Source: Photorhabdus asymbiotica
Lineage (GTDB): Bacteria; Pseudomonadota; Gammaproteobacteria; Enterobacterales; Enterobacteriaceae
DNA: 64,000 bases
Direction of reading: 5' to 3'
Assembly (NCBI RefSeq): GCF_003634575.1
Contig: NZ_RBLJ01000004.1
Span: 496,001 to 560,000, forward strand
The translations under genes and the position numbers were made by a program. Below, one piece after another: positions 1-64,000 of the stretch. The first letter of the stretch is position 1; every line of letters starts with the position of its first letter. The notes under the pieces are model-generated. The model did no database searches. It saw only the letters and a program-made list of their open reading frames with translations, and had not been told where the DNA came from.

Positions 1-674
1 GTCGTATTAGTATGACTTGGATGGTGTTATGTCTGGCAGGAACTATTGCGGTTGGTTTCTTCGGTATTGCTTATTTTGAAATGCATCCTGACCAGTCTGG
101 TCCGGTAGCTGCCAATCGTGAACGTATCTTTATGGAATTGGCGGTTGTTCTGTTTAATCCGTGGATAGCGGGCGTTTTACTATCCGCTATTCTGGCTGCG
201 GTGATGAGTACTTTAAGCTGTCAGCTGCTGGTGTGTGCCAGTGCATTGACGGAAGATCTGTATAAGCCTTTTATTCGTAAATCTGCCAGCCAGAAAGAGT
301 TGGTGTGGGTAGGGCGTTTCATGGTGCTGTTAGTGGCGGTCATCGCGATGGTGATAGCGATTAACCCTGAAAATAAAGTATTGGCTTTGGTCAGTAATGC
401 ATGGGCTGGATTTGGCGCTGCGTTCGGCCCGGTCGTACTGATTTCTGTTATCTGGAGACGTATGACACGGAATGGTGCATTAGCGGGGATGTTGGTAGGG
501 GCAGTCACGGTATTGGTGTGGATGAAGTACCAGTGGTTTGCTTTGTATGAAATTATCCCAGGTTTTGTCTTTGCTTCTATTGCAATTGTGGTTGTGAGTC
601 TGTTGGGCAAGGCACCGAGCAGAGCAGCACAACAGCGTTTTATTGATGCTGAGGCGCAATACAAAACTAAGTAA
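1..674 (+). CDS. putP: Sodium/proline symporter PutP, C-terminal part (5' end outside window)
   Basis: The reading frame is open from base 3 and runs to a stop at 674, so this is the last ~223 residues of a protein of about 500. It aligns by eye with the C-terminal transmembrane part of E. coli PutP, a sodium:solute symporter (SSS family) that imports proline across the inner membrane with Na+. At least five hydrophobic segments are visible, with SSS-typical wording such as VSNAWAGFGAAFGPV. The internal ATG at 12 is not the start. It converges on wrbA, with a shared terminator hairpin between them. Identity is strong; regulation cannot be judged because the promoter lies outside. Confidence 0.93.
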   Translation, partial: RISMTWMVLCLAGTIAVGFFGIAYFEMHPDQSGPVAANRERIFMELAVVLFNPWIAGVLLSAILAAVMSTLSCQLLVCASALTEDLYKPFIRKSASQKELVWVGRFMVLLVAVIAMVIAINPENKVLALVSNAWAGFGAAFGPVVLISVIWRRMTRNGALAGMLVGAVTVLVWMKYQWFALYEIIPGFVFASIAIVVVSLLGKAPSRAAQQRFIDAEAQYKTK

Positions 675-692
675 ATTGAAATAGGTAAAAAC

Positions 693-717
693 GTGTGAAG
701 GCGAAATGCCTTCACAC
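693..717. terminator. Bidirectional terminator between putP and wrbA
   Basis: Perfect 10-bp inverted repeat GTGTGAAGGC/GCCTTCACAC with a 5-nt loop. It lies between two convergent genes, with an A-run before it and a T-rich stretch after it, so it can serve both strands. Confidence 0.85.
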
Positions 718-722
718 CCTAG

Positions 723-1322
723 TTAGTTTTTCAGTTTCTTAGTGATCTTCGCGACATGCTCGCCCTGATAACGGGCGATTTTCAATTCGTTTTCATTGGG
801 GAAGCGCGAACCATCACCGCCAGCGAAAGTACTGGCACCGTAAGGAGTTCCCCCTTGCGGCTGTGAAATATCCCCGATTTCAGGAATACCATAACCAATC
901 GGTACAATAATAAAGCCGTGATGGGCAAGCGTTGTCCAGGTTGAAGTAATGGTCATCTCTTGACCACCGCCAACACCTGTGGAAGTGAATACGCTGGCGA
1001 CTTTGCCGTGCAGTTTACCTTCGGCCCACAGGCTACCTGTCTGGTCTAAAAAGTTTCTCATTTGGCCAGCCATATTACCAAAACGAGCTGGGGTGCCGAT
1101 GATAATTGCATCATAATCAACCAGCTCCTGGGTGGATGCAACTGGAGCAAATTGATCCGTTTTACCACCTGCTTTGGTAAATGCTTCTGGTGGGATGGTT
1201 TCTGGGACGCGTTTAATTGTGACTTCTACGTCAGCGACTTTTTGTGCACCTTCTGCAACTGCGGATGCCAGCGCTTCAATATGTCCGTACATGGAATAAT
1301 AAAGCACGAGAATTTTCGTCAT
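723..1322 (-). CDS. wrbA: NAD(P)H:quinone oxidoreductase WrbA
   Basis: The 199-residue product begins [14 protein letters not shown] and matches the WrbA family, FMN flavodoxin-like enzymes that reduce quinones by two electrons with NAD(P)H and act as tetramers in the cytosol. The start at 1322 is chosen over an in-frame ATG 63 bases upstream because a GGAGAAAG ribosome site precedes it and the length equals E. coli WrbA (198). Visible family features are the N-terminal FMN phosphate loop (YSMYGHIE), the GTPARFGNM segment and STGVGGGQE. It is monocistronic, convergent with putP and divergent in sense from nothing nearby. Function is well supported by family; the physiological quinone is not known. 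Confidence 0.95.
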
Positions 1323-1495
1323 AATTACTTTCTCCAGTAAGGTTAAAAAGTGGCTGCGAAGTTTACAATAATGGCAGCCTGTCATTTTAATTCATCAATA
1401 TTATTGATGTAATAAGGTGAAATGACCTTATTTGGTAAGAAAGATTTTCTTAACCGGCAGAATAAGTGTAGTGGTAATTTTGTAGCTTGCAGCAA

Positions 1496-1530
1496 TAAAA
1501 AAGACCTGTGGAGTGTTATTCCAACAGGTC
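1496..1530 (-). terminator. Rho-independent terminator after cycA
   Basis: On the minus strand GACCTGT pairs with ACAGGTC around a loop and is followed by a run of T (the A-run at 1497-1502 on the plus strand). It sits 27 bases past the cycA stop. Confidence 0.85.
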
Positions 1531-1556
1531 ATATGGGTATTAACAACTTGAATAAG

Positions 1557-2963
1557 TTAGCTGTACAAACGTGTTCTGTGTCTTTTTACAATTTGAAAAC
1601 CAATAATTAAAACCAGAAACCAAATAGGTGTAATGATTAATGCCTGGCGAGTATCATCTCGTAAAGTGAGTAATATCAGAACAAATGCAAAGAATGCCAG
1701 GCAGACCCATGACATGGTAATGCCCAATGGCATTTTATAGATTGAAGCTTTGTGTAATGCAGGACGACGTTTCCGGTAAACCAGATATGAACATAGGATC
1801 ATGCTCCAGATAAACATAAACAAAATGGCTGAAACGGTGGTTACCAGAGTAAATACATGCATAACATCAGGAATTAAATAAATTAGCACGACACCACAGG
1901 ATAAACATAAACAGGTAAAAATTAACCCCGATGCAGGTACTGAACGGCGTGAAAGGCGGCTAAATTGCTGTGGTGCATCACCTTCTTTTGCTAGCCCGAA
2001 TAACATACGGCTGGTGGAGAAAACACCGCTATTTGCTGAAGAGGCGGCAGAAGTTAACACCACAAAGTTCACGATACTTGCAGCGGCAGGCAAGCCAATC
2101 AGAACAAACAGCTCAACAAAAGGGCTTTTGTCTGCAATGATTGAACGCCATGGCGTGACAGACATGATAATTATGAGTGCCAGCACATAGAAGGTGATAA
2201 TACGGATTGGAATGGCATTAATCGCTCTGGGAAGCGATTTCATCGGGTCCTTAGTTTCTGCGGCAGCAGTACCGACTAATTCAATTCCCACGAAAGCAAA
2301 TATGGCTATTTGGAATCCGGCGAAAAATCCGCTTAATCCTGTTGGAAATAATCCTCCGTCATTCCATATATTTGCTAGCGAGGCGATATGACCCGTTGGC
2401 GATTGAAAATGCATACCAATCAGAACAGCGCCTGTCACAATTAGAGCAATAATGGCAACAATTTTTATCATCGCGAACCAAAATTCCATTTCTCCGAATA
2501 ATTTTACCGTTGCTAGATTAAGTGCCAGCAACAATGAAACACAGAGTAAGGAAGTGGCCCATTGTGGAAAATCGGGCTGCCAATAACTGATATATGAGGT
2601 GATTGCTACCACATCGGCGATACCGGTAATGACCCAGCAGAACCAGTAAGTCCAGCCGACGAAAAAACCAGCCCAAGGACCCAGTAAATCTGCGGAGAAA
2701 TCGCTGAATGATTTATAGTGTAGATTCGAGAGCAGTAATTCGCCCATTGCGCGCATCACGAAGAACAACATGAAGCCGATAATCATATAAACGAATATAA
2801 TCGATGGCCCAGCAAGGGAGATTGTTTTCCCTGATCCCATAAACAGACCCGTGCCAATCGCGCCGCCGATCGCAATGAGTTGTATATGTCGGTTGCTCAG
2901 ATTGCGTTGCAGTTGTGTCTCTTCGGGTTTAGAGGAAAGTGCAGTTTGTATTTTTTCTGCCAT
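1557..2963 (-). CDS. cycA: D-serine/D-alanine/glycine:H+ symporter CycA
   Basis: A 468-residue amino-acid/polyamine/organocation (APC) permease with about twelve hydrophobic segments. Long runs are nearly the same as E. coli CycA (470 residues), for example NRHIQLIAIGGAIGTGLFMG near residue 25 and the FVGIELVGTAAAETKDP signature near residue 225. E. coli CycA imports glycine, D-alanine, D-serine and D-cycloserine with protons. The gene is followed by a clear terminator and is probably transcribed alone. The D-serine locus dsdCXA lies 2.2 kb away, so D-serine uptake and breakdown are close together here, although tRNA-Lys and accessory genes separate them. In E. coli the GcvB small RNA represses cycA; that site was not checked here. 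Confidence 0.94.
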   Translation of the reverse strand: MAEKIQTALSSKPEETQLQRNLSNRHIQLIAIGGAIGTGLFMGSGKTISLAGPSIIFVYMIIGFMLFFVMRAMGELLLSNLHYKSFSDFSADLLGPWAGFFVGWTYWFCWVITGIADVVAITSYISYWQPDFPQWATSLLCVSLLLALNLATVKLFGEMEFWFAMIKIVAIIALIVTGAVLIGMHFQSPTGHIASLANIWNDGGLFPTGLSGFFAGFQIAIFAFVGIELVGTAAAETKDPMKSLPRAINAIPIRIITFYVLALIIIMSVTPWRSIIADKSPFVELFVLIGLPAAASIVNFVVLTSAASSANSGVFSTSRMLFGLAKEGDAPQQFSRLSRRSVPASGLIFTCLCLSCGVVLIYLIPDVMHVFTLVTTVSAILFMFIWSMILCSYLVYRKRRPALHKASIYKMPLGITMSWVCLAFFAFVLILLTLRDDTRQALIITPIWFLVLIIGFQIVKRHRTRLYS

Positions 2964-3221
2964 AAAATAGTATCCAGGATTTTCATTTTCTTAGGTAAAT
3001 TGTCACGGCTTTTGAAGTGGCCTTATATTTGACGGTGTTTGCGGAAAATATTGTGACACAAATTACTATAATAATGACAGCTTGATTTCATCTTAAAAAC
3101 AAATTGGTTACAATTTAACTCATGAGTATCCTTAAAATTGAATATGAGTTATTCATTTGGAAAAAAATAGTCATAAATAATATTGACGATAACTGTATAT
3201 AGGATAATAATTGTTCGTATT

Positions 3222-3297
3222 GGGTTGTTAGCTCAGTCGGCAGAGCAGTTGACTCTTAATCAATTGGTCCGGGGTTCGAGCCCCCGACAACCCACCA
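3222..3297 (+). tRNA. tRNA-Lys (anticodon CTT)
   Basis: A 76-nt cloverleaf with encoded CCA. The acceptor arms GGGTTGT/ACAACCC pair; the D loop (AGCTCAGTCGGCAGAGC), the T loop (GGTTCGAGCC) and the anticodon loop CTCTTAA are standard. The loop gives anticodon CTT, whereas the usual enteric tRNA-Lys has TTT. The region after it (DUF1240, ail, dsd) is accessory in character, so this may mark an island boundary; no attachment duplication was found by eye. Confidence 0.95.
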
Positions 3298-3392
3298 GTT
3301 AAAGCAATTTAACACCATGAAAAAATAAAAAAGTTCTCAAATAATGAGAGCTAAACAGGTGAAAATATGAGAGAAGAATATTTATAAAATTT

Positions 3393-3797
3393 TCATTCAC
3401 ATAATTTAATGTCTTTGACATAGGTTGTAGGCGACATCCATGAGATTTTATCACACACCAAATAACCGTCATTTTTTAATTGATGACCTACCCAGAAAGA
3501 TATTGGAAGACTGGTAATAAAAGAAATAATCATAATAGAACCTAGGAATTTGATATACGACATATGATTATTAGGTAATCTATTGAAAATAAAATAAAAA
3601 AATACAGATGTAAAATAATACAAAATGAGTGGAAATGAAAAGAAGCAAATAAAAATCATACTAGAAAATACTATCTCATCTTTCATTGCTAATAATGAAT
3701 GAATATTGTTAAAAATAATATAATATCCAAAGAAAATAATATACCCTTCATCTTTCAAATTGCCTCTTTGTTGGCTGCACTCACTCACCCCAGTCAC
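3393..3797 (-). CDS. DUF1240-like small membrane protein whose 5' end lies in an ERIC repeat
   Basis: The 134-residue frame has three hydrophobic segments and ends with GYLVCDKISWMSPTTYVK, which I associate with the DUF1240 membrane family of enteric bacteria (function unknown). Residues 1-19 come wholly from ERIC sequence; the part that looks like protein starts around residue 20 with a first membrane segment that seems cut short. So the ERIC element appears to have landed in the 5' end of a DUF1240 gene and now supplies an in-frame ATG. The internal Met38 (base 3686) is an alternative start but would lose the first segment. Expression is doubtful; it may be a pseudogene. Confidence 0.5.
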   Translation of the reverse strand: MTGVSECSQQRGNLKDEGYIIFFGYYIIFNNIHSLLAMKDEIVFSSMIFICFFSFPLILYYFTSVFFYFIFNRLPNNHMSYIKFLGSIMIISFITSLPISFWVGHQLKNDGYLVCDKISWMSPTTYVKDIKLCE

Positions 3798-3866
3798 AGA
3801 GTTATCTATGCTCTTGGGGATGCGTTCACTTGCCGCCGCGATGCATCTTGAAATCTATTGGGTATA
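3740..3866 (-). repeat. ERIC element, 127 bp, full length
   Basis: Begins TATACCC and ends GGGTATA and contains the ERIC core CCCCAGTCACAGAGTTATCT in reverse orientation. It overlaps the 5' end of the DUF1240-like frame. Confidence 0.93.
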
Positions 3867-4178
3867 TATTATTAAATCAACTTCAGGTGTCCTGGGTTTT
3901 CTTTCCATTCTTTATCAATATCAATTTGATGATTTTCGGACTTATTCCATATTTCTTATCCATATTTAATATTGTAGAAATAACCTTGTTTAGTTCTGGT
4001 TTTGCTCAATAAAAGATTCGTAATATGTTAAATAGATTCCGAGTTGCTTTTTTGGGGAACGATGAGTTTATTTTTCTGATATGCAGAATTGAGTCAAAAT
4101 TTCTAAATAAATCACCAAGGCGATAAATCATATAAAATATTTGGCCTTGATGATTCTATAATCTTTTTGTTGACTAAA
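3867..4178. other. AT-rich spacer, no gene seen
   Basis: No credible coding frame. A short minus-strand run reading MDKKYGISPKII resembles the start of the PAS4-LuxR proteins found later, but the likeness ends there and I do not call it. Confidence 0.5.
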
Positions 4179-4724
4179 TTAGAAGCGGTAGCCGACGGTT
4201 ATATTAAAGCCATTAGTGGCGAGTTTATCTCCTTCATTACGTTCGATATCAAAGCGGCTGCCTTCATAACCAACTGTAACGGATGTGTTGGTTGTCGGAT
4301 TGATAATTAAACCGGCTCCCCAACCCAAAGCATTATTGTTTCCTTCTGCTTTCTCTGTGTACCCATTTCCATAGGTGGCGGAATGTTTTACATTAATTCT
4401 GGATAACCCCAGTTGGCTATATAAACTAACATAATCATTAATTCTATAAGTCGGGCCAGTCATCAAAGAATAATACTTAGTATCAAGTTTAGTGAATTCT
4501 TCGGTCTCTTTTTCATCCCCTTTAGCAAAGGTAAATGATGATAACAGTCCCCATTGATCATCCAATTCATATCGATAACTTATTGTTGCACCGTTTAGTG
4601 CTTTAATTTCTTGTGGCTTCACATAGGCATACCCGATAGAAGCGGTATGTTGTTCAGCTTGAGCTGGTAAGGTTATTGCACACGCAGAAAAAATAATGCC
4701 ACAGCTTAGTAAAAATTTTTGCAT
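4179..4724 (-). CDS. Ail/Lom/OmpX-family outer membrane protein
   Basis: A 181-residue precursor with a Sec signal peptide (LLSCGIIFSACAITLPAQA, cleavage near residue 23). After it come alternating beta-strand stretches of an eight-stranded barrel and a C-terminal aromatic (VGYRF) as required for outer-membrane insertion. The strands ASIGYAYV, GATISYRYELDDQWGLLSSF and the DYVSLYSQLGL turn are typical of Ail, OmpX, PagC and Rck. Members bind host matrix or complement factors and give serum resistance or adhesion; which role applies here is unknown. Monocistronic, between an AT-rich spacer and an ERIC repeat. Confidence 0.88.
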   Translation of the reverse strand: MQKFLLSCGIIFSACAITLPAQAEQHTASIGYAYVKPQEIKALNGATISYRYELDDQWGLLSSFTFAKGDEKETEEFTKLDTKYYSLMTGPTYRINDYVSLYSQLGLSRINVKHSATYGNGYTEKAEGNNNALGWGAGLIINPTTNTSVTVGYEGSRFDIERNEGDKLATNGFNITVGYRF

Positions 4725-5007
4725 TTAATTACACTCTATATAATTTCGTAATGAACTACTTTTTAACTATTTAAAATGGTTTGCAGACCGACGGATGTAA
4801 TAAATATCACAACTTAAATAATTAGTATATATTTTTCTATAAAATTAAGATTTTATACACGATTCACTAACTATTATCATTACTTTATTCTTGGTGGATA
4901 TTTGGGGAGTAATCTGGTTGTATTAGTATAAATAATCGCTTTATTGTTGTAAGATTCGTCAATTATTGGCTTTGAAATTATTCTTTCTTTAATATCTGAT
5001 AATTATT
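4725..5007. other. AT-rich upstream region of the ail-like gene
   Basis: Very AT-rich non-coding DNA that must hold the promoter of the outer-membrane protein gene. I see no convincing operator. Confidence 0.4.
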
Positions 5008-5134
5008 TATACCTAATAGATTTCAAGTTATAGCGCGGCGGTAAGTGAACGAATCCCCGGGAGCATAGATAACTCTGTGACTGGGGTGAGTGAAAGCAGC
5101 CAAAAAAGCAGCAGCTTGAAAGATGAAGGGTATA
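5008..5134 (+). repeat. ERIC element, 127 bp
   Basis: TATACC...GGGTATA ends and the GTGACTGGGGTGAG core in forward orientation; lies just past the 3' end of dsdC. Confidence 0.93.
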
Positions 5135-5222
5135 TATTAGTTTTCTTCTATTCTGTGGCGATTAGCTATCGCCACTTAAAACAGGACGGAGTTGTTATAT
5201 CTGTTAACGGCTGGCTGTGTTT

Positions 5223-6161
5223 CTATTCGTCTATGATTGATTTCAGCCATTGAATAAATGCATTGACTTTTTCACTCTGTTGTTGGGGAAGGGTACAGGT
5301 ATAGTAATACTGTTTACATAGCACTTCGGTATTGGGAAAAGGGGCCACTAATTCTTTGCTTGCAATTTTTTCCCCAATCATGTTTTTTCTTCCCATTGCA
5401 ATACCAGCATGGTGCATTGCGGCAACAGCAGCTAAATCAGAGCGGTCGAATACTATACATTTTTGCGACGGGTTCAGGCTGATACCAAAATGTTCTGTCC
5501 AGGTATCCCACTCTTTTGTGTCAGAATCGTAACTCCATGCTTGTTTATCATGTAATAATGTGCAGTATTGCAAATTATCGATATTCCCTATCAGGTCATA
5601 TTTTTCGGCATATTGTGGGCTACAGACCGGAGTAATATATTCACTCATTAGATATTGGTGGGACAACTCGTCGGACATAACATCATCAAAATAGATTGCC
5701 AGATCGATACCATAACCGCGGAAATTCACGTTTTCGTTACCAACCAGGATGTTCAGATTAATGGATGGATAGAGCTGATTAAAAGCAGCCAATTTGGGAA
5801 CTAACCAGCATTGGGTAAAGGTCGGGCGAGAATAGATAGTCAGGTTTCCTGATAGTTCTTGATTTTTTATTTCCAGAATTTCCTGATTCAAATGTTCTAG
5901 TGTCGATTTAATTGTCCAAAATAAACGCTTGCCTTCACAAGTTAATTCAAGCTTTCTATGAAAACGTTGGAAGAGTTTGAATCCCAGTTCTTGCTCCAAT
6001 GAACTGATTCGATGGCTGACTGCGCTGGCACTAATAGCTAATTCATCAGCTGCCAGAACGAAAGAGCAGTGGCGAGCGGCTATCTCAAATGTATGCAGTT
6101 TTGATAACTGGCTTCCATTGAGTAGCTTGTTGACAACCATGAAATTATCATCTGTGTACAT
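5223..6161 (-). CDS. dsdC: LysR-type D-serine-responsive activator DsdC
   Basis: A 312-residue LysR regulator: winged HTH at residues ~18-77 (FEIAARHCSFVLAADELAIS...VSHRISSLE), then a linker and an effector-binding domain. It matches E. coli DsdC (311 residues) throughout, including NQEILEIKNQELSG, GIDLAIYFDD and CTLLHDKQAWS. In E. coli DsdC with D-serine activates dsdXA. The gene is divergent from dsdX, sharing a 242-bp promoter region (6162-6403), as in E. coli. The start at 6161 has no strong ribosome site, and Met8 is possible. Confidence 0.93.
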   Translation of the reverse strand: MYTDDNFMVVNKLLNGSQLSKLHTFEIAARHCSFVLAADELAISASAVSHRISSLEQELGFKLFQRFHRKLELTCEGKRLFWTIKSTLEHLNQEILEIKNQELSGNLTIYSRPTFTQCWLVPKLAAFNQLYPSINLNILVGNENVNFRGYGIDLAIYFDDVMSDELSHQYLMSEYITPVCSPQYAEKYDLIGNIDNLQYCTLLHDKQAWSYDSDTKEWDTWTEHFGISLNPSQKCIVFDRSDLAAVAAMHHAGIAMGRKNMIGEKIASKELVAPFPNTEVLCKQYYYTCTLPQQQSEKVNAFIQWLKSIIDE

Positions 6162-6403
6162 ATTTATAATGTTTCTTTTTCATCGAAGATGGGATAATAC
6201 AACCGTATCATCAAGGTCGTATATTTCAGATAGTTTTAGTGATTTGAGTGGCAAATAAAGTGAAAATTTTGATCAGTATCACTGAATTGGCTCAACAGAG
6301 TTCATGCATGGCTATGTATTGATCATTTGTCAAAAATTGAATATTCATATTCAATAGTGAAAATATACGCAACGAACAGAGGTTAACTGCGGGGAATGAT
6401 TAA
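6162..6403. promoter_or_regulatory. Divergent dsdC-dsdX promoter region
   Basis: AT-rich intergenic DNA between the two divergent dsd genes, expected to hold the DsdC-controlled promoters. A LysR-type T-N11-A box was not assigned by eye. Confidence 0.5.
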
Positions 6404-7741
6404 GTGGATTCACAACCTTGGGTGATTAGTACGCTACTCACAAGTATTGTGTTAATCGTATTTACGATAATCAAATTAAAAATTCACCCTTTTCTGGCGT
6501 TATTGCTAGCAAGTTTTTATGTCGGCGTATTAATGGGAATGAACCCTGTTGAGATGGTGAGAGCCATTGAAGCAGGGATTGGTAATACGCTGGGTTTTTT
6601 GGCAGCAGTCATTGGTTTGGGAACCATTCTTGGCAAAATGATGGAGGTATCTGGCGCAGCAGAGCGTATTGGTATCACATTGCAAAAATGCCGATGGCTC
6701 TCACCAGATATCATTATGGTACTGATTGGCCTGATTTGTGGTATTACCTTGTTTGTTGAAGTCGGGGTGGTGTTGTTGATCCCGTTAGCATTTTCTATTG
6801 CTAAGAAAACGAATACGTCATTGTTGAAATTAGCGATTCCGTTGTGTACGGCATTAATGGCAGTTCATTGTATTGTTCCTCCACACCCAGCGGCGTTGTT
6901 TGTTACGAATAAATTAGGGGCGGATATTGGTTCGGTAATTGTTTATGGGCTAATAGTTGGCTTGTTTGCGTCTTTGATCGGTGGTCCATTATTTCAGAGA
7001 TTGCTTGGCAGCCGTCTGCCTTTTAAATCGGTTCCAGATGAATTTTCTGATATTGGGGTTCGTAGGGAGGAAGATTTACCCCCTCTAGGTATCACATTGT
7101 TTACTATATTATTACCAATTGGGTTGATGCTGATTAAAACGTTTGCTGAACTGAATATGGAAAAAGGCACCTTGTTTTACATGGTGCTCGAATTTATCGG
7201 CAACCCTATTACCGCTATGTTTCTTGCTGCATTTGTTGCCTATTACACTTTGGGCATTAAACAAAATATCGGTATGAGTACGCTGTTGACAAAAACGGAA
7301 GATTGTTTCGCCTCTATCGCCAATATCTTATTGATTATCGGTGCAGGCGGAGCATTTAATAGTATTCTGAAAGGAAGCGGGATTAGTGATACGTTGGCAA
7401 TTATTTTGTCAAATCTGGATATGCATCCAATTCTTTTGTCTTGGTTGGTTGCCATTATTTTGCATGCAGCGGTTGGTTCTGCAACCGTAGCAATGGTGGG
7501 AGCAACTGCGATTGTTTCTCCTATGTTGCCGTTATATCCAGATATCAGCCCGGCAATCATTACCTTAGCGATTGGTTCTGGTGCCATCGGCTGTACTATC
7601 GTGACTGATTCACTGTTCTGGTTGGTTAAGCAATATTGCGGAGCAACGCTCAGTGAAACTTTTAAGTATTATACGACCGCAACATTTATTGCATCTGTTG
7701 TTGCGTTGGCTGGGACATTTCTACTTTCTACCATTGTGTAA
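6404..7741 (+). CDS. dsdX: D-serine permease DsdX (GntP family)
   Basis: A 445-residue gluconate:H+ symporter family protein with about twelve membrane segments. It tracks E. coli DsdX (445 residues) along its length, with runs such as AAVIGLGTILGKMMEVSGAA, LICGITLFVEVGVVLLIPLA and VHCIVPPHPAAL. DsdX imports D-serine. The start is a GTG preceded by GGGGA at 6391-6395, and the product then begins MDSQPWV like the E. coli protein. It is followed after a 288-bp gap by dsdA, longer than the near-contiguous E. coli spacing, so dsdA may have its own promoter. Confidence 0.94.
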   Translation: MDSQPWVISTLLTSIVLIVFTIIKLKIHPFLALLLASFYVGVLMGMNPVEMVRAIEAGIGNTLGFLAAVIGLGTILGKMMEVSGAAERIGITLQKCRWLSPDIIMVLIGLICGITLFVEVGVVLLIPLAFSIAKKTNTSLLKLAIPLCTALMAVHCIVPPHPAALFVTNKLGADIGSVIVYGLIVGLFASLIGGPLFQRLLGSRLPFKSVPDEFSDIGVRREEDLPPLGITLFTILLPIGLMLIKTFAELNMEKGTLFYMVLEFIGNPITAMFLAAFVAYYTLGIKQNIGMSTLLTKTEDCFASIANILLIIGAGGAFNSILKGSGISDTLAIILSNLDMHPILLSWLVAIILHAAVGSATVAMVGATAIVSPMLPLYPDISPAIITLAIGSGAIGCTIVTDSLFWLVKQYCGATLSETFKYYTTATFIASVVALAGTFLLSTIV

Positions 7742-8029
7742 ATAGAAAGGATAATAGTTCAGCCGTTAAAAAATAAGAAGTGCGAATATGTCAATACCAG
7801 GGAAGCCTATAAAATAGGCAGGCTTTATAGCCAAAATAATAAAAAAATTAAATATTAACGTACTAATCAAAACAAGGGGAAGATAGAAAGATAAAAAAGA
7901 TGATGTTCTGATATTTTGCAGGAAATTGTAGTAACAATAACAGAGTTAATATAATAAAAATTTAATAATTAAGAAAATAAGCATTATTTTTGTATACCAG
8001 GGAAACATTAATCTTGGGTTAACACACAA

Positions 8030-9361
8030 ATGAAAAGTACAGAGATTCAACAGTTACTAAATGAATATCCATTAGTAAAAAGTTTAATAAAATTAGAGGA
8101 AATCTTCTGGTTTAACCCTTGTAACACAACCTTTAAAGAGGGATTGTCTTTCGTAGGTTTGGATGCTGATGATGTTCGGGATGCTGAAGCACGTCTGAAG
8201 CGTTTTGCATCTTATTTATGCAAAGCTTTCCCGGAGACAAAAGCGACGAATGGCATTATTGAATCAGAGGTGGTGGCTATTCCTGCGATGCAGAAAACAC
8301 TGAAACAGTATTATGGTGTTGATATCACAGGAAAAATTCTGCTTAAGAAAGACAGTCATTTGCCAATTTCCGGTTCGATTAAAGCTCGTGGTGGTATTTA
8401 TGAAGTATTGGCTCATGCGGAAAAATTAGTATTACAGGCTGGTTTGCTGTCTGAAAATGATGATTACAGCAAACTGTTTTCTGAAAAATTCAGACAGTTT
8501 TTTAGCCAATACAGCATTGCTGTAGGTTCTACCGGTAATTTGGGGTTATCTATAGGCATTATAAGTGCAAAACTGGGTTTTAATGTCAGTGTGCATATGT
8601 CTGCCGATGCCCGTGAGTGGAAGAAGCAAAAGCTACGTTCACATGGGATCAAGGTGGTAGAACATCAACAAGATTATGGTATAGCTGTAGCCCATGGGCG
8701 TAAAGAAGCGGAGTCTGATCCCAACTGTTTCTTTATTGACGATGAAAATTCCAGGACGTTATTTCTGGGATATTCTGTGGCAGGTGGCCGGGTAAAAGCC
8801 CAATTTGAGCAGATGAATATTGTGGTTGATGAAGATCATCCACTATTTGTTTACCTGCCGTGTGGGGTTGGTGGTGGCCCCGGCGGTGTTGCATTTGGGC
8901 TGAAACTGGCTTTTGGTGATCATGTGCACTGCATTTTTGCTGAACCGACTCATTCTCCATGCATGTTATTGGGGGTATATACCGGTTTGCATGACAAGAT
9001 CAGTGTACAGGACATCGGTATTGACAATGTGACGGCTGCTGATGGTCTTGCGGTAGGAAGGGCTTCCGGTTTTGTCGGTCGAGCTATGGAACGCTTGCTT
9101 GATGGTTTTTACACCATTAATGATCAGGAGATGTATAACCTGTTGGGTTTACTTAATCGTGATGAGGGTATCCAGTTAGAGCCTTCGGCGTTAGTTGGAA
9201 TGGCTGGTCCTGCTCGTGTTAGTAGCAACCTTGATTATTTGAACAACAAGCATCTTTCAGTAGAAAAGATGAAGCAGGCTACGCATTTGGTTTGGGCAAC
9301 TGGCGGCGGTATGGTGCCTGATGATGAGATGACAAAATACTTGGCTATAGCCAAAATCTAA
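8030..9361 (+). CDS. dsdA: D-serine ammonia-lyase (dehydratase) DsdA
   Basis: A 443-residue fold-type II PLP enzyme that converts D-serine to pyruvate and ammonia. The PLP lysine is in SGSIKARGG at Lys118, the same position as in E. coli DsdA (442 residues). The phosphate-binding loop GSTGNLGLS and the glycine-rich CGVGGGPGG near residue 285 are present, and nothing is truncated. With dsdX it forms a D-serine uptake and catabolic route, which both detoxifies D-serine and supplies carbon and nitrogen. No obvious T-tract terminator follows; the next hairpin is at 9550. Confidence 0.95.
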
Positions 9362-9549
9362 TCGTCAATAATTTAACGGGTTCCAAACCTAGATTATTTG
9401 AAAATGGGGTCTTTCACAGGGGCAATTTGGTTGCCAGTGCCTAGTTTCTCAGATTCAATGTCCCGCTGGCCTTCAGGTTATTACTGAAAAACGCTTTGAT
9501 TTGGTTTTTTACTCTGAAAAGTCATCTTCTTAATGTTGTTCAAATTATA

Positions 9550-9572
9550 TTCCCGCCAGCAGTTGGCGGGAA
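9550..9572. terminator. Hairpin between convergent dsdA and phospholipase D genes
   Basis: Inverted repeat TTCCCGCCA/TGGCGGGAA with a 5-nt loop, flanked by AT-rich DNA. The position between convergent genes suggests a two-way terminator, but there is no clear T-run. Confidence 0.55.
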
Positions 9573-9598
9573 ATATATCAGTACATTTGTTACTTATA

Positions 9599-11404
9599 TC
9601 AAACATTTTTGTAATTAAATGAATGTCTTCCTGAGTATTTCCACAACGGTTCCCAGTAGGATTCTATGAAAGTTTTCACCGCATCTTCTCCCTCAATAAG
9701 ATAGTTGAATTCTGAAAGATATCCTGGATAGAGATTATCAGAACCCACTATGTATAGTTCATCATCAATTATTGTTACTTTTGCATGATTCCCAGGAGCA
9801 GGGGGAACTTTGGGATATACCTGCTCAGGACCACCTGCTTTAACTAAGGACCGGAATGGGCGTCCTATAGCACCTACCTGTGGAGGTCTTTCAGAAAGAG
9901 ACGGTTCTTTTAGCGTGGCAGTATAAGAATTTTCATCTGTGGTTGGCCATTTGTATGTAGTACCCTCAATTAAAAGATCTTCAGGTACTTTGTCTGTAAA
10001 GAAAAAAGGGGCAACTTCTATTCTTTTCAGTGCAGCCTGCCTGATTCCATCCGGATCTTCCAGCTTCTCATCGGTATGCTCATCATGTGTCAAATAGTAT
10101 TTAAATATTTCAAACGTTCTTCTGGCTCCAGAACCAAAAGAATATTGATCACCAGCAGCTCCTGCTGCTGCATCAAGCGGCGATACAACAACTTGAACTT
10201 CCAGCTCGGGGTTGGCAAGTAATGCTTCGATCAACCATCGGCACACATGATGATCTCGCCATTGTTTTTTCCATGCACTGACAAGATCCTGTTGGGACAT
10301 GCGAATTTTTTTCTTTGCATTCTTTATTATAAACTCTTTCATTATTTCAGAGCCTTTTTTATAATCCGTTCGCATATCAGGCCCAATCCAATATTTACCT
10401 ACGGATAATATCCGGCTTGCTTGCTTATATTCTGGGTCCTTAGGGGGATTTTTTAGGCATTCTTCTTTTTTTCTGTCTATATATTCAGTAATGTGCTGTT
10501 TTTTTAATGGGTCTTCCGGCTTTCCCACAATACCATTAGCATTAACCCATTTATTTCCATTTATATCAAAGAATTCTTTAGTTAAGAGGTCTGTATCAGC
10601 CTCCCACATATTATTTAAAAATAATTGTGAGCTTAATGATGCCGTTCCTATAACTTTAACAGAGACATCATGAACTGGAGGGTAATTTCTAAAAAGATCC
10701 ATATTTAAATTATGGCCTCCGACAAATGACTCAATTCCATCAACTGCGATAATTTTTGTATGGTTCCATGTCATTCTGGTATCAGTTTCAGAAACCATTT
10801 CCTCTGGTAGCAGCTTCTTCTCTAATGATATTTTAAGTCCGTCTACTATCCTGTAAAATCTACCAATCCATATTTCAGGTATACACTCCCAATGAGCTCT
10901 CCTCTCTTGCATTAATTTAATAATATCATTCTTCAATGCCAAATATTCAGGGGTACCTTCAAAGTATGAACCCACACCATTTAACAAAGATGTCGGCGTT
11001 TGAGCGAATAAGAGCCTTATCTGAGTTCTATCCTTCCTGTTTATTTTCTTTGTAAATGCGCGATCAATTGCCGATAGAATAACTTTTCTCCACTCTGCAT
11101 CCGGGGCATTTAAGGAGGAAATATCACAGCGATAACGCATGTTTTCCAGAATGCTTACAATTGCATCTTCAAATTCCGCTGCTCTTTTGACAGCCTGCGG
11201 CATTATCTCTTTTCCAAAAGGAAACCCCCATATTTTGGGAGTATCAAATATTTTTACATAGTTGATTTCACTGGTTTTATTAAAGTAACCGTCCAGTTTT
11301 TTTTGTAAGCCATCCAATAAATTCATATATGCATCCTCTAGGCAACAATTTTTTGATATATCAACCAACAGCTTGCCAGCATCAGGAAAGCTATTTGTAA
11401 TCAT
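9599..11404 (-). CDS. Two-HKD phospholipase D, possible secreted antibacterial or anti-host effector
   Basis: The 601-residue protein carries two HxKx4D motifs of the phospholipase D superfamily: WNHTKIIAVDG (His215, Lys217, Asp222) followed by GGHNLN, and GNHAKVTIIDD (His540, Lys542, Asp547) followed by VGSDN. Both are intact, so it should cleave phosphodiester bonds in phospholipids. No Sec signal peptide or membrane segment is seen. Length, lack of signal and two HKD motifs resemble Yersinia murine toxin (Ymt) and the Tle5 type VI lipase effectors; this is a family-level guess, since no VgrG, PAAR or immunity gene is adjacent. It stands alone, convergent with dsdA. A housekeeping transphosphatidylase is less likely, as enteric cardiolipin synthases are shorter and have membrane anchors. 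Confidence 0.8.
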   Translation of the reverse strand: MITNSFPDAGKLLVDISKNCCLEDAYMNLLDGLQKKLDGYFNKTSEINYVKIFDTPKIWGFPFGKEIMPQAVKRAAEFEDAIVSILENMRYRCDISSLNAPDAEWRKVILSAIDRAFTKKINRKDRTQIRLLFAQTPTSLLNGVGSYFEGTPEYLALKNDIIKLMQERRAHWECIPEIWIGRFYRIVDGLKISLEKKLLPEEMVSETDTRMTWNHTKIIAVDGIESFVGGHNLNMDLFRNYPPVHDVSVKVIGTASLSSQLFLNNMWEADTDLLTKEFFDINGNKWVNANGIVGKPEDPLKKQHITEYIDRKKEECLKNPPKDPEYKQASRILSVGKYWIGPDMRTDYKKGSEIMKEFIIKNAKKKIRMSQQDLVSAWKKQWRDHHVCRWLIEALLANPELEVQVVVSPLDAAAGAAGDQYSFGSGARRTFEIFKYYLTHDEHTDEKLEDPDGIRQAALKRIEVAPFFFTDKVPEDLLIEGTTYKWPTTDENSYTATLKEPSLSERPPQVGAIGRPFRSLVKAGGPEQVYPKVPPAPGNHAKVTIIDDELYIVGSDNLYPGYLSEFNYLIEGEDAVKTFIESYWEPLWKYSGRHSFNYKNV

Positions 11405-11734
11405 AGCTAATTTTTGAGGGGGGTAGGCTAAAAAAGATAAAACCGAGCTTCACTGTGCCTTTTCTAATGGAGTTAATGAAAAGATCAGATGGGTAATTTA
11501 GAAGGAACGTGTTGGTGTCATCGCATTAATCTTGTGGATATCCTGACATCTGGTATCAGATCTCTCTTGATTAATGTAACTGTGTAAGTTACATTAATTC
11601 ATATCAGCGGTCATCCCCGTTGTTGAAGGTTCGAGAATGGATACATTCCAACTGACATTGCTTGCTTTCGGTTTATGTACGTATTGATGATTTGCAACGC
11701 AGTGCATTTATTTAGTACATGTGAGAGAAAAAAT
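11405..11734. other. Upstream region between phospholipase D gene and ene-reductase gene
   Basis: Divergent promoter region of 330 bp. It holds the palindrome at 11570-11598 described separately; no gene seen. Confidence 0.6.
11574..11594. promoter_or_regulatory. Candidate Rrf2-family operator upstream of the ene-reductase gene
   Basis: ATGTAAC-N7-GTTACAT, inside a longer perfect inverted repeat (12-bp arms, 11570-11581 and 11587-11598). The same half-sites with the same 7-nt spacing occur at 13699-13719 before the Rrf2 regulator gene, which suggests one regulator binds both. Confidence 0.65.
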
Positions 11735-12790
11735 ATGCCTACACTTTTTGACCCAATTCGCATTGGTGATCTCGACTTGCCAAATCGTATCATTATGGCT
11801 CCTTTGACACGTACCCGTGCGGTAGGAGAAGGGCGTATTCCTAATGCGTTGATGGCGGAATACTATGCTCAGCGCGCTTCTGCTGGTTTGATTATCAGTG
11901 AAGCGACTTCAGTAACTCCACAGGGGGTTGGCTACGCTAATACGCCCGGTATTTGGTCAGATGAACAAGTTGCTGGCTGGCGATTGGTCACGGATGCGGT
12001 ACATGCTGCTGGTGGACGTATTTTTATACAGCTTTGGCATGTAGGGCGGATTTCAGATCCTATTTTCCTTAATGGGGAACGACCAGTAGCTCCGAGTGAG
12101 ATTGCGGCTGATGGTCATGTTAGCTTATTACGTCCAGAACGTCCGTTTGTGGTTCCGCGGGCGCTTGAAGCTAACGAAATTCCCGGCATTGTCGAAGCGT
12201 TCAGACGCGGAGCGGAAAATGCGAAAACGGCAGGATTTGACGGAGTAGAAATACACGGTGCCAATGGCTATTTACTCGATCAATTCTTGCAAGATAATGC
12301 CAATATACGTAAGGATCAGTACGGTGGTTCAATAGAAAATCGTGCTCGGTTGTTGCTGGAAGTGACAGATGCTTGTATTTCTGTTTGGGGAGCATCATGT
12401 GTTGGTATGCATTTGTCTCCACGCGGTGGTAGTTACTCAATGGAGGATTCCAATCCGGTGATGACTTTCGGATATGTCGCACGTGAACTTGGTAAACGCG
12501 GTATTGCTTTCATCTTCTCGCGGGATTCTGTTATTGAGGGGGATCTCAGTAAGGAAATAAAGGATGCTTTTGGGTCAACTTATATTGCTAATGAGCAACT
12601 GACTAAAGATAGTGCAGAAAAAATTCTTGCTGATGGCAGAGCTGATGCGGTGGCTTTTGGTGAATTGTTCATCTCTAACCCTGATCTCCCTCACCGGTTT
12701 TTAGTCAGAGCGCCATTTAATGAACCGAAGCCAGAAACATTTATGGTGCCTGGAGCAGCAGGCTATACCGATTATCCCTCGCTTACTTAA
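11735..12790 (+). CDS. NADH:flavin oxidoreductase / ene-reductase (NemA/OYE family)
   Basis: A 351-residue old-yellow-enzyme TIM barrel. The start is ATG at 11735, giving MPTLFDPIRIGDLDLPNRI as in the family; an in-frame ATG 60 bases upstream is not used because the extra residues are unlike the family. Visible signatures are APLTRTRA (FMN contact), LWHVGRISDP, the substrate-binding pair in EIHGANGYLLDQFL, QYGGSIENRAR and the C-terminal GAAGYTDYPSL. Relatives such as E. coli NemA (365 residues) reduce N-ethylmaleimide, glyoxals, nitrate esters and other electrophilic alkenes with NAD(P)H. It shares a candidate operator with the Rrf2 gene downstream, so it is probably induced by electrophile stress (inference). 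Confidence 0.88.
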   Translation: MPTLFDPIRIGDLDLPNRIIMAPLTRTRAVGEGRIPNALMAEYYAQRASAGLIISEATSVTPQGVGYANTPGIWSDEQVAGWRLVTDAVHAAGGRIFIQLWHVGRISDPIFLNGERPVAPSEIAADGHVSLLRPERPFVVPRALEANEIPGIVEAFRRGAENAKTAGFDGVEIHGANGYLLDQFLQDNANIRKDQYGGSIENRARLLLEVTDACISVWGASCVGMHLSPRGGSYSMEDSNPVMTFGYVARELGKRGIAFIFSRDSVIEGDLSKEIKDAFGSTYIANEQLTKDSAEKILADGRADAVAFGELFISNPDLPHRFLVRAPFNEPKPETFMVPGAAGYTDYPSLT

Positions 12791-13197
12791 TTATAAATAT
12801 TTACACGATTTTAATGTTAAAGAGTATTGATATGAAGCGTATGCTTAACTTTTCTATTGCCGGGCTTAATGCCCGGTTCAACAATTCTATTCAATCCTTT
12901 CAATTGTTACCATAATATTTAGCAAAGAAACTGACTCGGTTGCCGTGCTACCTAGTGATGTTTGCGATGCCAAAATACGTGTGATGAGCTTCTATGGATA
13001 CTTATGCTTACCTAAGTAAGGGGATATCTTACCCACTATGGATAGCCTAAGATGAAAGATGCTCGAATTATTTTCCGGGGATGTTAATTCAAGGTTCCAT
13101 CGGATCTTTTTGATTGAATATCCCAAGATATCAGGTTGGTCTGTTTATTAAAAGCCGGCCATCTTTCATCATAGGATAATTTGAAGGAGAATTATCA
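12791..13197. other. 407-bp spacer, no gene recognised
   Basis: No credible coding frame. It must hold the promoter of the SnoaL-like gene, whose start is preceded by GAAGGAGA. Confidence 0.5.
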
Positions 13198-13587
13198 ATG
13201 TCAGATTCATTAAATGTTTCTATTGTTCGTCGTTTTTACGAGTCTATGAGGGATATCAATATTGTTCGCCAGTTGATGGGGGATGACATTATTTGGGATA
13301 TTACCGAAGGAGCTCTACATGGTGGGGTTTATGAAGGAATTGAAGACGTATTTAATAATTTTTTTGTGCCATTTTTTAATGACTTTGAGGAATTTACTGT
13401 AAAAAGTTCTGAATTTTTCGAGTCAGGTGATCATGTGATTGTTTTAGGTAATTATTTAGGGAAAGTAAAGAATGGTAAACGATTTATTTCTCGTTTCGTT
13501 CATATATGGACAGTGCGAGACGGACGGCTGGTAAAATTACAGCAGACTGCTGATACCCTTCAGATTGATCGTGCTCATGCCGTTTAA
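13198..13587 (+). CDS. SnoaL-like / nuclear transport factor 2-fold protein
   Basis: A 129-residue protein of the alpha+beta-barrel NTF2/SnoaL superfamily, recognised by the N-terminal helix VRRFYESMRD, IIWDITEG, the GVYEGIEDVFNNFF segment and the closing strands HVIVLGNYLGKV and FVHIWTVRDGRLVKLQQ. Members are ketosteroid isomerases, polyketide cyclases or simple binding proteins, so the reaction cannot be told. GAAGGAGA just upstream of ATG fixes the start. It lies between the ene-reductase and the Rrf2 regulator and probably belongs to the same stress-related group. Confidence 0.75.
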   Translation: MSDSLNVSIVRRFYESMRDINIVRQLMGDDIIWDITEGALHGGVYEGIEDVFNNFFVPFFNDFEEFTVKSSEFFESGDHVIVLGNYLGKVKNGKRFISRFVHIWTVRDGRLVKLQQTADTLQIDRAHAV

Positions 13588-13698
13588 GATGGAGGTCAAC
13601 GTAACGAAGTTTCGATGGTATCGTATGTGACGGCAGAACTGGAGGAATCAGGATGTTAATCGAACAGGTTGACATTCTGAATTTCACTATTTATTATT

Positions 13699-13719
13699 AT
13701 GTGACGAAATTAGTTACAT
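13699..13719. promoter_or_regulatory. Candidate operator before the Rrf2 regulator gene
   Basis: ATGTGAC-N7-GTTACAT, one mismatch from the site at 11574-11594 and with the same spacing. It lies 69 bases before the GTG start and suits autoregulation. Confidence 0.55.
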
Positions 13720-13787
13720 ATTGTGTGATCTTTTTCTCGTTTTCTGCTGTTCCTCAATAACATCCTTAAGGTATACAGGGGCCTCCA

Positions 13788-14255
13788 GTGCCAACATCTA
13801 CCCGTTTTGCCGTAGCTATTCATATCCTTACTGATATTGCGCTTCATCATGGGCAAGCCGTGCGTTCCGAAGATATCGCAAGAAGTGTGAATACTAATCC
13901 GACTGTAGTTCGTCGGCTTCTGGGTGCTCTTGCAGATGCAGGACTTACCTATTCACAAATGGGCCAGGGAGGCGGAGCGTTACTGGCTCGGCCACCGGAG
14001 CAAATTTCGTTACTAGATATTTATCGCGCAGTTGAAGATCCGCTGTATTTCACGTTGCACCGCTCTAAACCTAATCCTAAATGTTATATTGGGCACAATA
14101 TTACTCCGGTATTGGAAAATGAGTTTTTGCGTATTACTTGTGTGTTGGAAACTGCTCTTGCTGAAACGACAATTGCTGATATGGCAAATCGAGTTGAAGA
14201 TTGTGCTGGCTTTCCTTTTAAACCATCCAATCTAGGCCAACAGGAGGCTAAGTAG
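13788..14255 (+). CDS. Rrf2-family transcriptional regulator
   Basis: The 155-residue product begins with a winged HTH of the Rrf2 type: FAVAIHILTDIALH, then SEDIARSVNTNPTVVRRLLGAL as recognition helix, then the wing MGQGGGALLARPP. It most resembles the YwnA-like branch and lacks the three clustered cysteines of IscR, so an Fe-S cluster is unlikely; two cysteines (residues ~103 and ~123) remain that could sense redox or electrophiles. The start is GTG, giving MPTSTRFAVAIH. Two matching palindromes before this gene and before the ene-reductase suggest it represses both. An ERIC element begins a few bases past the stop. Confidence 0.86.
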   Translation: MPTSTRFAVAIHILTDIALHHGQAVRSEDIARSVNTNPTVVRRLLGALADAGLTYSQMGQGGGALLARPPEQISLLDIYRAVEDPLYFTLHRSKPNPKCYIGHNITPVLENEFLRITCVLETALAETTIADMANRVEDCAGFPFKPSNLGQQEAK

Positions 14256-14259
14256 CACT

Positions 14260-14372
14260 TTACCCGTTATCTTTCAAGTTGTGCACTCACTCACCCCAGT
14301 CACAGAGTTATCTATGCTCCCGGGGATTCGCTCCCTTGCTGTCGCGCTGCATCTTGAAATCCATAGGGTATA
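14260..14372 (-). repeat. ERIC element, ~113 bp, internally deleted
   Basis: Reverse-oriented ERIC with the GGGTATA end at 14372. About 14 bases are missing near the TTACCC end. Confidence 0.88.
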
Positions 14373-14423
14373 TATAAGTTTTCATAGCAATTTATGCCAC
14401 TATCACTGGAATTCTCAACTCTG

Positions 14424-15464
14424 CTAGGAGCTTTGTCTGGGCTCGAACTTATATGAAAACAGATGATGTTGATCATTTTGACATTCAAGTTCATCTTTAT
14501 CTTGTTTATTGAGCAACTTTACCAGCAATTTTCCTGTGTCTTTCCCTATCTTGGGGTAGTCAATGCGGATTGATGTCAGTGTTGGTTGTGTGTGGTCACA
14601 ATTATCTGAGCCTTCCAAACAAGCGATAGCCAGATCAGTAGGTATTTTCAGCAGACGACGTTGGCATTCAAACATGACTCCTAAGGCAATCACTTCATGA
14701 CTACAAATCACACCTTCCAATTCAGGTTGACGTAATAACATCTCAGTAATTGCCTGACGACCAAATTGCATATTGGCAGCATCGGATGTAGTGATACTTT
14801 GATCAGCATTCTGATAGTGGTGCAGCATTGCTCTATTCCAGCCATTAATTTGCTGATTTTGTAAACGGTTATCCATTTGTGCACCAATATAGCCAATATA
14901 TTTTCGACCTTTGCTAAGCATATGCTCAGTCAGGGTATAGGCAGCTTCAGAAGAATCCATTTCTATATTGATAGTCGTCTGTTGCTGATGGGTTCCCGCA
15001 ACATTGATGATCGGGATATTAATATGAGAAATGTTGTTGTAAGTTTTATCTGTCAACTGAGAACCGAAGATAACCAGTGCTGCTGCGTTGCTTTGCAGTA
15101 ATGTCATGATAATCTCGGCCTCTTTATTACGGTTATATTCATGACATCCGAGTAAAACCTGGAAAGCGTGTTTATTCAGCACTTGTTGCAGTGACTGTAT
15201 AAATGTAGCGCAAGCTTTATCTGTCAATGATGGAACAAGAACAGCAATAATATTACTTTGGCCTGAGGCGAGTACGCCAGCAGCACCATTTGGGATATAT
15301 CCCAATTCCTGTATGGCCTGTTCAATTTTTTCCCGTAATTTATCCGATACCATACTTGGCGTTCTCAATGTGCGTGAGACCGTCATTGAGCCGACACCGG
15401 CATACTTAGCAACATCTTGTAATGTTACTCGCCCTGTATTACGGCGTTTTCGTGTCTTTTCCAT
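14424..15464 (-). CDS. LacI-family regulator of the adjacent PTS operon
   Basis: A 346-residue LacI/GalR repressor. The HTH VTLQDVAKYAGVGSMTVSRT (residues 13-32) and hinge helix NGAAGVLASG are followed by a periplasmic-binding-protein-like sensor domain (IIAVLVPSLTDKA, IPIINVAGTH, LAIACLEGSD). The N-terminus is close to GntR of E. coli, but nearby genes are not for gluconate. It is divergent from the EIIA-EIIB-EIIC operon, and palindromes of LacI type lie between them, so it most likely controls that operon and itself. The inducer is unknown. Confidence 0.88.
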   Translation of the reverse strand: MEKTRKRRNTGRVTLQDVAKYAGVGSMTVSRTLRTPSMVSDKLREKIEQAIQELGYIPNGAAGVLASGQSNIIAVLVPSLTDKACATFIQSLQQVLNKHAFQVLLGCHEYNRNKEAEIIMTLLQSNAAALVIFGSQLTDKTYNNISHINIPIINVAGTHQQQTTINIEMDSSEAAYTLTEHMLSKGRKYIGYIGAQMDNRLQNQQINGWNRAMLHHYQNADQSITTSDAANMQFGRQAITEMLLRQPELEGVICSHEVIALGVMFECQRRLLKIPTDLAIACLEGSDNCDHTQPTLTSIRIDYPKIGKDTGKLLVKLLNKQDKDELECQNDQHHLFSYKFEPRQSS

Positions 15465-15593
15465 TAAATATTTTTCTATTTTTTTAATGAACAGCTATGA
15501 ATTTGACGGTGGGATTTTACCTTATCTCAAGTTAGTCGTGGGGAAAAAAACCATGATGTGCTTACCATGCTGGTAAATCGTTCAGATAACAAA

Positions 15594-15641
15594 TGATAGC
15601 GCTATCACAATTATGACTTATGATTGTAGATAGCGCTACCA
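15594..15641. promoter_or_regulatory. Pair of LacI-type operators in the divergent PTS promoter region
   Basis: Perfect palindrome TGATAGCGCTATCA at 15594-15607 and a second near-palindrome GATAGCGCTACC at about 15629-15640. Their centres are about 34 bases apart, three helical turns. Both share the TAGCGCTA core typical of LacI-family sites with a central CpG-like step. Confidence 0.75.
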
Positions 15642-15829
15642 TTTGTGACTAATATCACCAGAAAGCGAATTTGAAGTCAGATTTAACAGAATGAGGATGA
15701 AATATATTCACATTGCGAATGGTATGACTTGAGATACCGGAAATGGACTTATGGTGTTTTGGCGATCTGCTTCATCCCATGAAGGCTGAACATCATTAAA
15801 CAGAATAAAGTTTCGACCAGGAGAAGCTG

Positions 15830-16273
15830 ATGCTAAAAACTTTACTCACCAGAGATGTGATCCAATTGATCCCAAATATTAAAAATTGGCGAGAAGCTAT
15901 TGCTGTTGCCTGCCAACCACTGGTGGAAAATGGTGCAATTTCTCCCCGTTATATTGATGCTATTTATCGTTCTCATGAGGAGATTGGGCCTTATTACGTT
16001 ATAGGTCCGGGAATTGCTATGCCACATGCCAGACCTGAGGAGGGAGTGAACAAATTATCGTTAGCATTAACCGTTGTCAGTCAGGGTGTTGAATTCGGCT
16101 CTGAAGAAAACGACCCGGTTAAGCTACTGATTGTACTGGCTGCGACTGACAGTAACAGTCATGTCGAAGTGATCGCTCAACTTGCAGAGCTTTTTGATAA
16201 TCAACAAGATACAGAGCTATTAATGGGGGCCAAAAGTAAGGAAGAGATTCTTGCCGTGATTAACAAATATTAA
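15830..16273 (+). CDS. PTS EIIA component, ascorbate/mannitol-type
   Basis: A 147-residue EIIA domain of the fructose-mannitol/ascorbate superfamily. The phosphorylated histidine is His66 in IAMPHARPEEG, preceded by YVIGPG. It takes phosphate from HPr-His and passes it to the EIIB cysteine. AGGAGA upstream supports the ATG at 15830. It heads a three-gene operon in the order IIA-IIB-IIC, opposite a LacI regulator. Unlike the ula operon of E. coli, no catabolic genes (ulaDEF, ulaG) follow, so the substrate is uncertain. Confidence 0.88.
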   Translation: MLKTLLTRDVIQLIPNIKNWREAIAVACQPLVENGAISPRYIDAIYRSHEEIGPYYVIGPGIAMPHARPEEGVNKLSLALTVVSQGVEFGSEENDPVKLLIVLAATDSNSHVEVIAQLAELFDNQQDTELLMGAKSKEEILAVINKY

Positions 16274-16301
16274 GTCGTTATTTTTTGCTATGGGAAACAG
16301 T

Positions 16302-16589
16302 ATGAAAATCACAGTCGTTTGCGGAAATGGATTAGGTACCAGCCTGATGATGGAAATGAGCATCAAAAATATTCTGAAAGATATAGGGATAGATGCTAGC
16401 GTTGATCACGTTGATTTGGGATCAGCAAAGGCAACTCAAAGCGATATTTTTGTTGGCACGAAAGATATTGCAGAGCAATTGGTTGCTCAGGCAGTCGATG
16501 GCAAAATTGTTGCGCTGGACAATATGGTAGATAAAGCCGCGATGAAACAGCGTCTGTCCGCGGCATTAACTGAACTTGGTGCACTGTAA
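16302..16589 (+). CDS. PTS EIIB component, ascorbate-type
   Basis: A 95-residue EIIB with the phosphocysteine loop VVCGNGLGTSLM near the N-terminus (Cys at residue 6). The start is placed at ATG 16302 because GGGAA at 16292-16296 sits 5 bases before it; the in-frame ATG at 16290 has no ribosome site and would add only four residues. It accepts phosphate from EIIA and gives it to the sugar bound by EIIC. Spacing to the EIIA and EIIC genes is short (28 and 12 bp), fitting one operon. Confidence 0.87.
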   Translation: MKITVVCGNGLGTSLMMEMSIKNILKDIGIDASVDHVDLGSAKATQSDIFVGTKDIAEQLVAQAVDGKIVALDNMVDKAAMKQRLSAALTELGAL

Positions 16590-16601
16590 CCGGAGGTAGC
16601 C

Positions 16602-17858
16602 ATGGAATTCTTCCACTTTCTGATGAGTGATGTGCTGTCAGAACCTGCGGTCTTGGTGGGATTTATCGCACTTATTGGTTTAATCGCACAAAAAAAACCA
16701 GTGACTGAATGTATCAAAGGCACCATAAAAACTATAATGGGGTTTGTGATCTTGGGGGCGGGCGCTGGGTTAGTTGTTTCTTCACTGGGGGGTTTTGCTG
16801 CAATTTTCCAACATGCCTTTGGTATTCAGGGCGTAGTACCAAATAACGAAGCGATTGTTTCCATTGCGCAGAAAAGTTTTGGTAAAGAAATGGCAATGAT
16901 TATGTTCTTTGCCATGGTAATCAATATCCTGATTGCACGTTTTACACCCTGGAAATTCATCTTTCTGACAGGGCATCACACGCTGTTTATGTCTATGATG
17001 GTGGCAGTGATTCTGGCGACAGCTGGGATTAGCGGAACTAAGCTAGTGGTTATCGGTTCTGTGGTTGTCGGTGTTGCTATGGTTTTTTTTCCGGCAATTG
17101 CTCATCCGTATATGAAGAAAGTGACAGGTTCTGATGAGGTTGCCATTGGGCATTTTTCTACGCTTTCTTATGTTCTGTCTGGTTTTATTGGGAGTAAACT
17201 GGGCAATAAAGCGCATTCAACGGAAGAGATGAATGTCCCGAAAAGTTTGCTGTTTCTGCGTGATACATCGGTCGCTATTGCTTTCACAATGGCGATTATT
17301 TTTATGATCACCTGCTTGTTTGCTGGTGGTGATTTTGTAAGAGAAGTCAGTGGTGGTAAAAATGGATTCATGTTTTCGTTAATGCAATCTATTACCTTTG
17401 CTGCTGGCGTATATATCATTCTACAAGGTGTGAGAATGGTAATTGCAGAAATTGTTCCCGCGTTTAAAGGTATTTCCGACAAGTTGGTTCCGAATGCTAA
17501 ACCTGCATTAGATTGCCCGGTTGTATTCCCTTATGCGCCTAATGCGGTATTGGTAGGTTTCCTATGCAGTTTTGTTGCTGGTGTTATCGGCATGTTTATT
17601 CTGTATGCATTGGGGATGACGGTAATCATTCCAGGGGTTGTGCCACACTTTTTCGTTGGTGCTGCGGCTGGCGTTTTTGGTAATGCAACAGGTGGTCGCA
17701 GAGGTGCTATTCTCGGTGCTTTTATTCAGGGTTTTCTGATTACTTTTTTACCCGTATTCTTATTGCCTGTCCTTGGGGATATTGGTATTGCTAACACGAC
17801 ATTTAGTGATGCTGATTTCGGTGCGTTAGGTATTCTGTTGGGAATTATTGTTCGTTGA
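16602..17858 (+). CDS. PTS EIIC permease, UlaA/SgaT (ascorbate) family
   Basis: A 418-residue integral membrane EIIC of the UlaA family with about ten hydrophobic segments. Family wording includes FVILGAGAGLVVSSLGGF, ARFTPWKFIFLTGHH, HPYMKKVTGSDEVAIGHFS and the C-terminal GNATGGRRGAILGAFIQG. UlaA moves and phosphorylates L-ascorbate; paralogues take other substrates. GGAGG precedes the start. It is shorter than E. coli UlaA (465 residues). Downstream is a hairpin terminator, so the operon ends here without metabolic enzymes and any product must feed enzymes coded elsewhere. Confidence 0.88.
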   Translation: MEFFHFLMSDVLSEPAVLVGFIALIGLIAQKKPVTECIKGTIKTIMGFVILGAGAGLVVSSLGGFAAIFQHAFGIQGVVPNNEAIVSIAQKSFGKEMAMIMFFAMVINILIARFTPWKFIFLTGHHTLFMSMMVAVILATAGISGTKLVVIGSVVVGVAMVFFPAIAHPYMKKVTGSDEVAIGHFSTLSYVLSGFIGSKLGNKAHSTEEMNVPKSLLFLRDTSVAIAFTMAIIFMITCLFAGGDFVREVSGGKNGFMFSLMQSITFAAGVYIILQGVRMVIAEIVPAFKGISDKLVPNAKPALDCPVVFPYAPNAVLVGFLCSFVAGVIGMFILYALGMTVIIPGVVPHFFVGAAAGVFGNATGGRRGAILGAFIQGFLITFLPVFLLPVLGDIGIANTTFSDADFGALGILLGIIVR

Positions 17859-17884
17859 TTTAGGGTAGCCAGAATTTTGGGATT

Positions 17885-17914
17885 GAAACAGGGGCCGGTC
17901 ATGTTCCCTGTCTC
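17885..17914 (+). terminator. Terminator after the PTS operon
   Basis: GAAACAGGG pairs with CCCTGTCTC (one mismatch) across a 12-nt loop, and CTCTTTT follows shortly after. Confidence 0.7.
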
Positions 17915-18170
17915 GATCTCTTTTACCAATAAGTTATTCGACTATAAGTTTCAGTCAATACTCACTCTAGTTTTATGGTTTCTTAATTTTCTAAAAATCC
18001 TCAACAGAAAAGGAAAAGAATATTCAAAAAAATGATGATATACCACGTTCTAAGCCCTTTATTTTGATTTATCAAGTTATTGCCTATATCAGATTAGGAA
18101 AAATTCAAGTGAAACTCAGATTGATTAAACAGAACAGCGAGAAATAGGTAATAATAAAATCGATTATTTA

Positions 18171-18283
18171 TATACCCGTTATCTTTCAAGTTGCCTCTTT
18201 GCTGGCTGCACTCACTTACCCCGGTCACAGAGTTATCTATGCTCCCTGGTCGTCGCGAGGCATCTTGAAATCCATAGGGTATA
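18171..18283 (-). repeat. ERIC element, 113 bp, internally deleted; codes the end of a LuxR gene
   Basis: TATACCC at 18171 and GGGTATA at 18277-18283. The segment between the hairpin centre and the right arm is missing. Its right 47 bases are read as the last codons of the LuxR gene ending at 18237. Confidence 0.9.
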
Positions 18284-18977
18284 GCAAAATATGGCCTATA
18301 GACTGAAAGTATTTAGGTGGGATGTAAAGATCATAATTATTCTCTTTGCAAAATATTCTTAATTCAATGGCTGAGTTAACTGATAGTTTCTCATAGATAT
18401 TTTCGAAATATTTTTCTACAGTACGGTATGAAATTTTCATTTCTCTGGCGATGCATCTATTGTTGACGCCGCGACAGAATAAAAAAATAACTATCCATTC
18501 TTTTTCTTTCAATATATTGCTGGGTGGCTGAAATCTAATCGATATAGGAATGTCATTCTCTATATAATGAGACGCGGTAAAATTATGTATTTCTCTGGCG
18601 TGAGAAATAATGCCAATACACTGTTTATTTTCATCCATTAGTGGATACTTATTACAGAGATAGTAGGATATAGATTGCTCATTTTTGCTTTGAGGATGAG
18701 TGTTGAGAGATGATATTCGTTGCATACATTGTAAGACCTTACGATCATGTTCCTCAAAAAGATGAGCAAATTGATTAACTGGTGTCGGTAATTCTCTATC
18801 AGTATATCCGATAACATTAAAGTTTTCAGGTAACTTATTTGTTTTAATAAACATGGTATTTGCATAAATAAAACGGAATTCCTTATCTTTCACAGACCAT
18901 GGTTCTGAGCTTTTATCCCACATATTAGTTAACTGAGGAGTAATAAAAGGGACTTTTTTACATCCTGATCGACTCAT
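18237..18977 (-). CDS. PAS4-LuxR solo regulator, block type A, ERIC-derived C-terminus
   Basis: A 246-residue protein with an N-terminal PAS4 sensor (FRFIYANTMFIKTNKLPENF near residue 38, then GYTDRELPTPVNQF) and a C-terminal LuxR HTH (ILKEKEWIVIFLFCRGV... MKISYRTVEKYFENIYEKL, residues ~160-205). Such proteins lack an acyl-homoserine-lactone domain and no LuxI is nearby, so they are 'solos' thought to sense host or other signals. Its paralogues at 29490 and 33343 end at GHFLL; here an ERIC insertion has replaced the stop, adding 14 residues (YPMDFKMPRDDQGA). It is the type-A member of the first A-B-C block; the B and C members beside it are broken. Confidence 0.85.
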   Translation of the reverse strand: MSRSGCKKVPFITPQLTNMWDKSSEPWSVKDKEFRFIYANTMFIKTNKLPENFNVIGYTDRELPTPVNQFAHLFEEHDRKVLQCMQRISSLNTHPQSKNEQSISYYLCNKYPLMDENKQCIGIISHAREIHNFTASHYIENDIPISIRFQPPSNILKEKEWIVIFLFCRGVNNRCIAREMKISYRTVEKYFENIYEKLSVNSAIELRIFCKENNYDLYIPPKYFQSIGHILLYPMDFKMPRDDQGA

Positions 18978-19026
18978 ATTTGACCTTTATAACATTATTA
19001 CCTTATAAAAAATTTGAATAAACGAC

Positions 19027-19476
19027 ATTTATAAGTAAAACAACAAAAACCTTTTTGGTGTATAGCGATTAAAATTATTTATTTTGCAGTACTCCTCCAG
19101 TTGTAAATCAGAGTTAATGTTTAATTTTCTATAAATTTTCTAATGTATTTCTCTATGATTTTGTAAGAGATGTTAAGTAATTAATTGATTTGATTTCTGT
19201 TGTATTTTTATAAGAAAAGGAAAACGATTTCCCATTCTTGCTGAGTGAGAGGTTTGCATGTTTAATAAAATATCCATATAATTCATGGTGTTGTAACGTA
19301 GTTTTACTATCATTTTTACCTCGATAGTCATACGTAGAGTTTATGTTTTGAAGTTTGGCCAATGCATCATTGCCATAGAGAAAATGGGAAAATTTATCTT
19401 TTATTCCCCATGGTGCATTACTCGTTTCCAGGGTATTTATTATTTGTGATGAAATAATGGAGTTTTCTCTAGTCAT
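19027..19476 (-). pseudogene. PAS4-LuxR solo, block type B, broken
   Basis: An intact frame of 107 residues (19153-19476) starts like the type-B paralogues (SSQIINTLETSNAPWGIKDK, then FLYGNDALAKL). It then loses similarity because the middle of the PAS domain and the linker are gone. In another frame, 19027 to about 19150 still reads NSDLQLEEYCKINNFNRY and KRFLLFYL, which is the end of a type-B HTH domain. So a deletion and frameshift have destroyed the gene. Intact relatives are at 30334, 31035 and 34176. Confidence 0.8.
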
Positions 19477-19553
19477 ATTTATTTTTATGTAATATTTCGA
19501 TTTAAGAAAAAATTCTGCTTTTTGTCGGTAAACATCTTTTTAGCATGTAGAGA

Positions 19554-19709
19554 CTAAAATCGGTGAGAAACATGGAAGTTTTTAGTGTCATACGTATTGA
19601 AAATGATACCGATACAATGACCATTATATTCGTAAGGATTATTGCTTTTTTTCCACGTGTCAATTAATTTCATAGTGACATTATTCGATTTATTTTTTAT
19701 GTTTGACAT
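19554..19709 (-). pseudogene. PAS4-LuxR solo, block type C, relic
   Basis: A 51-codon frame joins an N-terminal piece (VTMKLIDTWKKSNNP) directly to a mid-protein piece (NGHCIGIIFNTYDTKNFHVS). Both match the intact type-C gene at 31772 (ITPQLIYTWERSDEPW and KGDCIGITFHIYKTQDFSVS). The PAS core and the HTH are missing. The AT-rich upstream DNA (19720-19900) also resembles that upstream of the intact gene. Confidence 0.75.
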
Positions 19710-20456
19710 GATAATTCATTAGTTTTTATTTAAGTGATTATCTGAAAGGTTTTTTTACTGATTTTACTTAAAATAACCTGAACATATAATAGATTGCAAT
19801 AATTAATTGGTTAAAAGATAATATTTTTTCATTTTACCTATATTTGTTAATTAAATCATTTATTCTTTTATGTAAAATACTTACAGATAGAAAAATATAA
19901 CTGTTAACATTATTTTATTTCTATCTTATTTGATTGTTTTGTTTTCCATGAAAGACGAGTAGGGGCAATATTCGAACAAAAGTACTGACTTTTGAGTGTG
20001 TAGTAAGGGGCTGAAGGAGAGAGCTAAGTGAATTGCTCCTTACTACTACGTGTACATTCTGGTTTTATACGCTGCTACTCATTCATCATGATATCTTGCA
20101 ACTATAATGCCTATTGAGGTAGGTAAGTTAGCATTAAATTTATTCAAATCATTTACCACGAATTTATTCTGATGTTAGAGCATGTTCTGACTGCGTGCCT
20201 GTTTTCCTGGGTTGTTGAGATTATCTTGTGTGGTTTTTGCCAATTTGAATTTGCGGGCGTTATAGTTTAAGACAATGGATTGGCTGATGCACGTGTAAAT
20301 GCAATTACCGCCATACCAACAGAGACAGCACGCGGTATTCCGCACGGGTGATTTTTTCACTGCGCTGTAGCAATGGCGCTAACCGATTATCCATATAAAG
20401 CTTTGCCGAGACCCTGCAACATATTAATGATGCTTTTCATTATCCTACTGCCTATC
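19710..20456. other. Non-coding or heavily decayed region
   Basis: About 750 bp. 19720-19930 resembles the promoter region of the type-C LuxR gene. 19985-20050 holds an inverted repeat (AGTAAGG...CCTTACT). Minus-strand fragments between 20175 and 20440, such as MKSIINMLQGLGKALY and ITRAEYRVLSLLVWR in shifting frames, look like remains of a gene that I cannot identify. Confidence 0.4.
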
Positions 20457-20583
20457 CCGTTGGAGGGGGTTAAACAATATATTCAGCATCAGCGTGGCTG
20501 ATGATTCTTCGGGCTTTTCGAGCCCGTCCCAATTCCCCCCCCGCCTTATGTCGGCGGGAATACCCCTTGGAGGAAAAGACGGA
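20457..20583 (+). repeat. 127-bp three-hairpin repeat, copy 1
   Basis: Contains three hairpins in a row (CATCA/TGATG, CGGGCT/AGCCCG, CCCGCC/GGCGGG). It is nearly the same as the reverse complement of 45830-45957, which lies beside a tnpB relic. It is probably an end or non-coding RNA part of an IS200/IS605-type element (inference). Confidence 0.7.
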
Positions 20584-21218
20584 ATGATATCTATTTTATT
20601 GTTTTAAATAACAAATAACCGAAAGGTAACATGTGCCTTTTAAGCGTGTGAATACACTCGCAAAACATATTTTTGGCATAAATAATTAGCAGAAAGGGGG
20701 AATGATGAGTCATAATACCTGAGTTTATCATGTGAAAAGAAACGACTTGGTCATAAAGGGTATTGCTGTGGCAATATTGGTAAGACCTGGCGATGCTTTG
20801 AGAAACAGAATTTCGCATCTGATTGAGCCATCAGCGCTGTTGAGAAAAGGTAAGTAGAGCGTATTAAGTTGCCATCAGGAATAGGCAATGGAACGAAATA
20901 TTTTTCACTTAACGTTATTGCTACCAGACTACTGTTTTATCACTTTGCTGGAGCTTTCTGGCGAAAAAATTGAGAAAAAAACTGAACACTATTAAGAGTC
21001 GACAAACGTTACCGCATCAATACCTTTCCTTGTGATTTGCAGCAAAAATCGATCTGATTGGCATATCCTTTGTTAAAATGATTGTTGGGTTTATTGTGAT
21101 AATTGCTGTTGTTTTTCTAGACATGGCAACTTATTTAGCGAGTGATGGTTAATCGAATCAGTATTTTTCTTTTTATCTTGTAATGGTAAGAATATAGGGG
21201 GCGACCGGAGAACAGACA
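20584..21218. other. Spacer with no recognised gene
   Basis: A 75-residue minus-strand frame at 20591-20818 has no features I recognise and no supporting ribosome site. The last ~40 bases, GGAGAACAGACATTG, resemble the DNA before yhfS at 28130-28150, so the yhfS duplication probably begins here. Confidence 0.4.
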
Positions 21219-21413
21219 TTGAATACCTATCGATTACACAGCTTGAGTGAAGCTCAGGCACAGCAAAAGCAATTTCATTTAGTCATCTGCTGCCATTTCG
21301 GTGCAGGCATTTTTACCATGGGGGATTTAAGGTTGGTTCCGGGTCTGAATCAGTTACAGAGAACGCAGAATATTACATGCGTTGATATAAAAAATATTTG
21401 GGATAGACCATAA
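21219..21413 (+). pseudogene. Duplicated N-terminal fragment of yhfS
   Basis: A 64-codon frame starting at TTG matches the first ~55 residues of the intact yhfS at 28148: NTYRLHSLSEAQAQQKQFHL against NTYPLRSLNMEQAQRKQFHL, then MGDLRLVPGLNQLQRTQ. The ATG of the intact gene is ACA here. The similarity then stops and the last codons overlap the start of the recombinase gene by one base. It cannot make an aminotransferase. It marks a duplication or rearrangement boundary. Confidence 0.85.
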
Positions 21414-22033
21414 TGCGTCAACGAAGACATCTAACGCAATACGAAGTGGAAAGCATGCTGGCAATGGCGAAAATGAGCGCTAATCCGGAGCGCGACTATT
21501 GTCTGGTATATATGAGTTTTGTGCATGGCTTACGAGTTAGTGAAGCCAGGCATTTACGGTTATCTGACATAGATTTGGATGATGAAAGTTTGTATATTCG
21601 GCGCTTGAAAGGTGGGTTTTGTACAAACCATCCCCTCTTGGGTTATGAAATCAAGGCGATTAAGGCGTGGCTTGAAGTACGTAAAACTTTTCGAGGGGCG
21701 GAAAGCGATTGGTTATTTCTGTCACGCTACGGAAAACCGCTTACACGTCAGCGTATTTATCAACTGATTAACCAATTGGGACGACAGGCTAAGATTTCAG
21801 TAGATTCCCATCCGCATATGTTGCGCCATGCCTGTGGCTTTGCTCTTGCAGACCGGGGAGTGGATACCCGACTGATACAAGATTATCTTGGACACAGCAA
21901 TATTCGCCACACGGTGAGGTATACCGCCAGTAATGTAGAACGCTTTCACGGTGTTTGGAGCATGAAAAGAAACCGGTATCGAGAATTACATTTTGATTAT
22001 ATCCCAAGGGCTGATGCCTGTTCAGTTGAATAA
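21413..22033 (+). CDS. FimB/FimE-type tyrosine site-specific recombinase
   Basis: A 206-residue tyrosine recombinase about as long as FimB and FimE (~200). Catalytic residues are in place: Arg in HGLRVSEARHL, Lys in RRLKGGF, His-x-x-Arg in PHMLRHACGFALAD, His in LGHSNIRHT and nucleophile Tyr in VRYTASN. Enzymes of this size invert short promoter segments to switch fimbriae or surface factors on and off, or act on themselves. No fimbrial genes or obvious paired inverted repeats lie nearby, so the target is unknown. The start overlaps the stop of the yhfS fragment. A strong hairpin terminator follows. Confidence 0.88.
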   Translation: MRQRRHLTQYEVESMLAMAKMSANPERDYCLVYMSFVHGLRVSEARHLRLSDIDLDDESLYIRRLKGGFCTNHPLLGYEIKAIKAWLEVRKTFRGAESDWLFLSRYGKPLTRQRIYQLINQLGRQAKISVDSHPHMLRHACGFALADRGVDTRLIQDYLGHSNIRHTVRYTASNVERFHGVWSMKRNRYRELHFDYIPRADACSVE

Positions 22034-22042
22034 GGGATTCTG

Positions 22043-22071
22043 ATGTATGCGCCTGTTAAGGGCGCATACAT
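22043..22071 (+). terminator. Hairpin after the recombinase gene
   Basis: Perfect 11-bp arms ATGTATGCGCC/GGCGCATACAT with a 7-nt loop, starting 10 bases past the stop codon. Confidence 0.7.
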
Positions 22072-22585
22072 AAAGGTCATCTTATCCGGGATTACGTATG
22101 GGATTTTGCCTACTTTTTTCTGTTGATTATCATTTTGTTGGTTGATTGCTAATGATTTGATTAACGGTTTATCCATAATCCAGGAAATAGAGGTTACAGG
22201 TAATATATCCAATAGATTTCTAGCCGCAGCCAACAAAGCAGCAACTTGAAAGATGAAGTGTATAACCATTATCTATCTGGAATGAACGCCTTATAGGTGT
22301 TCATCTTTTCCTTAAATCGATGTTGCCTGTCCTGATATACCGTAATTTCACCCGATTCATATCATTCTTCGGGCTGGCCTGGCTACCGAAGCAGAAACCA
22401 GTTTTCATTCACTAACGAGAATCTCCTTTCTGAGTTGCGTCAGTACAAAGGTAAGGCCGATTCTTCGTCTCAATTGCAAAAATCACGCCCTCATTCGTGA
22501 CTGAATTCGCATTTTTGTTATTTTCCGATTGTTATTTATCTCTTTAAGTTGGATATAAATACATTCAAAAAAATGAAGAATAACT
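22072..22585. other. Upstream region of the yhf operon with an ERIC remnant
   Basis: About 510 bp without a gene. It holds the deleted ERIC at 22204-22264 and must hold the yhf operon promoter. A short plus-strand stretch near 22390-22490 reads NLLSELRQYKGKADSSSQLQ before a stop; I cannot place it. Confidence 0.4.
22204..22264 (+). repeat. ERIC remnant, 61 bp
   Basis: Only the two ends remain (CCAATAGATTTC... and GCAGCCAACAAAGCAGCAACT...GTATA). The central hairpin is deleted. Confidence 0.8.
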
Positions 22586-23491
22586 ATGAGTCGTGAGTTG
22601 CTTAAAAAAGAGGGGGTTGCTCGGGCATGCTTGGCACGTTATCTGCTAGGTGAGTGCTGTGGTAATCGTTTGAAGACGATTGATGAGTTGGCATCTGACT
22701 ATGCGCTGTCTGTTGGATTGGTACAATTTGCATTAAAAAAACTGGAGAGTTCTGGTGCGGTTTGCCTGGATCGGAGGGGTCGCAATGGCAGTTATCTGGT
22801 CAGTATGAATCACAAGGCGCTGTTGGTACATGCTGATATCGGTAACGTAGTTTGTGCGATGCCATTACCTTATACCCGATTGTACGAGGGGCTGGCGAGT
22901 GGCTTAAAAGCGCAGTTTGAGGGTATTCCGTTTTACTTTGCTCACATGAGAGGTTCGGATGCCCGGGTAGAATGTCTGCGTAACGGCATTTATGACATGG
23001 CTGTAGTGTCAAGTCTGGCAGCACAAACTTATCTGGAACAGCGTGATGTTCTCGCTGTACTTGAATTGGGGCCATGCACTTATGTTGGTGGACACCAACT
23101 GGTTTACCGCAAGGGTGAAGAGCATAACATCCGTCGAGTTGGGTTAGACAATCGTTCCGCTGACCAGAAGATTATGACTGAAGTGTACTTTGCCGGACAG
23201 GATATCACGCTGGTGGATATCTCTTACCACGAATGTTTGTACAAGGTGGCCAAGGGTGACATTGATGCAGTGATTTGGAACGTTAGCAAGGAGATGGAAT
23301 TAAGTTTCCGGGAGCTTATTGCCGTACCGTTGCGTGGAAATGTTTGTTTTATGCAAGCTTCTGAAGCGGTTATTTTAACCAGAGTTAATGATATTCCGAT
23401 TCAGCAGCTTTTGCGTACCACAGTGGATAAAACAGCATTGTTGGTTCATCAACAACGAGTACTGTCTGGTCAACAGGACCCAAGTTATTGA
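22586..23491 (+). CDS. yhfZ: YhfZ, GntR-like HTH regulator of the yhf operon
   Basis: The 301-residue product has the same length as E. coli YhfZ and matches it along the whole protein: GNRLKTIDELASDYALSVGL as part of a GntR-like winged HTH (residues 1-70), ERRGRNGSYLV-like wing (DRRGRNGSYLV), then a ligand-binding domain with MPLPYTRLYEGLASGLKAQF and VGLDNRSADQKIMT. It heads the operon, as in E. coli, and probably controls it. The effector is not known. Confidence 0.92.
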   Translation: MSRELLKKEGVARACLARYLLGECCGNRLKTIDELASDYALSVGLVQFALKKLESSGAVCLDRRGRNGSYLVSMNHKALLVHADIGNVVCAMPLPYTRLYEGLASGLKAQFEGIPFYFAHMRGSDARVECLRNGIYDMAVVSSLAAQTYLEQRDVLAVLELGPCTYVGGHQLVYRKGEEHNIRRVGLDNRSADQKIMTEVYFAGQDITLVDISYHECLYKVAKGDIDAVIWNVSKEMELSFRELIAVPLRGNVCFMQASEAVILTRVNDIPIQQLLRTTVDKTALLVHQQRVLSGQQDPSY

Positions 23492-23516
23492 TTTAAAATG
23501 GACGGAGTAAAATGGA

Positions 23517-23873
23517 ATGGAAAATCGACTGAATCTGCTCTGTCAAGGAAATGTCATCGATCAGGATATCTGTGATGGCATGTTGCAGGTCGTGATTCAG
23601 CTTGAGCAGGATTGGCAAATCCCCGTCAGGAATGCGTTGGGGGAAATGGCGATAACACATATGGCGAATGCGTTGATGCGCTCACGCCGGGGAAAACAAA
23701 TTGGTTCACTGGATGATGAACTGTTGATGGAAGTACGTCAGTCTGATGCCTTTTCGCATTTGCGAGTGATTAACGCTTCGCTGTTGGCACATTTTGACGT
23801 GCAATTACATCCCTGTGAAGAGGGTTATTTGCTGGCAAACCTGTTTAGCCTTTGGCAGGCAAAGGATCAGTAA
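23517..23873 (+). CDS. yhfY: YhfY, PRD-domain protein
   Basis: A 118-residue PTS-regulation-domain-like protein. The first part (IDQDICDGMLQVVIQLEQDW) and the second (LHPCEEGYLLANLFSLW) match the E. coli YhfY/PRD pattern. PRD domains are normally phosphorylated on histidines by PTS proteins; one such His in THMANALMR is visible. GACGGAG before the second of two close ATGs favours the start at 23517. It lies 25 bp after yhfZ. Role in the operon is unknown. Confidence 0.82.
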   Translation: MENRLNLLCQGNVIDQDICDGMLQVVIQLEQDWQIPVRNALGEMAITHMANALMRSRRGKQIGSLDDELLMEVRQSDAFSHLRVINASLLAHFDVQLHPCEEGYLLANLFSLWQAKDQ

Positions 23874-23943
23874 TAGCGCGATAACAGAGAAAAAGGAAAT
23901 TTTTTTCCATCAAATATTCAAAAAAATGATGATTTAAACATCA

Positions 23944-24070
23944 TATACCTTACAGATTTCAAGATGCATCGCGACGGCAAGGGAGCGAATCCCCGGGAGC
24001 ATAGGTAACTATGTGACCGGGGTGAGCGAGTGCAGCCAACAAAGAGGCAACTTGAAAGATGACGGGTATG
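23944..24070 (+). repeat. ERIC element, 127 bp, inside the yhf operon
   Basis: TATACC...GGGTAT(G) ends with the GTGACCGGGGTGAGCGAG core; lies between yhfY and yhfX. Confidence 0.92.
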
Positions 24071-24110
24071 CAATGGCATTGACTGCTGTAAGTAGTACAG
24101 GAGGTACAGC

Positions 24111-25292
24111 ATATTTATTAATGCATTGACCAAACAAAATCCGGCATTGATTGAGACTGCCCGTATGTTATGGGCGCAAGGAGGTTTGTTACCTGATACT
24201 TATGTCATTGATGTTGATCAGGTGTTGGCAAATGCCAGACGCTTGCTTGCTGTAGCGAAGCGCTATGATATTGCTCTGTATCTGATGACCAAACAGATCG
24301 GACGTAATCCTTGGCTGGCACACAAGCTTATAGAACTGGGCTATCAGGGTGTTACAGCGGTGGATTTCAAGGAAGCAAGAACGTTAATAAGACGGAAGGT
24401 TCCGGTTATTCATGCAGGCCATCTGGTACAGATCCCGCGGAATATGGTTTCCCCTGTGATACAGCAACACCCGGAAGTGATCACGGTGTTCTCTTTAGAA
24501 AAAGCGGAGGAAATTTCTGGTATTGCGCAACATCAGGGACATGTGCAATGCATTATGCTGAAAATTTATGATGATCATGATCATCTCTATCCCGGTCAAG
24601 AAGCGGGTTTTCATTTATCGGAATTGAACGCTGTTACTCGTCGTATCATAGCGATGCCCGGTGTAAAACTGGTGGGATTAACGCATTTTCCTTGTTTATT
24701 GTGGCAGGAGGAACAGCAGCAAACACTGCCTGCACCGAACCTGTTTACTTTGCTGAAAGCAAGAGACATTTTACGGCAGGCAGGGGTTGAGGTGACGCAG
24801 ATAAATGCGCCATCGGCATCAAGCTGTAGCACACTGCCGTTATTGGCAAAGTATGGCGTTACCCATGCAGAACCGGGACATGCACTGACAGGTACAATCC
24901 TTGCGAATTTTCAGGGAGAGCAGCCTGAACGTGTTGCTATGTTGTATCTGACAGAAATATCTCACCGGTTTAATGGCAACAGTTATTGCTATGGAGGTGG
25001 TCATTATCGCCGTGGGCAGGCTCATAACGCATTGGTCTTTATGCCAAACGGACAGGTTATATCTACCCATTTGCTGCCGATGGATGGTGCCAGTATTGAT
25101 TACCATTTTTCCCTCAGCGGTGAATATCCAGTTGGCTGTGCTGTGGTGCTGTGCTTCCGCACTCAGATATTTGTGACTCGCAGTGATGTGGCATTGGTCA
25201 GTGGTATCCAGTCAGGGCATCCGGTGCTGGAAGGGCTTTATGACAGCCAGGGGAACTGTATTCCTGTTGATGGGGAAATGACCGGTGAGTAA
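24111..25292 (+). CDS. yhfX: YhfX, alanine-racemase-fold PLP enzyme, likely ATA start
   Basis: A fold-type III PLP protein (alanine racemase N-terminal barrel) of about 393 residues matching E. coli YhfX: DTYVIDVDQVLANAR, MTKQIGRNPWLA (PLP lysine in this segment), THFPCLLW, NAPSASSCSTLPLLA, HAEPGHALTGT and YCYGGGHYRR. The reaction is unknown, probably racemisation or decarboxylation of an amino acid. AGGAGG at 24099-24104 sits 6 bases before codon ATA at 24111, and reading from there gives IFINALTKQNPALI, parallel to E. coli MFVSALKQQNPALI. So the natural start seems to be ATA in place of ATG; the first standard start is TTG at 24126, 21 bases past the ribosome site. Confidence 0.85.
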   Translation: MFINALTKQNPALIETARMLWAQGGLLPDTYVIDVDQVLANARRLLAVAKRYDIALYLMTKQIGRNPWLAHKLIELGYQGVTAVDFKEARTLIRRKVPVIHAGHLVQIPRNMVSPVIQQHPEVITVFSLEKAEEISGIAQHQGHVQCIMLKIYDDHDHLYPGQEAGFHLSELNAVTRRIIAMPGVKLVGLTHFPCLLWQEEQQQTLPAPNLFTLLKARDILRQAGVEVTQINAPSASSCSTLPLLAKYGVTHAEPGHALTGTILANFQGEQPERVAMLYLTEISHRFNGNSYCYGGGHYRRGQAHNALVFMPNGQVISTHLLPMDGASIDYHFSLSGEYPVGCAVVLCFRTQIFVTRSDVALVSGIQSGHPVLEGLYDSQGNCIPVDGEMTGE

Positions 25293-25328
25293 ATTGATTT
25301 GCATTATTTTATTCGGACAGCTTTTCCG

Positions 25329-26219
25329 ATGACTAAGCAAAATAGGATTGATGCGTCCGGCTATACCTATGCCCATGAGCATTTGCATATTGATTTATCG
25401 TCATTTAAAAACAACATTGATTGTCGGCTGGATCAATATGACCTGATTTGTGATGAGATGAAAACACTGGTCAACCTTGGTGTAAGTAATATTGTGGAAA
25501 TGACCAATCGTTACATGGGGCGTAATCCACAGTTTATGCTGAATTTGATGCGGGATTCTGGCATTAACGTGATTGCCTCAACGGGTTATTACCAGTCTGC
25601 TTTTTTTCCTGGACATGTTGCGCATACTACCGCCCAGCAACTGGCGGATGAAATGATTGCTGAGATTGAGCAGGGTATTGATGGGACAACGCTGAGAGCT
25701 GGGGTGATTGCGGAAATTGGTTCCAGTAAAGGAGTTATCACACCTGATGAAAAGAAAGTATTTCATGCTGCGGCGATAGCGCATTTAGCAACAGGACGTC
25801 CTATCTCTACACATACTTCATTAAGCACCATGGGGTTGGAGCAACTGGCGTTATTAAAAAAGCATGGTGTAGATATTGAGCGGGTGGTTATTGGGCATTG
25901 TGACTTACGGGACAACTTGGACAATATCCTGCGTATGATTGAACAGGGAGCTTATGTACAGTTTGACACTATTGGCAAGAACGATTACTACCCGGATGAA
26001 AAACGTGTTGCCATGCTACAGATATTGTCCCAGCGCGGTTTACTTAACCGTGTCATGTTATCGATGGATATAACCCGTCGTTCCCATTTGAAGGCCAATG
26101 GTGGTCATGGTTTTGAATATTTAATCCGCACCTTTGTTCCTATGCTGAGGAATGCTGGATTAATGCAAATAGAAATTGATCTAATGTTACGTGATAACCC
26201 AACGGTATTTTTCAACTAA
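25329..26219 (+). CDS. php: Php, phosphotriesterase-homology protein
   Basis: A 296-residue amidohydrolase-fold protein close to E. coli Php (292). Metal ligands are visible: the YAHEHLHID pair near residue 16, the Glu of AEIGSSKGV, His in ISTHTS, His in VIGHCD and Asp in LSMDITRR. Known relatives hydrolyse lactones or phosphoesters; the E. coli protein's substrate is not settled. The start at ATG 25329 is preferred to an in-frame ATG 30 bases upstream because the family begins shortly before GYTYAHEHLH. The E. coli operon has yhfW between yhfX and php; here it is absent. Confidence 0.88.
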   Translation: MTKQNRIDASGYTYAHEHLHIDLSSFKNNIDCRLDQYDLICDEMKTLVNLGVSNIVEMTNRYMGRNPQFMLNLMRDSGINVIASTGYYQSAFFPGHVAHTTAQQLADEMIAEIEQGIDGTTLRAGVIAEIGSSKGVITPDEKKVFHAAAIAHLATGRPISTHTSLSTMGLEQLALLKKHGVDIERVVIGHCDLRDNLDNILRMIEQGAYVQFDTIGKNDYYPDEKRVAMLQILSQRGLLNRVMLSMDITRRSHLKANGGHGFEYLIRTFVPMLRNAGLMQIEIDLMLRDNPTVFFN

Positions 26220-26229
26220 AGGAAAACAT

Positions 26230-26589
26230 ATGAGATTTGTTATTGGAGGACAAATTGAGAAAGAAAAAATTGCGGACACCTTACGCCGTTTGTCTGGAGA
26301 TAAAGTTTCATCGATTACCTTAATGAGTGACATTGAAGCTGCCATGGCACTCAAGAACGGTAGTGCAGATTATTATTTGGGGGCTTGTAATACCGGTGGG
26401 GGAGCCTTGGCAATGGCAATTGCCATTGTGGGGAGCGATAAATGTGTCACGCTCAGTATGCCGGGGAAAATCCTGTCTGATGAAGAAATTATTGCGTATG
26501 TCAACGCCGGGAAAACCGCGTTTGGTTTTATTGGTCAGGATATAGAGGCTGTCATCCCGGTGATTACCAGGGCTATTTTTTCTTCATAA
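26230..26589 (+). CDS. yhfU: YhfU family protein
   Basis: A 119-residue protein of the small YhfU family. AAAGG and the ATG at 26230 fit; an earlier in-frame ATG lies inside php. Visible features are a glycine-rich stretch YLGACNTGGGALAMAIAIVG and a C-terminal GQDIEAVIPVI. It always accompanies YhfT and may help that transporter; no function is proven. Confidence 0.85.
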   Translation: MRFVIGGQIEKEKIADTLRRLSGDKVSSITLMSDIEAAMALKNGSADYYLGACNTGGGALAMAIAIVGSDKCVTLSMPGKILSDEEIIAYVNAGKTAFGFIGQDIEAVIPVITRAIFSS

Positions 26590-26599
26590 GGACAAGAAG

Positions 26600-27955
26600 A
26601 TGGAATATGAATTTTTCACCCGTTTAATGGAAATTGATCCGTTGAAAGCCGGTTTATTGGCTGTCATTGGTGGAATCTCTACCATGATGGCTAACCGTGG
26701 TATTGCGGTATTCCATGATGGGCTGCGTCCTCTCATGCCGGAACACCTTGAAGGGCGTATGAATCGTAAAACCTTAGCGGCGACCAGTTTTGCCTTAAGT
26801 TTTGGTTTGGTCATCGGTTTTGGTATTCCGTTCTCACTTACAGCACCGATTATTCTGGTGCATAGCCTGCTGCTAGGCACCGATGTGATTGGCACTTGGT
26901 GCGCAAACAGTAAAAAAGGTTTCGTGCTTTCTGGTGTTTTGGGGGCGTTATATGCCATCGCGTTGATGACGGGTTTACGGTCTGTTGTCGACATCTTTGC
27001 CCATTTGCCGGTTAATTTCATGAACAATCTGAGTAAAGTTGGCGATCCTATTGTTGCCTGCTTTGCGTTATTCCCGGCGATTGTTGTCGCGTATCAATAT
27101 GGATATCGCAAAGGGATATGGGTGCTAATTGCGACTCTGGCAGGGTATATTGCGACGAAAGCCATGGGGTCACTAAGTTTTGGCGGAGCACTCAGCAAAC
27201 CCGTGCAATTGGACCCCAACGGGGTAGCGCTACTGATTTCGATGATTGTGATGTTCTACTTTGCAATGAAAGAGCGTGCTCCCGTGGCAGGAGATGGACA
27301 GGTTCCAGCCAAAGGTGCGAATGAGATGTTAGTTGGATTATTTTCCACGCGGATACAGCGTATTCAAAATAACATCTGGTTATTGGTGCTAAGTGGTGGC
27401 TTGACTGCGGTAGCTTCTTCGATGTCACTCAGCCTGTTGGCGGAAGGGCCGGTATCATTGCAATTGATGGCGCAGGGGGAAGGGGCTAACGCCACGTTGG
27501 TGGCTTTGGCTAGGGCAATCAGCTTTGTTCCATTAGTTGGTATGACGGCTATTGCTACCGGAGTGTATAGTCCGGTGGGGATGAAATTCGTGTTTGTTGC
27601 TGGATTAGTCACGAATAACCTGTGGATTGCCTTCATTGCTGGCAGTGTGATTATGTTTATGGAAATCAAACTACTGGCAAAAATTGCTGTTTGGTTGGAT
27701 AAATATCCCGGCGTAAAAGCTTGTGGCGATCATATCCGAACCGTCATTACCCGTATGTTGGAGGTTTCTTTATTAGTGGGGGGAATGATTGCTTCCAACG
27801 CTATTCTGCCGGGAATGGGATTTATGGTGGTGGCAGGCATTTATCTGCTTAACCGTACTTCTAAACGTCCTTTAGTTGAAATGGCTATTGGGCCGATTGC
27901 AACGATTGTTGTTGGTATTCTGGCTAACGTCATTTATCTGATGGGTATCCGCTAA
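26600..27955 (+). CDS. yhfT: YhfT membrane transporter
   Basis: A 451-residue membrane protein with about eleven hydrophobic segments, similar throughout to E. coli YhfT (434). Signatures include AVIGGISTMMANRGIAVFHD, ATSFALSFGLVIGFGIPFS and VGDPIVACFALFPAI. It is thought to be a transporter for the unknown substrate of the yhf operon. The gene begins 10 bp after yhfU with AGGACAAGAAG ahead of the ATG. Confidence 0.88.
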   Translation: MEYEFFTRLMEIDPLKAGLLAVIGGISTMMANRGIAVFHDGLRPLMPEHLEGRMNRKTLAATSFALSFGLVIGFGIPFSLTAPIILVHSLLLGTDVIGTWCANSKKGFVLSGVLGALYAIALMTGLRSVVDIFAHLPVNFMNNLSKVGDPIVACFALFPAIVVAYQYGYRKGIWVLIATLAGYIATKAMGSLSFGGALSKPVQLDPNGVALLISMIVMFYFAMKERAPVAGDGQVPAKGANEMLVGLFSTRIQRIQNNIWLLVLSGGLTAVASSMSLSLLAEGPVSLQLMAQGEGANATLVALARAISFVPLVGMTAIATGVYSPVGMKFVFVAGLVTNNLWIAFIAGSVIMFMEIKLLAKIAVWLDKYPGVKACGDHIRTVITRMLEVSLLVGGMIASNAILPGMGFMVVAGIYLLNRTSKRPLVEMAIGPIATIVVGILANVIYLMGIR

Positions 27956-27960
27956 TTGAA

Positions 27961-28086
27961 TATACTCTTCATCTTTCAAGTTGCTGCTTTGTTGGCTGTT
28001 TTCACTTACCCCAATCACATCGTTATCTATGCTCCTGGGGATGTGTTCACTTGCCGCTGCGCTACAACTCGAAATAATTAGGGATA
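27961..28086 (-). repeat. ERIC element, ~126 bp, between yhfT and yhfS
   Basis: TATACTC start and GGGATA end (both slightly degraded) with the CCCCAATCACATCGTTATCT core in reverse orientation. Confidence 0.9.
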
Positions 28087-28147
28087 AATAGATCCTTTCT
28101 CCCTTTATTGATGATAGCAATAATAAAGGGAGAGAGCTGGAGGGCAG

Positions 28148-29248
28148 ATGTTGAACACTTATCCATTACGTAGCTTGAACATGGAACAGGCACAGCGGAA
28201 ACAGTTTCATTTAGTCGATATTATCTGCCGCCACTTTCCCGGTGCAGATTTTCTGACTACCGGCGATTTGGGATTAGTTCCTGGGTTGAACCAACCACAA
28301 ATGACGCAACGAGTTGAAAGTGTCATTGCAGATTTCTTTTCCGTTGAGTCTGCTGTATTGGTACAAGGAGCAGGAACCGGGGCAATACGCTGTGGTCTGG
28401 CGGCATTAGTCAACGTGGGTGATACTCTGTTGGTTCATGATGCACCGTTATATCCTACTACTGCTACCATTGTTGAACAGATGGGTTTGAATCTTATACG
28501 GGCTGATTTCAATCAATCTGAACAAATACGTGCGGCGATTTTACAACATCGCCCGATAGCTGGGTTGGTCCAACATACGCGCCAGAAAATTGATGATTCT
28601 TATGAGTTATCTACAGTGATTTCATTGATGAATGCGGCGTCGTTACCGGTACTGGTTGATGATAATTACGCCGTTATGAAAGTAGAGCATATTGGTTGTG
28701 AATGTGGCGCTGCGTTGTCGACTTTTTCCAGTTTTAAATTGTTTGGACCGCAAGGTGTTGGTGTCGTGGCGGGTCAAAAAGCGGCAATCGATAGCATCCG
28801 GCGTAGTATGTACTCCGGAGGAAGCCAGGTGCAGGGATTTCAGGCGTTAGAAGTGTTGCGTGGGCTGGTATTTGCGCCGGTAATGCATGCTGTGCAGGCT
28901 CAAGTGAGTGAAACGCTGGTTACCCGGCTTAATCAGGGAATAATACCGCAGGTAAAACAGGCAGTTATTGCAAATGCACAATCTAAGGTGTTGTTGGTGG
29001 AATTTTATGACGAGATTGCAGAACAAGTCCTTTGCTTTGCACATGAACTTGGTGCGCTGCCTTATCCAGTTGGTGCTGAATCAAAGTTCGAAATTCCACC
29101 ATTGTTTTACCGGCTATCTAGTACATTCCGTCAATCTGATCCCACTTTAGAAAAGCGGATGATACGAATAAATCCTAATCGAAGTGGTGCAGAAACGGTG
29201 ATGCGAGTTTTGAGTGAAAGTTGTGCGCGGGCCATTGCCTTACTGTGA
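28148..29248 (+). CDS. yhfS: YhfS, PLP-dependent aminotransferase-like protein
   Basis: A 366-residue fold-type I PLP protein matching E. coli YhfS (361). The glycine loop QGAGTGAIRCGLAAL (residues ~75-90), Asp in LPVLVDDNYAV and the Schiff-base Lys in STFSSFKLFGPQGVGVV are present. It is the last gene of the operon, separated from yhfT by 192 bp holding an ERIC element. GGAGGGCAG precedes the ATG. An N-terminal fragment of a second copy is at 21219, about 7 kb upstream. The substrate is unknown; the pathway may handle an uncommon amino acid. Confidence 0.88.
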   Translation: MLNTYPLRSLNMEQAQRKQFHLVDIICRHFPGADFLTTGDLGLVPGLNQPQMTQRVESVIADFFSVESAVLVQGAGTGAIRCGLAALVNVGDTLLVHDAPLYPTTATIVEQMGLNLIRADFNQSEQIRAAILQHRPIAGLVQHTRQKIDDSYELSTVISLMNAASLPVLVDDNYAVMKVEHIGCECGAALSTFSSFKLFGPQGVGVVAGQKAAIDSIRRSMYSGGSQVQGFQALEVLRGLVFAPVMHAVQAQVSETLVTRLNQGIIPQVKQAVIANAQSKVLLVEFYDEIAEQVLCFAHELGALPYPVGAESKFEIPPLFYRLSSTFRQSDPTLEKRMIRINPNRSGAETVMRVLSESCARAIALL

Positions 29249-29489
29249 TCAAAAGTCAGAATAAGATTAGAAGTCAGATAAGTAGGTGGTTATTCTGAAA
29301 GCGGTACATCCGCCACAATGGGCGGTATATTATCAGTTAGTTAGAACGTTTCAACGTATTTGGAATATAAAGCATCAGTGTCAAGATTTTATAACTTGAT
29401 GAAATAGAAAAATTGGCAATATCATTAATTGTATTCCTAATTATTACCCAAATTATCGATAGATCAGAGAATATAGTAAAATCGATGAC

Positions 29490-30185
29490 TTACAGTAAAA
29501 AGTGGCCGATAGATAGAGAATATCTTGATGGAACATATAGGTCATAGCCATTTTCTTTACAAAGTGATCGTAATTCTGTAGTTGAACTGACAGATAATTT
29601 TTCGTAGATATTTTCGAAATATTTTTCTACAGTACGGCATGACATATGCATTTCATTGGCCATATCTTTGTTATTGATACCGCAGCAAAATAGAAAAATC
29701 ATGATCCACTCTGTTTCTTTTAAAATATCATTAGGTGGCTTGGAGCTGACCGCTATATGTGTACTATTCTCCATATAATGAGAGACAGTAAAATATTCTA
29801 CTTCTTTAGCATGAGAAATAATTCCCATACATTGATTATTTTCGTCCATCAAAGGATATTTTTCGCAAAAATAGGATTTAGGTTGTCGACCATTGCCTTG
29901 AGGGTAAGTCCCAATAGATGATATTCGTTGCATACATTCTAAGACCTGACGATCATGTTCTTTAAAATGATGAGAGAAACCATTAACTGGTGTTGGTAAT
30001 TGTTCATCAGTATATCCGATAACATCAAAGTTTTCAGGTAACTTATTGGCTTTTATAAACACCGTATTGGCATAAATAAAACGGGATTCTCTGTCTTTTA
30101 CAAACCATGGATCAGGGCTTCTATCCCACATATTTGTGAACTGACGGGTAATACAAGGAAATTTTCCAAATGCTGATTGACTCAT
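29490..30185 (-). CDS. PAS4-LuxR solo regulator, block type A
   Basis: A 231-residue paralogue of the gene at 18237. The PAS4 sensor includes SRFIYANTVFIKANKLPENF and GYTDEQLPTPVNGF; the LuxR HTH (LKETEWIMIFLFCCGINNKD... MSCRTVEKYFENIYEKL) ends the protein at GHFLL. No AHL-binding domain. It is the first downstream gene of the second A-B-C block, with type-B genes at 30334 and 31035 and type C at 31772 transcribed the same way. Each has its own ~30-150 bp leader. The ligand is unknown; related Photorhabdus solos are thought to sense host compounds. Confidence 0.88.
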   Translation of the reverse strand: MSQSAFGKFPCITRQFTNMWDRSPDPWFVKDRESRFIYANTVFIKANKLPENFDVIGYTDEQLPTPVNGFSHHFKEHDRQVLECMQRISSIGTYPQGNGRQPKSYFCEKYPLMDENNQCMGIISHAKEVEYFTVSHYMENSTHIAVSSKPPNDILKETEWIMIFLFCCGINNKDMANEMHMSCRTVEKYFENIYEKLSVSSTTELRSLCKENGYDLYVPSRYSLSIGHFLL

Positions 30186-30333
30186 ACATATCCTTCGAGG
30201 TAATTATTGTTTTTAACCCATTTGAGTATAGATATATTCTTTATAAAGAAAAACATATTCCCGTAGAGCTATCTATTTTATCAATAAATAGTGAACAAAG
30301 GTAGCATCGAGAAACTGGGAATTAATACGTAAT

Positions 30334-31005
30334 CTAAGCTAATAAAAATTTCTCTGGGATAAAGTGATTAAAGTTATTAGCCAGACAATATTCTTCCAGT
30401 TGTTGATTGGAGTTAACGTTAATTTTGCGATATATCTTGGTCATATGAGTCTCAACAGTATGATAGGTAATATTCAGTATCTGTCCAATCTGTTTTCTGG
30501 AGTGTTTCTGTAGAAAGAGAAAGATAATATCCCATTCACGTTGAGTAAAGAGATCTGTCGGTGGCTGGAGTATAATGGATGATGGGAGTTTGTCATAATA
30601 TTGATATAAGTGAGTCAATGAGTACTCTTTAACTTTCCACAGATGATACATAATCCCTATGCAACTCCCATCTTCATGATAAAAAGGTTGTTTTTCACAA
30701 AAATAAGAAGACAGAGTTTGCTCTTTGCCAAATACATGTGTTTCAAGAGAACATACTCTCTCTCCTTTGATCATGACACTTTTATCATGAGTAATAAATT
30801 CTTTTGCAAATTCAGCACCATCCCAGGGCAGTTCATGATCGTAGCGTCCTGCGTAATCAAATGATTCTTTGAAATTATGAATGTATTTTTTTGTTGCTGA
30901 ATTGCCGTAGATAAAGTTTGAAGAACTATCTTTTATTCCCCATGGTTCATTGCTCATCTCCATTGTGTTAATAATTTGAGGTGATATTGCATAGTTCTTC
31001 TTCAT
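30334..31005 (-). CDS. PAS4-LuxR solo regulator, block type B
   Basis: A 223-residue protein of the type-B subgroup: N-terminal ISPQIINTMEMSNEPWGIKD, PAS core with ELPWDGAEFAKEFITHDKSV and SLETHVFGKEQTLSSYFCEK, then the HTH PPTDLFTQREWDIIFLFLQK and NITYHTVETHMTKIYRKINV. It stands 29 bp from the end of the next type-B gene at 31035, and the two are tandem duplicates. As a LuxR solo it probably binds DNA as a dimer when its PAS domain is occupied; the ligand is unknown. Confidence 0.88.
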   Translation of the reverse strand: MKKNYAISPQIINTMEMSNEPWGIKDSSSNFIYGNSATKKYIHNFKESFDYAGRYDHELPWDGAEFAKEFITHDKSVMIKGERVCSLETHVFGKEQTLSSYFCEKQPFYHEDGSCIGIMYHLWKVKEYSLTHLYQYYDKLPSSIILQPPTDLFTQREWDIIFLFLQKHSRKQIGQILNITYHTVETHMTKIYRKINVNSNQQLEEYCLANNFNHFIPEKFLLA

Positions 31006-31034
31006 GTCGGAAAAGTCCTCTATAAATTTATGGG

Positions 31035-31715
31035 TTAAAGAAACATTCTGCTTTCTGGCTTTACAAATCTTTCTGGTACATAGAGATCGTAATCATTCGA
31101 GCGACAATATTCTTCCAATTGATAACTGGAATTAACACCAATCTTTTTATATATCCGCGACATATGGACTTCGACCGTCCGATAGGAAATATTTAATATG
31201 CGGCCCATTTGTTTACTGGTGTACTTTTGTAAGGAGAGGAAAATAACATCCCATTCCCGTTGGGTGAAAATTTCGGTTGGTGGTTGGAACATAATCGATG
31301 CTGGCAGTTTTCCGTGATATAGACGGGTTAATGAAAAGTCCTGAGCTTGCCAACCATGATATATAACACCTATACAACTGCCATCATCATGATAAATAGG
31401 AGATTTTTCAAAAAAATAAGATGATAGAATTTGCTCTTTGCCAAATACATGTGTTTCAAGTGAACATACTCTTTCCCCTTTTTCCATCACTTTTTTATCG
31501 TGAGCAATAAAATTTTGTGCAAACTCAGCGCCATCCCAGGGAAGTTCATGTTCGTAAAGTCCTTCAAATTCAAATGAATCTGAAAAGTTTTTAAGAGATT
31601 TTAATGCTAGGTTACCATAAATAAAGCATGAATTTTTGTCTTTTATTCCCCAGGGGTCATTACTTTGCTGCAATGTGTTAATTACTTGCGGTGAGATGGT
31701 TAATTTATTCTTCAT
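31035..31715 (-). CDS. PAS4-LuxR solo regulator, block type B (tandem duplicate)
   Basis: A 226-residue close copy of the gene at 30334, with ISPQVINTLQQSNDPWGIKD, HELPWDGAEFAQNFIAHDKK, SLETHVFGKEQILSSYFFEK and the HTH PPTEIFTQREWDVIFLSLQK and NISYRTVEVHMSRIYKKIGV. It ends with an added tail (VKPESRMFL). The extra type-B gene makes this block A-B-B-C. The aromatic and charged residues that differ between the two B copies in the PAS core may tune ligand choice. Confidence 0.88.
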   Translation of the reverse strand: MKNKLTISPQVINTLQQSNDPWGIKDKNSCFIYGNLALKSLKNFSDSFEFEGLYEHELPWDGAEFAQNFIAHDKKVMEKGERVCSLETHVFGKEQILSSYFFEKSPIYHDDGSCIGVIYHGWQAQDFSLTRLYHGKLPASIMFQPPTEIFTQREWDVIFLSLQKYTSKQMGRILNISYRTVEVHMSRIYKKIGVNSSYQLEEYCRSNDYDLYVPERFVKPESRMFL

Positions 31716-31771
31716 ATTATCATTCCATTTTTACAGTTTTCGAGTTTAACGCTTAATATCTGAGTTAGTGG

Positions 31772-32464
31772 TCAACTTAGTTCTATACTACCAATAGTGA
31801 TAAATCGTTCTGGAACATAAAGATCAAATTTATTTTCCTTACAGAAGTCTGTTAGTTCTTTATGGTGTGGTAAATTGAATTTCTGGTAAATAGACTGAAT
31901 ATGATTAACAACATCTTCTGTACTCATCGTTAATTCTTCACTGATATGCTCTTCATCCACTGAGCGCAGAGTTAAAAAGAGAACTTCCCATTCAGTTTGA
32001 GTCAGTATATCGTTAGGTGGTATAAACTTTAGTGTTGCTGGCAATGTTTTTTCATAATAATAAGAAACAGAAAAATCCTGTGTTTTGTATATATGAAAGG
32101 TAATGCCAATACAGTCACCCTTTTCATCACAAAGCGGATATTTATTACAGAGGTAAGTTTGCTTAACCTGATTTTCGCCAACTGGATGCGTTTCTAGTGA
32201 AGTGACTCGTTGCATGGTTTGAATAACTTTTTGATCCTGACGGCTAAATTCTTTTTCATATTCCGCAATAGGTGAGGGTAATTCACTGACGGAAAGCCCT
32301 GTAATATCGAAATCTTCAGGCAGATTGAGTAGTCGATAAAAAGCGGAATTGGCATAAATAAATCTTGACTGGAGATCTTTGGCTCCCCAGGGTTCATCAC
32401 TTCTTTCCCACGTATAAATTAATTGTGGGGTGATATTATTGGGTTTGTTTCTTATATTTTTCAT
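31772..32464 (-). CDS. PAS4-LuxR solo regulator, block type C (only intact copy)
   Basis: A 230-residue protein. The ATG at 32464 is preferred to one 6 bases upstream because AGGA then has a 6-base spacing. PAS4 features: ITPQLIYTWERSDEPWGAKD, FIYANSAFYRLLNLPEDF, ELPSPIAEYEKEF, and KGDCIGITFHIYKTQDFSVS. The C-terminal HTH (PPNDILTQTEWEVLFLTLRS, TMSTEDVVNHIQSIYQKF) is less like the LuxR consensus than those of types A and B, lacking the usual T-V-E of the recognition helix, so DNA binding may differ. Broken type-C copies are at 19554 and 34903. Confidence 0.87.
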   Translation of the reverse strand: MKNIRNKPNNITPQLIYTWERSDEPWGAKDLQSRFIYANSAFYRLLNLPEDFDITGLSVSELPSPIAEYEKEFSRQDQKVIQTMQRVTSLETHPVGENQVKQTYLCNKYPLCDEKGDCIGITFHIYKTQDFSVSYYYEKTLPATLKFIPPNDILTQTEWEVLFLTLRSVDEEHISEELTMSTEDVVNHIQSIYQKFNLPHHKELTDFCKENKFDLYVPERFITIGSIELS

Positions 32465-32470
32465 GGTCAT

Positions 32471-33342
32471 TCCTGCACTGTTAATAAGTCTTTATCTGAG
32501 AGGTTTGTTCACTGATTATACTTAAAATAGCTTAGGTATATAATAGAATATAATAATTTATTCGTCAAAATACATATATTTATTAATTAAATTCTTTATT
32601 GTTTTACAAAGAAATGTTCAATAATAATAAATATCACCATAAATATTATTTTATATAATAATTATTTGTTCTGCTGACTAAGTAGTCAGGTTAATGAGTT
32701 AGATTTTTAATCTATTGATCAATAAGTGATCTGCATCATAAATGTTCCGTCATGAATTGCAGAAATAGGAATTATTCTGATAACTGGTACTTATAACATG
32801 ATGAAATAAAAGGAATTATTCCTTTGAAACAGAACAGTGCCGAGGAAGCAGATCTCATTCAAATGGTGTTCAATTCATTAAATATTTCTTCTTAAATGTA
32901 ACATGCTAAGTATCGTAATTCGATAGGATTTTTGTTGAATATGGCAGTAGAGTTGACTATCGGAGCTTTCCAGTCTGGAAGATTAAGGCGCTTTTTAAAT
33001 AGTTATACTTAAATAAAATTAAGGTTATCGACATTCTTCTGAATTTAATTTTTAAAGCATAATTAAATAGAAAACTTACTTAAAACAGTATAGTTGCGAA
33101 AGATAAAGTTGTATTTCAAACTCCATTTAAATATCTGTAACAATCGGAACCTTATCGCATCTATAATTATCAATTATTACCCTGATGTTGAAAATCGTTG
33201 ACAAAAAGTAAACGATATAATATGTAAATCATAAATTATATTTATTGATATAAAATTATTCTGTCAAATCTATATTCATCTCATTAGTCGTTCATGTTAA
33301 TTAAATAACCAATGTAAAAATATGTAGAATAAAATTGAACAT
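32471..33342. other. 870-bp AT-rich region between LuxR blocks
   Basis: No gene seen. 32490-32600 resembles 19730-19870, which is the DNA upstream of the type-C relic in the first block. 32780-32830 resembles 29370-29420. These likenesses are the flanks left by block duplication. Confidence 0.5.
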
Positions 33343-34044
33343 TTATAATAAAAAATGGCCGATAAGTTTAAAATATTTTGATGGAATAAATGTATCATAA
33401 CCATTTTCTTTGCAAAATAGTCTTAATTCAATAGATGAACTGACTGATAGTTTCTTATAGATACATTCAAAATATTTTTCGACAGTATGGCCTGAAATTT
33501 TCATTTCATCGGCGATGCATTTATTGCTAATACCACAACAGAATAGAAAAATGATAATCCATTCTTTCTTTGTTAATATATTGTTAGGTGGCCTAAGCCG
33601 AATAGATATAGAGGTATTATTCTTGATGTAATGAGATACTGCAAAATAGTCTATTTCTTTGGCATGAGATATTATTCCAATACATTGATTATTTTCATCC
33701 ATTAGTGGGTATTTATTACAAAAATAGGATTTAGGTTGTTGACCGCAGCCTTGAGGATAAATCCCAATAGATGATACCCGCTGCATACATTCTAAGACTT
33801 TACGATCATGCTGTTCGAAAAGATGAGCAAAACAATTAAATGGTGTAGGTAATTCTTTATCAGAATATCCGATAACATTAAAGTTTTCAGGTAATTTATT
33901 AGCTTTAATAAATATGGTATTTGCATAAATGAAACGTAATTCTTTATCTTTTACAAACCATGGATCTGAACTTCTGTCCCATGTATTGGTTAACTGAGAG
34001 GTAATAATAGGCGATTTTTTACATTTACATCCTGGTTGACGCAT
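33343..34044 (-). CDS. PAS4-LuxR solo regulator, block type A
   Basis: A 233-residue type-A paralogue with LRFIYANTIFIKANKLPENF, GYSDKELPTPFNCF, YFCNKYPLMDENNQCIGIIS and the HTH (ILTKKEWIIIFLFCCGISNK, KISGHTVEKYFECIYKKL), ending at GHFLL. It differs from the 29490 gene mainly in the PAS surface and in a Lys/Cys-rich start (RQPGCKCKKS). It belongs to the third A-B-C block, whose C member is a relic. Confidence 0.88.
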   Translation of the reverse strand: MRQPGCKCKKSPIITSQLTNTWDRSSDPWFVKDKELRFIYANTIFIKANKLPENFNVIGYSDKELPTPFNCFAHLFEQHDRKVLECMQRVSSIGIYPQGCGQQPKSYFCNKYPLMDENNQCIGIISHAKEIDYFAVSHYIKNNTSISIRLRPPNNILTKKEWIIIFLFCCGISNKCIADEMKISGHTVEKYFECIYKKLSVSSSIELRLFCKENGYDTFIPSKYFKLIGHFLL

Positions 34045-34175
34045 AAATAACCTTTGAAAAATTATTGAATATGACTGTGATATTTATAAATAAAATATAT
34101 TCCAATGGAACTGGCTATTACTTCCATTAATAATGGACAAAGGTGGTATATAGAAACTAGAAATTAATACGTAAT

Positions 34176-34844
34176 TTAATACAGTAAAAATCTTTCTGGT
34201 ATATAGTGATTAAAATTATTGGCTTGACAATATTCTGCTAGTTGTTTGCTGGAGTTAATGCCTATTTTTTGATATATCTGAACCATATGAGACTCAACAG
34301 TACGATAGGTCATATTCAATATCTGCCCAGTCTGTTTTTTAGTTTTTTTCTGTAAAAAAAGAAAAATGACATCCCATTCACGTTGAGTAAAAAGATCAGT
34401 TGGTGGTTGGAACATAATCGATGTGGGTAATTTGTTGTGATATTGATGTAGACAGGCTAATGAGTAGTCTTTTGCCTTCCATCCATGATATATAACTCCC
34501 ATGCAACGTCCATCTTCATGATAAAAAGGTGATTTCTCAAAAAAATAAGATGATAGAGTTTGCGTTTTACCAAATATATGTGTTTCTAGTGAGCATATCC
34601 TGTGTCCTTTTTCCATCACTTTTTTATCATGATTAATAAATTCTTCTGCAAATTGAGCACTATCCCAAGGCAGTTCATTTTCATAATGCCCTTCATAATC
34701 AAATGAATTTGAAAAATTCTGAAGAGATTTTAATGCTGGATTACCGTAAATGAAGCATGAATTTTTATCTTTGATTCCCCAAGGTTCATTGCTTACTGTT
34801 AATGTGTTAATAATCTGAGGTGATATGGTTACGTTATTTCTCAT
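34176..34844 (-). CDS. PAS4-LuxR solo regulator, block type B
   Basis: A 222-residue type-B regulator. The start at 34844 is preferred to an in-frame ATG 21 bases upstream, since AAGGAA lies 7 bases before it. Key runs: ISPQIINTLTVSNEPWGIKD, NELPWDSAQFAEEFINHDKK, SLETHIFGKTQTLSSYFFEK and the HTH PPTDLFTQREWDVIFLFLQK and NMTYRTVESHMVQIYQKIGI. Overall it is closest by eye to the 30334 gene at both ends, which fits whole-block duplication. Confidence 0.87.
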   Translation of the reverse strand: MRNNVTISPQIINTLTVSNEPWGIKDKNSCFIYGNPALKSLQNFSNSFDYEGHYENELPWDSAQFAEEFINHDKKVMEKGHRICSLETHIFGKTQTLSSYFFEKSPFYHEDGRCMGVIYHGWKAKDYSLACLHQYHNKLPTSIMFQPPTDLFTQREWDVIFLFLQKKTKKQTGQILNMTYRTVESHMVQIYQKIGINSSKQLAEYCQANNFNHYIPERFLLY

Positions 34845-34902
34845 ATTATAATTCCTTTTGTCCATTTTTAGGTGCTAAGCTTGATATGTTTGAATTACGC
34901 AA

Positions 34903-35110
34903 TCAGTCTAATACTTTACTACCATAAATGACAAGTTTTTCGGAAACATAATTATTATCGATATTTTTATTACGAGAATCGTTTAATTGTATATTCCATT
35001 GTAGATTACATTTAGGGTAAACAGGGTCAATATAATTAACGGTATCTTATTCTGCAAAAGGAAATAGTGACTTATCAATTGAAAAATTTTGTACTATTGT
35101 GCTGTTAAGA
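34903..35110 (-). pseudogene. PAS4-LuxR solo, block type C, relic
   Basis: Read on the minus strand, the last ~45 codons (DTVNYIDPVYPKCNLQ ... VSEKLVIYGSKVLD) align with the C-terminus of the intact type-C protein (DVVNHIQSIYQKFNLP ... VPERFITIGSIELS). Just before it a short piece reads IVQNFSIDKSLF, like KTQDFSVSYYYEK. An in-frame stop and a deletion separate the two pieces. Confidence 0.75.
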
Positions 35111-35568
35111 TAGATTGAATGGTTGTGGAAAATAAGATGAGTCTATTTGATATGACAGCTCTTAATTATTTAACTGATTTGTTTAATGATTACAATTAAT
35201 TTGTTGTAAAAATAAAGTTTTATTACTGTTTGATAAATTAATTTTAAATATAAGTGAATGTAACTATGAGGTACTATTCATATATGGGAATTATTTAATT
35301 TTATTGAGTGTTGAATGGGTAAATATATACCCAATAGATTTCAATTTGCAGCGAGGTGGCAAGTGAACGCAGCCAACCGAACAGCAGCTTGAAAGATGAA
35401 GGGGATAGAAGATTTCTTAAATTGTAATCGTTAATTGATAGAAACTTTAGCCTGAATTAATCATTATCCCGATGATTTAATATTTTTTCGTGTTCTGCCA
35501 TTTATTTCCAGTAATAGCGTTATGATGCCAAAGGAATGTATTTGTATGTTGCTGTTTTCTTGCTTCAT
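35111..35568. other. AT-rich spacer between LuxR block and CRISPR repeats
   Basis: No gene. Holds the deleted ERIC at 35326-35407 and the AT-rich DNA before the first CRISPR repeat, which could serve as a leader. Confidence 0.5.
35326..35407 (+). repeat. ERIC remnant, 82 bp
   Basis: Left arm TATACCCAATAGATTTC and right arm CAGCTTGAAAGATGA are present; the central hairpin is gone. Confidence 0.82.
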
Positions 35569-35709
35569 GTGTACTGCCGTTCAGGCAGTTTAGAAATTGT
35601 CGTTTAGTCGAAAAATGACTAATATTATGTGCACTGCCGTACAGGCAGTTTAGAAAACTGTCCCCTGTAGGTTTGAACCCAGTGCACTGCCGCACAGGCA
35701 GCTTAGAAA
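35569..35709 (+). CRISPR. Minimal type I-F CRISPR array, 3 repeats and 2 spacers, no cas genes
   Basis: Three 28-bp repeats at 35569-35596, 35629-35656 and 35682-35709, with the type I-F core CACTGCCG...CAGGCAG and ending TTAGAAA. They differ at the start, at two bases in the loop and at one base near the end. Spacer 1 (35597-35628) is 32 bp, the usual I-F length; spacer 2 (35657-35681) is only 25 bp. The third repeat (GCTTAGAAA) is closest to the enteric I-F consensus. No cas gene is in the window, so it is an orphan array, perhaps served by Cas proteins coded elsewhere. It ends 46 bp before the DUF29 gene. Confidence 0.85.
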
Positions 35710-35755
35710 ACACATAGGAATTATCTGTATGGCAGACTTATCAACGGAGGCAACC

Positions 35756-36190
35756 ATGAGTCATACCCGTTACGAAACTGATGTAGTCGCTTGGGCGAAT
35801 GAGCAAGCAGCATTATTGCGTGCAGGTAAATTCTCTGAGATAGATATAGCCAATATTGCCGAGGAGATTGAGGACGTGGGTAAGAGTGAAAAACGTGAAC
35901 TGGCAAGTCGTATGGCAGTTTTGTTGGCCCATCTTCTAAAATGGCAATTCCAGCCTGGGCGTCGTGGTTCAAGTTGGCAACGAACTATCAAGGAACAGAG
36001 AAAGGCACTGGCATTGCATATAAAAGAAACGCCCAGTTTGAAAAGCACAATTATTGATGAAAATTGGTTTGCTAAAGTTTGGGCTGATGCAGTTTCTTCT
36101 GCTGCTGATGAAACAGGGTTGGATGTATTTCCAGATGAATGTATCTGGAATATAAATCAGATTTTTTCACAAGAGTTTTATCCGGATTAA
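35756..36190 (+). CDS. DUF29 domain protein
   Basis: A 144-residue protein of the DUF29 family, mostly helical. Hallmarks are YETDVVAWANEQAALLRAG, the IDIANIAEEIEDVGKSEKRE segment and LLAHLLKWQFQP. The start is ATG 35756 because GGAGG precedes it; an in-frame ATG 27 bases upstream adds nine residues unlike the family. DUF29 proteins are often found in mobile or horizontally moved regions, especially cyanobacteria and proteobacteria, and their function is unknown. It stands alone directly after the CRISPR repeats. Confidence 0.85.
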   Translation: MSHTRYETDVVAWANEQAALLRAGKFSEIDIANIAEEIEDVGKSEKRELASRMAVLLAHLLKWQFQPGRRGSSWQRTIKEQRKALALHIKETPSLKSTIIDENWFAKVWADAVSSAADETGLDVFPDECIWNINQIFSQEFYPD

Positions 36191-36365
36191 CTCAATTCAA
36201 TAAATGATTTATTTAACGCACTGACTTTGGTTGGTGCGTTTTTTAAAGTGGTTATTGTGACTTTCTCTAGTAAAGATAGCCGCAAACGTCATCATCTGAG
36301 CCAGAGTGCATGGCTGCACTTGTTGTAAAAGTTGTAAAACTCTAGTGGAACGTAATTTCAGATAC

Positions 36366-36388
36366 AAAAAACCGCCTCACGGCGGCTT
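36366..36388 (-). terminator. Terminator of the chaperone-effector pair
   Basis: On the minus strand GCCGCC pairs with GGCGG across GTGA and is followed by TTTTTT. It lies ~20 bases past the stop of the Fic effector gene. Confidence 0.88.
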
Positions 36389-36407
36389 AGATTATTACAG
36401 GTTTTTC

Positions 36408-37574
36408 TCAGTGAATTCCATGCAAAGCATTTTCTGTCTTGACAGAAAGAGGAGAGAATTGACTAGCCCTAAGTTCTGTCAGCGCATAGAGAAGACGTCC
36501 CATCCTGCCATTGCCATCAGTGAAACCGTGAAAGCCGACAACAGCTGCAAACAGCTGTTTTCCAATTTGGGGATCTTGTTTATCCAATGTTTCCAGATGA
36601 CGTGCTAGCATTGCAGCACCGCCTATACTGGAAGGAAGACTCCCTCCACTGATGGCTGGGCCACGATAATCACGCTCTATATTTGGAACCAGCCTATGAT
36701 GAAGCTCCTTAAGAACTTGGCTATCAGTGAGATCCTTGCCATTATGAGTATATTCCTTCAAGAGGGCAGTGAAGTTACTCCATTCATTACCACCTGAAGT
36801 CGATGCCTTGAGAATCCAGGCTGCCGCTCGGTCGACATTATCAGTTAATTTGTTTGGGTTATAAAAATCTTCAGAAAGCGTTTCAGCGTAAATACCCTGA
36901 CTAAGATCTTGACCTCTTATTGCTTCTTGGTGATGTTGGGCTGCCAGTAAATTCTTTTCTTCCATCATCAAAACTGGCTCAAGATTAGCAATAGCGTTAG
37001 TCGCCGAAGGTTGCTTACGTAATTGTTCAAGACTGACAAAAGATTGCTGGGGAGCAACCAGTTTGTTGATTAATTGAGTTGTTGCCTGGTGTCCCATCAG
37101 GTCTTGTAATTTTTTACCCGTTTTTGTGTCTTGTAGTGACTCGGACATAGCGCGCTGTAGTAAAAGAGTATGTTCAGCCGATATCGCTTCCGTCATTTTA
37201 TGTGTATCTGCCGTTCTTAATCTTTCTAGTACTTGTTCCGGTACTTGTAGGCCGCCATCTTTAAACAACATGCGAGCATGGCTAACAGAGTCTGCGCTCT
37301 GTAGACGTTGTTGTTGCGCCCCCTCCGTGGAAAAGAGGGTTTTAGTCGCTTCTTTAGCGACTGAGGCACTACTACCATTTAAGAAAAAGTTGCTTATCCC
37401 TTCAAAGAAACGGGCAAAGTGACTACTTTGCGGGTGTGTACGTAAAACTTGTTGTAGATCGGCATTAATATGATATTCACGACCAGCAATTTGTAGTTTA
37501 CCTTCGTTACGCACTTGTTCTTGTATTTGTGATGAGACATTTTGTAATGCAGCAAGATTCTTAAATTCGATCAT
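36408..37574 (-). CDS. VopS-like Fic-domain type III secretion effector (predicted Rho-GTPase AMPylator)
   Basis: A 388-residue protein with a complete Fic motif HGFTDGNGRMGR starting at His349. Vibrio VopS is 387 residues with its catalytic His at 348, and the motif wording is the same, so this is a homologue over the whole length. VopS transfers AMP to a switch-I threonine of Rho, Rac and Cdc42 and collapses the host actin skeleton. The first ~100 residues are Ser/Gln-rich and unstructured in look, as for type III secretion and chaperone binding. The gene overlaps the end of a CesT-type chaperone gene by 14 bp. No anti-toxin inhibitory helix gene is needed in this class. Secretion by a type III system coded elsewhere is inference. 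Confidence 0.88.
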   Translation of the reverse strand: MIEFKNLAALQNVSSQIQEQVRNEGKLQIAGREYHINADLQQVLRTHPQSSHFARFFEGISNFFLNGSSASVAKEATKTLFSTEGAQQQRLQSADSVSHARMLFKDGGLQVPEQVLERLRTADTHKMTEAISAEHTLLLQRAMSESLQDTKTGKKLQDLMGHQATTQLINKLVAPQQSFVSLEQLRKQPSATNAIANLEPVLMMEEKNLLAAQHHQEAIRGQDLSQGIYAETLSEDFYNPNKLTDNVDRAAAWILKASTSGGNEWSNFTALLKEYTHNGKDLTDSQVLKELHHRLVPNIERDYRGPAISGGSLPSSIGGAAMLARHLETLDKQDPQIGKQLFAAVVGFHGFTDGNGRMGRLLYALTELRASQFSPLSVKTENALHGIH

Positions 37575-38004
37575 AAATTATTCTCCTGTCATAAGACGAC
37601 TGCGAGGTATTTTGTTGTAATAGCGATGTTGAAAATTCATTTACCCAATTAATAAATTCAGATAATTTATTTTCCAACTGATTGGTTGTTAGCTGTTGTA
37701 TAGTTAATATTCTATATGCAACGACCCCAAATTCTTGATGCCAACCAATACCTGGCATTTGATTAGTTAACGGATTAAGTGCTGCATTGAGTAAATATTG
37801 GAGAGTATTAGTATTTGCTGAGTCTGGAAGTGTTATATTTATCTGGCCAATAATGATTAAATATTCTTCCTGGCGGCGCAAGATAATTGGCATAGAATTA
37901 TCGATCAATAAGAAACAATTTCCTTCTTTATTAAAGGAAAGTTCATTCATACCCAATTTTGTTGCTAGCTCAGTCAGTAATATATTAGATAGACGATCAT
38001 TCAT
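37561..38004 (-). CDS. CesT/SycT-type type III secretion chaperone for the Fic effector
   Basis: A small acidic alpha/beta protein of the CesT family: MNDRLSNILLTELATKLGMN as first helix, FNKEGNCFLLIDNSMPIILR as first strands, YLIIIGQINITLP, and a long C-terminal helix. Such dimeric chaperones bind the effector N-terminus. The start at 38004 (147 residues) is preferred, since the in-frame ATG at 38091 lies inside the tRNA-operon terminator and its 29 extra residues have no family match. The stop lies 14 bp inside the effector gene, suggesting translational coupling. No strong ribosome site precedes either start. Confidence 0.8.
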   Translation of the reverse strand: MNDRLSNILLTELATKLGMNELSFNKEGNCFLLIDNSMPIILRRQEEYLIIIGQINITLPDSANTNTLQYLLNAALNPLTNQMPGIGWHQEFGVVAYRILTIQQLTTNQLENKLSEFINWVNEFSTSLLQQNTSQSSYDRRIIYDRI

Positions 38005-38091
38005 AGTGGATAAGGAAACCCAGTTATAATTATTTTGATGACAGGATATTAAGCTGTTAGAAATACATTCTGAACATGTGATTTCAGACAT

Positions 38092-38124
38092 AAAAAAAAC
38101 CGCCTTGCGGCGGTTCTCTTTTTT
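38092..38124 (-). terminator. Terminator of the pgsA-tRNA operon
   Basis: ACCGCC/GGCGGT hairpin with a TTGC loop (38099-38114). The minus strand runs into T8; the plus strand also has a T-run, so it may work both ways. Confidence 0.85.
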
Positions 38125-38159
38125 ACTGCAACTTACCGTTCTTCAGTAAGCTTTAATTA

Positions 38160-38246
38160 TGGTGCCCAGGGCGGGACTTGAACCCGCACAGCCTTACAGC
38201 CGAGGGATTTTAAATCCCTTGTGTCTACCGATTTCACCACCTGGGC
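38160..38246 (-). tRNA. leuZ: tRNA-Leu (anticodon TAA)
   Basis: An 87-nt class II tRNA with long variable arm, CCA encoded, GCCCAGG/CCTGGGC acceptor stem and anticodon loop ATTTAAAAT giving TAA. Third in the Gly-Cys-Leu order known from the E. coli pgsA-glyW-cysT-leuZ operon. Confidence 0.95.
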
Positions 38247-38252
38247 TGAATC

Positions 38253-38326
38253 TGGAGGCGCGTCCCGGAGTCGAACCGAGGTTGACGGATTTGCAATCCG
38301 CTGCATGGCCACTCTGCCAACGCGCC
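38253..38326 (-). tRNA. cysT: tRNA-Cys (anticodon GCA)
   Basis: A 74-nt tRNA with encoded CCA, GGCGCGT/ACGCGCC acceptor stem and anticodon GCA (GGATTGCAAATCC). Six bases from tRNA-Leu. Confidence 0.95.
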
Positions 38327-38365
38327 TTAATATCAGCTGCTAATCATTTATCCTGACTAGCTTTT

Positions 38366-38441
<76 letters not shown>

Positions 38442-38585
38442 ACCACTCCGAACTGGCTGATTTACTTATTTGTTTTCGTAAACCTCATGTGCCGTTCGAT
38501 GCGTTGCATTCTACTTACTTAACGTATCGAGTCAACACAATTATTGTTACGATGCGTTCGTTCGGTGTTTTTTACGTCAGTTCGA

Positions 38586-39134
38586 TCAAGCTTCACGCAA
38601 ATCAGACCATGCTGCGTTTACATATTGAAACATTGACCAAAACGTCATCACTGTGGCAACGTAAAGCAATATGAATCCACCAAGTTCGAATTCAAAATTA
38701 GGGCGCCATAATAAAGCAACCAACGCTGCCATCTGCGCTGTAGTTTTTATTTTACCCATCCAGGAAACGGCAACATTACTGCGTTTACCTAATTCAGCCA
38801 TCCATTCTCTAAGTGACGAGATGATAATTTCACGTGCTATCATTGTTGCGGCAGGTAGTGTTATCCACCAGGTATGATAATGCTCGCAAACTAATACTAG
38901 TGCGGCTGCAACCATGATTTTGTCAGCAACAGGATCAAGAAATGCGCCAAAGCGGGTAGTCTGTTTCCAAAGGCGGGCAAGAAAACCGTCAAACCAGTCT
39001 GTCGCCGCAGCGACAATAAAAATTATGGCACAAACCATCGGCGCCCATTTGAATGGCAAATAAAATGCCAGTATAAAAAATGGGATTAGGGCAATGCGGA
39101 ACAGGGTGAGCCATGTCGGTATATTTAATTGCAT
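38586..39134 (-). CDS. pgsA: CDP-diacylglycerol-glycerol-3-phosphate 3-phosphatidyltransferase PgsA
   Basis: A 182-residue inner-membrane CDP-alcohol phosphatidyltransferase, same length as E. coli PgsA. The catalytic motif D-x2-D-G-x2-A-R-x8-G-x3-D-x3-D is visible as [28 protein letters not shown] (residues ~45-70, given here in two parts: [11 protein letters not shown] and [10 protein letters not shown]). It makes phosphatidylglycerol phosphate. It leads a conserved operon with the three tRNA genes and follows uvrC by 57 bp. Confidence 0.95.
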
Positions 39135-39191
39135 AGTGCTTCTTAACTATCTGGCTATAGTGGAATTTATAAGTATGGTGCATCAATGCAC

Positions 39192-41024
39192 TTAGTGTTT
39201 CAATGCATTATGAATTTTTTCTGCTAATGCATAAGAAATAGTCGGTATTTTTGCGATCTCTTCAACATTTGCGTTGCGCAAAGGCTGCAAACCTCCCATA
39301 TATTTTAGTAACATTTGCCGGCGTTTTGGGCCAACTCCTTCAATAGATTCCAGGATACTGGTATTTTTAACTTTAGTTCTACGCTGTCTGTGCCCTGTTA
39401 TCGCATGATGGTGTGATTCGTCACGGATATGCTGAATAACATGCAGGGCAGGAGAGTCCGGTGGCAATGCCATACTTTCACTTCCAGTAGCAAAAAATAG
39501 CGTTTCAAGCCCTGCTTTGCGATCGCTTCCTTTCGCAACACTGATCAATTGAGGACGTGTTTTATCCCATTCAACTTCAAGAGATTGGAATACATTGATT
39601 GCCTGAGTTAATTGTCCTTTACCGCCATCAATAAAAATAATGTCGGGAATTTTTGACTCATCTAATGCTTTACCGTACCGACGGCGCAATACTTGATTCA
39701 TGGCTGCGTAATCATCACCAGGAGTAATACCACTTATATTATAGCGCCGATATTCAGAACGTAGTGGGCCATTGCTATCAAAAACAACACAAGATGCAAC
39801 AGTTTGTTCCCCCATAGTGTGACTGATATCAAAACATTCCATTCTTTGAATTTTTGCCAAATTAACTAATTTAGCGAGAGATTCTAATCTTTGGTGAATA
39901 GTTGATTGTTGAGATAAGCGAGTAACCAGAGCTGTTGCAGCGTTTGTGCGGGCGAGTTTCAGATAACGGGCTCTGTCCCCACGAGGTCGGGTTTGAATAT
40001 GAATTTTTCGACCGGATATTTCAGATAAAGAATCGGACAGAATTTCTTTTTCTTGCAGAGCAAAATCTAGCAAAATTTCTGATGGCAAAGTTCGGTTTTG
40101 GCTACCTTGTAAATAAAATTGACCAAGAAATGTTTGTACAATCTCGTTAAGCTCTGTCCCAGTAGGTATTTTAGGGTAATAGCTGCGGCTACCCAACACT
40201 TTACCTTGGCGTATAAATAGCACATGTAAACAAGCCATTCCTGCTTCAAATGCAATGCTTATGACATCCAAATCATCGTCTGTTCCTGAAACAAATTGTC
40301 TCTCAGTGACCTGACGAACAGCCAGAATCTGATCACGATATTTTGCAGCATCTTCGAATTTTAGTTGCTGACTTGCTTCTTCCATTCGATTAATTAATTG
40401 GGTTAAAACTTGTTGATCTTTGCCTGAAAGAAATAGACGAATGTAATCAACCTGTTGCTGATATTCTTCTTCACTTACTAATCCTTTAACGCAAGGCCCA
40501 AGACAGCGACCAATTTGATATTGAAGACATGGGCGGGAGCGATTGCGGTAGACACTATCTTCACATTGGCGGATCGGAAAAAGTTTTTGCAACAAGATTA
40601 AGGATTCACGCACGGCATGAGAATTTGGGAATGGGCCAAAGTATTCGCCCTTAGAATGTTTGGCTCCCCGATGTATTGCCAGCCGGGGATGGTTATCTGT
40701 GCTGAGGAAAATATAAGGATAAGATTTGTCGTCTCGCAGCAAAACGTTATATCGGGGCTGATGAAGCTTGATGTAATTATGTTCTAATAGCAGCGCTTCT
40801 GTTTCTGTATGAGTGACAGTAACGTCTATTTGAGTAATATTTTTGACCAAAGATTCAGTTTTGCGGCTGGCGACTCGCGCCCGAAAATAACTGGAAAGCC
40901 GCTTTTTTAAATCCTTGGCTTTACCGACATAAATAACCGTTCCCGAGGTGTCATACATTCGATAAACACCAGGCTGACTGGTTACTGTTTTTAAAAATGC
41001 TTTTGAATCAAATTGTTCCGTCAC
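39192..41024 (-). CDS. uvrC: UvrABC system protein C, excision nuclease
   Basis: The 610-residue length equals E. coli UvrC. Domains in order: GIY-YIG nuclease ([30 protein letters not shown]) that makes the 3' incision, a Cys-rich region ([17 protein letters not shown]), the UvrB-interacting UVR motif near residue 205 ([20 protein letters not shown]), the RNase H-like 5' nuclease ([35 protein letters not shown]) and a C-terminal helix-hairpin-helix pair ([13 protein letters not shown]). It overlaps the end of uvrY by 17 bp, as in E. coli, so the two are co-transcribed. Confidence 0.96.
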
Positions 41025-41673
41025 TATTTAATAGACTCTCTGTGTCGAACAGCCCATAGCGTATTGCCATATGTGTTAATTCTACATCACCACCGATATT
41101 TAGTTTACTAAACATTCTGTAGCGATAGCTATTGACGGTTTTCGGGCTGAGATTAAGTTGCTCGGAGATATCACTGACCTTTTGTCCCTTTGTGATCATC
41201 AGCATAATCTGTAATTCGCGATCAGACAGGCAACTTAATGGATTATCTTTTTGTGGGTTAATCTGACTCAGTGCCATCTGTTGTGCAATATCGGGAGCTA
41301 TATAGCGTTGACCCGCATTAACAGTACGGATCGCGTTAATCATATCTTGAGGGGTAGAGGCTTTACTGAGATACCCTCTGGCTCCAGCTTGCATTACCTT
41401 GATTGGTAAGGGGTTTTCGGTATAGATAGTCAACATAATGACGCGGATATCGGGACAATAACGCAAGATTCTTTTTGTTGCTTCCAGGCCGCCGATACCG
41501 GGCATATTCATGTCCATTAATACGATATCTGCTTTATTCACTCGGCACCATTTTATCGCCTCTTCACCACAGTTGACTTCTCCGGCAACTGTTATCCCTT
41601 TCACGTCATCAAGAATACGTTTTACACCAACCCTGACCAATTCATGATCATCGACTAACAAAACATTAATCAA
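41008..41673 (-). CDS. uvrY: Response regulator UvrY (BarA/UvrY system)
   Basis: A NarL/FixJ response regulator. The start is TTG at 41673 with GGAG 9 bases ahead, so the protein begins [13 protein letters not shown] like E. coli UvrY; an ATG 30 bases upstream would add ten residues and has no family support. Receiver: acidic pair VDDHE, phospho-Asp in [11 protein letters not shown] (residue 54), Lys in [30 protein letters not shown] and [19 protein letters not shown]. Phosphorylated by BarA, it drives csrB/csrC transcription and thus the Csr switch, which in Photorhabdus affects virulence and secondary metabolism (literature on the genus). Upstream of uvrC. Confidence 0.94.
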
Positions 41674-42764
41674 AAAAGTGTCTCCAATTGGCTCTATGCT
41701 CATATAATGAGCTTTATTGATACTGTGTGTGTATTAAATCTGCTTCAGAAGAGTTAACCTCAGTAATCTATTTTTTGATTTTTTAATAAAGACTATATAA
41801 AACAATAGAATAGGGTATTTTTCCTAAAAACTCATCCGGAATGTGGACATTATACTTATATCTTTCAAAGACAAAAGGGAATTGTCTTATATAGTTGTAT
41901 GTATTATTTATTCGTGACAAAAATATTCTGTATATTTTGATTATAATGGAATTAATAACTACATAAATATTTACACAATAAGATATTTAACAAAAAATTA
42001 ACATTTATTTTTGTAGAGTTATTTATTAAATACAGGAGAATAAGGGGTAAATCATATGATATGTCTATTATTTTCATTACGTAATTAATTCTTTAGTAAT
42101 GACATGATTAAAATTGATTTCATCCCATTGATTGATACTGACGTCCTGGTAACAGAAGTGGCATGTTTAAAAGTTCTGCTCTAAAACTTTCGATTTTAAA
42201 GCCATGAGTAAGAAGGTACAGGGAAAATTAGACTTAATGTTCTATTGTCAGAGAACTTGTTATTGAGCTTGTTGATTAAATAGTACTATGGTTGAAAATA
42301 TTTTTCTTTTTCAGCCTGTGAAAAGATATTTTAATTCATAATTGATTTTGCTGTTCAATATAGATATTCAATGGTATTTACTGCGATAAATGGCTTCTGT
42401 TTTATTAAGAATGTTAAATGAAAATTATGTATGAAAAGTATTTTGGATATTAATTTTTTGTAAGAGATAAATAATATATTGAATAAAGGAACTTAATTTT
42501 TTCTTGTACAGAAAAATTTTTGATATGCTTTGATGACAAGTAGTAATAATTTCATTATTATAATGAAGATTAATTTTTTATTTTATAAGCTGAAATGCGA
42601 TGAGAGAAGCATTGATTATAGATCTCATCAATATGAAATATAAGTGTTTTTTCTTGTTGTTTGTCATTGTTTTCATTTGGTTCAATAACTAATAGTAATC
42701 AATAAAATATTGAGTATACTAAGTGTAGTCGTCGGGTTTGGTATGTAAATATAGGAGAGTGCAT
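41674..42764. other. 1.1-kb AT-rich intergenic region, no gene seen
   Basis: Longest silent stretch in the window. No frame of note and no repeat or hairpin that I can support. It must hold the uvrY promoter and that of the first usp gene, and possibly an AT-rich silencer target (H-NS type), which is inference from composition only. Confidence 0.5.
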
Positions 42765-43193
42765 ATGTACAAAACTATTTTAGTACCGGTAGATATTTCA
42801 GAAGATGAACTAACGAGCAAGGCGGTTAAGCATGCTCTGTCTTTAGCTAACAAAACAGGCGCGAAGCTTCATATTCTTCATGTGTTACCAATCTCATCAG
42901 CGATTGTTAATGCATATTCACTGGGATATGAAGAAATTAAGGATAAAGCGACAATTAAAGCAGAGAATGATTTAAAGATGCTGCTTGATACAATAGATTT
43001 TCCTGATGAGAAATTATCTTATTCTATTGCTTTTGGTTCTCCGAGAGATGAAATAATAGAAACTGCTATAGAAATTAGTGCTGACCTTATTGTTATTGGC
43101 TCAAGGAGGCCCAATATCTCCACTCATTTACTGGGATCTAATGCAGCAGGTGTTGTCAAATATTCGAAAACTTCTGTTTTGGTAGTTAGATAG
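42765..43193 (+). CDS. uspF: Universal stress protein, UspF type
   Basis: A 142-residue Usp with the ATP-binding pattern G-x2-G-x9-GS seen as GSRRPNISTHLLGSNAAGVV and the start MYKTILVPVDISEDELT. The family signature IVIGSRRP-ISTHLLGS is that of UspF/UspG rather than UspA. AGGAGAG precedes the ATG at 42765. E. coli UspF is 144 residues and is linked to adhesion and stress survival. A close paralogue is at 44051, with a small membrane protein between. Confidence 0.88.
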   Translation: MYKTILVPVDISEDELTSKAVKHALSLANKTGAKLHILHVLPISSAIVNAYSLGYEEIKDKATIKAENDLKMLLDTIDFPDEKLSYSIAFGSPRDEIIETAIEISADLIVIGSRRPNISTHLLGSNAAGVVKYSKTSVLVVR

Positions 43194-43195
43194 AA

Positions 43196-43322
43196 TATAC
43201 CTGATCGATTTCGAGCCGCAGTGTGGCGGCAAGTGAACGAGTCCCCAGGAGCATAAATAACTCTGTGACTGGGGTGAGTGAAAGCAGCCAATAAAGCAGC
43301 AACTTGAAAGATGACGGGTATA
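43196..43322 (+). repeat. ERIC element, 127 bp, first of a tandem pair
   Basis: TATACC...GGGTATA ends; starts 2 bases after the uspF stop and shares its last TA with the next ERIC copy. Confidence 0.92.
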
Positions 43323-43447
43323 TACCCTATGGATTTCAAGATGCATCGCGACGGCAAGGGAGCGAATCCCCAAGAGCATAGATGACTATGTGACTGGGAT
43401 GAGTGAGTGCAGCCAACAAAGAGGCAACTTGAAAGATGACGGGTATA
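43321..43447 (+). repeat. ERIC element, 127 bp, second of a tandem pair
   Basis: TATACCC...GGGTATA with the GTGACTGGGATGAGTGAG core. It abuts the previous copy in the same orientation, overlapping by the dinucleotide TA. Confidence 0.92.
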
Positions 43448-43590
43448 GTAAAAATTTAATTGATAACTTGGTAGGCCATCTTCGGATGGCTTACCATAAT
43501 ATATCAATAGGTTAAAGCTGTATTGGTATGTTTTTAATTGACTTCATTTTCATTGAGATTTGATATAGAAGTGTTGAGGGTGAATTCATT

Positions 43591-43929
43591 ATGGAAAAAT
43601 TTACTGAAAAACTGATTCGTTTGGATCATTTTTTATGGCGAGTGGCCCGTTTTTATCTTATTGCGGCAACATTTTTCTTTATTGGGATAATTCCGGGTGT
43701 ATTGGGGTTTTATCTGATAGAAGGGCACTCATTTTCTGAATCTTTGCTAAACGCTTTGTCTATGCTTGGCTCACAGGGATTAGATCCTGCTCCTGTCAGT
43801 TTATCCGGTAAATATTTTATTGCTATATACGGGCTATTTCTGGAAAGTGTGTTCTTTATCACTTTGGGACTGGTCGTAACACCTTTTATTCACCGAATTT
43901 TACATAAATGGCATCTTGACTCTGAATGA
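43591..43929 (+). CDS. Small inner-membrane protein, function unknown
   Basis: A 112-residue protein with two hydrophobic segments (FYLIAATFFFIGIIPGVLGFY and YGLFLESVFFITLGLVVTPF) and, between them, ESLLNALSMLGSQGLDPAP. That arrangement (two membrane helices around a re-entrant-looking loop with GSQG) recalls half of a potassium-channel pore, but this is only a shape likeness. It lies between two uspF-like genes, suggesting a shared stress-related role. I do not know the family. Confidence 0.75.
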   Translation: MEKFTEKLIRLDHFLWRVARFYLIAATFFFIGIIPGVLGFYLIEGHSFSESLLNALSMLGSQGLDPAPVSLSGKYFIAIYGLFLESVFFITLGLVVTPFIHRILHKWHLDSE

Positions 43930-44050
43930 TTGAAAAGAAGGTGTTATGGCATAATTTATTTGATTTAGTTAAACAACTCACAGCAAATAATGGAATATCT
44001 CATATACTCAATGAAGTAGTTCGGTTTGGTATATAAATATAGGAGTGCAT

Positions 44051-44488
44051 ATGTACAAGACTATTTTAGTACCGGTAGAAATTTCAGAGGATGAATTGAC
44101 CGATAAAGCGATTATGCATGCAGAGTATTTGGCTAAGTTGTCTAATGCGAATATACATCTTTTCCATTCTATCCCTGATATATCAAGATTTTCAATTAGT
44201 TATAGTTATCATTATGATTTGCTCAACTCTTTTGCCAAGAAATCTATTGCTAGATCCGAAGAGGAGTTGGCAAAAGTTGCTGAAAAAATAGATTTACCCA
44301 AGGAACGGGTATCTTTCTCTGTAGCCTTTGGTTCACCAAGGGATAAAGTATTATCGACAGCTGGTGAGATTAATGCAGATTTAATTATCATTGGTTCCAG
44401 ACGGCCTAACATTTCTACCCATTTATTAGGCTCAAATGCTTCAGCGATTGTCGGATATGCAAATATTTCAGTTTTAGTAGTCAGATGA
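44051..44488 (+). CDS. Universal stress protein, UspF type (paralogue)
   Basis: A 145-residue Usp. AGGAG with 5-base spacing selects ATG 44051 over a GTG at 44045. The start MYKTILVPVEISEDELTDKA and the end GSRRPNISTHLLGSNASAIV match the copy at 42765, while the middle (ISRFSISYSYHYDLLNSFAK) differs, so this is an old duplication. The promoter DNA before the two genes (TCGGGTTTGGTATGTAAATATAGGA and TTCGGTTTGGTATATAAATATAGG in two near-identical runs) is also alike, so both are probably controlled together. Confidence 0.87.
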   Translation: MYKTILVPVEISEDELTDKAIMHAEYLAKLSNANIHLFHSIPDISRFSISYSYHYDLLNSFAKKSIARSEEELAKVAEKIDLPKERVSFSVAFGSPRDKVLSTAGEINADLIIIGSRRPNISTHLLGSNASAIVGYANISVLVVR

Positions 44489-44966
44489 GTTGTTTATTCA
44501 GTAATGAGAAAATCATTTATTGTATATACCCAATAGATTTCAAGATGCATCGCGACGGCCAGGGAGCGAATCCTCGGGAGCATAGATAACTATGTGACCG
44601 GGGTGAGTGAGTGCAGCCAACAAAGAGGCAACTTGAAAGATAACGGGTATAGTACCCATCGTTTAAGACCTGTATCAATGTGATAATCTGGTGCCTATGT
44701 TTTATGCACCGGATTTTTTCATTTTAAAACGGAATATTGAAATTATTCTAAGGATCATTAATTTTAGGTTATCCAGTTTTCACCAAAAAATGGATCTACA
44801 CAGGATTAATGTTGCATGGAATGCCATGTTTAAAGTGAGTTTCATGCAGCAGTACTGCATAAATTGGCGATTTATGAGTTTATAGTAAAAATAAGCATGA
44901 TTTTAATTTATTGGCTATAGTTAATTTTAGCAAGGTAGCTTTTTAATGACTGGATGAGGACAAAAC
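44489..44966. other. Spacer before aqpZ with one ERIC element
   Basis: No gene recognised; a 64-residue frame at 44691 has no support. Holds the ERIC at 44525-44651 and the aqpZ promoter. Confidence 0.5.
44525..44651 (+). repeat. ERIC element, 127 bp
   Basis: TATACCC...GGGTATA ends with GTGACCGGGGTGAGTGAG core. Confidence 0.92.
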
Positions 44967-45662
44967 ATGTTAAGAAAATTAGCAGCTGAATTATTTGGAA
45001 CGTTCGTTTTGGTTTTTGGCGGATGTGGTAGTGCGGTATTGGCTGCCGGATTTCCTGAATTAGGTGTTGGTTTTATTGGTGTCGCTTTAGCATGTGGTTT
45101 AGCCGTTTTGACTATGATATATGCAGTAGGGCATATTTCTGGGGGACATTTCAATCCCGCAGTGACAATTGGTCTTTGGGCTGGTGGTCGTTTCAGAGCA
45201 GCAGAAATCATTCCATATATTATTTCTCAAGTCATAGGCGGTATTCTTGCGGCGGCAGTGTTATATGTTATTGCTTCTGGGCAAGCTGGTTTTGATGCGA
45301 CAGCTAGTGATTTTGCAGCCAATGGTTTTGGCGAGCATTCACCTGGTGGTTTTTCGCTTCAGTCAGCTATTGTTGCAGAAGTTGTTTTGACGGCAATTTT
45401 CCTGATAGTCATTATTGGTGCAACAGATAAACGCGCACCTGTAGGTTTTGCGCCATTAGCAATAGGTTTGGCGTTGACTGTCATTCATTTAATTAGCATT
45501 CCTGTCACAAACACCTCAATCAACCCTGCACGAAGTACTGCTTCCGCTATATTCCAAGGTACTTGGGCTTTAGAGCAGCTATGGCTATTTTGGGTGATGC
45601 CGATTATTGGCGGGATTATTGGCGGGGTACTTTATAGGCTTTTGTTGACAGAAAAAGAATAA
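44967..45662 (+). CDS. aqpZ: Aquaporin Z
   Basis: A 231-residue major intrinsic protein, the same length as E. coli AqpZ. Six membrane helices and both NPA loops are present: [18 protein letters not shown] (residues ~60-77) and [12 protein letters not shown] (residues ~183-194), whose His174-region and Arg189 form the water-selective filter. It is a water channel of the inner membrane. GATGAGGACA precedes the ATG. The accessory region with the IS relic begins directly after it. Confidence 0.95.
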
Positions 45663-45829
45663 CTTTTACTGACGGCTACCTTGCTTAAAGCCATGCAGTC
45701 TGCTTTTAAAATGAGGGTACTTACTGGCGGTATACAAGTGGATGGAGAATTTCAACGCGGTAATTTGTCTCTTGATGGGCTCTCCAGAATAAAAGAATTT
45801 ACCAGTCTGTACCTTTGTCTTTTCACTCA

Positions 45830-45957
45830 GTCCATCTTTTCCTCTAAAGGGTACTCCCGCCGACATAAGGCGGGAGGGGAATGTGGACGGGCTCGGAAAG
45901 CCCGAAGAATCATCAGCCACGCTGATGCTGAATATATTGTTTAACCCCTTCCAACGG
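45830..45957 (-). repeat. 127-bp three-hairpin repeat, copy 2
   Basis: Reverse complement of 20457-20583 with only scattered changes; the three hairpins are kept. It lies ~100 bp upstream of the tnpB relic and points away from it. Confidence 0.72.
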
Positions 45958-46054
45958 CGCATCACCGCATGAACCCGCAAAATTTGTATTTTTGCATTGA
46001 AATTAACCAGATATGCCGTAGGATAGCGAACAAAATGACGACATATTGAATGCC

Positions 46055-46215
46055 ATGCTCATCCTGAAAGCCTATAAATTCAGACTCGAACCCACAGTAG
46101 CACAGTCGCAGCGTCTGCGGCACCCGTAACATTTTAGCGGCAGGGCATGCCGTGCTTGCCTGTGGAGGGAGGGTACAGTCAGGCCGCCCGTTGAAGCAGG
46201 AACCGGACACTGAGC
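46055..46215 (+). pseudogene. IS605-family tnpB (OrfB) relic, internally deleted
   Basis: 24 codons read MLILKAYKFRLEPTVAQSQR, the usual start of IS605 OrfB/TnpB proteins, and end in a stop. From 46131 in the next frame comes ILAAGHAVLACGGRVQSGRP then LKQEP, the usual end of these proteins after the zinc ribbon. The ~300 codons between, with the RuvC-like nuclease, are missing. TnpB proteins are RNA-guided nucleases; this one is dead. Confidence 0.85.
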
Positions 46216-46285
46216 CAATCAGTAGTCACCCACTAACTGGCTGGCATGGCATACTTATACCCTTTATAAAAAATTGTTGTCATCA

Positions 46286-47191
46286 ATGAAAATTATGAAA
46301 TCGCTTCGTACATTTGAATGGCGCGCTCTCCCGTTTCTGATGAAAGGCTTGATTAGGAGTGGTTTTCTCGCCTTGTTGCGCAGACAACGGGAAGATTGTT
46401 GGCTGGAGCGATGGCTGCCACTTATCCAAGCCCGAACTAAGGATTCAGAAGTGCTAGAAATTGGTTGTGGAGACGGGCGCGATACTGCCATTATTCATCG
46501 TGCTGGGTTAAAAGTGAAGGCGATAGACATATCTTCTGCAATGGTTAAGCGCGCGCGTGTTCGTACTCCTTCGGCTATATTTTTTGTCCAGGATTTACGA
46601 GATCCTTTCCCTATAGATAAGACCAGTGTGGTGATTTCCAGCTTGTCGCTGCACTATTTTTCCTGGGATGAGACTTTGGGTATTATTCGGCGAATAAGAG
46701 CGGTTTTACAGCCTGGTGGCGTCTTATTATGTCGATTGAATTCTACAAAGGACGTTAACTTCGGTGCGAGAGGACACGCTAAAATTGATAATGACTTTTA
46801 CCTGGTCCATGGAACACCAATTGCTCCACTGCAAGAAGCCATATCGGCTGGGCGTGATCTTGTATTCGACTATACACCTCAACTCTATCTTAATTTGCGA
46901 AGACAATTCCGACAGCACGTGGTTGGTATATTTATTGTGCCTCCGACCTTATCAGAACTGATAAATCGTCTTTCGAAGAGGGGGACAGAACAGGGGCAAG
47001 AGCTTCATATCAAACAAAGGATGGCCCTACAAGATCTAGCCTATGCAGATGAGCACGATTATCACGTTGTTAATGATGACTTCGAAAAAACACTTCAAAC
47101 TCTCAAATGCATACATACATCTGAACGTTGTCGAATGAGTCGTATCATCGGGTTGCAAGAGCGTTGTCAAATGTGTCGCCGCTCTCAATGA
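46286..47191 (+). CDS. Chimera: SAM methyltransferase joined to the C-terminal half of a guanylate-kinase-like protein
   Basis: Residues ~1-165 form a class I methyltransferase: motif I VLEIGCGDGRD, AIDISSAMVKRAR, SSLSLHYFSWDE and LQPGGVLLCRLNSTKDVNFG. Residues ~170-300 resemble guanylate kinase from its middle to its end: GTPIAPLQEAISAGRDLVFD, VGIFIVPPTLSELINRLSKR and HDYHVVNDDFEKTLQTLK. The kinase P-loop and GMP-binding part are absent. Near 47160 a frameshift seems to cut the natural end: a shifted frame reads ALNDVLDPLNERLAKMVDDE and its stop overlaps the next start as ATGA. So two genes were probably fused by deletion and then shifted. The methyltransferase half may still fold. The start has a poor ribosome site. 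Confidence 0.7.
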   Translation: MKIMKSLRTFEWRALPFLMKGLIRSGFLALLRRQREDCWLERWLPLIQARTKDSEVLEIGCGDGRDTAIIHRAGLKVKAIDISSAMVKRARVRTPSAIFFVQDLRDPFPIDKTSVVISSLSLHYFSWDETLGIIRRIRAVLQPGGVLLCRLNSTKDVNFGARGHAKIDNDFYLVHGTPIAPLQEAISAGRDLVFDYTPQLYLNLRRQFRQHVVGIFIVPPTLSELINRLSKRGTEQGQELHIKQRMALQDLAYADEHDYHVVNDDFEKTLQTLKCIHTSERCRMSRIIGLQERCQMCRRSQ

Positions 47192-47239
47192 TGTTCTCGA
47201 TCCACTAAATGAGCGTTTAGCAAAGATGGTAGATGACGA

Positions 47240-48223
47240 ATGAACGTGATTACATATGCAGATGTGCTTGAACATCTCACTATGCAGTCAGAGAAAATCA
47301 GAGCATATAAAAACGATTTTGTACCTGAAGAGGCTTGGCGAGTGATCCTTTCTCTGTACGGAAAGGATGTGGGAAGTTTCGTTTTTGGTCACTCATTCAT
47401 ATTGTTGAAGCCAGAGACAATTGCCAGAAGACTGTCGTGTCAGGTCATTTCCTATTTAGCCCAACGGAGCTTTGCACCAGTGGCTATCGCTTGTGTGGAA
47501 CTGTCGCGCAATGCGGCTCACCATATTTGGCGATTTCAGTGGAATGCGGCCACTACAGACAGAATCGAGCTGACAAACTTGGTTAACTCTCAAAGTCCAT
47601 CAATATTGATCATGTTACGTGATTGTGCCCCAACTTCGGTGCCGACGGCGGTGAAACTTTGGCGTCTAAAGGGCTCTGCTCATGCAGCACGGCGAACAGC
47701 AGATCAACTGCATAGTGTACTTGGAATGCATAATCGAATGCTTGGCTTCGTTCATACTCCGGACGAACCTGCCGATTTGGTGAGAGAGCTCTCCATCTTT
47801 TTTGATGCAACTGAACTTAGCATGTTACTGCACACTTGTCGGTCAACAGAGCAATCAATAGATGATCTAGTTATCCAGTGCTCGCGAGCGGTAGCTGAAT
47901 TGGAGTCACAATATTCTGCTCATACAGTTAATCCTAATGAAGTGATTCAACGACTCCGTTTTTCAGCGGCCAGTTGTGCGCAGTCTCCTGTCTGGCGAGA
48001 TTACTCACGAGGACAACCGATGACTCTGGCAAAGATTTTAGCGCATTTTCGAGAGTACGGGCTTGAGAGAGATTCATGGGATGTGCTGACTATTGCAGCA
48101 GAATTAATTGAACATGACATAAAAGGTGTGCACGCTCTGCTTGATGCTCAGGCCATCGATGAAGTATTCGCTCAGTGGGCTGCACAAAACTCTCAAGACT
48201 ATAAATTTGGTAAGGATTTATAA
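47240..48223 (+). CDS. Nucleoside-diphosphate-kinase-like protein with an extra C-terminal domain
   Basis: 327 residues. Residues ~45-190 follow the NDP kinase fold: FGHSFILLKPETIARRLSCQ at the start (the usual ALIKPDA), FAPVAIACVELS, and a C-terminal stretch LGMHNRMLGFVHTPDEPADL like the RN.xHGSD of active NDP kinases, so the phospho-histidine seems kept. Residues ~195-327 have no family I recognise. Ordinary NDP kinases are ~140 residues, so this is a divergent, pathway-specific type. The start ATG overlaps the shifted stop of the guanylate-kinase-like gene. It runs directly into the nucleotidyltransferase gene (no gap). Confidence 0.65.
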   Translation: MNVITYADVLEHLTMQSEKIRAYKNDFVPEEAWRVILSLYGKDVGSFVFGHSFILLKPETIARRLSCQVISYLAQRSFAPVAIACVELSRNAAHHIWRFQWNAATTDRIELTNLVNSQSPSILIMLRDCAPTSVPTAVKLWRLKGSAHAARRTADQLHSVLGMHNRMLGFVHTPDEPADLVRELSIFFDATELSMLLHTCRSTEQSIDDLVIQCSRAVAELESQYSAHTVNPNEVIQRLRFSAASCAQSPVWRDYSRGQPMTLAKILAHFREYGLERDSWDVLTIAAELIEHDIKGVHALLDAQAIDEVFAQWAAQNSQDYKFGKDL

Positions 48224-49255
48224 ATGAAAAATTGTGTGGTGGAAAACGAGTATGTAGAAATGTTGAATGGTGGGTTGGTTCTCACCCTCAAATTTATTTT
48301 TGATAATGCCTATCTAAAAGATTCTGATGCGGCTTTTTTAGGGGGATCATTAATTGAAGGTATTGGTAACCGTTACTCTGATATAGATGTTCATGTGGTG
48401 ACAGAGAAACTTTTGCTTGAGAAGGACATTGAGCCAAAAAGACACTACCGAGTATTAAGTTCGAACCGCTCTATCCTTACAGGAAAAAATCCTGAAGATG
48501 AGGTGTTCCTAATTCACACGGTTATACCTGGAAGTCATGTGAAAGTGGATATTGGATATAGAACCATACAAGAGATTGAACGATTGGCATCTGTGGTGCA
48601 GGAGACTTTTGACTACGCGGTACGGTCACTCGTGCTTCTGACTAAGTACATGGATAATCGTAACATGGCTTTTATTCATAGATTATTTAATTCCATTGAG
48701 CTATGTGGTGTCGATAGACTTGATGGATTGCGTCAGCAAATTGGCAAACATCGTTTTGAATATCTGATGTATAGATGGAAGGCTTCTGATTTTTCCGTAC
48801 TTCTTGATTTATTGGGCGCTTGGGAGAGCAAGGATTGGATTCGCTGCGCAGATATGGCGAGAGAGAATATGGTGACTCAATTTCAAGCATATACGCATCT
48901 GTGTGGTAACACCCACTACAGCTGAAAATGGATTATTACTTATGCTAAGCGATATATTGAATATTCGCCGTTGTTTCAACGATTTCTCACGTTAATCATG
49001 GCTAGTTGTGGCACGACGCCTGAATCCCAAAAGGCATATATATTAGCGACCATTGATTTTGTTGATAGCATATTTGAAGCCAGCCATGAAATTCTTCGAA
49101 TGGAGCTTTCTTTCCCCTCTGGGAATGCAGCGTGTGCTTCAATCGATGAGTATTTCCGATCAGAGGCTGATGCATATTCAGAAATGGAGATCGAATATAG
49201 GAAGAAAGCCTATGGCATTATTGGTAAACCTACGAGGGCCTGGTTTAATGATTAA
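48224..49255 (+). pseudogene. Nucleotidyltransferase-like gene interrupted by one in-frame TGA
   Basis: 233 residues run from 48224 to TGA at 48923-48925, and the same frame continues without another stop to 49255 (another 109 codons), so one stop codon splits a gene of ~343 codons. The N-terminal part has the pol-beta-type nucleotidyltransferase signature FLGGSLIEGIGNRYSDIDVH (G-S-x-D-x-D, residues ~40-60) and a third acidic strand HVKVDIGYRT. The part after the stop is helical (PESQKAYILATIDFVDSIFE). Either the gene is dead, makes a short 233-residue enzyme, or is read through. Its end overlaps the next gene start (ATGATTAA). Confidence 0.7.
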
Positions 49256-49980
49256 ACGGCCTATAGTTGGAGTGTCTTGCTGTTTAAGGTCCATTGCTTT
49301 TGGCGATTATCCCCCTACGCCACACCATACCGTGTTTCACAAGTATGTGGATTTTGTTGTAAGGCAGCTAAAAGCCGTTCCCATATTACTTCCAGCTACA
49401 CCAGAAATTGCCAATAGTCCTGATGGATATAACTCGCTTATTTCGCGATTAGATGGAGTTTTGCTGACTGGCTCACCCAGTAATGTTGGTGTGCGATGGC
49501 AGAAGGGAAAATTTACACGTATTTTACCCGTAGGGCTTGCAGACCATGAAAGAGATTAATGTTGCATTTGGAGGAGAGCTTCATAATAAGATTTATTCGT
49601 TGGAAGGGTTCCTTGATCATCGTTCTGACAAGTCATTGCCTTACGAGAAGAGATACGAGTCCCGGCACGCAGTAGAAATCTTGGAAGGAACATTATTGGA
49701 ATATCTTTTATGTGATCAGGGCGTCGATAATCGTGTTTTTGATGTTAATTCCCTGCATAGCCAAGGCATTGCACTGGCTGGGCAGAATATAGCAATAGAA
49801 GCTGTCGCAGAAGATGAGGTGATTGAGGCGATCTCACTCAGTTCAGCAAGTGCTTTCACCATGGGGGTTCAGTGGCATATTGAATGGGCGGATAACGATC
49901 AACCCTTAGATCTTTGTATCAGTAATGCATTTAGAACGGCATGCGAAGAAAGACTTCATACAAACGACGGGAAAAAGTGA
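49248..49980 (+). pseudogene. PuuD-like class I glutamine amidotransferase (peptidase C26), broken
   Basis: The first frame (49248-49559) starts MIKRPIVGVSCCLRSIAFGD and reaches LDGVLLTGSPSNVGV, as in gamma-glutamyl-GABA hydrolase PuuD. A second frame (from 49549 to 49980) resumes at EINVAFGGELHNKIYS and ends with the GVQWHIEW catalytic His-x-Glu. The nucleophile region, GICRGxQE in the family, is gone and the frame shifts there. Without the cysteine it cannot hydrolyse gamma-glutamyl amides. In antibiotic pathways such enzymes remove a protecting gamma-glutamyl group. Confidence 0.82.
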
Positions 49981-49988
49981 AGGCAGCT

Positions 49989-50717
49989 ATGATTACGGAA
50001 CCTAAACTCAGTGGAAAGGTGGCTATTGTGACGGGAGCATCCAGCGGTATTGGGATGGCTTTAGCACGCAGGCTGGCAGCTGATGGAATGAACTTGGTAT
50101 TACATGGTCGGCGAGAAGCGCGACTGCGTGCTTTAGAGCGGGAGTTAGGGAGCTTATGCTGGTTTGCGGGTGATTTAACTGATGCGCAGACTCCAGGCAC
50201 TTTAATCGATGCTGCCATGGAGAAATTTGGTAGATTCGACTTTGCGATCAATAACGCAGGAATTAATCACACTGGAACCATTAATGAGATCGATATTGAC
50301 AAAATGTGTTCTATGGTAAGAGTCAATGTGGAAGCAGCATTTCGGTTTACTTATACGGTCCTGAAGCATTTTTTACGCGAAGGGAAAGGGCATCTCATCC
50401 ATACGACGAGTGTTATGGGTTATAAAGTACGTGAGAGTGCTGGTGGATATGCGGGTACTAAGCATGCTGTCGAAGCTTTATGCGAAGCATTACGTCTTGA
50501 ACTTGCAAGAAGTGCAGTTAAGGTTTCATGTATTGCTCCAGGTCTGGTCCAGATTGAATTGCATCGTGATCTTATAGTACATCCCTCAGTATCAAGAGAT
50601 ATCGCTCGACCATTAAGTGCTAATGATGTGGCTCAGACAATTATCTGGGTCATGACACAACCAGAACATATCAATATTCCCCAGATAGTGGTATTGCCGC
50701 AAGATCATCCAATATAG
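49989..50717 (+). CDS. Short-chain dehydrogenase/reductase
   Basis: A 242-residue classical SDR. NAD(P) motif TGASSGIG (residues ~16-23), NNAG-type AINNAGINHTG, the catalytic Ser in HTTSVMG and YxxxK as YAGTKHAVEA are all present, so it should be active. The Arg-rich HGRREARLRAL after strand 2 favours NADP(H). Start ATG 49989 follows GAAGGCAG; an in-frame ATG 48 bases upstream lies inside the previous gene. It is one of the two intact genes of this set; the substrate is unknown. Confidence 0.88.
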   Translation: MITEPKLSGKVAIVTGASSGIGMALARRLAADGMNLVLHGRREARLRALERELGSLCWFAGDLTDAQTPGTLIDAAMEKFGRFDFAINNAGINHTGTINEIDIDKMCSMVRVNVEAAFRFTYTVLKHFLREGKGHLIHTTSVMGYKVRESAGGYAGTKHAVEALCEALRLELARSAVKVSCIAPGLVQIELHRDLIVHPSVSRDIARPLSANDVAQTIIWVMTQPEHINIPQIVVLPQDHPI

Positions 50718-50759
50718 CGATATAGTTAATTAAGTGCCTTTTAGCAAGGAATAAAAGAT

Positions 50760-51602
50760 ATGGACCCTATCTCACTTGGCCTAGTCATGGTCTCTGCGAT
50801 CATGCATGCTGGTTGGAATCTTTTTGTCAAGAAAGATGAAGATAAATTCTTGTCTCTTACCGTTATGGCCGCTACTTCAGGTGTGCTTTGTGCGTTATTA
50901 CTTTTGTTCATGCCTGGTATAGATGTGAGTGCTTGGAAGATCCTTATTATTTCTGCCCCTCTTCATGCTGGATATCGAGTTTGTTTGAGCCTTGGCTACA
51001 AATATGGAGACATGAGTCAAGTTTACCCCATCGCACGTGGGGCAACGCCTTTACTTGTGGCGTTAATCTCCGTTGTTTTGCTCGGTGTTCATCTGGAATT
51101 CACTCAGATTGCGGGAATTGTTGCGATTGCTTTAGGGATCATGTGGCTGACTTTCCACGGTGGTTTCCCGAATAATCATGAGGGACGAGCAATTAGCTTT
51201 GCGCTCGGTACCGCCACCTTTATCGCTGTGTTTACATTGCTCGATAGTCGGGGAGCACGTCTCAGCGGTAATCCGTTTTCATATGTGCTTTGGCTGTTTG
51301 TACTGGAAGGAATTTTGATGTTTGTGCTTGCTGCGTCTGTCAACAGACGTCGATTGTTAGATTATGTCAGCCGTAATGGACGCACTTGTATGGTCAATGG
51401 CCTAGTCATGTCGGTTGCACACGGCTTGATTATCCTAGCCCTTTCAAGAAGTCCTGCTGCGTTGGTTTCGGCCCTGAGAGAAACTAGTGTGATTTTTGGC
51501 GTTATTTTCAGTGCGGGGATTCTTAAAGAGAAAATAGGTCCAGTAAGACTAGTTTGTACTTTGATAGTCGTGATTGGCATTTTTCTAACCGTTTTCAAAT
51601 GA
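50760..51602 (+). CDS. EamA/DMT-superfamily exporter
   Basis: A 280-residue membrane protein with about ten hydrophobic segments in two EamA halves (for example ISLGLVMVSAIMHAGWNLFV and SYVLWLFVLEGILMFVLAAS). Typical DMT wording is GDMSQVYPIARGATPLLVAL and, at the end, LRETSVIFGVIFSAGILKEK. Such carriers export amino acids or metabolites. Its place at the end of the gene set suggests it exported the product. GGAATAAAAGAT precedes the ATG. Confidence 0.88.
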   Translation: MDPISLGLVMVSAIMHAGWNLFVKKDEDKFLSLTVMAATSGVLCALLLLFMPGIDVSAWKILIISAPLHAGYRVCLSLGYKYGDMSQVYPIARGATPLLVALISVVLLGVHLEFTQIAGIVAIALGIMWLTFHGGFPNNHEGRAISFALGTATFIAVFTLLDSRGARLSGNPFSYVLWLFVLEGILMFVLAASVNRRRLLDYVSRNGRTCMVNGLVMSVAHGLIILALSRSPAALVSALRETSVIFGVIFSAGILKEKIGPVRLVCTLIVVIGIFLTVFK

Positions 51603-51609
51603 AATAGTA

Positions 51610-51736
51610 TATACCCAATAGATTTCGAGTTGCAGCGCGGCGGCAAGTGAATGAATCCCCAGGAGAATAGATAATTATGTGACTGGGGTGAATGAACGCA
51701 GCCAACAAAGCAGCAACTTGAAGGATGAAGGGTATA
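51610..51736 (+). repeat. ERIC element, 127 bp
   Basis: TATACCC...GGGTATA ends; marks the right edge of the 46.3-51.6 kb gene set. Confidence 0.93.
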
Positions 51737-51789
51737 GTGAATTTGGTTACTGAGTTTTTATTATAAGGGGGGCCCGTTAATCAGAATAT

Positions 51790-52032
51790 TTATTCAGGCA
51801 GGGAATTCAGGGTAATATCCAACTCATTTCTATCAGAGATAATGACCTGAATTTGTAGATTATTGTCTGAATGGTTGTTTGTAATGATAGTTACATCTTC
51901 ATTTTTTGCATATTTTTTTGCCACTTGTAATAGCTCTCTTACCAGCTGTTCGATTTGATTATTCATAATTATTTCTTGTCCTTTCTCTAAAACATAATCT
52001 AGGTGTTGATTCAATAATACCCAATTAGTCAT
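51790..52032 (-). CDS. Small protein of unknown function
   Basis: An 80-residue frame; if the internal Met23 (base 51966) is the true start, the product is 58 residues beginning MNNQIEQLVRELLQVAKKYA. AGGAC lies upstream of that Met at a slightly long spacing; the first ATG has none. The sequence has an amphipathic helix and two strands (DVTIITNN, LQIQVIISDRNELDITL) and no signal or membrane part. I do not recognise it. Adjacent genes are an EamA exporter and EndA-like nuclease, neither obviously linked. Confidence 0.5.
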   Translation of the reverse strand: MTNWVLLNQHLDYVLEKGQEIIMNNQIEQLVRELLQVAKKYAKNEDVTIITNNHSDNNLQIQVIISDRNELDITLNSLPE

Positions 52033-52256
52033 GCTTTAATGATGTAATAACCGCTATTTTCTGTGCGCTTTAGCATCAATTATGCGTTGTCAGACTAGAT
52101 TTTCATGATATTTCAATTAGTTTGTTAAATAGCCGTTCGCTTTAAAAGAGGGGTTAAGAAGAAATGCAGAGAAACAATGTTTGTCTTATAGGTCGATTAT
52201 AAGGCAACATAAAAGGGAAAGATCAAAATGATATTTTGAATAAATAAGGTGTACCA

Positions 52257-53258
52257 TTGAAACAGAAAGTTAATTTTGGGGTAATTTATATCGGGTGTTT
52301 CAGCTTAATTACTCCCTTATCTTCTTTTGCCGCTCCCACGAGCTTTGAGCAAGCTAAAACTGAACTACGTCACCGCGTATATCACGATCAATTTAAGTCA
52401 GGGGAAGGGACACTTTATTGTGGCTGTCATTGGCAATGGACAGGTAAGAGCGGCGGGCGTGCAATTCTTCCTTCGTGTGGTTATCAAGTCAGGTCACAAC
52501 AGAACCGTGCTGAACGGATTGAATGGGAACATATTGTTCCTGCTTGGGTGTTTGGTCATCAGCGGCAATGTTGGCAAAACGGAGGGAGAAAGAATTGTGT
52601 TTCTTCAGATCCTGTTTTCAGGGCGATGGAATCTGATATGCATAATTTGGCGCCATCGGTTGGAGAGGTTAATAGTGATCGCAGTAATTTCAGTTATGGG
52701 ATGTTACCGAAGGATATGCCAAATTCTTATGGCGCGTGTACCAGTAACGTCGATTTTAAATCTCGAACATTTGAACCGCGAGATGCAGTAAAAGGCCAGA
52801 TAGCTCGAATTAATTTTTATATGCACGATCGCTATAATCTTTCCATGTCGCGCCAACAACAGCAATTATTCATGGCTTGGGATCGCCAATATCCACCGAG
52901 TAAATGGGAACGGGAGAGAGATAATCGAATTGCTGGTATTATGGGACATCATAATCCTTTTGTGACTGGTGAGCAGAAGTGGGAGTTGTGGCATAAGAAT
53001 TCGGCTGCGGGTATTCCACAAGCAGGGCAAAGAAAGGGGTTGGGAAACAGTAACCAAATAGATAGTAGGAAAAAACTGACGCCATCAGATACACTACGTA
53101 CAGGATTAATTAAAGGCAATAATAATAGCAAAATTTATCATTTTTCCCATTGTTCGGGGTATAAGATGATTATGGAGAAGAATGCTATCTATTTTAAAAC
53201 AGAAACTGAGGCAAAAAATGCTGGTTTTCGACGCGCTCAAAATTGTAAGGGTACTTAA
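52257..53258 (+). CDS. Secreted/periplasmic endonuclease I (EndA/NucM family) with a C-terminal Ada-like zinc-binding domain
   Basis: 333 residues from a TTG start with AAGGTG ahead. A signal peptide is clear ([15 protein letters not shown]). Residues ~30-240 match E. coli End[18 protein letters not shown], the beta-beta-alpha-metal site [41 protein letters not shown] and [14 protein letters not shown]. coli EndA stops near 235; here a linker and then [12 protein letters not shown]...[21 protein letters not shown] follow (in two parts), which looks like the Cys-containing Ada-type metal-binding or Excalibur-like module. So this is a fused nuclease, possibly cell-wall or metal anchored. It degrades extracellular or periplasmic DNA. 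Confidence 0.85.
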
Positions 53259-53577
53259 TAGAACAGATAATTAACTATCATTTTGCTCTGTTATAATCAG
53301 TAATATGTTATTGTTACCATCTGGTGGAGAAGGGGCTGACAGATAGATTCCTTTTTACCAGGTGGTAATAGGATGCATCAATATCGTAGAAACTAAACCA
53401 GTTACTGTATAAAAGCCGCTATATTAATAAGTGATTAGCTTATATTAATTAATATTCATCACTGTAAATATCAAATTACGCTATTTCATTAGTTAAATTT
53501 CAAGGAAAAATAAACAGATAATACAGTCGATTATTCTTTAATAAAAACTCTCTGGCTTTCTTGTCATAAATTAAAGG

Positions 53578-53595
53578 TTGTCATTATACTGTCAT
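53578..53595 (+). promoter_or_regulatory. Pho box (PhoB-binding site) upstream of phoH
   Basis: TTGTCAT-TATA-CTGTCAT: two direct 7-bp repeats with a 4-bp AT spacer, as in the E. coli Pho box. A further TTGTCAT lies at 53561. It is ~370 bp before the phoH start, of which 127 bp are an ERIC insertion. Confidence 0.7.
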
Positions 53596-53777
53596 AATGA
53601 TTCGTTAGTTTTCACTAAACAGAAATAATCGCGAATAATGTTGATGATAGAGATGTTAACTGGATTTTCAATGGGAGGGATTCGAACTAGCAATAATATC
53701 AGAGCTGGCAGGGTGTGTGGTGGTTTTATTACCGTTTAAATGAACTGAAAGGAAGCGATTATCTTTTTGAAATGATG

Positions 53778-53904
53778 TATACCCAATAGATTTCAAGTTG
53801 CAGCGCGGCGGCAAGTGAACGAATCCCCAAGAGCATAGATAACTATGTGACTGGGGTGAGAGAAAGCAGCCAACAAAGAGGCAACTTGAAAGATAACAGG
53901 TATA
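53778..53904 (+). repeat. ERIC element, 127 bp, in the phoH leader
   Basis: TATACCC...AGGTATA ends with the GTGACTGGGGTGAG core; lies between Pho box and gene. Confidence 0.92.
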
Positions 53905-53963
53905 GTTATTGTATCGGTGATATTCCACCACATGGGTGAAAACAACGATAAGGTGCTACTGCT

Positions 53964-54755
53964 ATGAGTAGACAGAAAGCAGCGATTAAATCACGTCGAG
54001 AAGCAAAACGGATTATGAAAAGGGATTTGCGTCATCAACGTTACCGAGATGATGATAACGTGACCTCTTTGGTGCAACTCGGCGGCGTAGAAGCCATCGG
54101 TATGGCGCGTGACAACCGGGATACTTCGGAAGTTTTGCCACGGACTGAAACTCAATATCGTTATATGCGCGCTATAACTTATAAAAAACTGATTATTGCC
54201 AATGGGGAGGCTGGCTGTGGTAAGACTTTTATTGGTGCGGCAATGGCAGCAGATGCATTGATTAATAAGGAAGTCGATAGGATCATTGTTACCCGTCCTG
54301 TATTGCAGGCAGACGAAGATCTTGGTTTTCTGCCCGGAGATATCGCTGAAAAATTTGCTCCTTATTTCCGGCCTGTATATGACGTTTTAGTAAAACGTAT
54401 GGGGGGATCATTTCTGCAATATTGTCTGCGACCTGAAATTGGCAAAGTAGAAATTGCCCCTTTTGCTTATATGCGGGGTAGAACATTTGAAAATGCATTT
54501 GTGATCCTGGATGAAGCGCAGAATGTTACTGTCAACCAAATGAAAATGTTTCTAACTCGGCTTGGAGAAAATGTGACAGTAATTGTAAATGGTGATGTGA
54601 GTCAGTGTGATTTGCCTGTTGGGATGGTTTCAGGGTTACAGGATGCATTAGAAAGATTTTCAGATGATGAGACCATCAGTGTTATCCATTTTACTCAAGA
54701 GGATTGTATTCGTTCTCAGCTGTGCCGGAAAACATTACTGGCTTATAGTGAATAA
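53964..54755 (+). CDS. phoH: PhoH, phosphate-starvation-inducible ATPase
   Basis: A 263-residue P-loop ATPase. Walker A is GEAGCGKT (residues ~82-89), Walker B VILDEAQN, with RPVLQADEDLGFLPGD between, all as in E. coli PhoH. The N-terminal basic stretch KAAIKSRREAKRIMKRDLRH is also kept. PhoH belongs to the PhoB regulon; its exact role is unclear, possibly RNA-related helicase or ATPase work. The Pho box upstream agrees. E. coli PhoH was annotated longer (354), but the conserved part begins here. Confidence 0.92.
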   Translation: MSRQKAAIKSRREAKRIMKRDLRHQRYRDDDNVTSLVQLGGVEAIGMARDNRDTSEVLPRTETQYRYMRAITYKKLIIANGEAGCGKTFIGAAMAADALINKEVDRIIVTRPVLQADEDLGFLPGDIAEKFAPYFRPVYDVLVKRMGGSFLQYCLRPEIGKVEIAPFAYMRGRTFENAFVILDEAQNVTVNQMKMFLTRLGENVTVIVNGDVSQCDLPVGMVSGLQDALERFSDDETISVIHFTQEDCIRSQLCRKTLLAYSE

Positions 54756-54766
54756 TTCGGGGAAAT

Positions 54767-54802
54767 ACGCCGCGAGAATTTTTGAAAAAATTCTCGCGGC
54801 GT
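54767..54802 (+). terminator. Strong hairpin after phoH
   Basis: Perfect 17-bp arms ACGCCGCGAGAATTTTT / AAAAATTCTCGCGGCGT with a minimal loop, 12 bases past the stop. In effect a long terminator-like stem. Confidence 0.75.
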
Positions 54803-54842
54803 GATCTTAAATTCATTTGTGGCGATTATGATAAAACCGTTC

Positions 54843-54964
54843 TATACCCTATGGATTTCAAGATGCATCGCGACGGTAAGGAAGTGAATCCCCGGGAGCA
54901 TAGTGAACTATGTGACCGGGGTGAGTGCAGCCAACAAAGAGCAACTTGAAAGATGACGGGTATA
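54843..54964 (+). repeat. ERIC element, 122 bp
   Basis: TATACCC...GGGTATA ends, with 5 bases lost in the right half (GTGAGTGCAGCC). Confidence 0.9.
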
Positions 54965-55112
54965 TTTTCATCGTTTAATTTCGAACAGATTATTTTTATC
55001 ATCAATGATTGTTGTTAAAGAATATTTGCTATAATAATATCTTTATTGTCGAATTATATTTTTAATTTTTCTTTGTGTTTCCAATTATTATTTTTTGGAT
55101 GAAATTGGGATT

Positions 55113-55239
55113 TATACCCAATAGATTTCAAGTTGCAGTGCGGCGGCAAGTGAACGAATCCCCAGGAGCATAGATAACTATGTGACTGGGGTGAATGAAC
55201 GCAGCCAACAAAGCAGCAACTTGAAGGATGAAGGGTATA
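55113..55239 (+). repeat. ERIC element, 127 bp
   Basis: TATACCC...GGGTATA ends with the GTGACTGGGGTGAATGAA core. Confidence 0.93.
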
Positions 55240-55279
55240 CTTATAATGGGTAATATTTTAGATTGTGTGATGATGGTTA

Positions 55280-55331
55280 TATACCCTATGGATTTCAAGC
55301 TGCATCGCAACAGCAAGGGAGCGCAGCTAAC
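55280..55331 (+). repeat. ERIC left-half fragment
   Basis: TATACCCTATGGATTTCAAG then CATCGCAACAGCAAGGGAGC, after which the element is cut and ends near GCAGCTAACAA. It lies 60 bp before the NRPS gene. Confidence 0.75.
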
Positions 55332-55392
55332 AATTATAAGAATAGCCAATACTCATTCCACCAGTTGCAATATCGTCAGTTAAATATATTTT

Positions 55393-58300
55393 TTGGATAT
55401 TAATTCAATAAACTTGGATACTATTATTATGCAAAATTTGCCGATAAATAGAAATGGTTTATTATATGAAAAATCAGGAAAGTCTCATGAGCTTATTACG
55501 GCTTTTGGCCTTGATGATCGTCCTGAAAGTCACTTACTTGAGAGTTATCAGTATGATGAATATCAGGTGAAATTGTCTGCAAATTTGACGGATGCGTTAC
55601 GCTTGCAGGCGGATCAATCAGGTGTGGATTTAGCGAGTTTATGCCATCTTGCCTGGGGAGTCGTATTAGCAAAATACAGTGTACAGCAACAGGTTATGAT
55701 TGGCACATTGCAATATTATCAATCGGACTGTGGCATTTACCCCCTGTTTCTGGATATTGAAGAAAAAAGTGTGAGAGATATATTACTGGGTATCGATGAA
55801 TATTTATCACAATTGTTAATAATTCCCACTAATATCTATTCTACAGCAACGGAATTTACTGCACTTATTCACTATCAATATCATCATAATAGTATTGAGC
55901 ATTTTGATGAGATTAATGCCCCATTAATGTTGATTATTCATGATGATGACAACAGTTTAAAACTGACAACTCGGTTGCTCGCCATGTCCAGAGTTTCAGC
56001 TTTACAGTTATCCGGTTATTTGCAACAAGCGTTACAACAATTAGTTTGGGCATTAAGTGAACAACCCGCAATTGCCGTGAGTCAATTGGATATTCTGCCA
56101 TTGGCTGAACGAAGATTATTATTGGAAACTTGGAATACAACACAAACCGAATATCCAACAGCATGTTGTATCCATCATCTGTTTGAACAGCAAGTTGCCG
56201 CTTCACCGGACGCTACCGCACTGATATTTTCGGGGGAAAAACTGAGTTATGCGGAGTTGAATCGACAGGCAAATCAGTTGGCACATTACTTGATCATGCG
56301 TGGGGTAGTACCTGACAGCCGAGTTGCCCTGTGTGTTGAACAAAGCTTGGCAATGGTCATTGGCTTACTCGCTATTTTGAAAGCAGGTGGTAGTTATGTG
56401 CCACTTGACCCAGATTATCCACCAGAACGGTTGAGTTATATTCTGGCAGATGCAAAGCCGGTGTTGGTATTACATGATATTGCTGGTGGAGCAGCATTAA
56501 AAAATTATTTTGAAACGGCAAATAATAATCTGGACATTGACTCGTTATCACTAACGGATTTATCACAAGAGAATCCTGATGTAGCAGAATTAACTACTCA
56601 TCATCTGGCATATGTCATTTACACATCAGGATCGACAGGACAACCTAAAGGCGTTATGGTTGAGCAGGGTAATGTTGTTAATTTCTTGCTGACCATGACG
56701 GATAAGTTATTATTCTCAAAACAGGAGAAAGTTCTGTTTTCTACTACCATATCGTTTGATATTGTTGCAGTGGAAATATATTTGCCTTTGATTAATGGAG
56801 CCGCAGTTTTTATCGCGCCCAAGAAATTATTCCTGAATAAAGAAGCGTTAATAAAGACTATTACTGATAATCAGATCACGATGATTCAGGCAACACCTTC
56901 TACTTATAATTTAGTGGTGGATGAGGAGCACGCGGCTTTTAAAGGTGTAAAAATATTGTGTGGTGGAGAAATAATGCCAACCAGTTTGGTCGGTAAATTA
57001 TCTGAAAACAGTAGCGATATTTGGAACTTATATGGGCCAACAGAAACTGCGGTTTGGTCTACTATTTACCATCTTGGCAATGAAAAAAGTGATAGAGGGA
57101 GTTCCGTATCGATAGGAAAACCTGTGGCAAATACGCGTATTTATCTGTTGGATAACCAACAACAACCGGTACCTTTAGGGGCTATTGGTGAGATGTATAT
57201 TGGCGGAGTTGGTGTTACGCGTGGTTATCTAAATCGTGCAGAACTGACAGCCGAACGCTTTTTAGCTGATCCTTTTAACCCACAACCGGGTTCTCGTATG
57301 TACCGTACCGGCGATTTGGTACGTTATGCTCGCGATGGCAATATTGAATATATTGGTCGTAATGACTTTCAGGTAAAAATTCGTGGTTTTCGTATTGAAC
57401 TGGGTGAAATAGAAACGCGTATTAATATGCATCCGTCTGTGCTGGAATCAATAGTTGTTACTACTAAAGGAGAGAGGGGAAATAAGGGATTAGTGGCTTA
57501 TATCGTTATTTCCCCTGAACTGTCAGCAACACAAGTTTCAAAAACCTTACGCGATTATCTGTTGTCCAGCTTGCCAGAATATATGGTACCAGCCGCTTTT
57601 GTGGTATTAGCGAATTTCCCATTAACACCGAACGGCAAACTTGACCGTAAAGCATTACCAGCCCCCAATATTTCGGATTATCATCGACAGGCTTATGAAG
57701 CCCCACAAGGGGAGAAAGAAGCCTTATTGACAGGAATTTGGGCTGAATTACTCGGGCTTGAACGTATTAGCCGCCATGATAATTTCTTTACTCTCGGTGG
57801 TAACTCGTGGTTGGTCGTACAGTTGATAGGACAGTTAAGAAAGCAGGAATATGTCGTACAAGAAGGGCGACTGTTTTCCATAGCGATACTGTCTGAACAG
57901 GCATTATTGTTGGAGAAAGCCGATTTACTAGCAATTCCAGCTAATTTGATTGATGCTGCATGTGAACGAATTACGCCAGAAATATTGCCACTGGTTGATA
58001 TCAGTCAGGCAGATATTGATATATTGGTTGGTCAAGTTCCGGGTGGAATGCGCAATATTCAAGATATCTACGCCTTATCACCATTACAAGAGAGGTTTTT
58101 GTTCTACCACTTGATGGCGCAACGGGGTGATCCCTATCAAATGATGCTTCGGATGGCGTTTAATGATCGCAGCAGTCTGGATACCTATATTGACGCTATG
58201 CAGCAGATGATTAACCGTCACGATATTTTACGTACTGCTTTTTTTGTTGAAGGATTGGCTTGTGGCCCGGTTCAGGTGGTGCTTAGAAATGCCCCATTAC

Positions 58301-60051
58301 AGGTGATAGAGGTGGCACTTTCTGCAACATCGACTGACGCCTTTCTTGAACAACTCACTGCATATCACACGATTTCTCATCATCAGCTGGTACTGAGTGA
58401 TGCGCCATTACTGCGTTTGATTGTGGCACGAGAGCCAGGTAGTGGACGCTGGCTAGCTCAGGAAGTGTTGCATCACTTGCTGGCAGATCATACTACGCAG
58501 GAAATCATGCATCGGGAGAAAGGTTATTTTCTATTTGGTCAGGGAAACTTGCTGCCAGAAGCGGTGCCGTTTCGTAACTTGATTGCGCATTCTCGTCAAG
58601 TTAATGAGGATAACGCTTATGAAGCCTATTTTCGTCAGATATTGGCTGATATTGATGAACCTACTGTGCCATTTAGTTTTTATAATTCCATGCTGGGTGA
58701 GGAACCGCTTGATGAATATTACCTTGAATTACCAATGGAATTGAATAAAACCTTACGGGATTTGGCTTGCTGGTACGGTGTTAGTTTGGCCAGTTTGGTG
58801 CATTTGGGCTGGGGGCTGGTGTTGGCAAAAAGCAGTGAACGGCAACAGATTGTGACTGGTACTGTACTGCTTGGACGTATGGGCAGTGATACGGGAGCAG
58901 AACAAAGTGTAGGACTGTTTATTAACTTTTTGCCGTTACGCATGGATATTGATGAACAGAGTGTCACAGATGCGTTAATCCAAACCCATGAACGTTTATC
59001 GCAACTGCTTACCTATGAGCATATCCCATTGACTGATGTGCAGCGTTGTAGTGGTGTATCTGCCCCGGCTCCGCTGTTTTCATCCCTGATCAATTACCGT
59101 CGTAACAGTACAATCAATAAGGAACAGCCTGCTTTATCCAATTGGCCTCATGTGGAGCTTTTGGGGATAGATGAAAGGTGTAACTACCCAATCACTCTCT
59201 CGGTAGAAGATGATGGTGATAGCTTAGGATTAACCGCGCAGGTTGTGGTTACGGCTCCACTTTCTGCGGCCCGCTTATGTGACTATGTACAGCAGGCGTT
59301 GGAACAGTTGGCTTGGGCATTAAATGAGCAGCCGAACCAATCCATATCTCACCTTAATGTCTTACCACCGGATGAACTTGCATTATTACTGCAAGGAAGG
59401 GATAGCGCTCAGGCGGAGGATAGCGCTGGTGTAGCCAGTTATGATGATAATGTTGAATATATTGATTGCCATGATCATCAAGTTAAAATCTGGGGTTTTC
59501 GTACTGAGTTACGGGAAATTGAGGGATTACTGGAAGCGCATAATGGTATTCATCAGGCGGTGGTTATTGCCAGAAACGATGTCGGGGATAACTTGTGTTT
59601 AGTGGCTTATTTCTCGCTATCTGAGGGATTTTCTGATGAAAATCTGGTCAAGAAACTGCGTTGTTATCTCTGTCAACATCTTCCGCCGCATATGATACCG
59701 GTGGCTTATGTAGTCCTCGAATCTCTACCACTAATGTCGAACGGTAAGGTAGATAGAAAAGCCTTATCTCATTCTGATCCACCTACTTATAGACATTCGC
59801 ATTATGAGCAGCCAAAAAATGAGCTTGAAGAGATGTTAGCCGGGATCTGGAGCGAACTTTTTCTCATTGATAAGGTAGGCCGGAACGATAATTTCTTCCA
59901 TTTAGGTGGACAGTCATTATTGGTTGTAAGATTTATATTCAGGTTACAAAAGGAGACAGGATTTCTTTTGCCATGCTCTTCGGTTTTCAAAAACCCAGTA
60001 CTCAGTGATCTTGCTGATAACATGAATATCTCTTTGGTTAAGCAAAGGTAG
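55393..60051 (+). CDS. Non-ribosomal peptide synthetase, internally deleted: partial C - A - T - C - partial A - T
   Basis: 1552 residues. Residues ~30-250 are the remains of a condensation domain without its HHxxxDG half. Residues ~255-770 are a complete adenylation domain (YTSGSTGQPKG near 410, LYGPTETAVW, YRTGDLVRY, NGKLDRKAL). A carrier domain has LGGNSW (Ser near 805). A full condensation domain follows with HHLLADH near 1026. Then only the end of a second A domain remains (DHQVKIWGFR near 1360, NGKVDRKAL) before a carrier with LGGQSL near 1505. There is no thioesterase. It could load one amino acid and condense once, but module 2 cannot activate a substrate. Start TTG 55393 is weak; ATG 55429 is an option. 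By hand the A-domain code reads D-I-V-A-L-G-L-V-W-K, near the glycine code. Confidence 0.88.
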   Translation: MDINSINLDTIIMQNLPINRNGLLYEKSGKSHELITAFGLDDRPESHLLESYQYDEYQVKLSANLTDALRLQADQSGVDLASLCHLAWGVVLAKYSVQQQVMIGTLQYYQSDCGIYPLFLDIEEKSVRDILLGIDEYLSQLLIIPTNIYSTATEFTALIHYQYHHNSIEHFDEINAPLMLIIHDDDNSLKLTTRLLAMSRVSALQLSGYLQQALQQLVWALSEQPAIAVSQLDILPLAERRLLLETWNTTQTEYPTACCIHHLFEQQVAASPDATALIFSGEKLSYAELNRQANQLAHYLIMRGVVPDSRVALCVEQSLAMVIGLLAILKAGGSYVPLDPDYPPERLSYILADAKPVLVLHDIAGGAALKNYFETANNNLDIDSLSLTDLSQENPDVAELTTHHLAYVIYTSGSTGQPKGVMVEQGNVVNFLLTMTDKLLFSKQEKVLFSTTISFDIVAVEIYLPLINGAAVFIAPKKLFLNKEALIKTITDNQITMIQATPSTYNLVVDEEHAAFKGVKILCGGEIMPTSLVGKLSENSSDIWNLYGPTETAVWSTIYHLGNEKSDRGSSVSIGKPVANTRIYLLDNQQQPVPLGAIGEMYIGGVGVTRGYLNRAELTAERFLADPFNPQPGSRMYRTGDLVRYARDGNIEYIGRNDFQVKIRGFRIELGEIETRINMHPSVLESIVVTTKGERGNKGLVAYIVISPELSATQVSKTLRDYLLSSLPEYMVPAAFVVLANFPLTPNGKLDRKALPAPNISDYHRQAYEAPQGEKEALLTGIWAELLGLERISRHDNFFTLGGNSWLVVQLIGQLRKQEYVVQEGRLFSIAILSEQALLLEKADLLAIPANLIDAACERITPEILPLVDISQADIDILVGQVPGGMRNIQDIYALSPLQERFLFYHLMAQRGDPYQMMLRMAFNDRSSLDTYIDAMQQMINRHDILRTAFFVEGLACGPVQVVLRNAPLQVIEVALSATSTDAFLEQLTAYHTISHHQLVLSDAPLLRLIVAREPGSGRWLAQEVLHHLLADHTTQEIMHREKGYFLFGQGNLLPEAVPFRNLIAHSRQVNEDNAYEAYFRQILADIDEPTVPFSFYNSMLGEEPLDEYYLELPMELNKTLRDLACWYGVSLASLVHLGWGLVLAKSSERQQIVTGTVLLGRMGSDTGAEQSVGLFINFLPLRMDIDEQSVTDALIQTHERLSQLLTYEHIPLTDVQRCSGVSAPAPLFSSLINYRRNSTINKEQPALSNWPHVELLGIDERCNYPITLSVEDDGDSLGLTAQVVVTAPLSAARLCDYVQQALEQLAWALNEQPNQSISHLNVLPPDELALLLQGRDSAQAEDSAGVASYDDNVEYIDCHDHQVKIWGFRTELREIEGLLEAHNGIHQAVVIARNDVGDNLCLVAYFSLSEGFSDENLVKKLRCYLCQHLPPHMIPVAYVVLESLPLMSNGKVDRKALSHSDPPTYRHSHYEQPKNELEEMLAGIWSELFLIDKVGRNDNFFHLGGQSLLVVRFIFRLQKETGFLLPCSSVFKNPVLSDLADNMNISLVKQR

Positions 60052-60087
60052 GAGATGGAATAAGCGTATGCAATAAACTTGTGGGAA

Positions 60088-60114
60088 CACGCCGTTGAAG
60101 TTTCGCCCGGCGTG
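60088..60114 (+). terminator. Possible terminator after the NRPS gene
   Basis: CACGCCG/CGGCGTG hairpin, followed after a few bases by TTTTT. Weak but well placed. Confidence 0.5.
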
Positions 60115-60141
60115 ATCCCTTGAGTTTTTCACATCAGTATT

Positions 60142-60268
60142 TATACCCTTCATCCTTCAAGTTGCTGCTTTGTTGGCTGCTTTCACTCACCCCAGTCACA
60201 GAGTTATCTATGCTCCTGGGGATTCGTTCACTTGCCGTCGCGCTGCAACTCGAAATTTATTGGGTATA
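60142..60268 (-). repeat. ERIC element, 127 bp
   Basis: TATACCC...GGGTATA ends, core in reverse orientation; between the NRPS gene and the siderophore-interacting protein gene. Confidence 0.93.
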
Positions 60269-60285
60269 TTGGCTGATGTTAGGCA

Positions 60286-61164
60286 TTAATTGTAGCTCTC
60301 CATCACCTCTTCGCGCAGGTCGTGATAACCATCTTCATTAAAGCCATATCTCCAGTAGGGAATGGCGTATATTTGGTGACGTTCATAACCTTTTTCACGG
60401 CGAATATAGCGACGAAGTTCTTTTACCAATTTATCTTCACCTGCGAGCCAAAAAGCGACATCTTCTGTGGGTAATGACCAGGATTTGAACTGAGATACGA
60501 TATCGTTGGTGACTTTAACATTGCCAATAACCCAATGGATTGAGATTCCCTCAGGTTTTTTCAGATCTTGAATATCCAGTTCACTTTCGACACGAATAAT
60601 CACTTGCCCGGTAGCATCTGGGTTGTTGATTGTCTCTAATAAAGCCGCAATGGCGGGTAGGGCGCTGGGGTCGCCAGCCATATAGTAGTGACTGACCTTT
60701 GGCAGCAATGGATCAGGGCCACCGGGGTTGGTAATGCCTATCCAGTCACCGATTTTTGCTCTATAAGCAAATTCCACCGCGGGTCCTCCACCGTGATGCA
60801 ACGCAAACTCAATATCGATCTCTTTTTGTTCGGTCCGGAGAGCCCGAACGGAGTAAGCGCGGGTAATTGGACGAAGTTCACTTGCCGGCCATATCGGGCC
60901 TTCTGGGGATAAGGTGGGTAATATTGGTTTTATTTGTCCCGGAAGCGGTAAGAATATTTTTAAAAGTCCACCCTCACATTCAGTCGGGTAACTATCCAGA
61001 CATTCACTTGCGAAAGTAATTCTTCGCATATTGGGTGTCACATCAAAAACATTTTTTACTTGAACAAGTCTCGGTGGTGCAGGGCGATAAATGTTTTTTT
61101 CTTCAATTTTTTTAGTCTTCACGCAAAAATCCTCCGGAGAGTTTACCTTTTTAACTAACAGCAT
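60286..61164 (-). CDS. Siderophore-interacting protein / ferric-siderophore reductase (SIP, ViuB type)
   Basis: A 292-residue FAD-binding oxidoreductase of the SIP family: NMRRITFASECLDSYPTECE, ITRAYSVRALRTEQKEIDIE (R-x-Y-S/T FAD motif), FALHHGGGPAVEFAYRAKIG and the C-terminal WLAGEDKLVKELRRYIRRE and PYWRYGFNEDGYH. These cytosolic enzymes reduce Fe(III) in siderophore complexes to release iron. A Fur box is at 61209-61227, just upstream, so iron starvation should induce it. No siderophore transport genes are adjacent, but the NRPS gene faces it. The start at 61164 lacks a clear ribosome site; the family suggests a start within ~25 residues of MRRIT. Confidence 0.9.
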   Translation of the reverse strand: MLLVKKVNSPEDFCVKTKKIEEKNIYRPAPPRLVQVKNVFDVTPNMRRITFASECLDSYPTECEGGLLKIFLPLPGQIKPILPTLSPEGPIWPASELRPITRAYSVRALRTEQKEIDIEFALHHGGGPAVEFAYRAKIGDWIGITNPGGPDPLLPKVSHYYMAGDPSALPAIAALLETINNPDATGQVIIRVESELDIQDLKKPEGISIHWVIGNVKVTNDIVSQFKSWSLPTEDVAFWLAGEDKLVKELRRYIRREKGYERHQIYAIPYWRYGFNEDGYHDLREEVMESYN

Positions 61165-61208
61165 AATTATCTGGTATGGCTAAAATGAGTGTAACAGCAA
61201 TTGACACA

Positions 61209-61227
61209 AATGCTAATTATTATCATT
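61209..61227 (-). promoter_or_regulatory. Fur box upstream of the siderophore-interacting protein gene
   Basis: AATGCTAATTATTATCATT, near-palindromic and close to the 19-bp Fur consensus GATAATGATAATCATTATC; 45 bases before the start. Confidence 0.75.
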
Positions 61228-61271
61228 CAATAAGCTACGCTAGTATTTACCATTTGGGTATATATGCTTTT

Positions 61272-62501
61272 TTAGTCTAGTAAAAACTGAATTTCTATTT
61301 CTGTACCGCCTTGTTTACGATTTTTTATTTGTAATTGTCCACCCATGATGTTCACCCTGTCTTGTATAATAGCTAATCCGAATTTGTTTTTGTTGATGGT
61401 ATTCAGATCAACGCCTCGACCATTGTCACTGACAACGACAATGATTTTGTCATCAATAGGATAAATACGGACACTGATCCAGTTTGCGCCAGAATGCTTA
61501 TAGCAGTTATTTAAACACTCCCTGATAATTTGTACCAAATGCTTACTGTAATTGTCAGGGATATGCTGATGTGCCAGCAGGTAATTGAATTCAATGTTGA
61601 AGCCTAAACGGTGGTTAAATTCATTAATTAAAGCTTGTAGAGATTCTTGTAGATTGCATTGGGATTGTTCATTCCGAAAAGCAGCAAGTAATTCTCTTAG
61701 CTGCCGATAGGCGATATTCAACTCATCTTTAATCATATTTAGTGAGGCTAAACTTTGCTTGGATAAATTATCACTACATATATACAGGCAATTAACTTGA
61801 ATCTTCAGGAAAGAGAGCGATTGGGCAATTGAATCATGGAGTTCACGGGAAATAGAGGCTCTCTCCGCCGCCAAAATGCTTTGATGGTGGCATTGGATTT
61901 GGTTTTCCTGGAATAACTTACTTGTCATTAAGGCAACAACATCTTGAACCAGGTTCTTTTCGTCCGGGGTAAGATCACTATTTCTATGTGTCTTTATCCA
62001 GAGTGTTCCATAGTTATCAATATTATCATCCAGATTCCACCTCATAGTCAGAGGCATATCGAAATAAGGGCACTGGTGGGGGGTACGGAAAGAATATTCT
62101 TGTTGTGATGGATAAAGGATGATTTTGGCTTCACAGAAAGGGATCAGACGATTGAGATGGGAAAAAATCTCTGGAAGCTTTTCAGGCAACAGCTTGCAAT
62201 TTTGTATTTTGAAATGGCTTTGACAGAGAAAATCCAGGTGGCTGTTTTTTTGTTTCAATGCGTTAATTTCTGCTTTGTATCTTGAATGTTGCCATTCTTT
62301 GACAGGAGCAGAATTATGTACCACTCTTATCAGAAAATACACATTTGTAATACTTAACATTATCAGTAACGGTAGAATTAAATCTGGAATTGATGGTTTG
62401 TTAATCAACAAAAGTATAAAAAGTAAAAATAAATTTATAATAGAGTTGATTACAAACAGTTTTTGGTTTTTGAAGATGGTGTTATTTGAACTTGTTTTCA
62501 T
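61272..62501 (-). CDS. Orphan NarX/NarQ-like membrane histidine kinase
   Basis: 409 residues. Two N-terminal membrane segments (INLFLLFILLLINKP and LILPLLIMLSITNVYFLIRV) lie close together, so there is almost no periplasmic loop. After a GAF-like middle (CEAKIILYPSQ ... YGTLWIKT) comes the HisKA_3 dimerisation box AERASISRELHDSIAQSLSF with the phospho-His in ELHDSIAQ, and an HATPase domain (REC LNNCYKHSGAN as ECLNNCYKHSGAN, VVSDNGRGVD, FGLAIIQDR). The kinase half matches NarX/NarQ, but the nitrate-binding P-box and HAMP region are lacking. No response regulator is adjacent. Confidence 0.88.
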   Translation of the reverse strand: MKTSSNNTIFKNQKLFVINSIINLFLLFILLLINKPSIPDLILPLLIMLSITNVYFLIRVVHNSAPVKEWQHSRYKAEINALKQKNSHLDFLCQSHFKIQNCKLLPEKLPEIFSHLNRLIPFCEAKIILYPSQQEYSFRTPHQCPYFDMPLTMRWNLDDNIDNYGTLWIKTHRNSDLTPDEKNLVQDVVALMTSKLFQENQIQCHHQSILAAERASISRELHDSIAQSLSFLKIQVNCLYICSDNLSKQSLASLNMIKDELNIAYRQLRELLAAFRNEQSQCNLQESLQALINEFNHRLGFNIEFNYLLAHQHIPDNYSKHLVQIIRECLNNCYKHSGANWISVRIYPIDDKIIVVVSDNGRGVDLNTINKNKFGLAIIQDRVNIMGGQLQIKNRKQGGTEIEIQFLLD

Positions 62502-62568
62502 CAGGTTAAGATTCCGTTCTGCAATACTGATGAAAACTTTAGCTCAATTTATTAAATAGTGTTAACAA

Positions 62569-62727
62569 TTACTTTAATTTCATGCCTGCTGCTGTCATCA
62601 GAAGGCGAAATAAACTGGATACAGCAAAAAGAGCCATCACACTACATAACCAGATCATCACCATCCAGCCTATCCGTTTCCATACAGAAGGGCGCCGGGT
62701 ATTGTGATTAGTGGTAGCCTTGTTCAT
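62569..62727 (-). CDS. DUF2474 small membrane protein of the bd-type oxidase operon
   Basis: 52 residues: a basic start NKATTNHNTRRPSVWKRIGW and one membrane helix (VMIWLCSVMALFAVSSLFRL). DUF2474 proteins occur next to cyanide-insensitive-type cydB genes and are thought to act as a small subunit, like CydX. The ATG at 62727 lies 20 bases inside the end of cydB, so the genes are coupled. An in-frame ATG further upstream is inside cydB and unlikely. Confidence 0.8.
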   Translation of the reverse strand: MNKATTNHNTRRPSVWKRIGWMVMIWLCSVMALFAVSSLFRLLMTAAGMKLK

Positions 62728-63715
62728 GGTTAACTTTCCCCCGGAAAACATAATAGCTCCAATAGGTATAAGCCAGGATCACTGGAATGATAAGCAGGGC
62801 ACCGACCAGCATAAAACCTAAACTCTGTTGTGGCGCTGCTGCGGTTTCGTAGCTGATTGCTGGTGGGATCAAGTTAGGCCAGATACTGATACCTAATCCA
62901 CTGTAGCCAAGGAAAATCAGCAATAGTGCTAACAAAAACGGTGTGTAGTGTGCTCTGCGTCTGACTGAATGCAATAATTTCCAACCGGACCAGACAACTA
63001 ACAGCGGCACAGGAAGGAAGAACAACAAATTAGGTAAGCTAAACCAGCGTTCGGCAATTGCTGGATGAGTTAATGGTGTCCATAAACTGATAATAGCGAT
63101 AACACCCAGCATCAGAAAAATGAGCGGGCGGGCGACATGGTACATCTCCTGTTGTAGGTGGCCTTCAGTTTTCATAATCAGCCAGCCACAGCCTAACAGC
63201 GCGTAGGCAATGAGCAGCCCAAAACCGCAGAACAGTGGAAAGGGTGAGAACCAGTCAAAAGGTCCTCCCGTATAAGTACGGTTTTCAACGGGGAACCCCT
63301 GTATAAAGGCACCCACGACCACCCCCTGAACGAATGTGGCAATAACCGAGCCACTGATAAAGGCTTTGTCCCAGATATGGCGGTGTTCAGGGGATGATTT
63401 GAAACGAAACTCAAAAGCGACACCGCGGAATATCAGGCCGAATAACATTAATGTCAGAGGAATCGCCAGTGCATCAAGGATAACGGCATAAGCCAGAGGA
63501 AAAGCACCGAATAAACCCGCTCCTCCAAGTACCAGCCAGGTTTCGTTACCGTCCCAGACGGGGGCAACGCTGTTCATCATTAAATCGCGGTCGCTGCTAT
63601 TTTTCACCGTGGGATAGAGCAGTCCAATGCCAAGATCAAAACCATCCATCACAATGTACATCATGGTACTGAACACAATGATGATGAACCAAATTAACGG
63701 CAGATCAATACCCAT
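62708..63715 (-). CDS. Cytochrome bd-type ubiquinol oxidase subunit II (CydB/CioB)
   Basis: A 335-residue subunit II with eight or nine membrane segments. Family runs: VMDGFDLGIGLLYPTVKNSS, MNSVAPVWDGNETWLVLGGA, GLIFRGVAFEFRFKS, and GGPFDWFSPFPLFCGFGLLI. The short length and sequence point to the CioB / cyanide-insensitive branch rather than CydB of the E. coli cydAB operon (379). It reduces O2 to water at the inner membrane with subunit I upstream (starts overlap by 11 bp) and the DUF2474 protein downstream. Such oxidases resist cyanide and nitric oxide. Confidence 0.92.
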   Translation of the reverse strand: MGIDLPLIWFIIIVFSTMMYIVMDGFDLGIGLLYPTVKNSSDRDLMMNSVAPVWDGNETWLVLGGAGLFGAFPLAYAVILDALAIPLTLMLFGLIFRGVAFEFRFKSSPEHRHIWDKAFISGSVIATFVQGVVVGAFIQGFPVENRTYTGGPFDWFSPFPLFCGFGLLIAYALLGCGWLIMKTEGHLQQEMYHVARPLIFLMLGVIAIISLWTPLTHPAIAERWFSLPNLLFFLPVPLLVVWSGWKLLHSVRRRAHYTPFLLALLLIFLGYSGLGISIWPNLIPPAISYETAAAPQQSLGFMLVGALLIIPVILAYTYWSYYVFRGKVNHEQGYH

Positions 63716-64000
63716 TTTCTAACTCCTCTTTGGGTCCTTTACGGATAAGTTTCATCATATAGGCGTAACCCACACCAAATACTGAACTGTAAACCACGAT
63801 AAAAAGCAGCAGACTGATGCTCATATGCATTTCACCGTGTGCAGATACGGCATCTTTAGTGCGTAATAGACCGTAAACTACCCACGGCTGGCGGCCTATT
63901 TCGGTGGTAAACCAACCAGCAAGAATGGCTATCAGGCCAGAAGGTGCCATCAAAAACATAAAACGCAGGAAGGCTCTTGATTGATAAAGCCGCTTTTTAT
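63705..64000 (-). CDS. Cytochrome bd-type oxidase subunit I (CydA/CioA), C-terminal part (5' end outside window)
   Basis: The frame is open on the minus strand from 64000 to a stop at 63705, giving ~98 residues. They show two membrane segments (LMAPSGLIAILAGWFTTEIG and ISLLLFIVVYSSVFGVGYAY) and GRQPWVVYGLLRTKDAVS, a conserved CydA/CioA signature. It is the quinol-oxidising, heme-carrying subunit. It overlaps subunit II, as usual for this operon. Confidence 0.93.
   Translation of the reverse strand, partial: KKRLYQSRAFLRFMFLMAPSGLIAILAGWFTTEIGRQPWVVYGLLRTKDAVSAHGEMHMSISLLLFIVVYSSVFGVGYAYMMKLIRKGPKEELENGY

Follow-up and report, generated by a model that had tools for sequence, protein, structure and literature searches.

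A decayed copy, in Photorhabdus asymbiotica, of a conserved gene cluster that probably makes a phosphorus-containing small molecule

Analysis of a 64,000 nt window from Photorhabdus asymbiotica (NZ_RBLJ01000004.1 of GCF_003634575.1, positions 496,001-560,000 of the forward strand) revealed an insert of ~6.2 kb carrying the decayed copy of a gene cluster whose whole version is held by relatives. The whole set comprises a split transketolase (TKN and TKC), a guanylate-kinase-like protein (GMK), an NDP-kinase-like protein (NDK-like), a pol-beta-type nucleotidyltransferase (NTase), a PuuD-like gamma-glutamyl hydrolase and a DMT exporter, to which a short-chain dehydrogenase/reductase (SDR) and a methyltransferase are added in Photorhabdus and Paracidovorax. 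This set probably makes a phosphorus-containing small molecule. The best explanation as a whole, which we propose tentatively and as falling short of an even chance, is a decayed, horizontally acquired cluster for a small exported molecule of this kind, made through an activated intermediate, R-PPP.

A sequence-only reading of positions 46286-51602 had proposed a set of genes running in one direction, and every one of them was recovered on the + strand; its list held in full, except that the methyltransferase and the kinase part form one fused ORF (46274-47191, both Pfam domains in one frame). The features of the insert are as follows.

45840..46241, no strand given: start of the insert, IS200/IS605-family relic, ~280 of 402 bases recognisable
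46286..46808, + strand: SAM-dependent methyltransferase, N-terminal part (Methyltransf_25, 1.8e-17), fused in frame to the kinase part
46808..47239, + strand: guanylate-kinase-like gene, C-terminal half (Guanylate_kin, 4.7e-12, profile 79-178)
47240..48223, + strand: NDP-kinase-like protein, 327 aa (PF00334, 6.3e-10), open frame
48224..49255, + strand: pol-beta-type nucleotidyltransferase, split by an in-frame stop at 48923-48925
49248..49980, + strand: PuuD-like gamma-glutamyl hydrolase (Peptidase_C26, 2.1e-7 and 6.5e-27 in two ORFs)
49989..50717, + strand: SDR (adh_short, 2.1e-44), open frame
50760..51602, + strand: DMT/EamA exporter (EamA, 1.4e-23), open frame
51610..51740, no strand given: ERIC-like repeat of ~127 bp near the downstream edge of the insert
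51741..52036, no strand given: rest of the insert

The limits of the insert are given by a relative with an empty site (G011), whose alignment with the window breaks at 45839 and resumes at 52037. Both flanking elements previously proposed, an IS relic and an ERIC, were confirmed. The relic matches plasmid copies of IS200/IS605 elements, which carry tnpA and in some cases also TnpB, at ~82% identity in two pieces (blastn, query 2/4-283), and the repeat, presumably an ERIC, has many further copies inside the window.

Comparison with the intact cluster of Photorhabdus caribbeanensis (L003), located at a different chromosomal site, revealed what has been lost. There, the methyltransferase and kinase genes are separated by two transketolase genes. 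The window has lost both, together with the P-loop half of the kinase, through a deletion whose junction corresponds to L003 6777 -> 9565, which is why the transketolase pair went unseen in the sequence-only reading. The methyltransferase part retains 83% nucleotide identity to L003:6243-6914 and the kinase remnant 92.6% amino acid identity to residues 92-212 of L003:9291-10001. Read by eye, the kinase remnant runs out of frame after ~47170, at its C-terminal end. The NTase is interrupted by a single in-frame TGA, with a 92% match on both sides of it (tblastn), and the PuuD-like gene has a frame break at ~49.55 kb and lacks the catalytic-Cys segment. At least three genes are thus damaged, as had been suspected. 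With both transketolase genes deleted, a kinase that lacks its P-loop, a hydrolase without its Cys and a split transferase, the window locus as read cannot support the route. The dN/dS ratios of the window pieces range from 0.07 to 0.23 (0.07 for the exporter; 0.11 for the SDR, which is 91% identical to that of L003), and the decay may be recent.

The idea that the locus is the fossil of a pathway whole in relatives was also borne out. Besides P. caribbeanensis, open copies occur in Paracidovorax cattleyae, P. oryzae and Vreelandella neptunia, and a third Paracidovorax copy (P. citrulli) is interrupted by a contig end. The order TKN-TKC-GMK-NDK-NTase-PuuD-(SDR)-DMT is shared by the four open copies, that of V. 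neptunia having no SDR. The genes keep this order in other genera, so the objection that they never occur together elsewhere fails and the set is more than chance. In P. cattleyae the cluster has a G+C content of 61% and its flanks one of 70%; for Vreelandella the values are 45% and 53%. In Photorhabdus (44%) it is not below its surroundings (40% in the window, 43% in the L003 flanks). The cluster may have been acquired horizontally; for its NTase, a phage origin was rejected, the Vreelandella protein having no match in phages.

Housekeeping ndk was found in 4/4 hosts tested and housekeeping gmk, above the TIGR03263 cut-off, in 7/7 host genomes, so the cluster copies are extra; plain duplication of these genes is ruled out by their deep divergence from the housekeeping copies. 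The intact L003 GMK scores 131.9 bits against TIGR03263, below the equivalog cut-off of 160.45, as do the cluster copies in G000, G006, G993 and G995, and a ribose bisphosphate kinase (PhnN) was discarded at 37.9 bits. When the four intact copies from clusters with transketolase halves (TK-type) were aligned with all seven housekeeping Gmk, the P-loop GPGGTGKT and both phosphate-site Arg (which we take to be R38 and R41) were kept in 4/4. By contrast, three positions invariant in 7/7 housekeeping proteins, presumably the guanine contacts S34, E69 and D100, were changed in all four copies (S->N, E->Q, D->T). A fourth such position (S80; S->P) is also P in two of the seven housekeeping proteins and is uninformative.

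The NDK domain of the window's NDK-like protein is extended at both termini. The protein scores 39.5 bits against PF00334 (gathering score 27), and its relatives in P. cattleyae (26.2 bits) and G458 (21 bits) fall below this threshold. In an alignment of the window protein with ten other NDK-like proteins and four housekeeping Ndk, the catalytic His and Lys are present in 11/11 NDK-like proteins; one Arg kept in the ten others is His in the window. The Asn before the catalytic His, which we assume to contact ribose, occurs in only 3/11, with Gly in the four TK-type rows. The nucleotide-like product suggested by the sequence-only reading is not favoured by these data: the kinase has lost guanine-contact residues and the TK-type core holds no nucleobase or pentose-base gene that we recognised, so that a phosphate other than a nucleotide is no less likely.

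The NTase belongs, by its sequence motifs, to the pol-beta superfamily and to no named family. The motif of type G[ST]L[IV]EG..SD.D and a third acidic residue, presumably the superfamily hallmark, are kept in 9/9 aligned proteins, and five aligned intact homologues measure 343-347 aa. The window fragment matches Pfam NTP_transf_2 at 0.0089 (16.8 bits, below the cut-off of 21); three relatives (L018, L019 and L020) gave no Pfam family at 0.01, no NCBIfam family was found at 0.001, and the PDB returned one chance match to an unrelated photosystem protein (E 0.36). The PuuD-like hydrolase keeps Cys, His and Glu in 5/5 intact copies and scores 168.6 bits against PRK11366 (gamma-glutamyl-GABA hydrolase; equivalog cut-off 266). 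The exporter has TIGR03340, a phosphonate-utilisation-associated membrane protein, as its nearest NCBIfam model (152.1 bits, below the cut-off of 288.15).

The NDK-like and NTase genes co-occur in Pseudomonadota. Among 398 genomes of this phylum, the NDK-like model matched three and the NTase model four; all three of the former carry the NTase within ~4 kb (2/2 without the own genome, p ~4e-5), and the fourth NTase match (G471) spans 32 positions at E 2e-4. Searching 369 Gammaproteobacteria added to the own genome no more than a weak match of 75 positions, and searching 295 genomes of the order added G458; the G458 variant had no megablast match in E. coli. Across 18 NDK-like loci (NTase profile run on all ORFs of at least 90 aa, Pfam on a few proteins), 10 yielded an NTase of this family, two a PF14907 NTase and the other six, all Streptomyces plasmids, neither; no NDK-like gene was found within the 30 kb examined at rhizobial NTase loci. 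Among the loci scanned, transketolase halves are restricted to TK-type clusters. The Gmk-like gene was not found in G458, G361 and G721, and an NMP-kinase-like partner recurs as a thymidylate-kinase-like protein in G361, Agrobacterium, Neorhizobium and a Streptomyces plasmid. Likewise, no PuuD-like gene was found in G361, G721 and the Streptomyces and Enterobacter loci, and gamma-glutamyl removal recurs as PuuD adjoining the NTase in G458 and Neorhizobium and as a gamma-glutamyl cyclotransferase in G361.

As a separate observation, a 729-residue Streptomyces protein (L052) contains ordered NDK motifs matched by 0/20000 shuffles, with a pattern written after the sequence had been seen, and its profile scores are near zero; it is at most suggestive of an NDK+NTase fusion.

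We infer the following route, with every reaction, the sequence of steps, and what R and the acceptor are. The split transketolase would make or consume a ketose, probably phosphorylated. The guanylate-kinase-like protein would convert R-P, an unusual organic phosphate other than GMP, into R-PP, from which the NDK-like protein would form R-PPP via a phospho-histidine. The transferase would then use R-PPP as its 'nucleotide', moving R-P to an acceptor with loss of pyrophosphate. This acceptor may bear a gamma-glutamyl group, as glutamine (through its amide) or a gamma-glutamyl-capped amine, and the PuuD-like enzyme would then hydrolyse the glutamate off; since no gamma-glutamyl ligase was noticed in the translations of the intact clusters, the acceptor is a guess. 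The SDR and methyltransferase would tailor the product and the DMT protein export it. A broader, and rather doubtful, version extends the scheme across phyla: an NMP-kinase-like and an NDK-like protein would make R-PPP, a triphosphate that is not a nucleotide; a dedicated pol-beta transferase, taking it instead of an NTP, would attach R-P to the nitrogen of a glutamine or gamma-glutamyl group, and deglutamylation would leave free P-NH2 or an amine.

Other readings of the same genes were weighed. The NTase might instead add NMP from an ordinary NTP to a phosphate or phosphonate intermediate, for activation or protection, with the kinases rebuilding NTP from the released NMP; we regard this as possible, though somewhat unlikely. 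Such a CMP handle is described for fosfomycin, FR-900098 and phosphinothricin (PMC8976061), and the argolaphos cluster (alpA-P, Streptomyces monomycini) has an NDK-like AlpE beside a nucleotidyltransferase, AlpM, proposed to cytidylylate (PMC8976061). One Streptomyces plasmid locus also joins a PEP mutase, a thymidylate-kinase-like and an NDK-like gene. However, dedicated recycling is hard to explain in hosts that already have ndk and gmk, and the kinases have altered substrate pockets rather than being housekeeping copies. Moreover, PEP mutase (TIGR02320, cut-off 319.55 bits) was above cut-off in 0/8 genomes, including both Photorhabdus, two Paracidovorax and Vreelandella. Sub-threshold matches of 118-132 bits in five of the eight recur in 6/14 control genomes, E. 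coli included, none over cut-off, and a strict phosphonate cluster was therefore rejected for the proteobacterial sets.

An unlikely alternative is that the cluster makes an antimetabolite, an uncommon nucleoside triphosphate or a nucleotide conjugate, with the kinases retuned to the analogue. On rhizobial plasmids, relatives of the NTase do have pyrF-like and tmk-like neighbours, and Photorhabdus makes the nucleoside antibiotics ADG and 4'-thiothymidine (PMC9239236, PMC12691670). Yet the TK-type core holds no recognised nucleobase or pentose-base gene, and the published clusters (adgA-E, thm), small-molecule clusters of the same genus with nucleotide chemistry, are described as puromycin-like (adgB-E) or radical-SAM-based (thm), that is, as other genes (PMC9239236, PMC12691670). 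Still less probable is self-protection, in which the kinases and NTase would inactivate the product and only the transketolase, SDR, methyltransferase and PuuD-like enzyme would be biosynthetic. Many resistance enzymes are pol-beta NTases or kinases, FomA/FomB and ANT enzymes acting by phosphorylation or nucleotidylation, but three successive inactivating enzymes in a kept order across three genera would be unusual, and both kinases and the NTase are present in 4/4 whole TK-type copies while SDR and methyltransferase are not. That Gmk and NDK families are near-universal could suggest a chance neighbourhood of duplicated housekeeping genes, which is refuted by the gene order conserved in several genera; divergence from the housekeeping copies, the empty G011 site and a G+C content below that of the flanks in P. 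cattleyae and Vreelandella make it extremely improbable.

As the sequence-only reading had supposed, a search covering open-licence literature found no paper with this gene set. By family name only, the closest published system is that of argolaphos. It likewise has an NDK-like protein and a nucleotidyltransferase, AlpE and AlpM (both 291 aa; AlpM is assigned to cd05403), as well as an exporter, of the MFS type (PMC8976061). It differs in having PEP mutase, a full phosphonate route and ATP-grasp and GNAT ligases, and its Table 1 lists no transketolase, guanylate kinase or PuuD-like hydrolase; AlpE is named once in the main text, in that table, without a pathway step (PMC8976061). For both transketolase halves, the best solved relatives by sequence are the Carboxydothermus hydrogenoformans split-chain transketolase 6yak/6yaj, whose entry names a split transketolase only and has no link to the cluster. 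Among solved structures, the hydrolase is closest by sequence to 7d4r (a probable glutamine amidotransferase that we take to be P. aeruginosa SpuA) and PuuD 6vtv. SpuA and PuuD act in polyamine breakdown, whereas the cluster gene lies in a biosynthetic-looking operon.

Later enzymes of the Campylobacter O-methyl phosphoramidate capsule pathway include a CDP-glutamine step and a gamma-glutamyl-CDP-amidate hydrolase. This pathway, which starts with a glutamine kinase, resembles our proposal in its logic, a phosphoryl intermediate with a gamma-glutamyl group losing its glutamate to an amidotransferase-like enzyme (PMC6429109). The PuuD-like protein matches NF045546, the model of the CDP-amidate hydrolase, only weakly (53.3 bits, cut-off 250) and is far closer to PuuD, so a Campylobacter-type hydrolase was rejected; neither a glutamine kinase nor such a cytidylyltransferase was seen in the cluster.

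If the R-PPP route is correct, ordinary nucleotide kinases would have been co-opted to make an energy-rich non-nucleotide triphosphate, used by an unnamed nucleotidyltransferase family, which could explain NDK-like genes left without a step in published clusters, such as argolaphos AlpE. Should the cross-phylum module also hold, it would represent a second route to phosphoramidate natural products, unrelated to that of Campylobacter. The intact and decayed Photorhabdus copies offer a natural comparison for metabolite work, and the gene set would provide a genome-mining signature for a hidden class of natural products that contain phosphorus, in bacteria from insects, plants and marine habitats.

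Every gene named in the sequence-only reading was found on the plus strand by sequence reading and profile search. The similarity of the nearest relative in hand (G011) to the window stops at 45839 and restarts at 52037, and in that relative the flanking genes, an aquaporin-like gene (identified by its sequence) and Endonuclease I, are only ~410 bp apart; judged from sequence, the gene set of the window looks like an insert between these two genes. The bordering elements proposed earlier were also recovered, with a remnant of an IS200/IS605-type element at the start of the insert and, near its downstream end, a member of a ~127-bp ERIC-like repeat family present in many copies in the 64-kb window (18 matches, 13 of them longer than 115 bp, query counted). 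Coordinates of the cluster and of four of the repeat copies are:

46286-51602, plus strand: decayed gene cluster
51610-51736: ERIC-like repeat copy
53778-53906: ERIC-like repeat copy
55113-55239: ERIC-like repeat copy
60142-60269: ERIC-like repeat copy

The window has ~6.6 kb between the aquaporin and endonuclease genes, an interval that varies across the genus: it spans ~3.4-3.7 kb in G001-G004, G006, G007 and G009 (7 genomes) and ~0.3-0.4 kb in G008, G010 and G011, and is divided between two contigs in G005. In P. caribbeanensis HG29 (G006, e.g. locus L027), it bears no similarity to the insert of the window.

An intact version of the gene order, which the earlier reading proposed to seek in other Photorhabdus, exists in P. 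caribbeanensis, where all genes are open and follow the order methyltransferase, transketolase N-half (TKN), transketolase C-half (TKC), guanylate-kinase-like (GMK), NDK-like, pol-beta-type nucleotidyltransferase (NTase), PuuD-like gamma-glutamyl hydrolase, SDR and DMT exporter. Of 12 Photorhabdus genomes searched, and likewise of all 145 relatives searched, only that of P. caribbeanensis and that of the window carry the NDK-like gene. Since the cluster and the aquaporin/endonuclease pair of P. caribbeanensis lie on separate contigs, the two Photorhabdus copies occupy different sites.

Comparison of both copies revealed a ~2.8-kb deletion in the window (positions 6777-9565 of the P. caribbeanensis locus, L003). 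It took away the last part of the methyltransferase, the two transketolase genes and the half of the kinase that holds the P-loop, joining the methyltransferase and kinase remains in frame; by eye, the kinase has also slipped out of frame at its C-terminal end. The NTase is interrupted by a single in-frame stop, on both sides of which it is 92% identical to its P. caribbeanensis counterpart, and the PuuD-like gene has a frame change and has lost the segment with the catalytic cysteine. The NDK-like, SDR and DMT frames are open, and in the NDK-like protein a His replaces the Arg present in 10/10 other aligned proteins, at the position of what we take to be the active-site Arg of Ndk. The single NTase stop could be a sequencing error, an explanation that does not extend to the deletion. 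The dN/dS ratios against P. caribbeanensis ranged from 0.07 to 0.23 for the eight pieces compared (0.11 for the NTase, counted across both sides of its stop), similar to the values of two control genes in the flanks (0.12 and 0.14), which makes the decay look recent. The deletion, stop, frame changes and missing cysteine segment bear out the view of this locus as a fossil, here the remnant of a rare cluster with intact relatives.

A contig scan identified five loci, in P. caribbeanensis, Paracidovorax cattleyae, P. oryzae, P. citrulli and Vreelandella neptunia, a marine species. The P. citrulli locus is truncated inside its NDK-like gene by the end of the contig; the other four are whole, carry the transketolase halves (TK-type) and share the core order TKN-TKC-GMK-NDK-NTase-PuuD-DMT (4/4). 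The Vreelandella cluster is devoid of SDR, and Paracidovorax has a methyltransferase and a cystathionine-lyase-like gene downstream of the core. The G+C content of the cluster is 61% vs 70% in the flanks in P. cattleyae and 45% vs 53% in Vreelandella, differences that fit horizontal spread without proving it; that of the Photorhabdus cluster (44%) is not below its surroundings (window 40%). Upstream of the intact Vreelandella cluster, on the opposite strand, a LuxI-type autoinducer synthase (L006:376-1017, minus strand; Autoind_synth, 2.6e-29) suggests quorum-sensing control there.

Housekeeping kinases are present in the hosts tested, ndk in 4/4 and gmk, scoring above its cut-off, in 7/7, so the cluster kinases are additional copies. 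Intact TK-type Gmk-like proteins (4/4) retain the P-loop and the two phosphate-site Arg, and have Asn, Gln and Thr in place of Ser, Glu and Asp, which are invariant in 7/7 housekeeping Gmk; we presume the phosphate-site and guanine-contact roles of these positions. A further contact position, Pro in the cluster proteins, was not counted, being Pro in 2/7 housekeeping Gmk as well. The catalytic His and a Lys are present in 11/11 NDK-like proteins, but Asn precedes the His in only 3/11, and the acidic motifs of the NTase are kept in 9/9 aligned proteins. The NTase scored below the Pfam cut-off, matched no NCBIfam family at 0.001 and had no credible solved relative. The PuuD-like triad is kept in 5/5 intact copies, the protein being nearest to 7d4r and PuuD (6vtv), and the transketolase halves are nearest to the split transketolase 6yak/6yaj.

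Across 398 Pseudomonadota genomes, the NTase model gave 4 matches, one of them (G471) weak and covering 32 positions, and the three genomes matched by the NDK-like model (that of the window, G458 and G361) were all among these four, with both genes at most ~4 kb apart. Leaving out the window's own genome, both remaining genomes with the NDK-like gene (2/2) are among the 3 of 397 that have the NTase (p ~4e-5). The G458 variant comprises aminotransferase, MFS-like, NDK-like, PuuD-like and NTase genes; this Enterobacteriaceae locus (L017, 1384-18608) is flanked, from translations, by a mutS-like gene and type VI secretion-like genes, and adjoined by an IS3-like transposase. The G361 variant combines NTase, gamma-glutamyl cyclotransferase-like, thymidylate-kinase-like, formyltransferase-like, aminotransferase-like, NDK-like and MFS-like genes (aminotransferase-like and MFS-like by reading). 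In its family, the NDK-like gene occurs in 2/295 genomes, G361 and G721, the latter having NDK-like, aminotransferase-like, formyltransferase-like and MFS-like genes (by reading) with an NTase.

Only 2 of 72,556 plasmid records carried the NTase (Agrobacterium pAt1 and Neorhizobium), accompanied in both by thymidylate-kinase-like and pyrF-like genes, to which Neorhizobium adds a PuuD-like gene; no NDK-like gene was seen nearby within the plasmid stretch scanned. Both plasmids (L019/L020) are typed as conjugative and bear ATP-grasp and aminotransferase genes as well (by reading in Neorhizobium), and the Neorhizobium plasmid has two NTase copies. NDK-like proteins occurred on nine plasmid records, eight from Streptomyces and one from Enterobacter.

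We compared 18 NDK-like loci (window, L003-L012, L017, L018, L025, L047-L050), running the NTase profile on each ORF of at least 90 aa in the non-TK loci and Pfam on some proteins only. The NTase family was present in 10/18 (window, L003-L007, L017, L018, L025 and, at E 2e-12, L011) and a PF14907 nucleotidyltransferase in 2/18 (L009, L010); neither search found an NTase in the remaining 6/18 (L008, L012, L047-L050). L012, on a Streptomyces scopuliridis plasmid, looks like an unassigned cluster of phosphonate type, in which PEP mutase stands together with thymidylate-kinase-like and NDK-like genes and with two others annotated as prs and type II GAPDH. The Enterobacter chuandaensis plasmid run (L010:10002-22239) contains NDK-like, APH-type kinase, PF14907 nucleotidyltransferase, DUF2817/M14-type peptidase and MFS transporter genes plus two annotated as iron-containing redox enzymes, and looks like a further natural-product cluster. 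Another Streptomyces plasmid locus (L052) was found with the Gmk-like protein, at 44.8% identity vs 33-35% for nine others among the matches listed; two of its three diagnostic positions are altered (E to Q, D to C) and one Ser is kept. The ordered motifs of a 729-residue neighbour resemble those of a fusion between an NDK-like domain and a nucleotidyltransferase, with weak profile support, and aminotransferase, ahcY-like, cupin and ABC transporter genes are also nearby.

L052:9748-11934 (minus strand) and 17995-18660 (plus strand), Streptomyces sp. HUAS 15-9 plasmid: 729-residue protein and Gmk-like kinase

These features give a model combining a phosphate-site kinase, NDK-like enzyme, NTase and gamma-glutamyl removal. 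The Gmk-like kinase, with its phosphate site kept but its base site lost, would act on another phosphate, and the adjoining NDK-like enzyme would make the triphosphate. The NTase would be its obvious user, since it accompanies the NDK-like gene in the proteobacterial genomes having it in the genome search. An enzyme for gamma-glutamyl removal would belong to the same scheme; the TK-type clusters have one, as do G458, Neorhizobium and G361, and none was seen in G721. We infer the order of steps, the organic group R (R-P, R-PP, R-PPP) and the acceptor. In Campylobacter, further steps follow the phosphorylation of a glutamine amide. The main rival is an NTase using an ordinary NTP as a handle, as proposed by the argolaphos authors for the nucleotidyltransferase AlpM of Streptomyces monomycini (PMC8976061). 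An NDK (AlpE) belongs to the argolaphos cluster too, and the main text names it once, in the gene table (PMC8976061). AlpE and AlpM resemble the NDK-like and NTase pair described here in family name only. A phosphorylated glutamine amide is known in Campylobacter (PMC6429109). Among open-licence full texts, no paper found describes the gene set, and two on Photorhabdus nucleoside antibiotics concern, in the parts consulted, other genes (PMC9239236, PMC12691670). The triphosphate model is plausible for the cluster chemistry, and the cluster itself is real, rare and probably moving horizontally.
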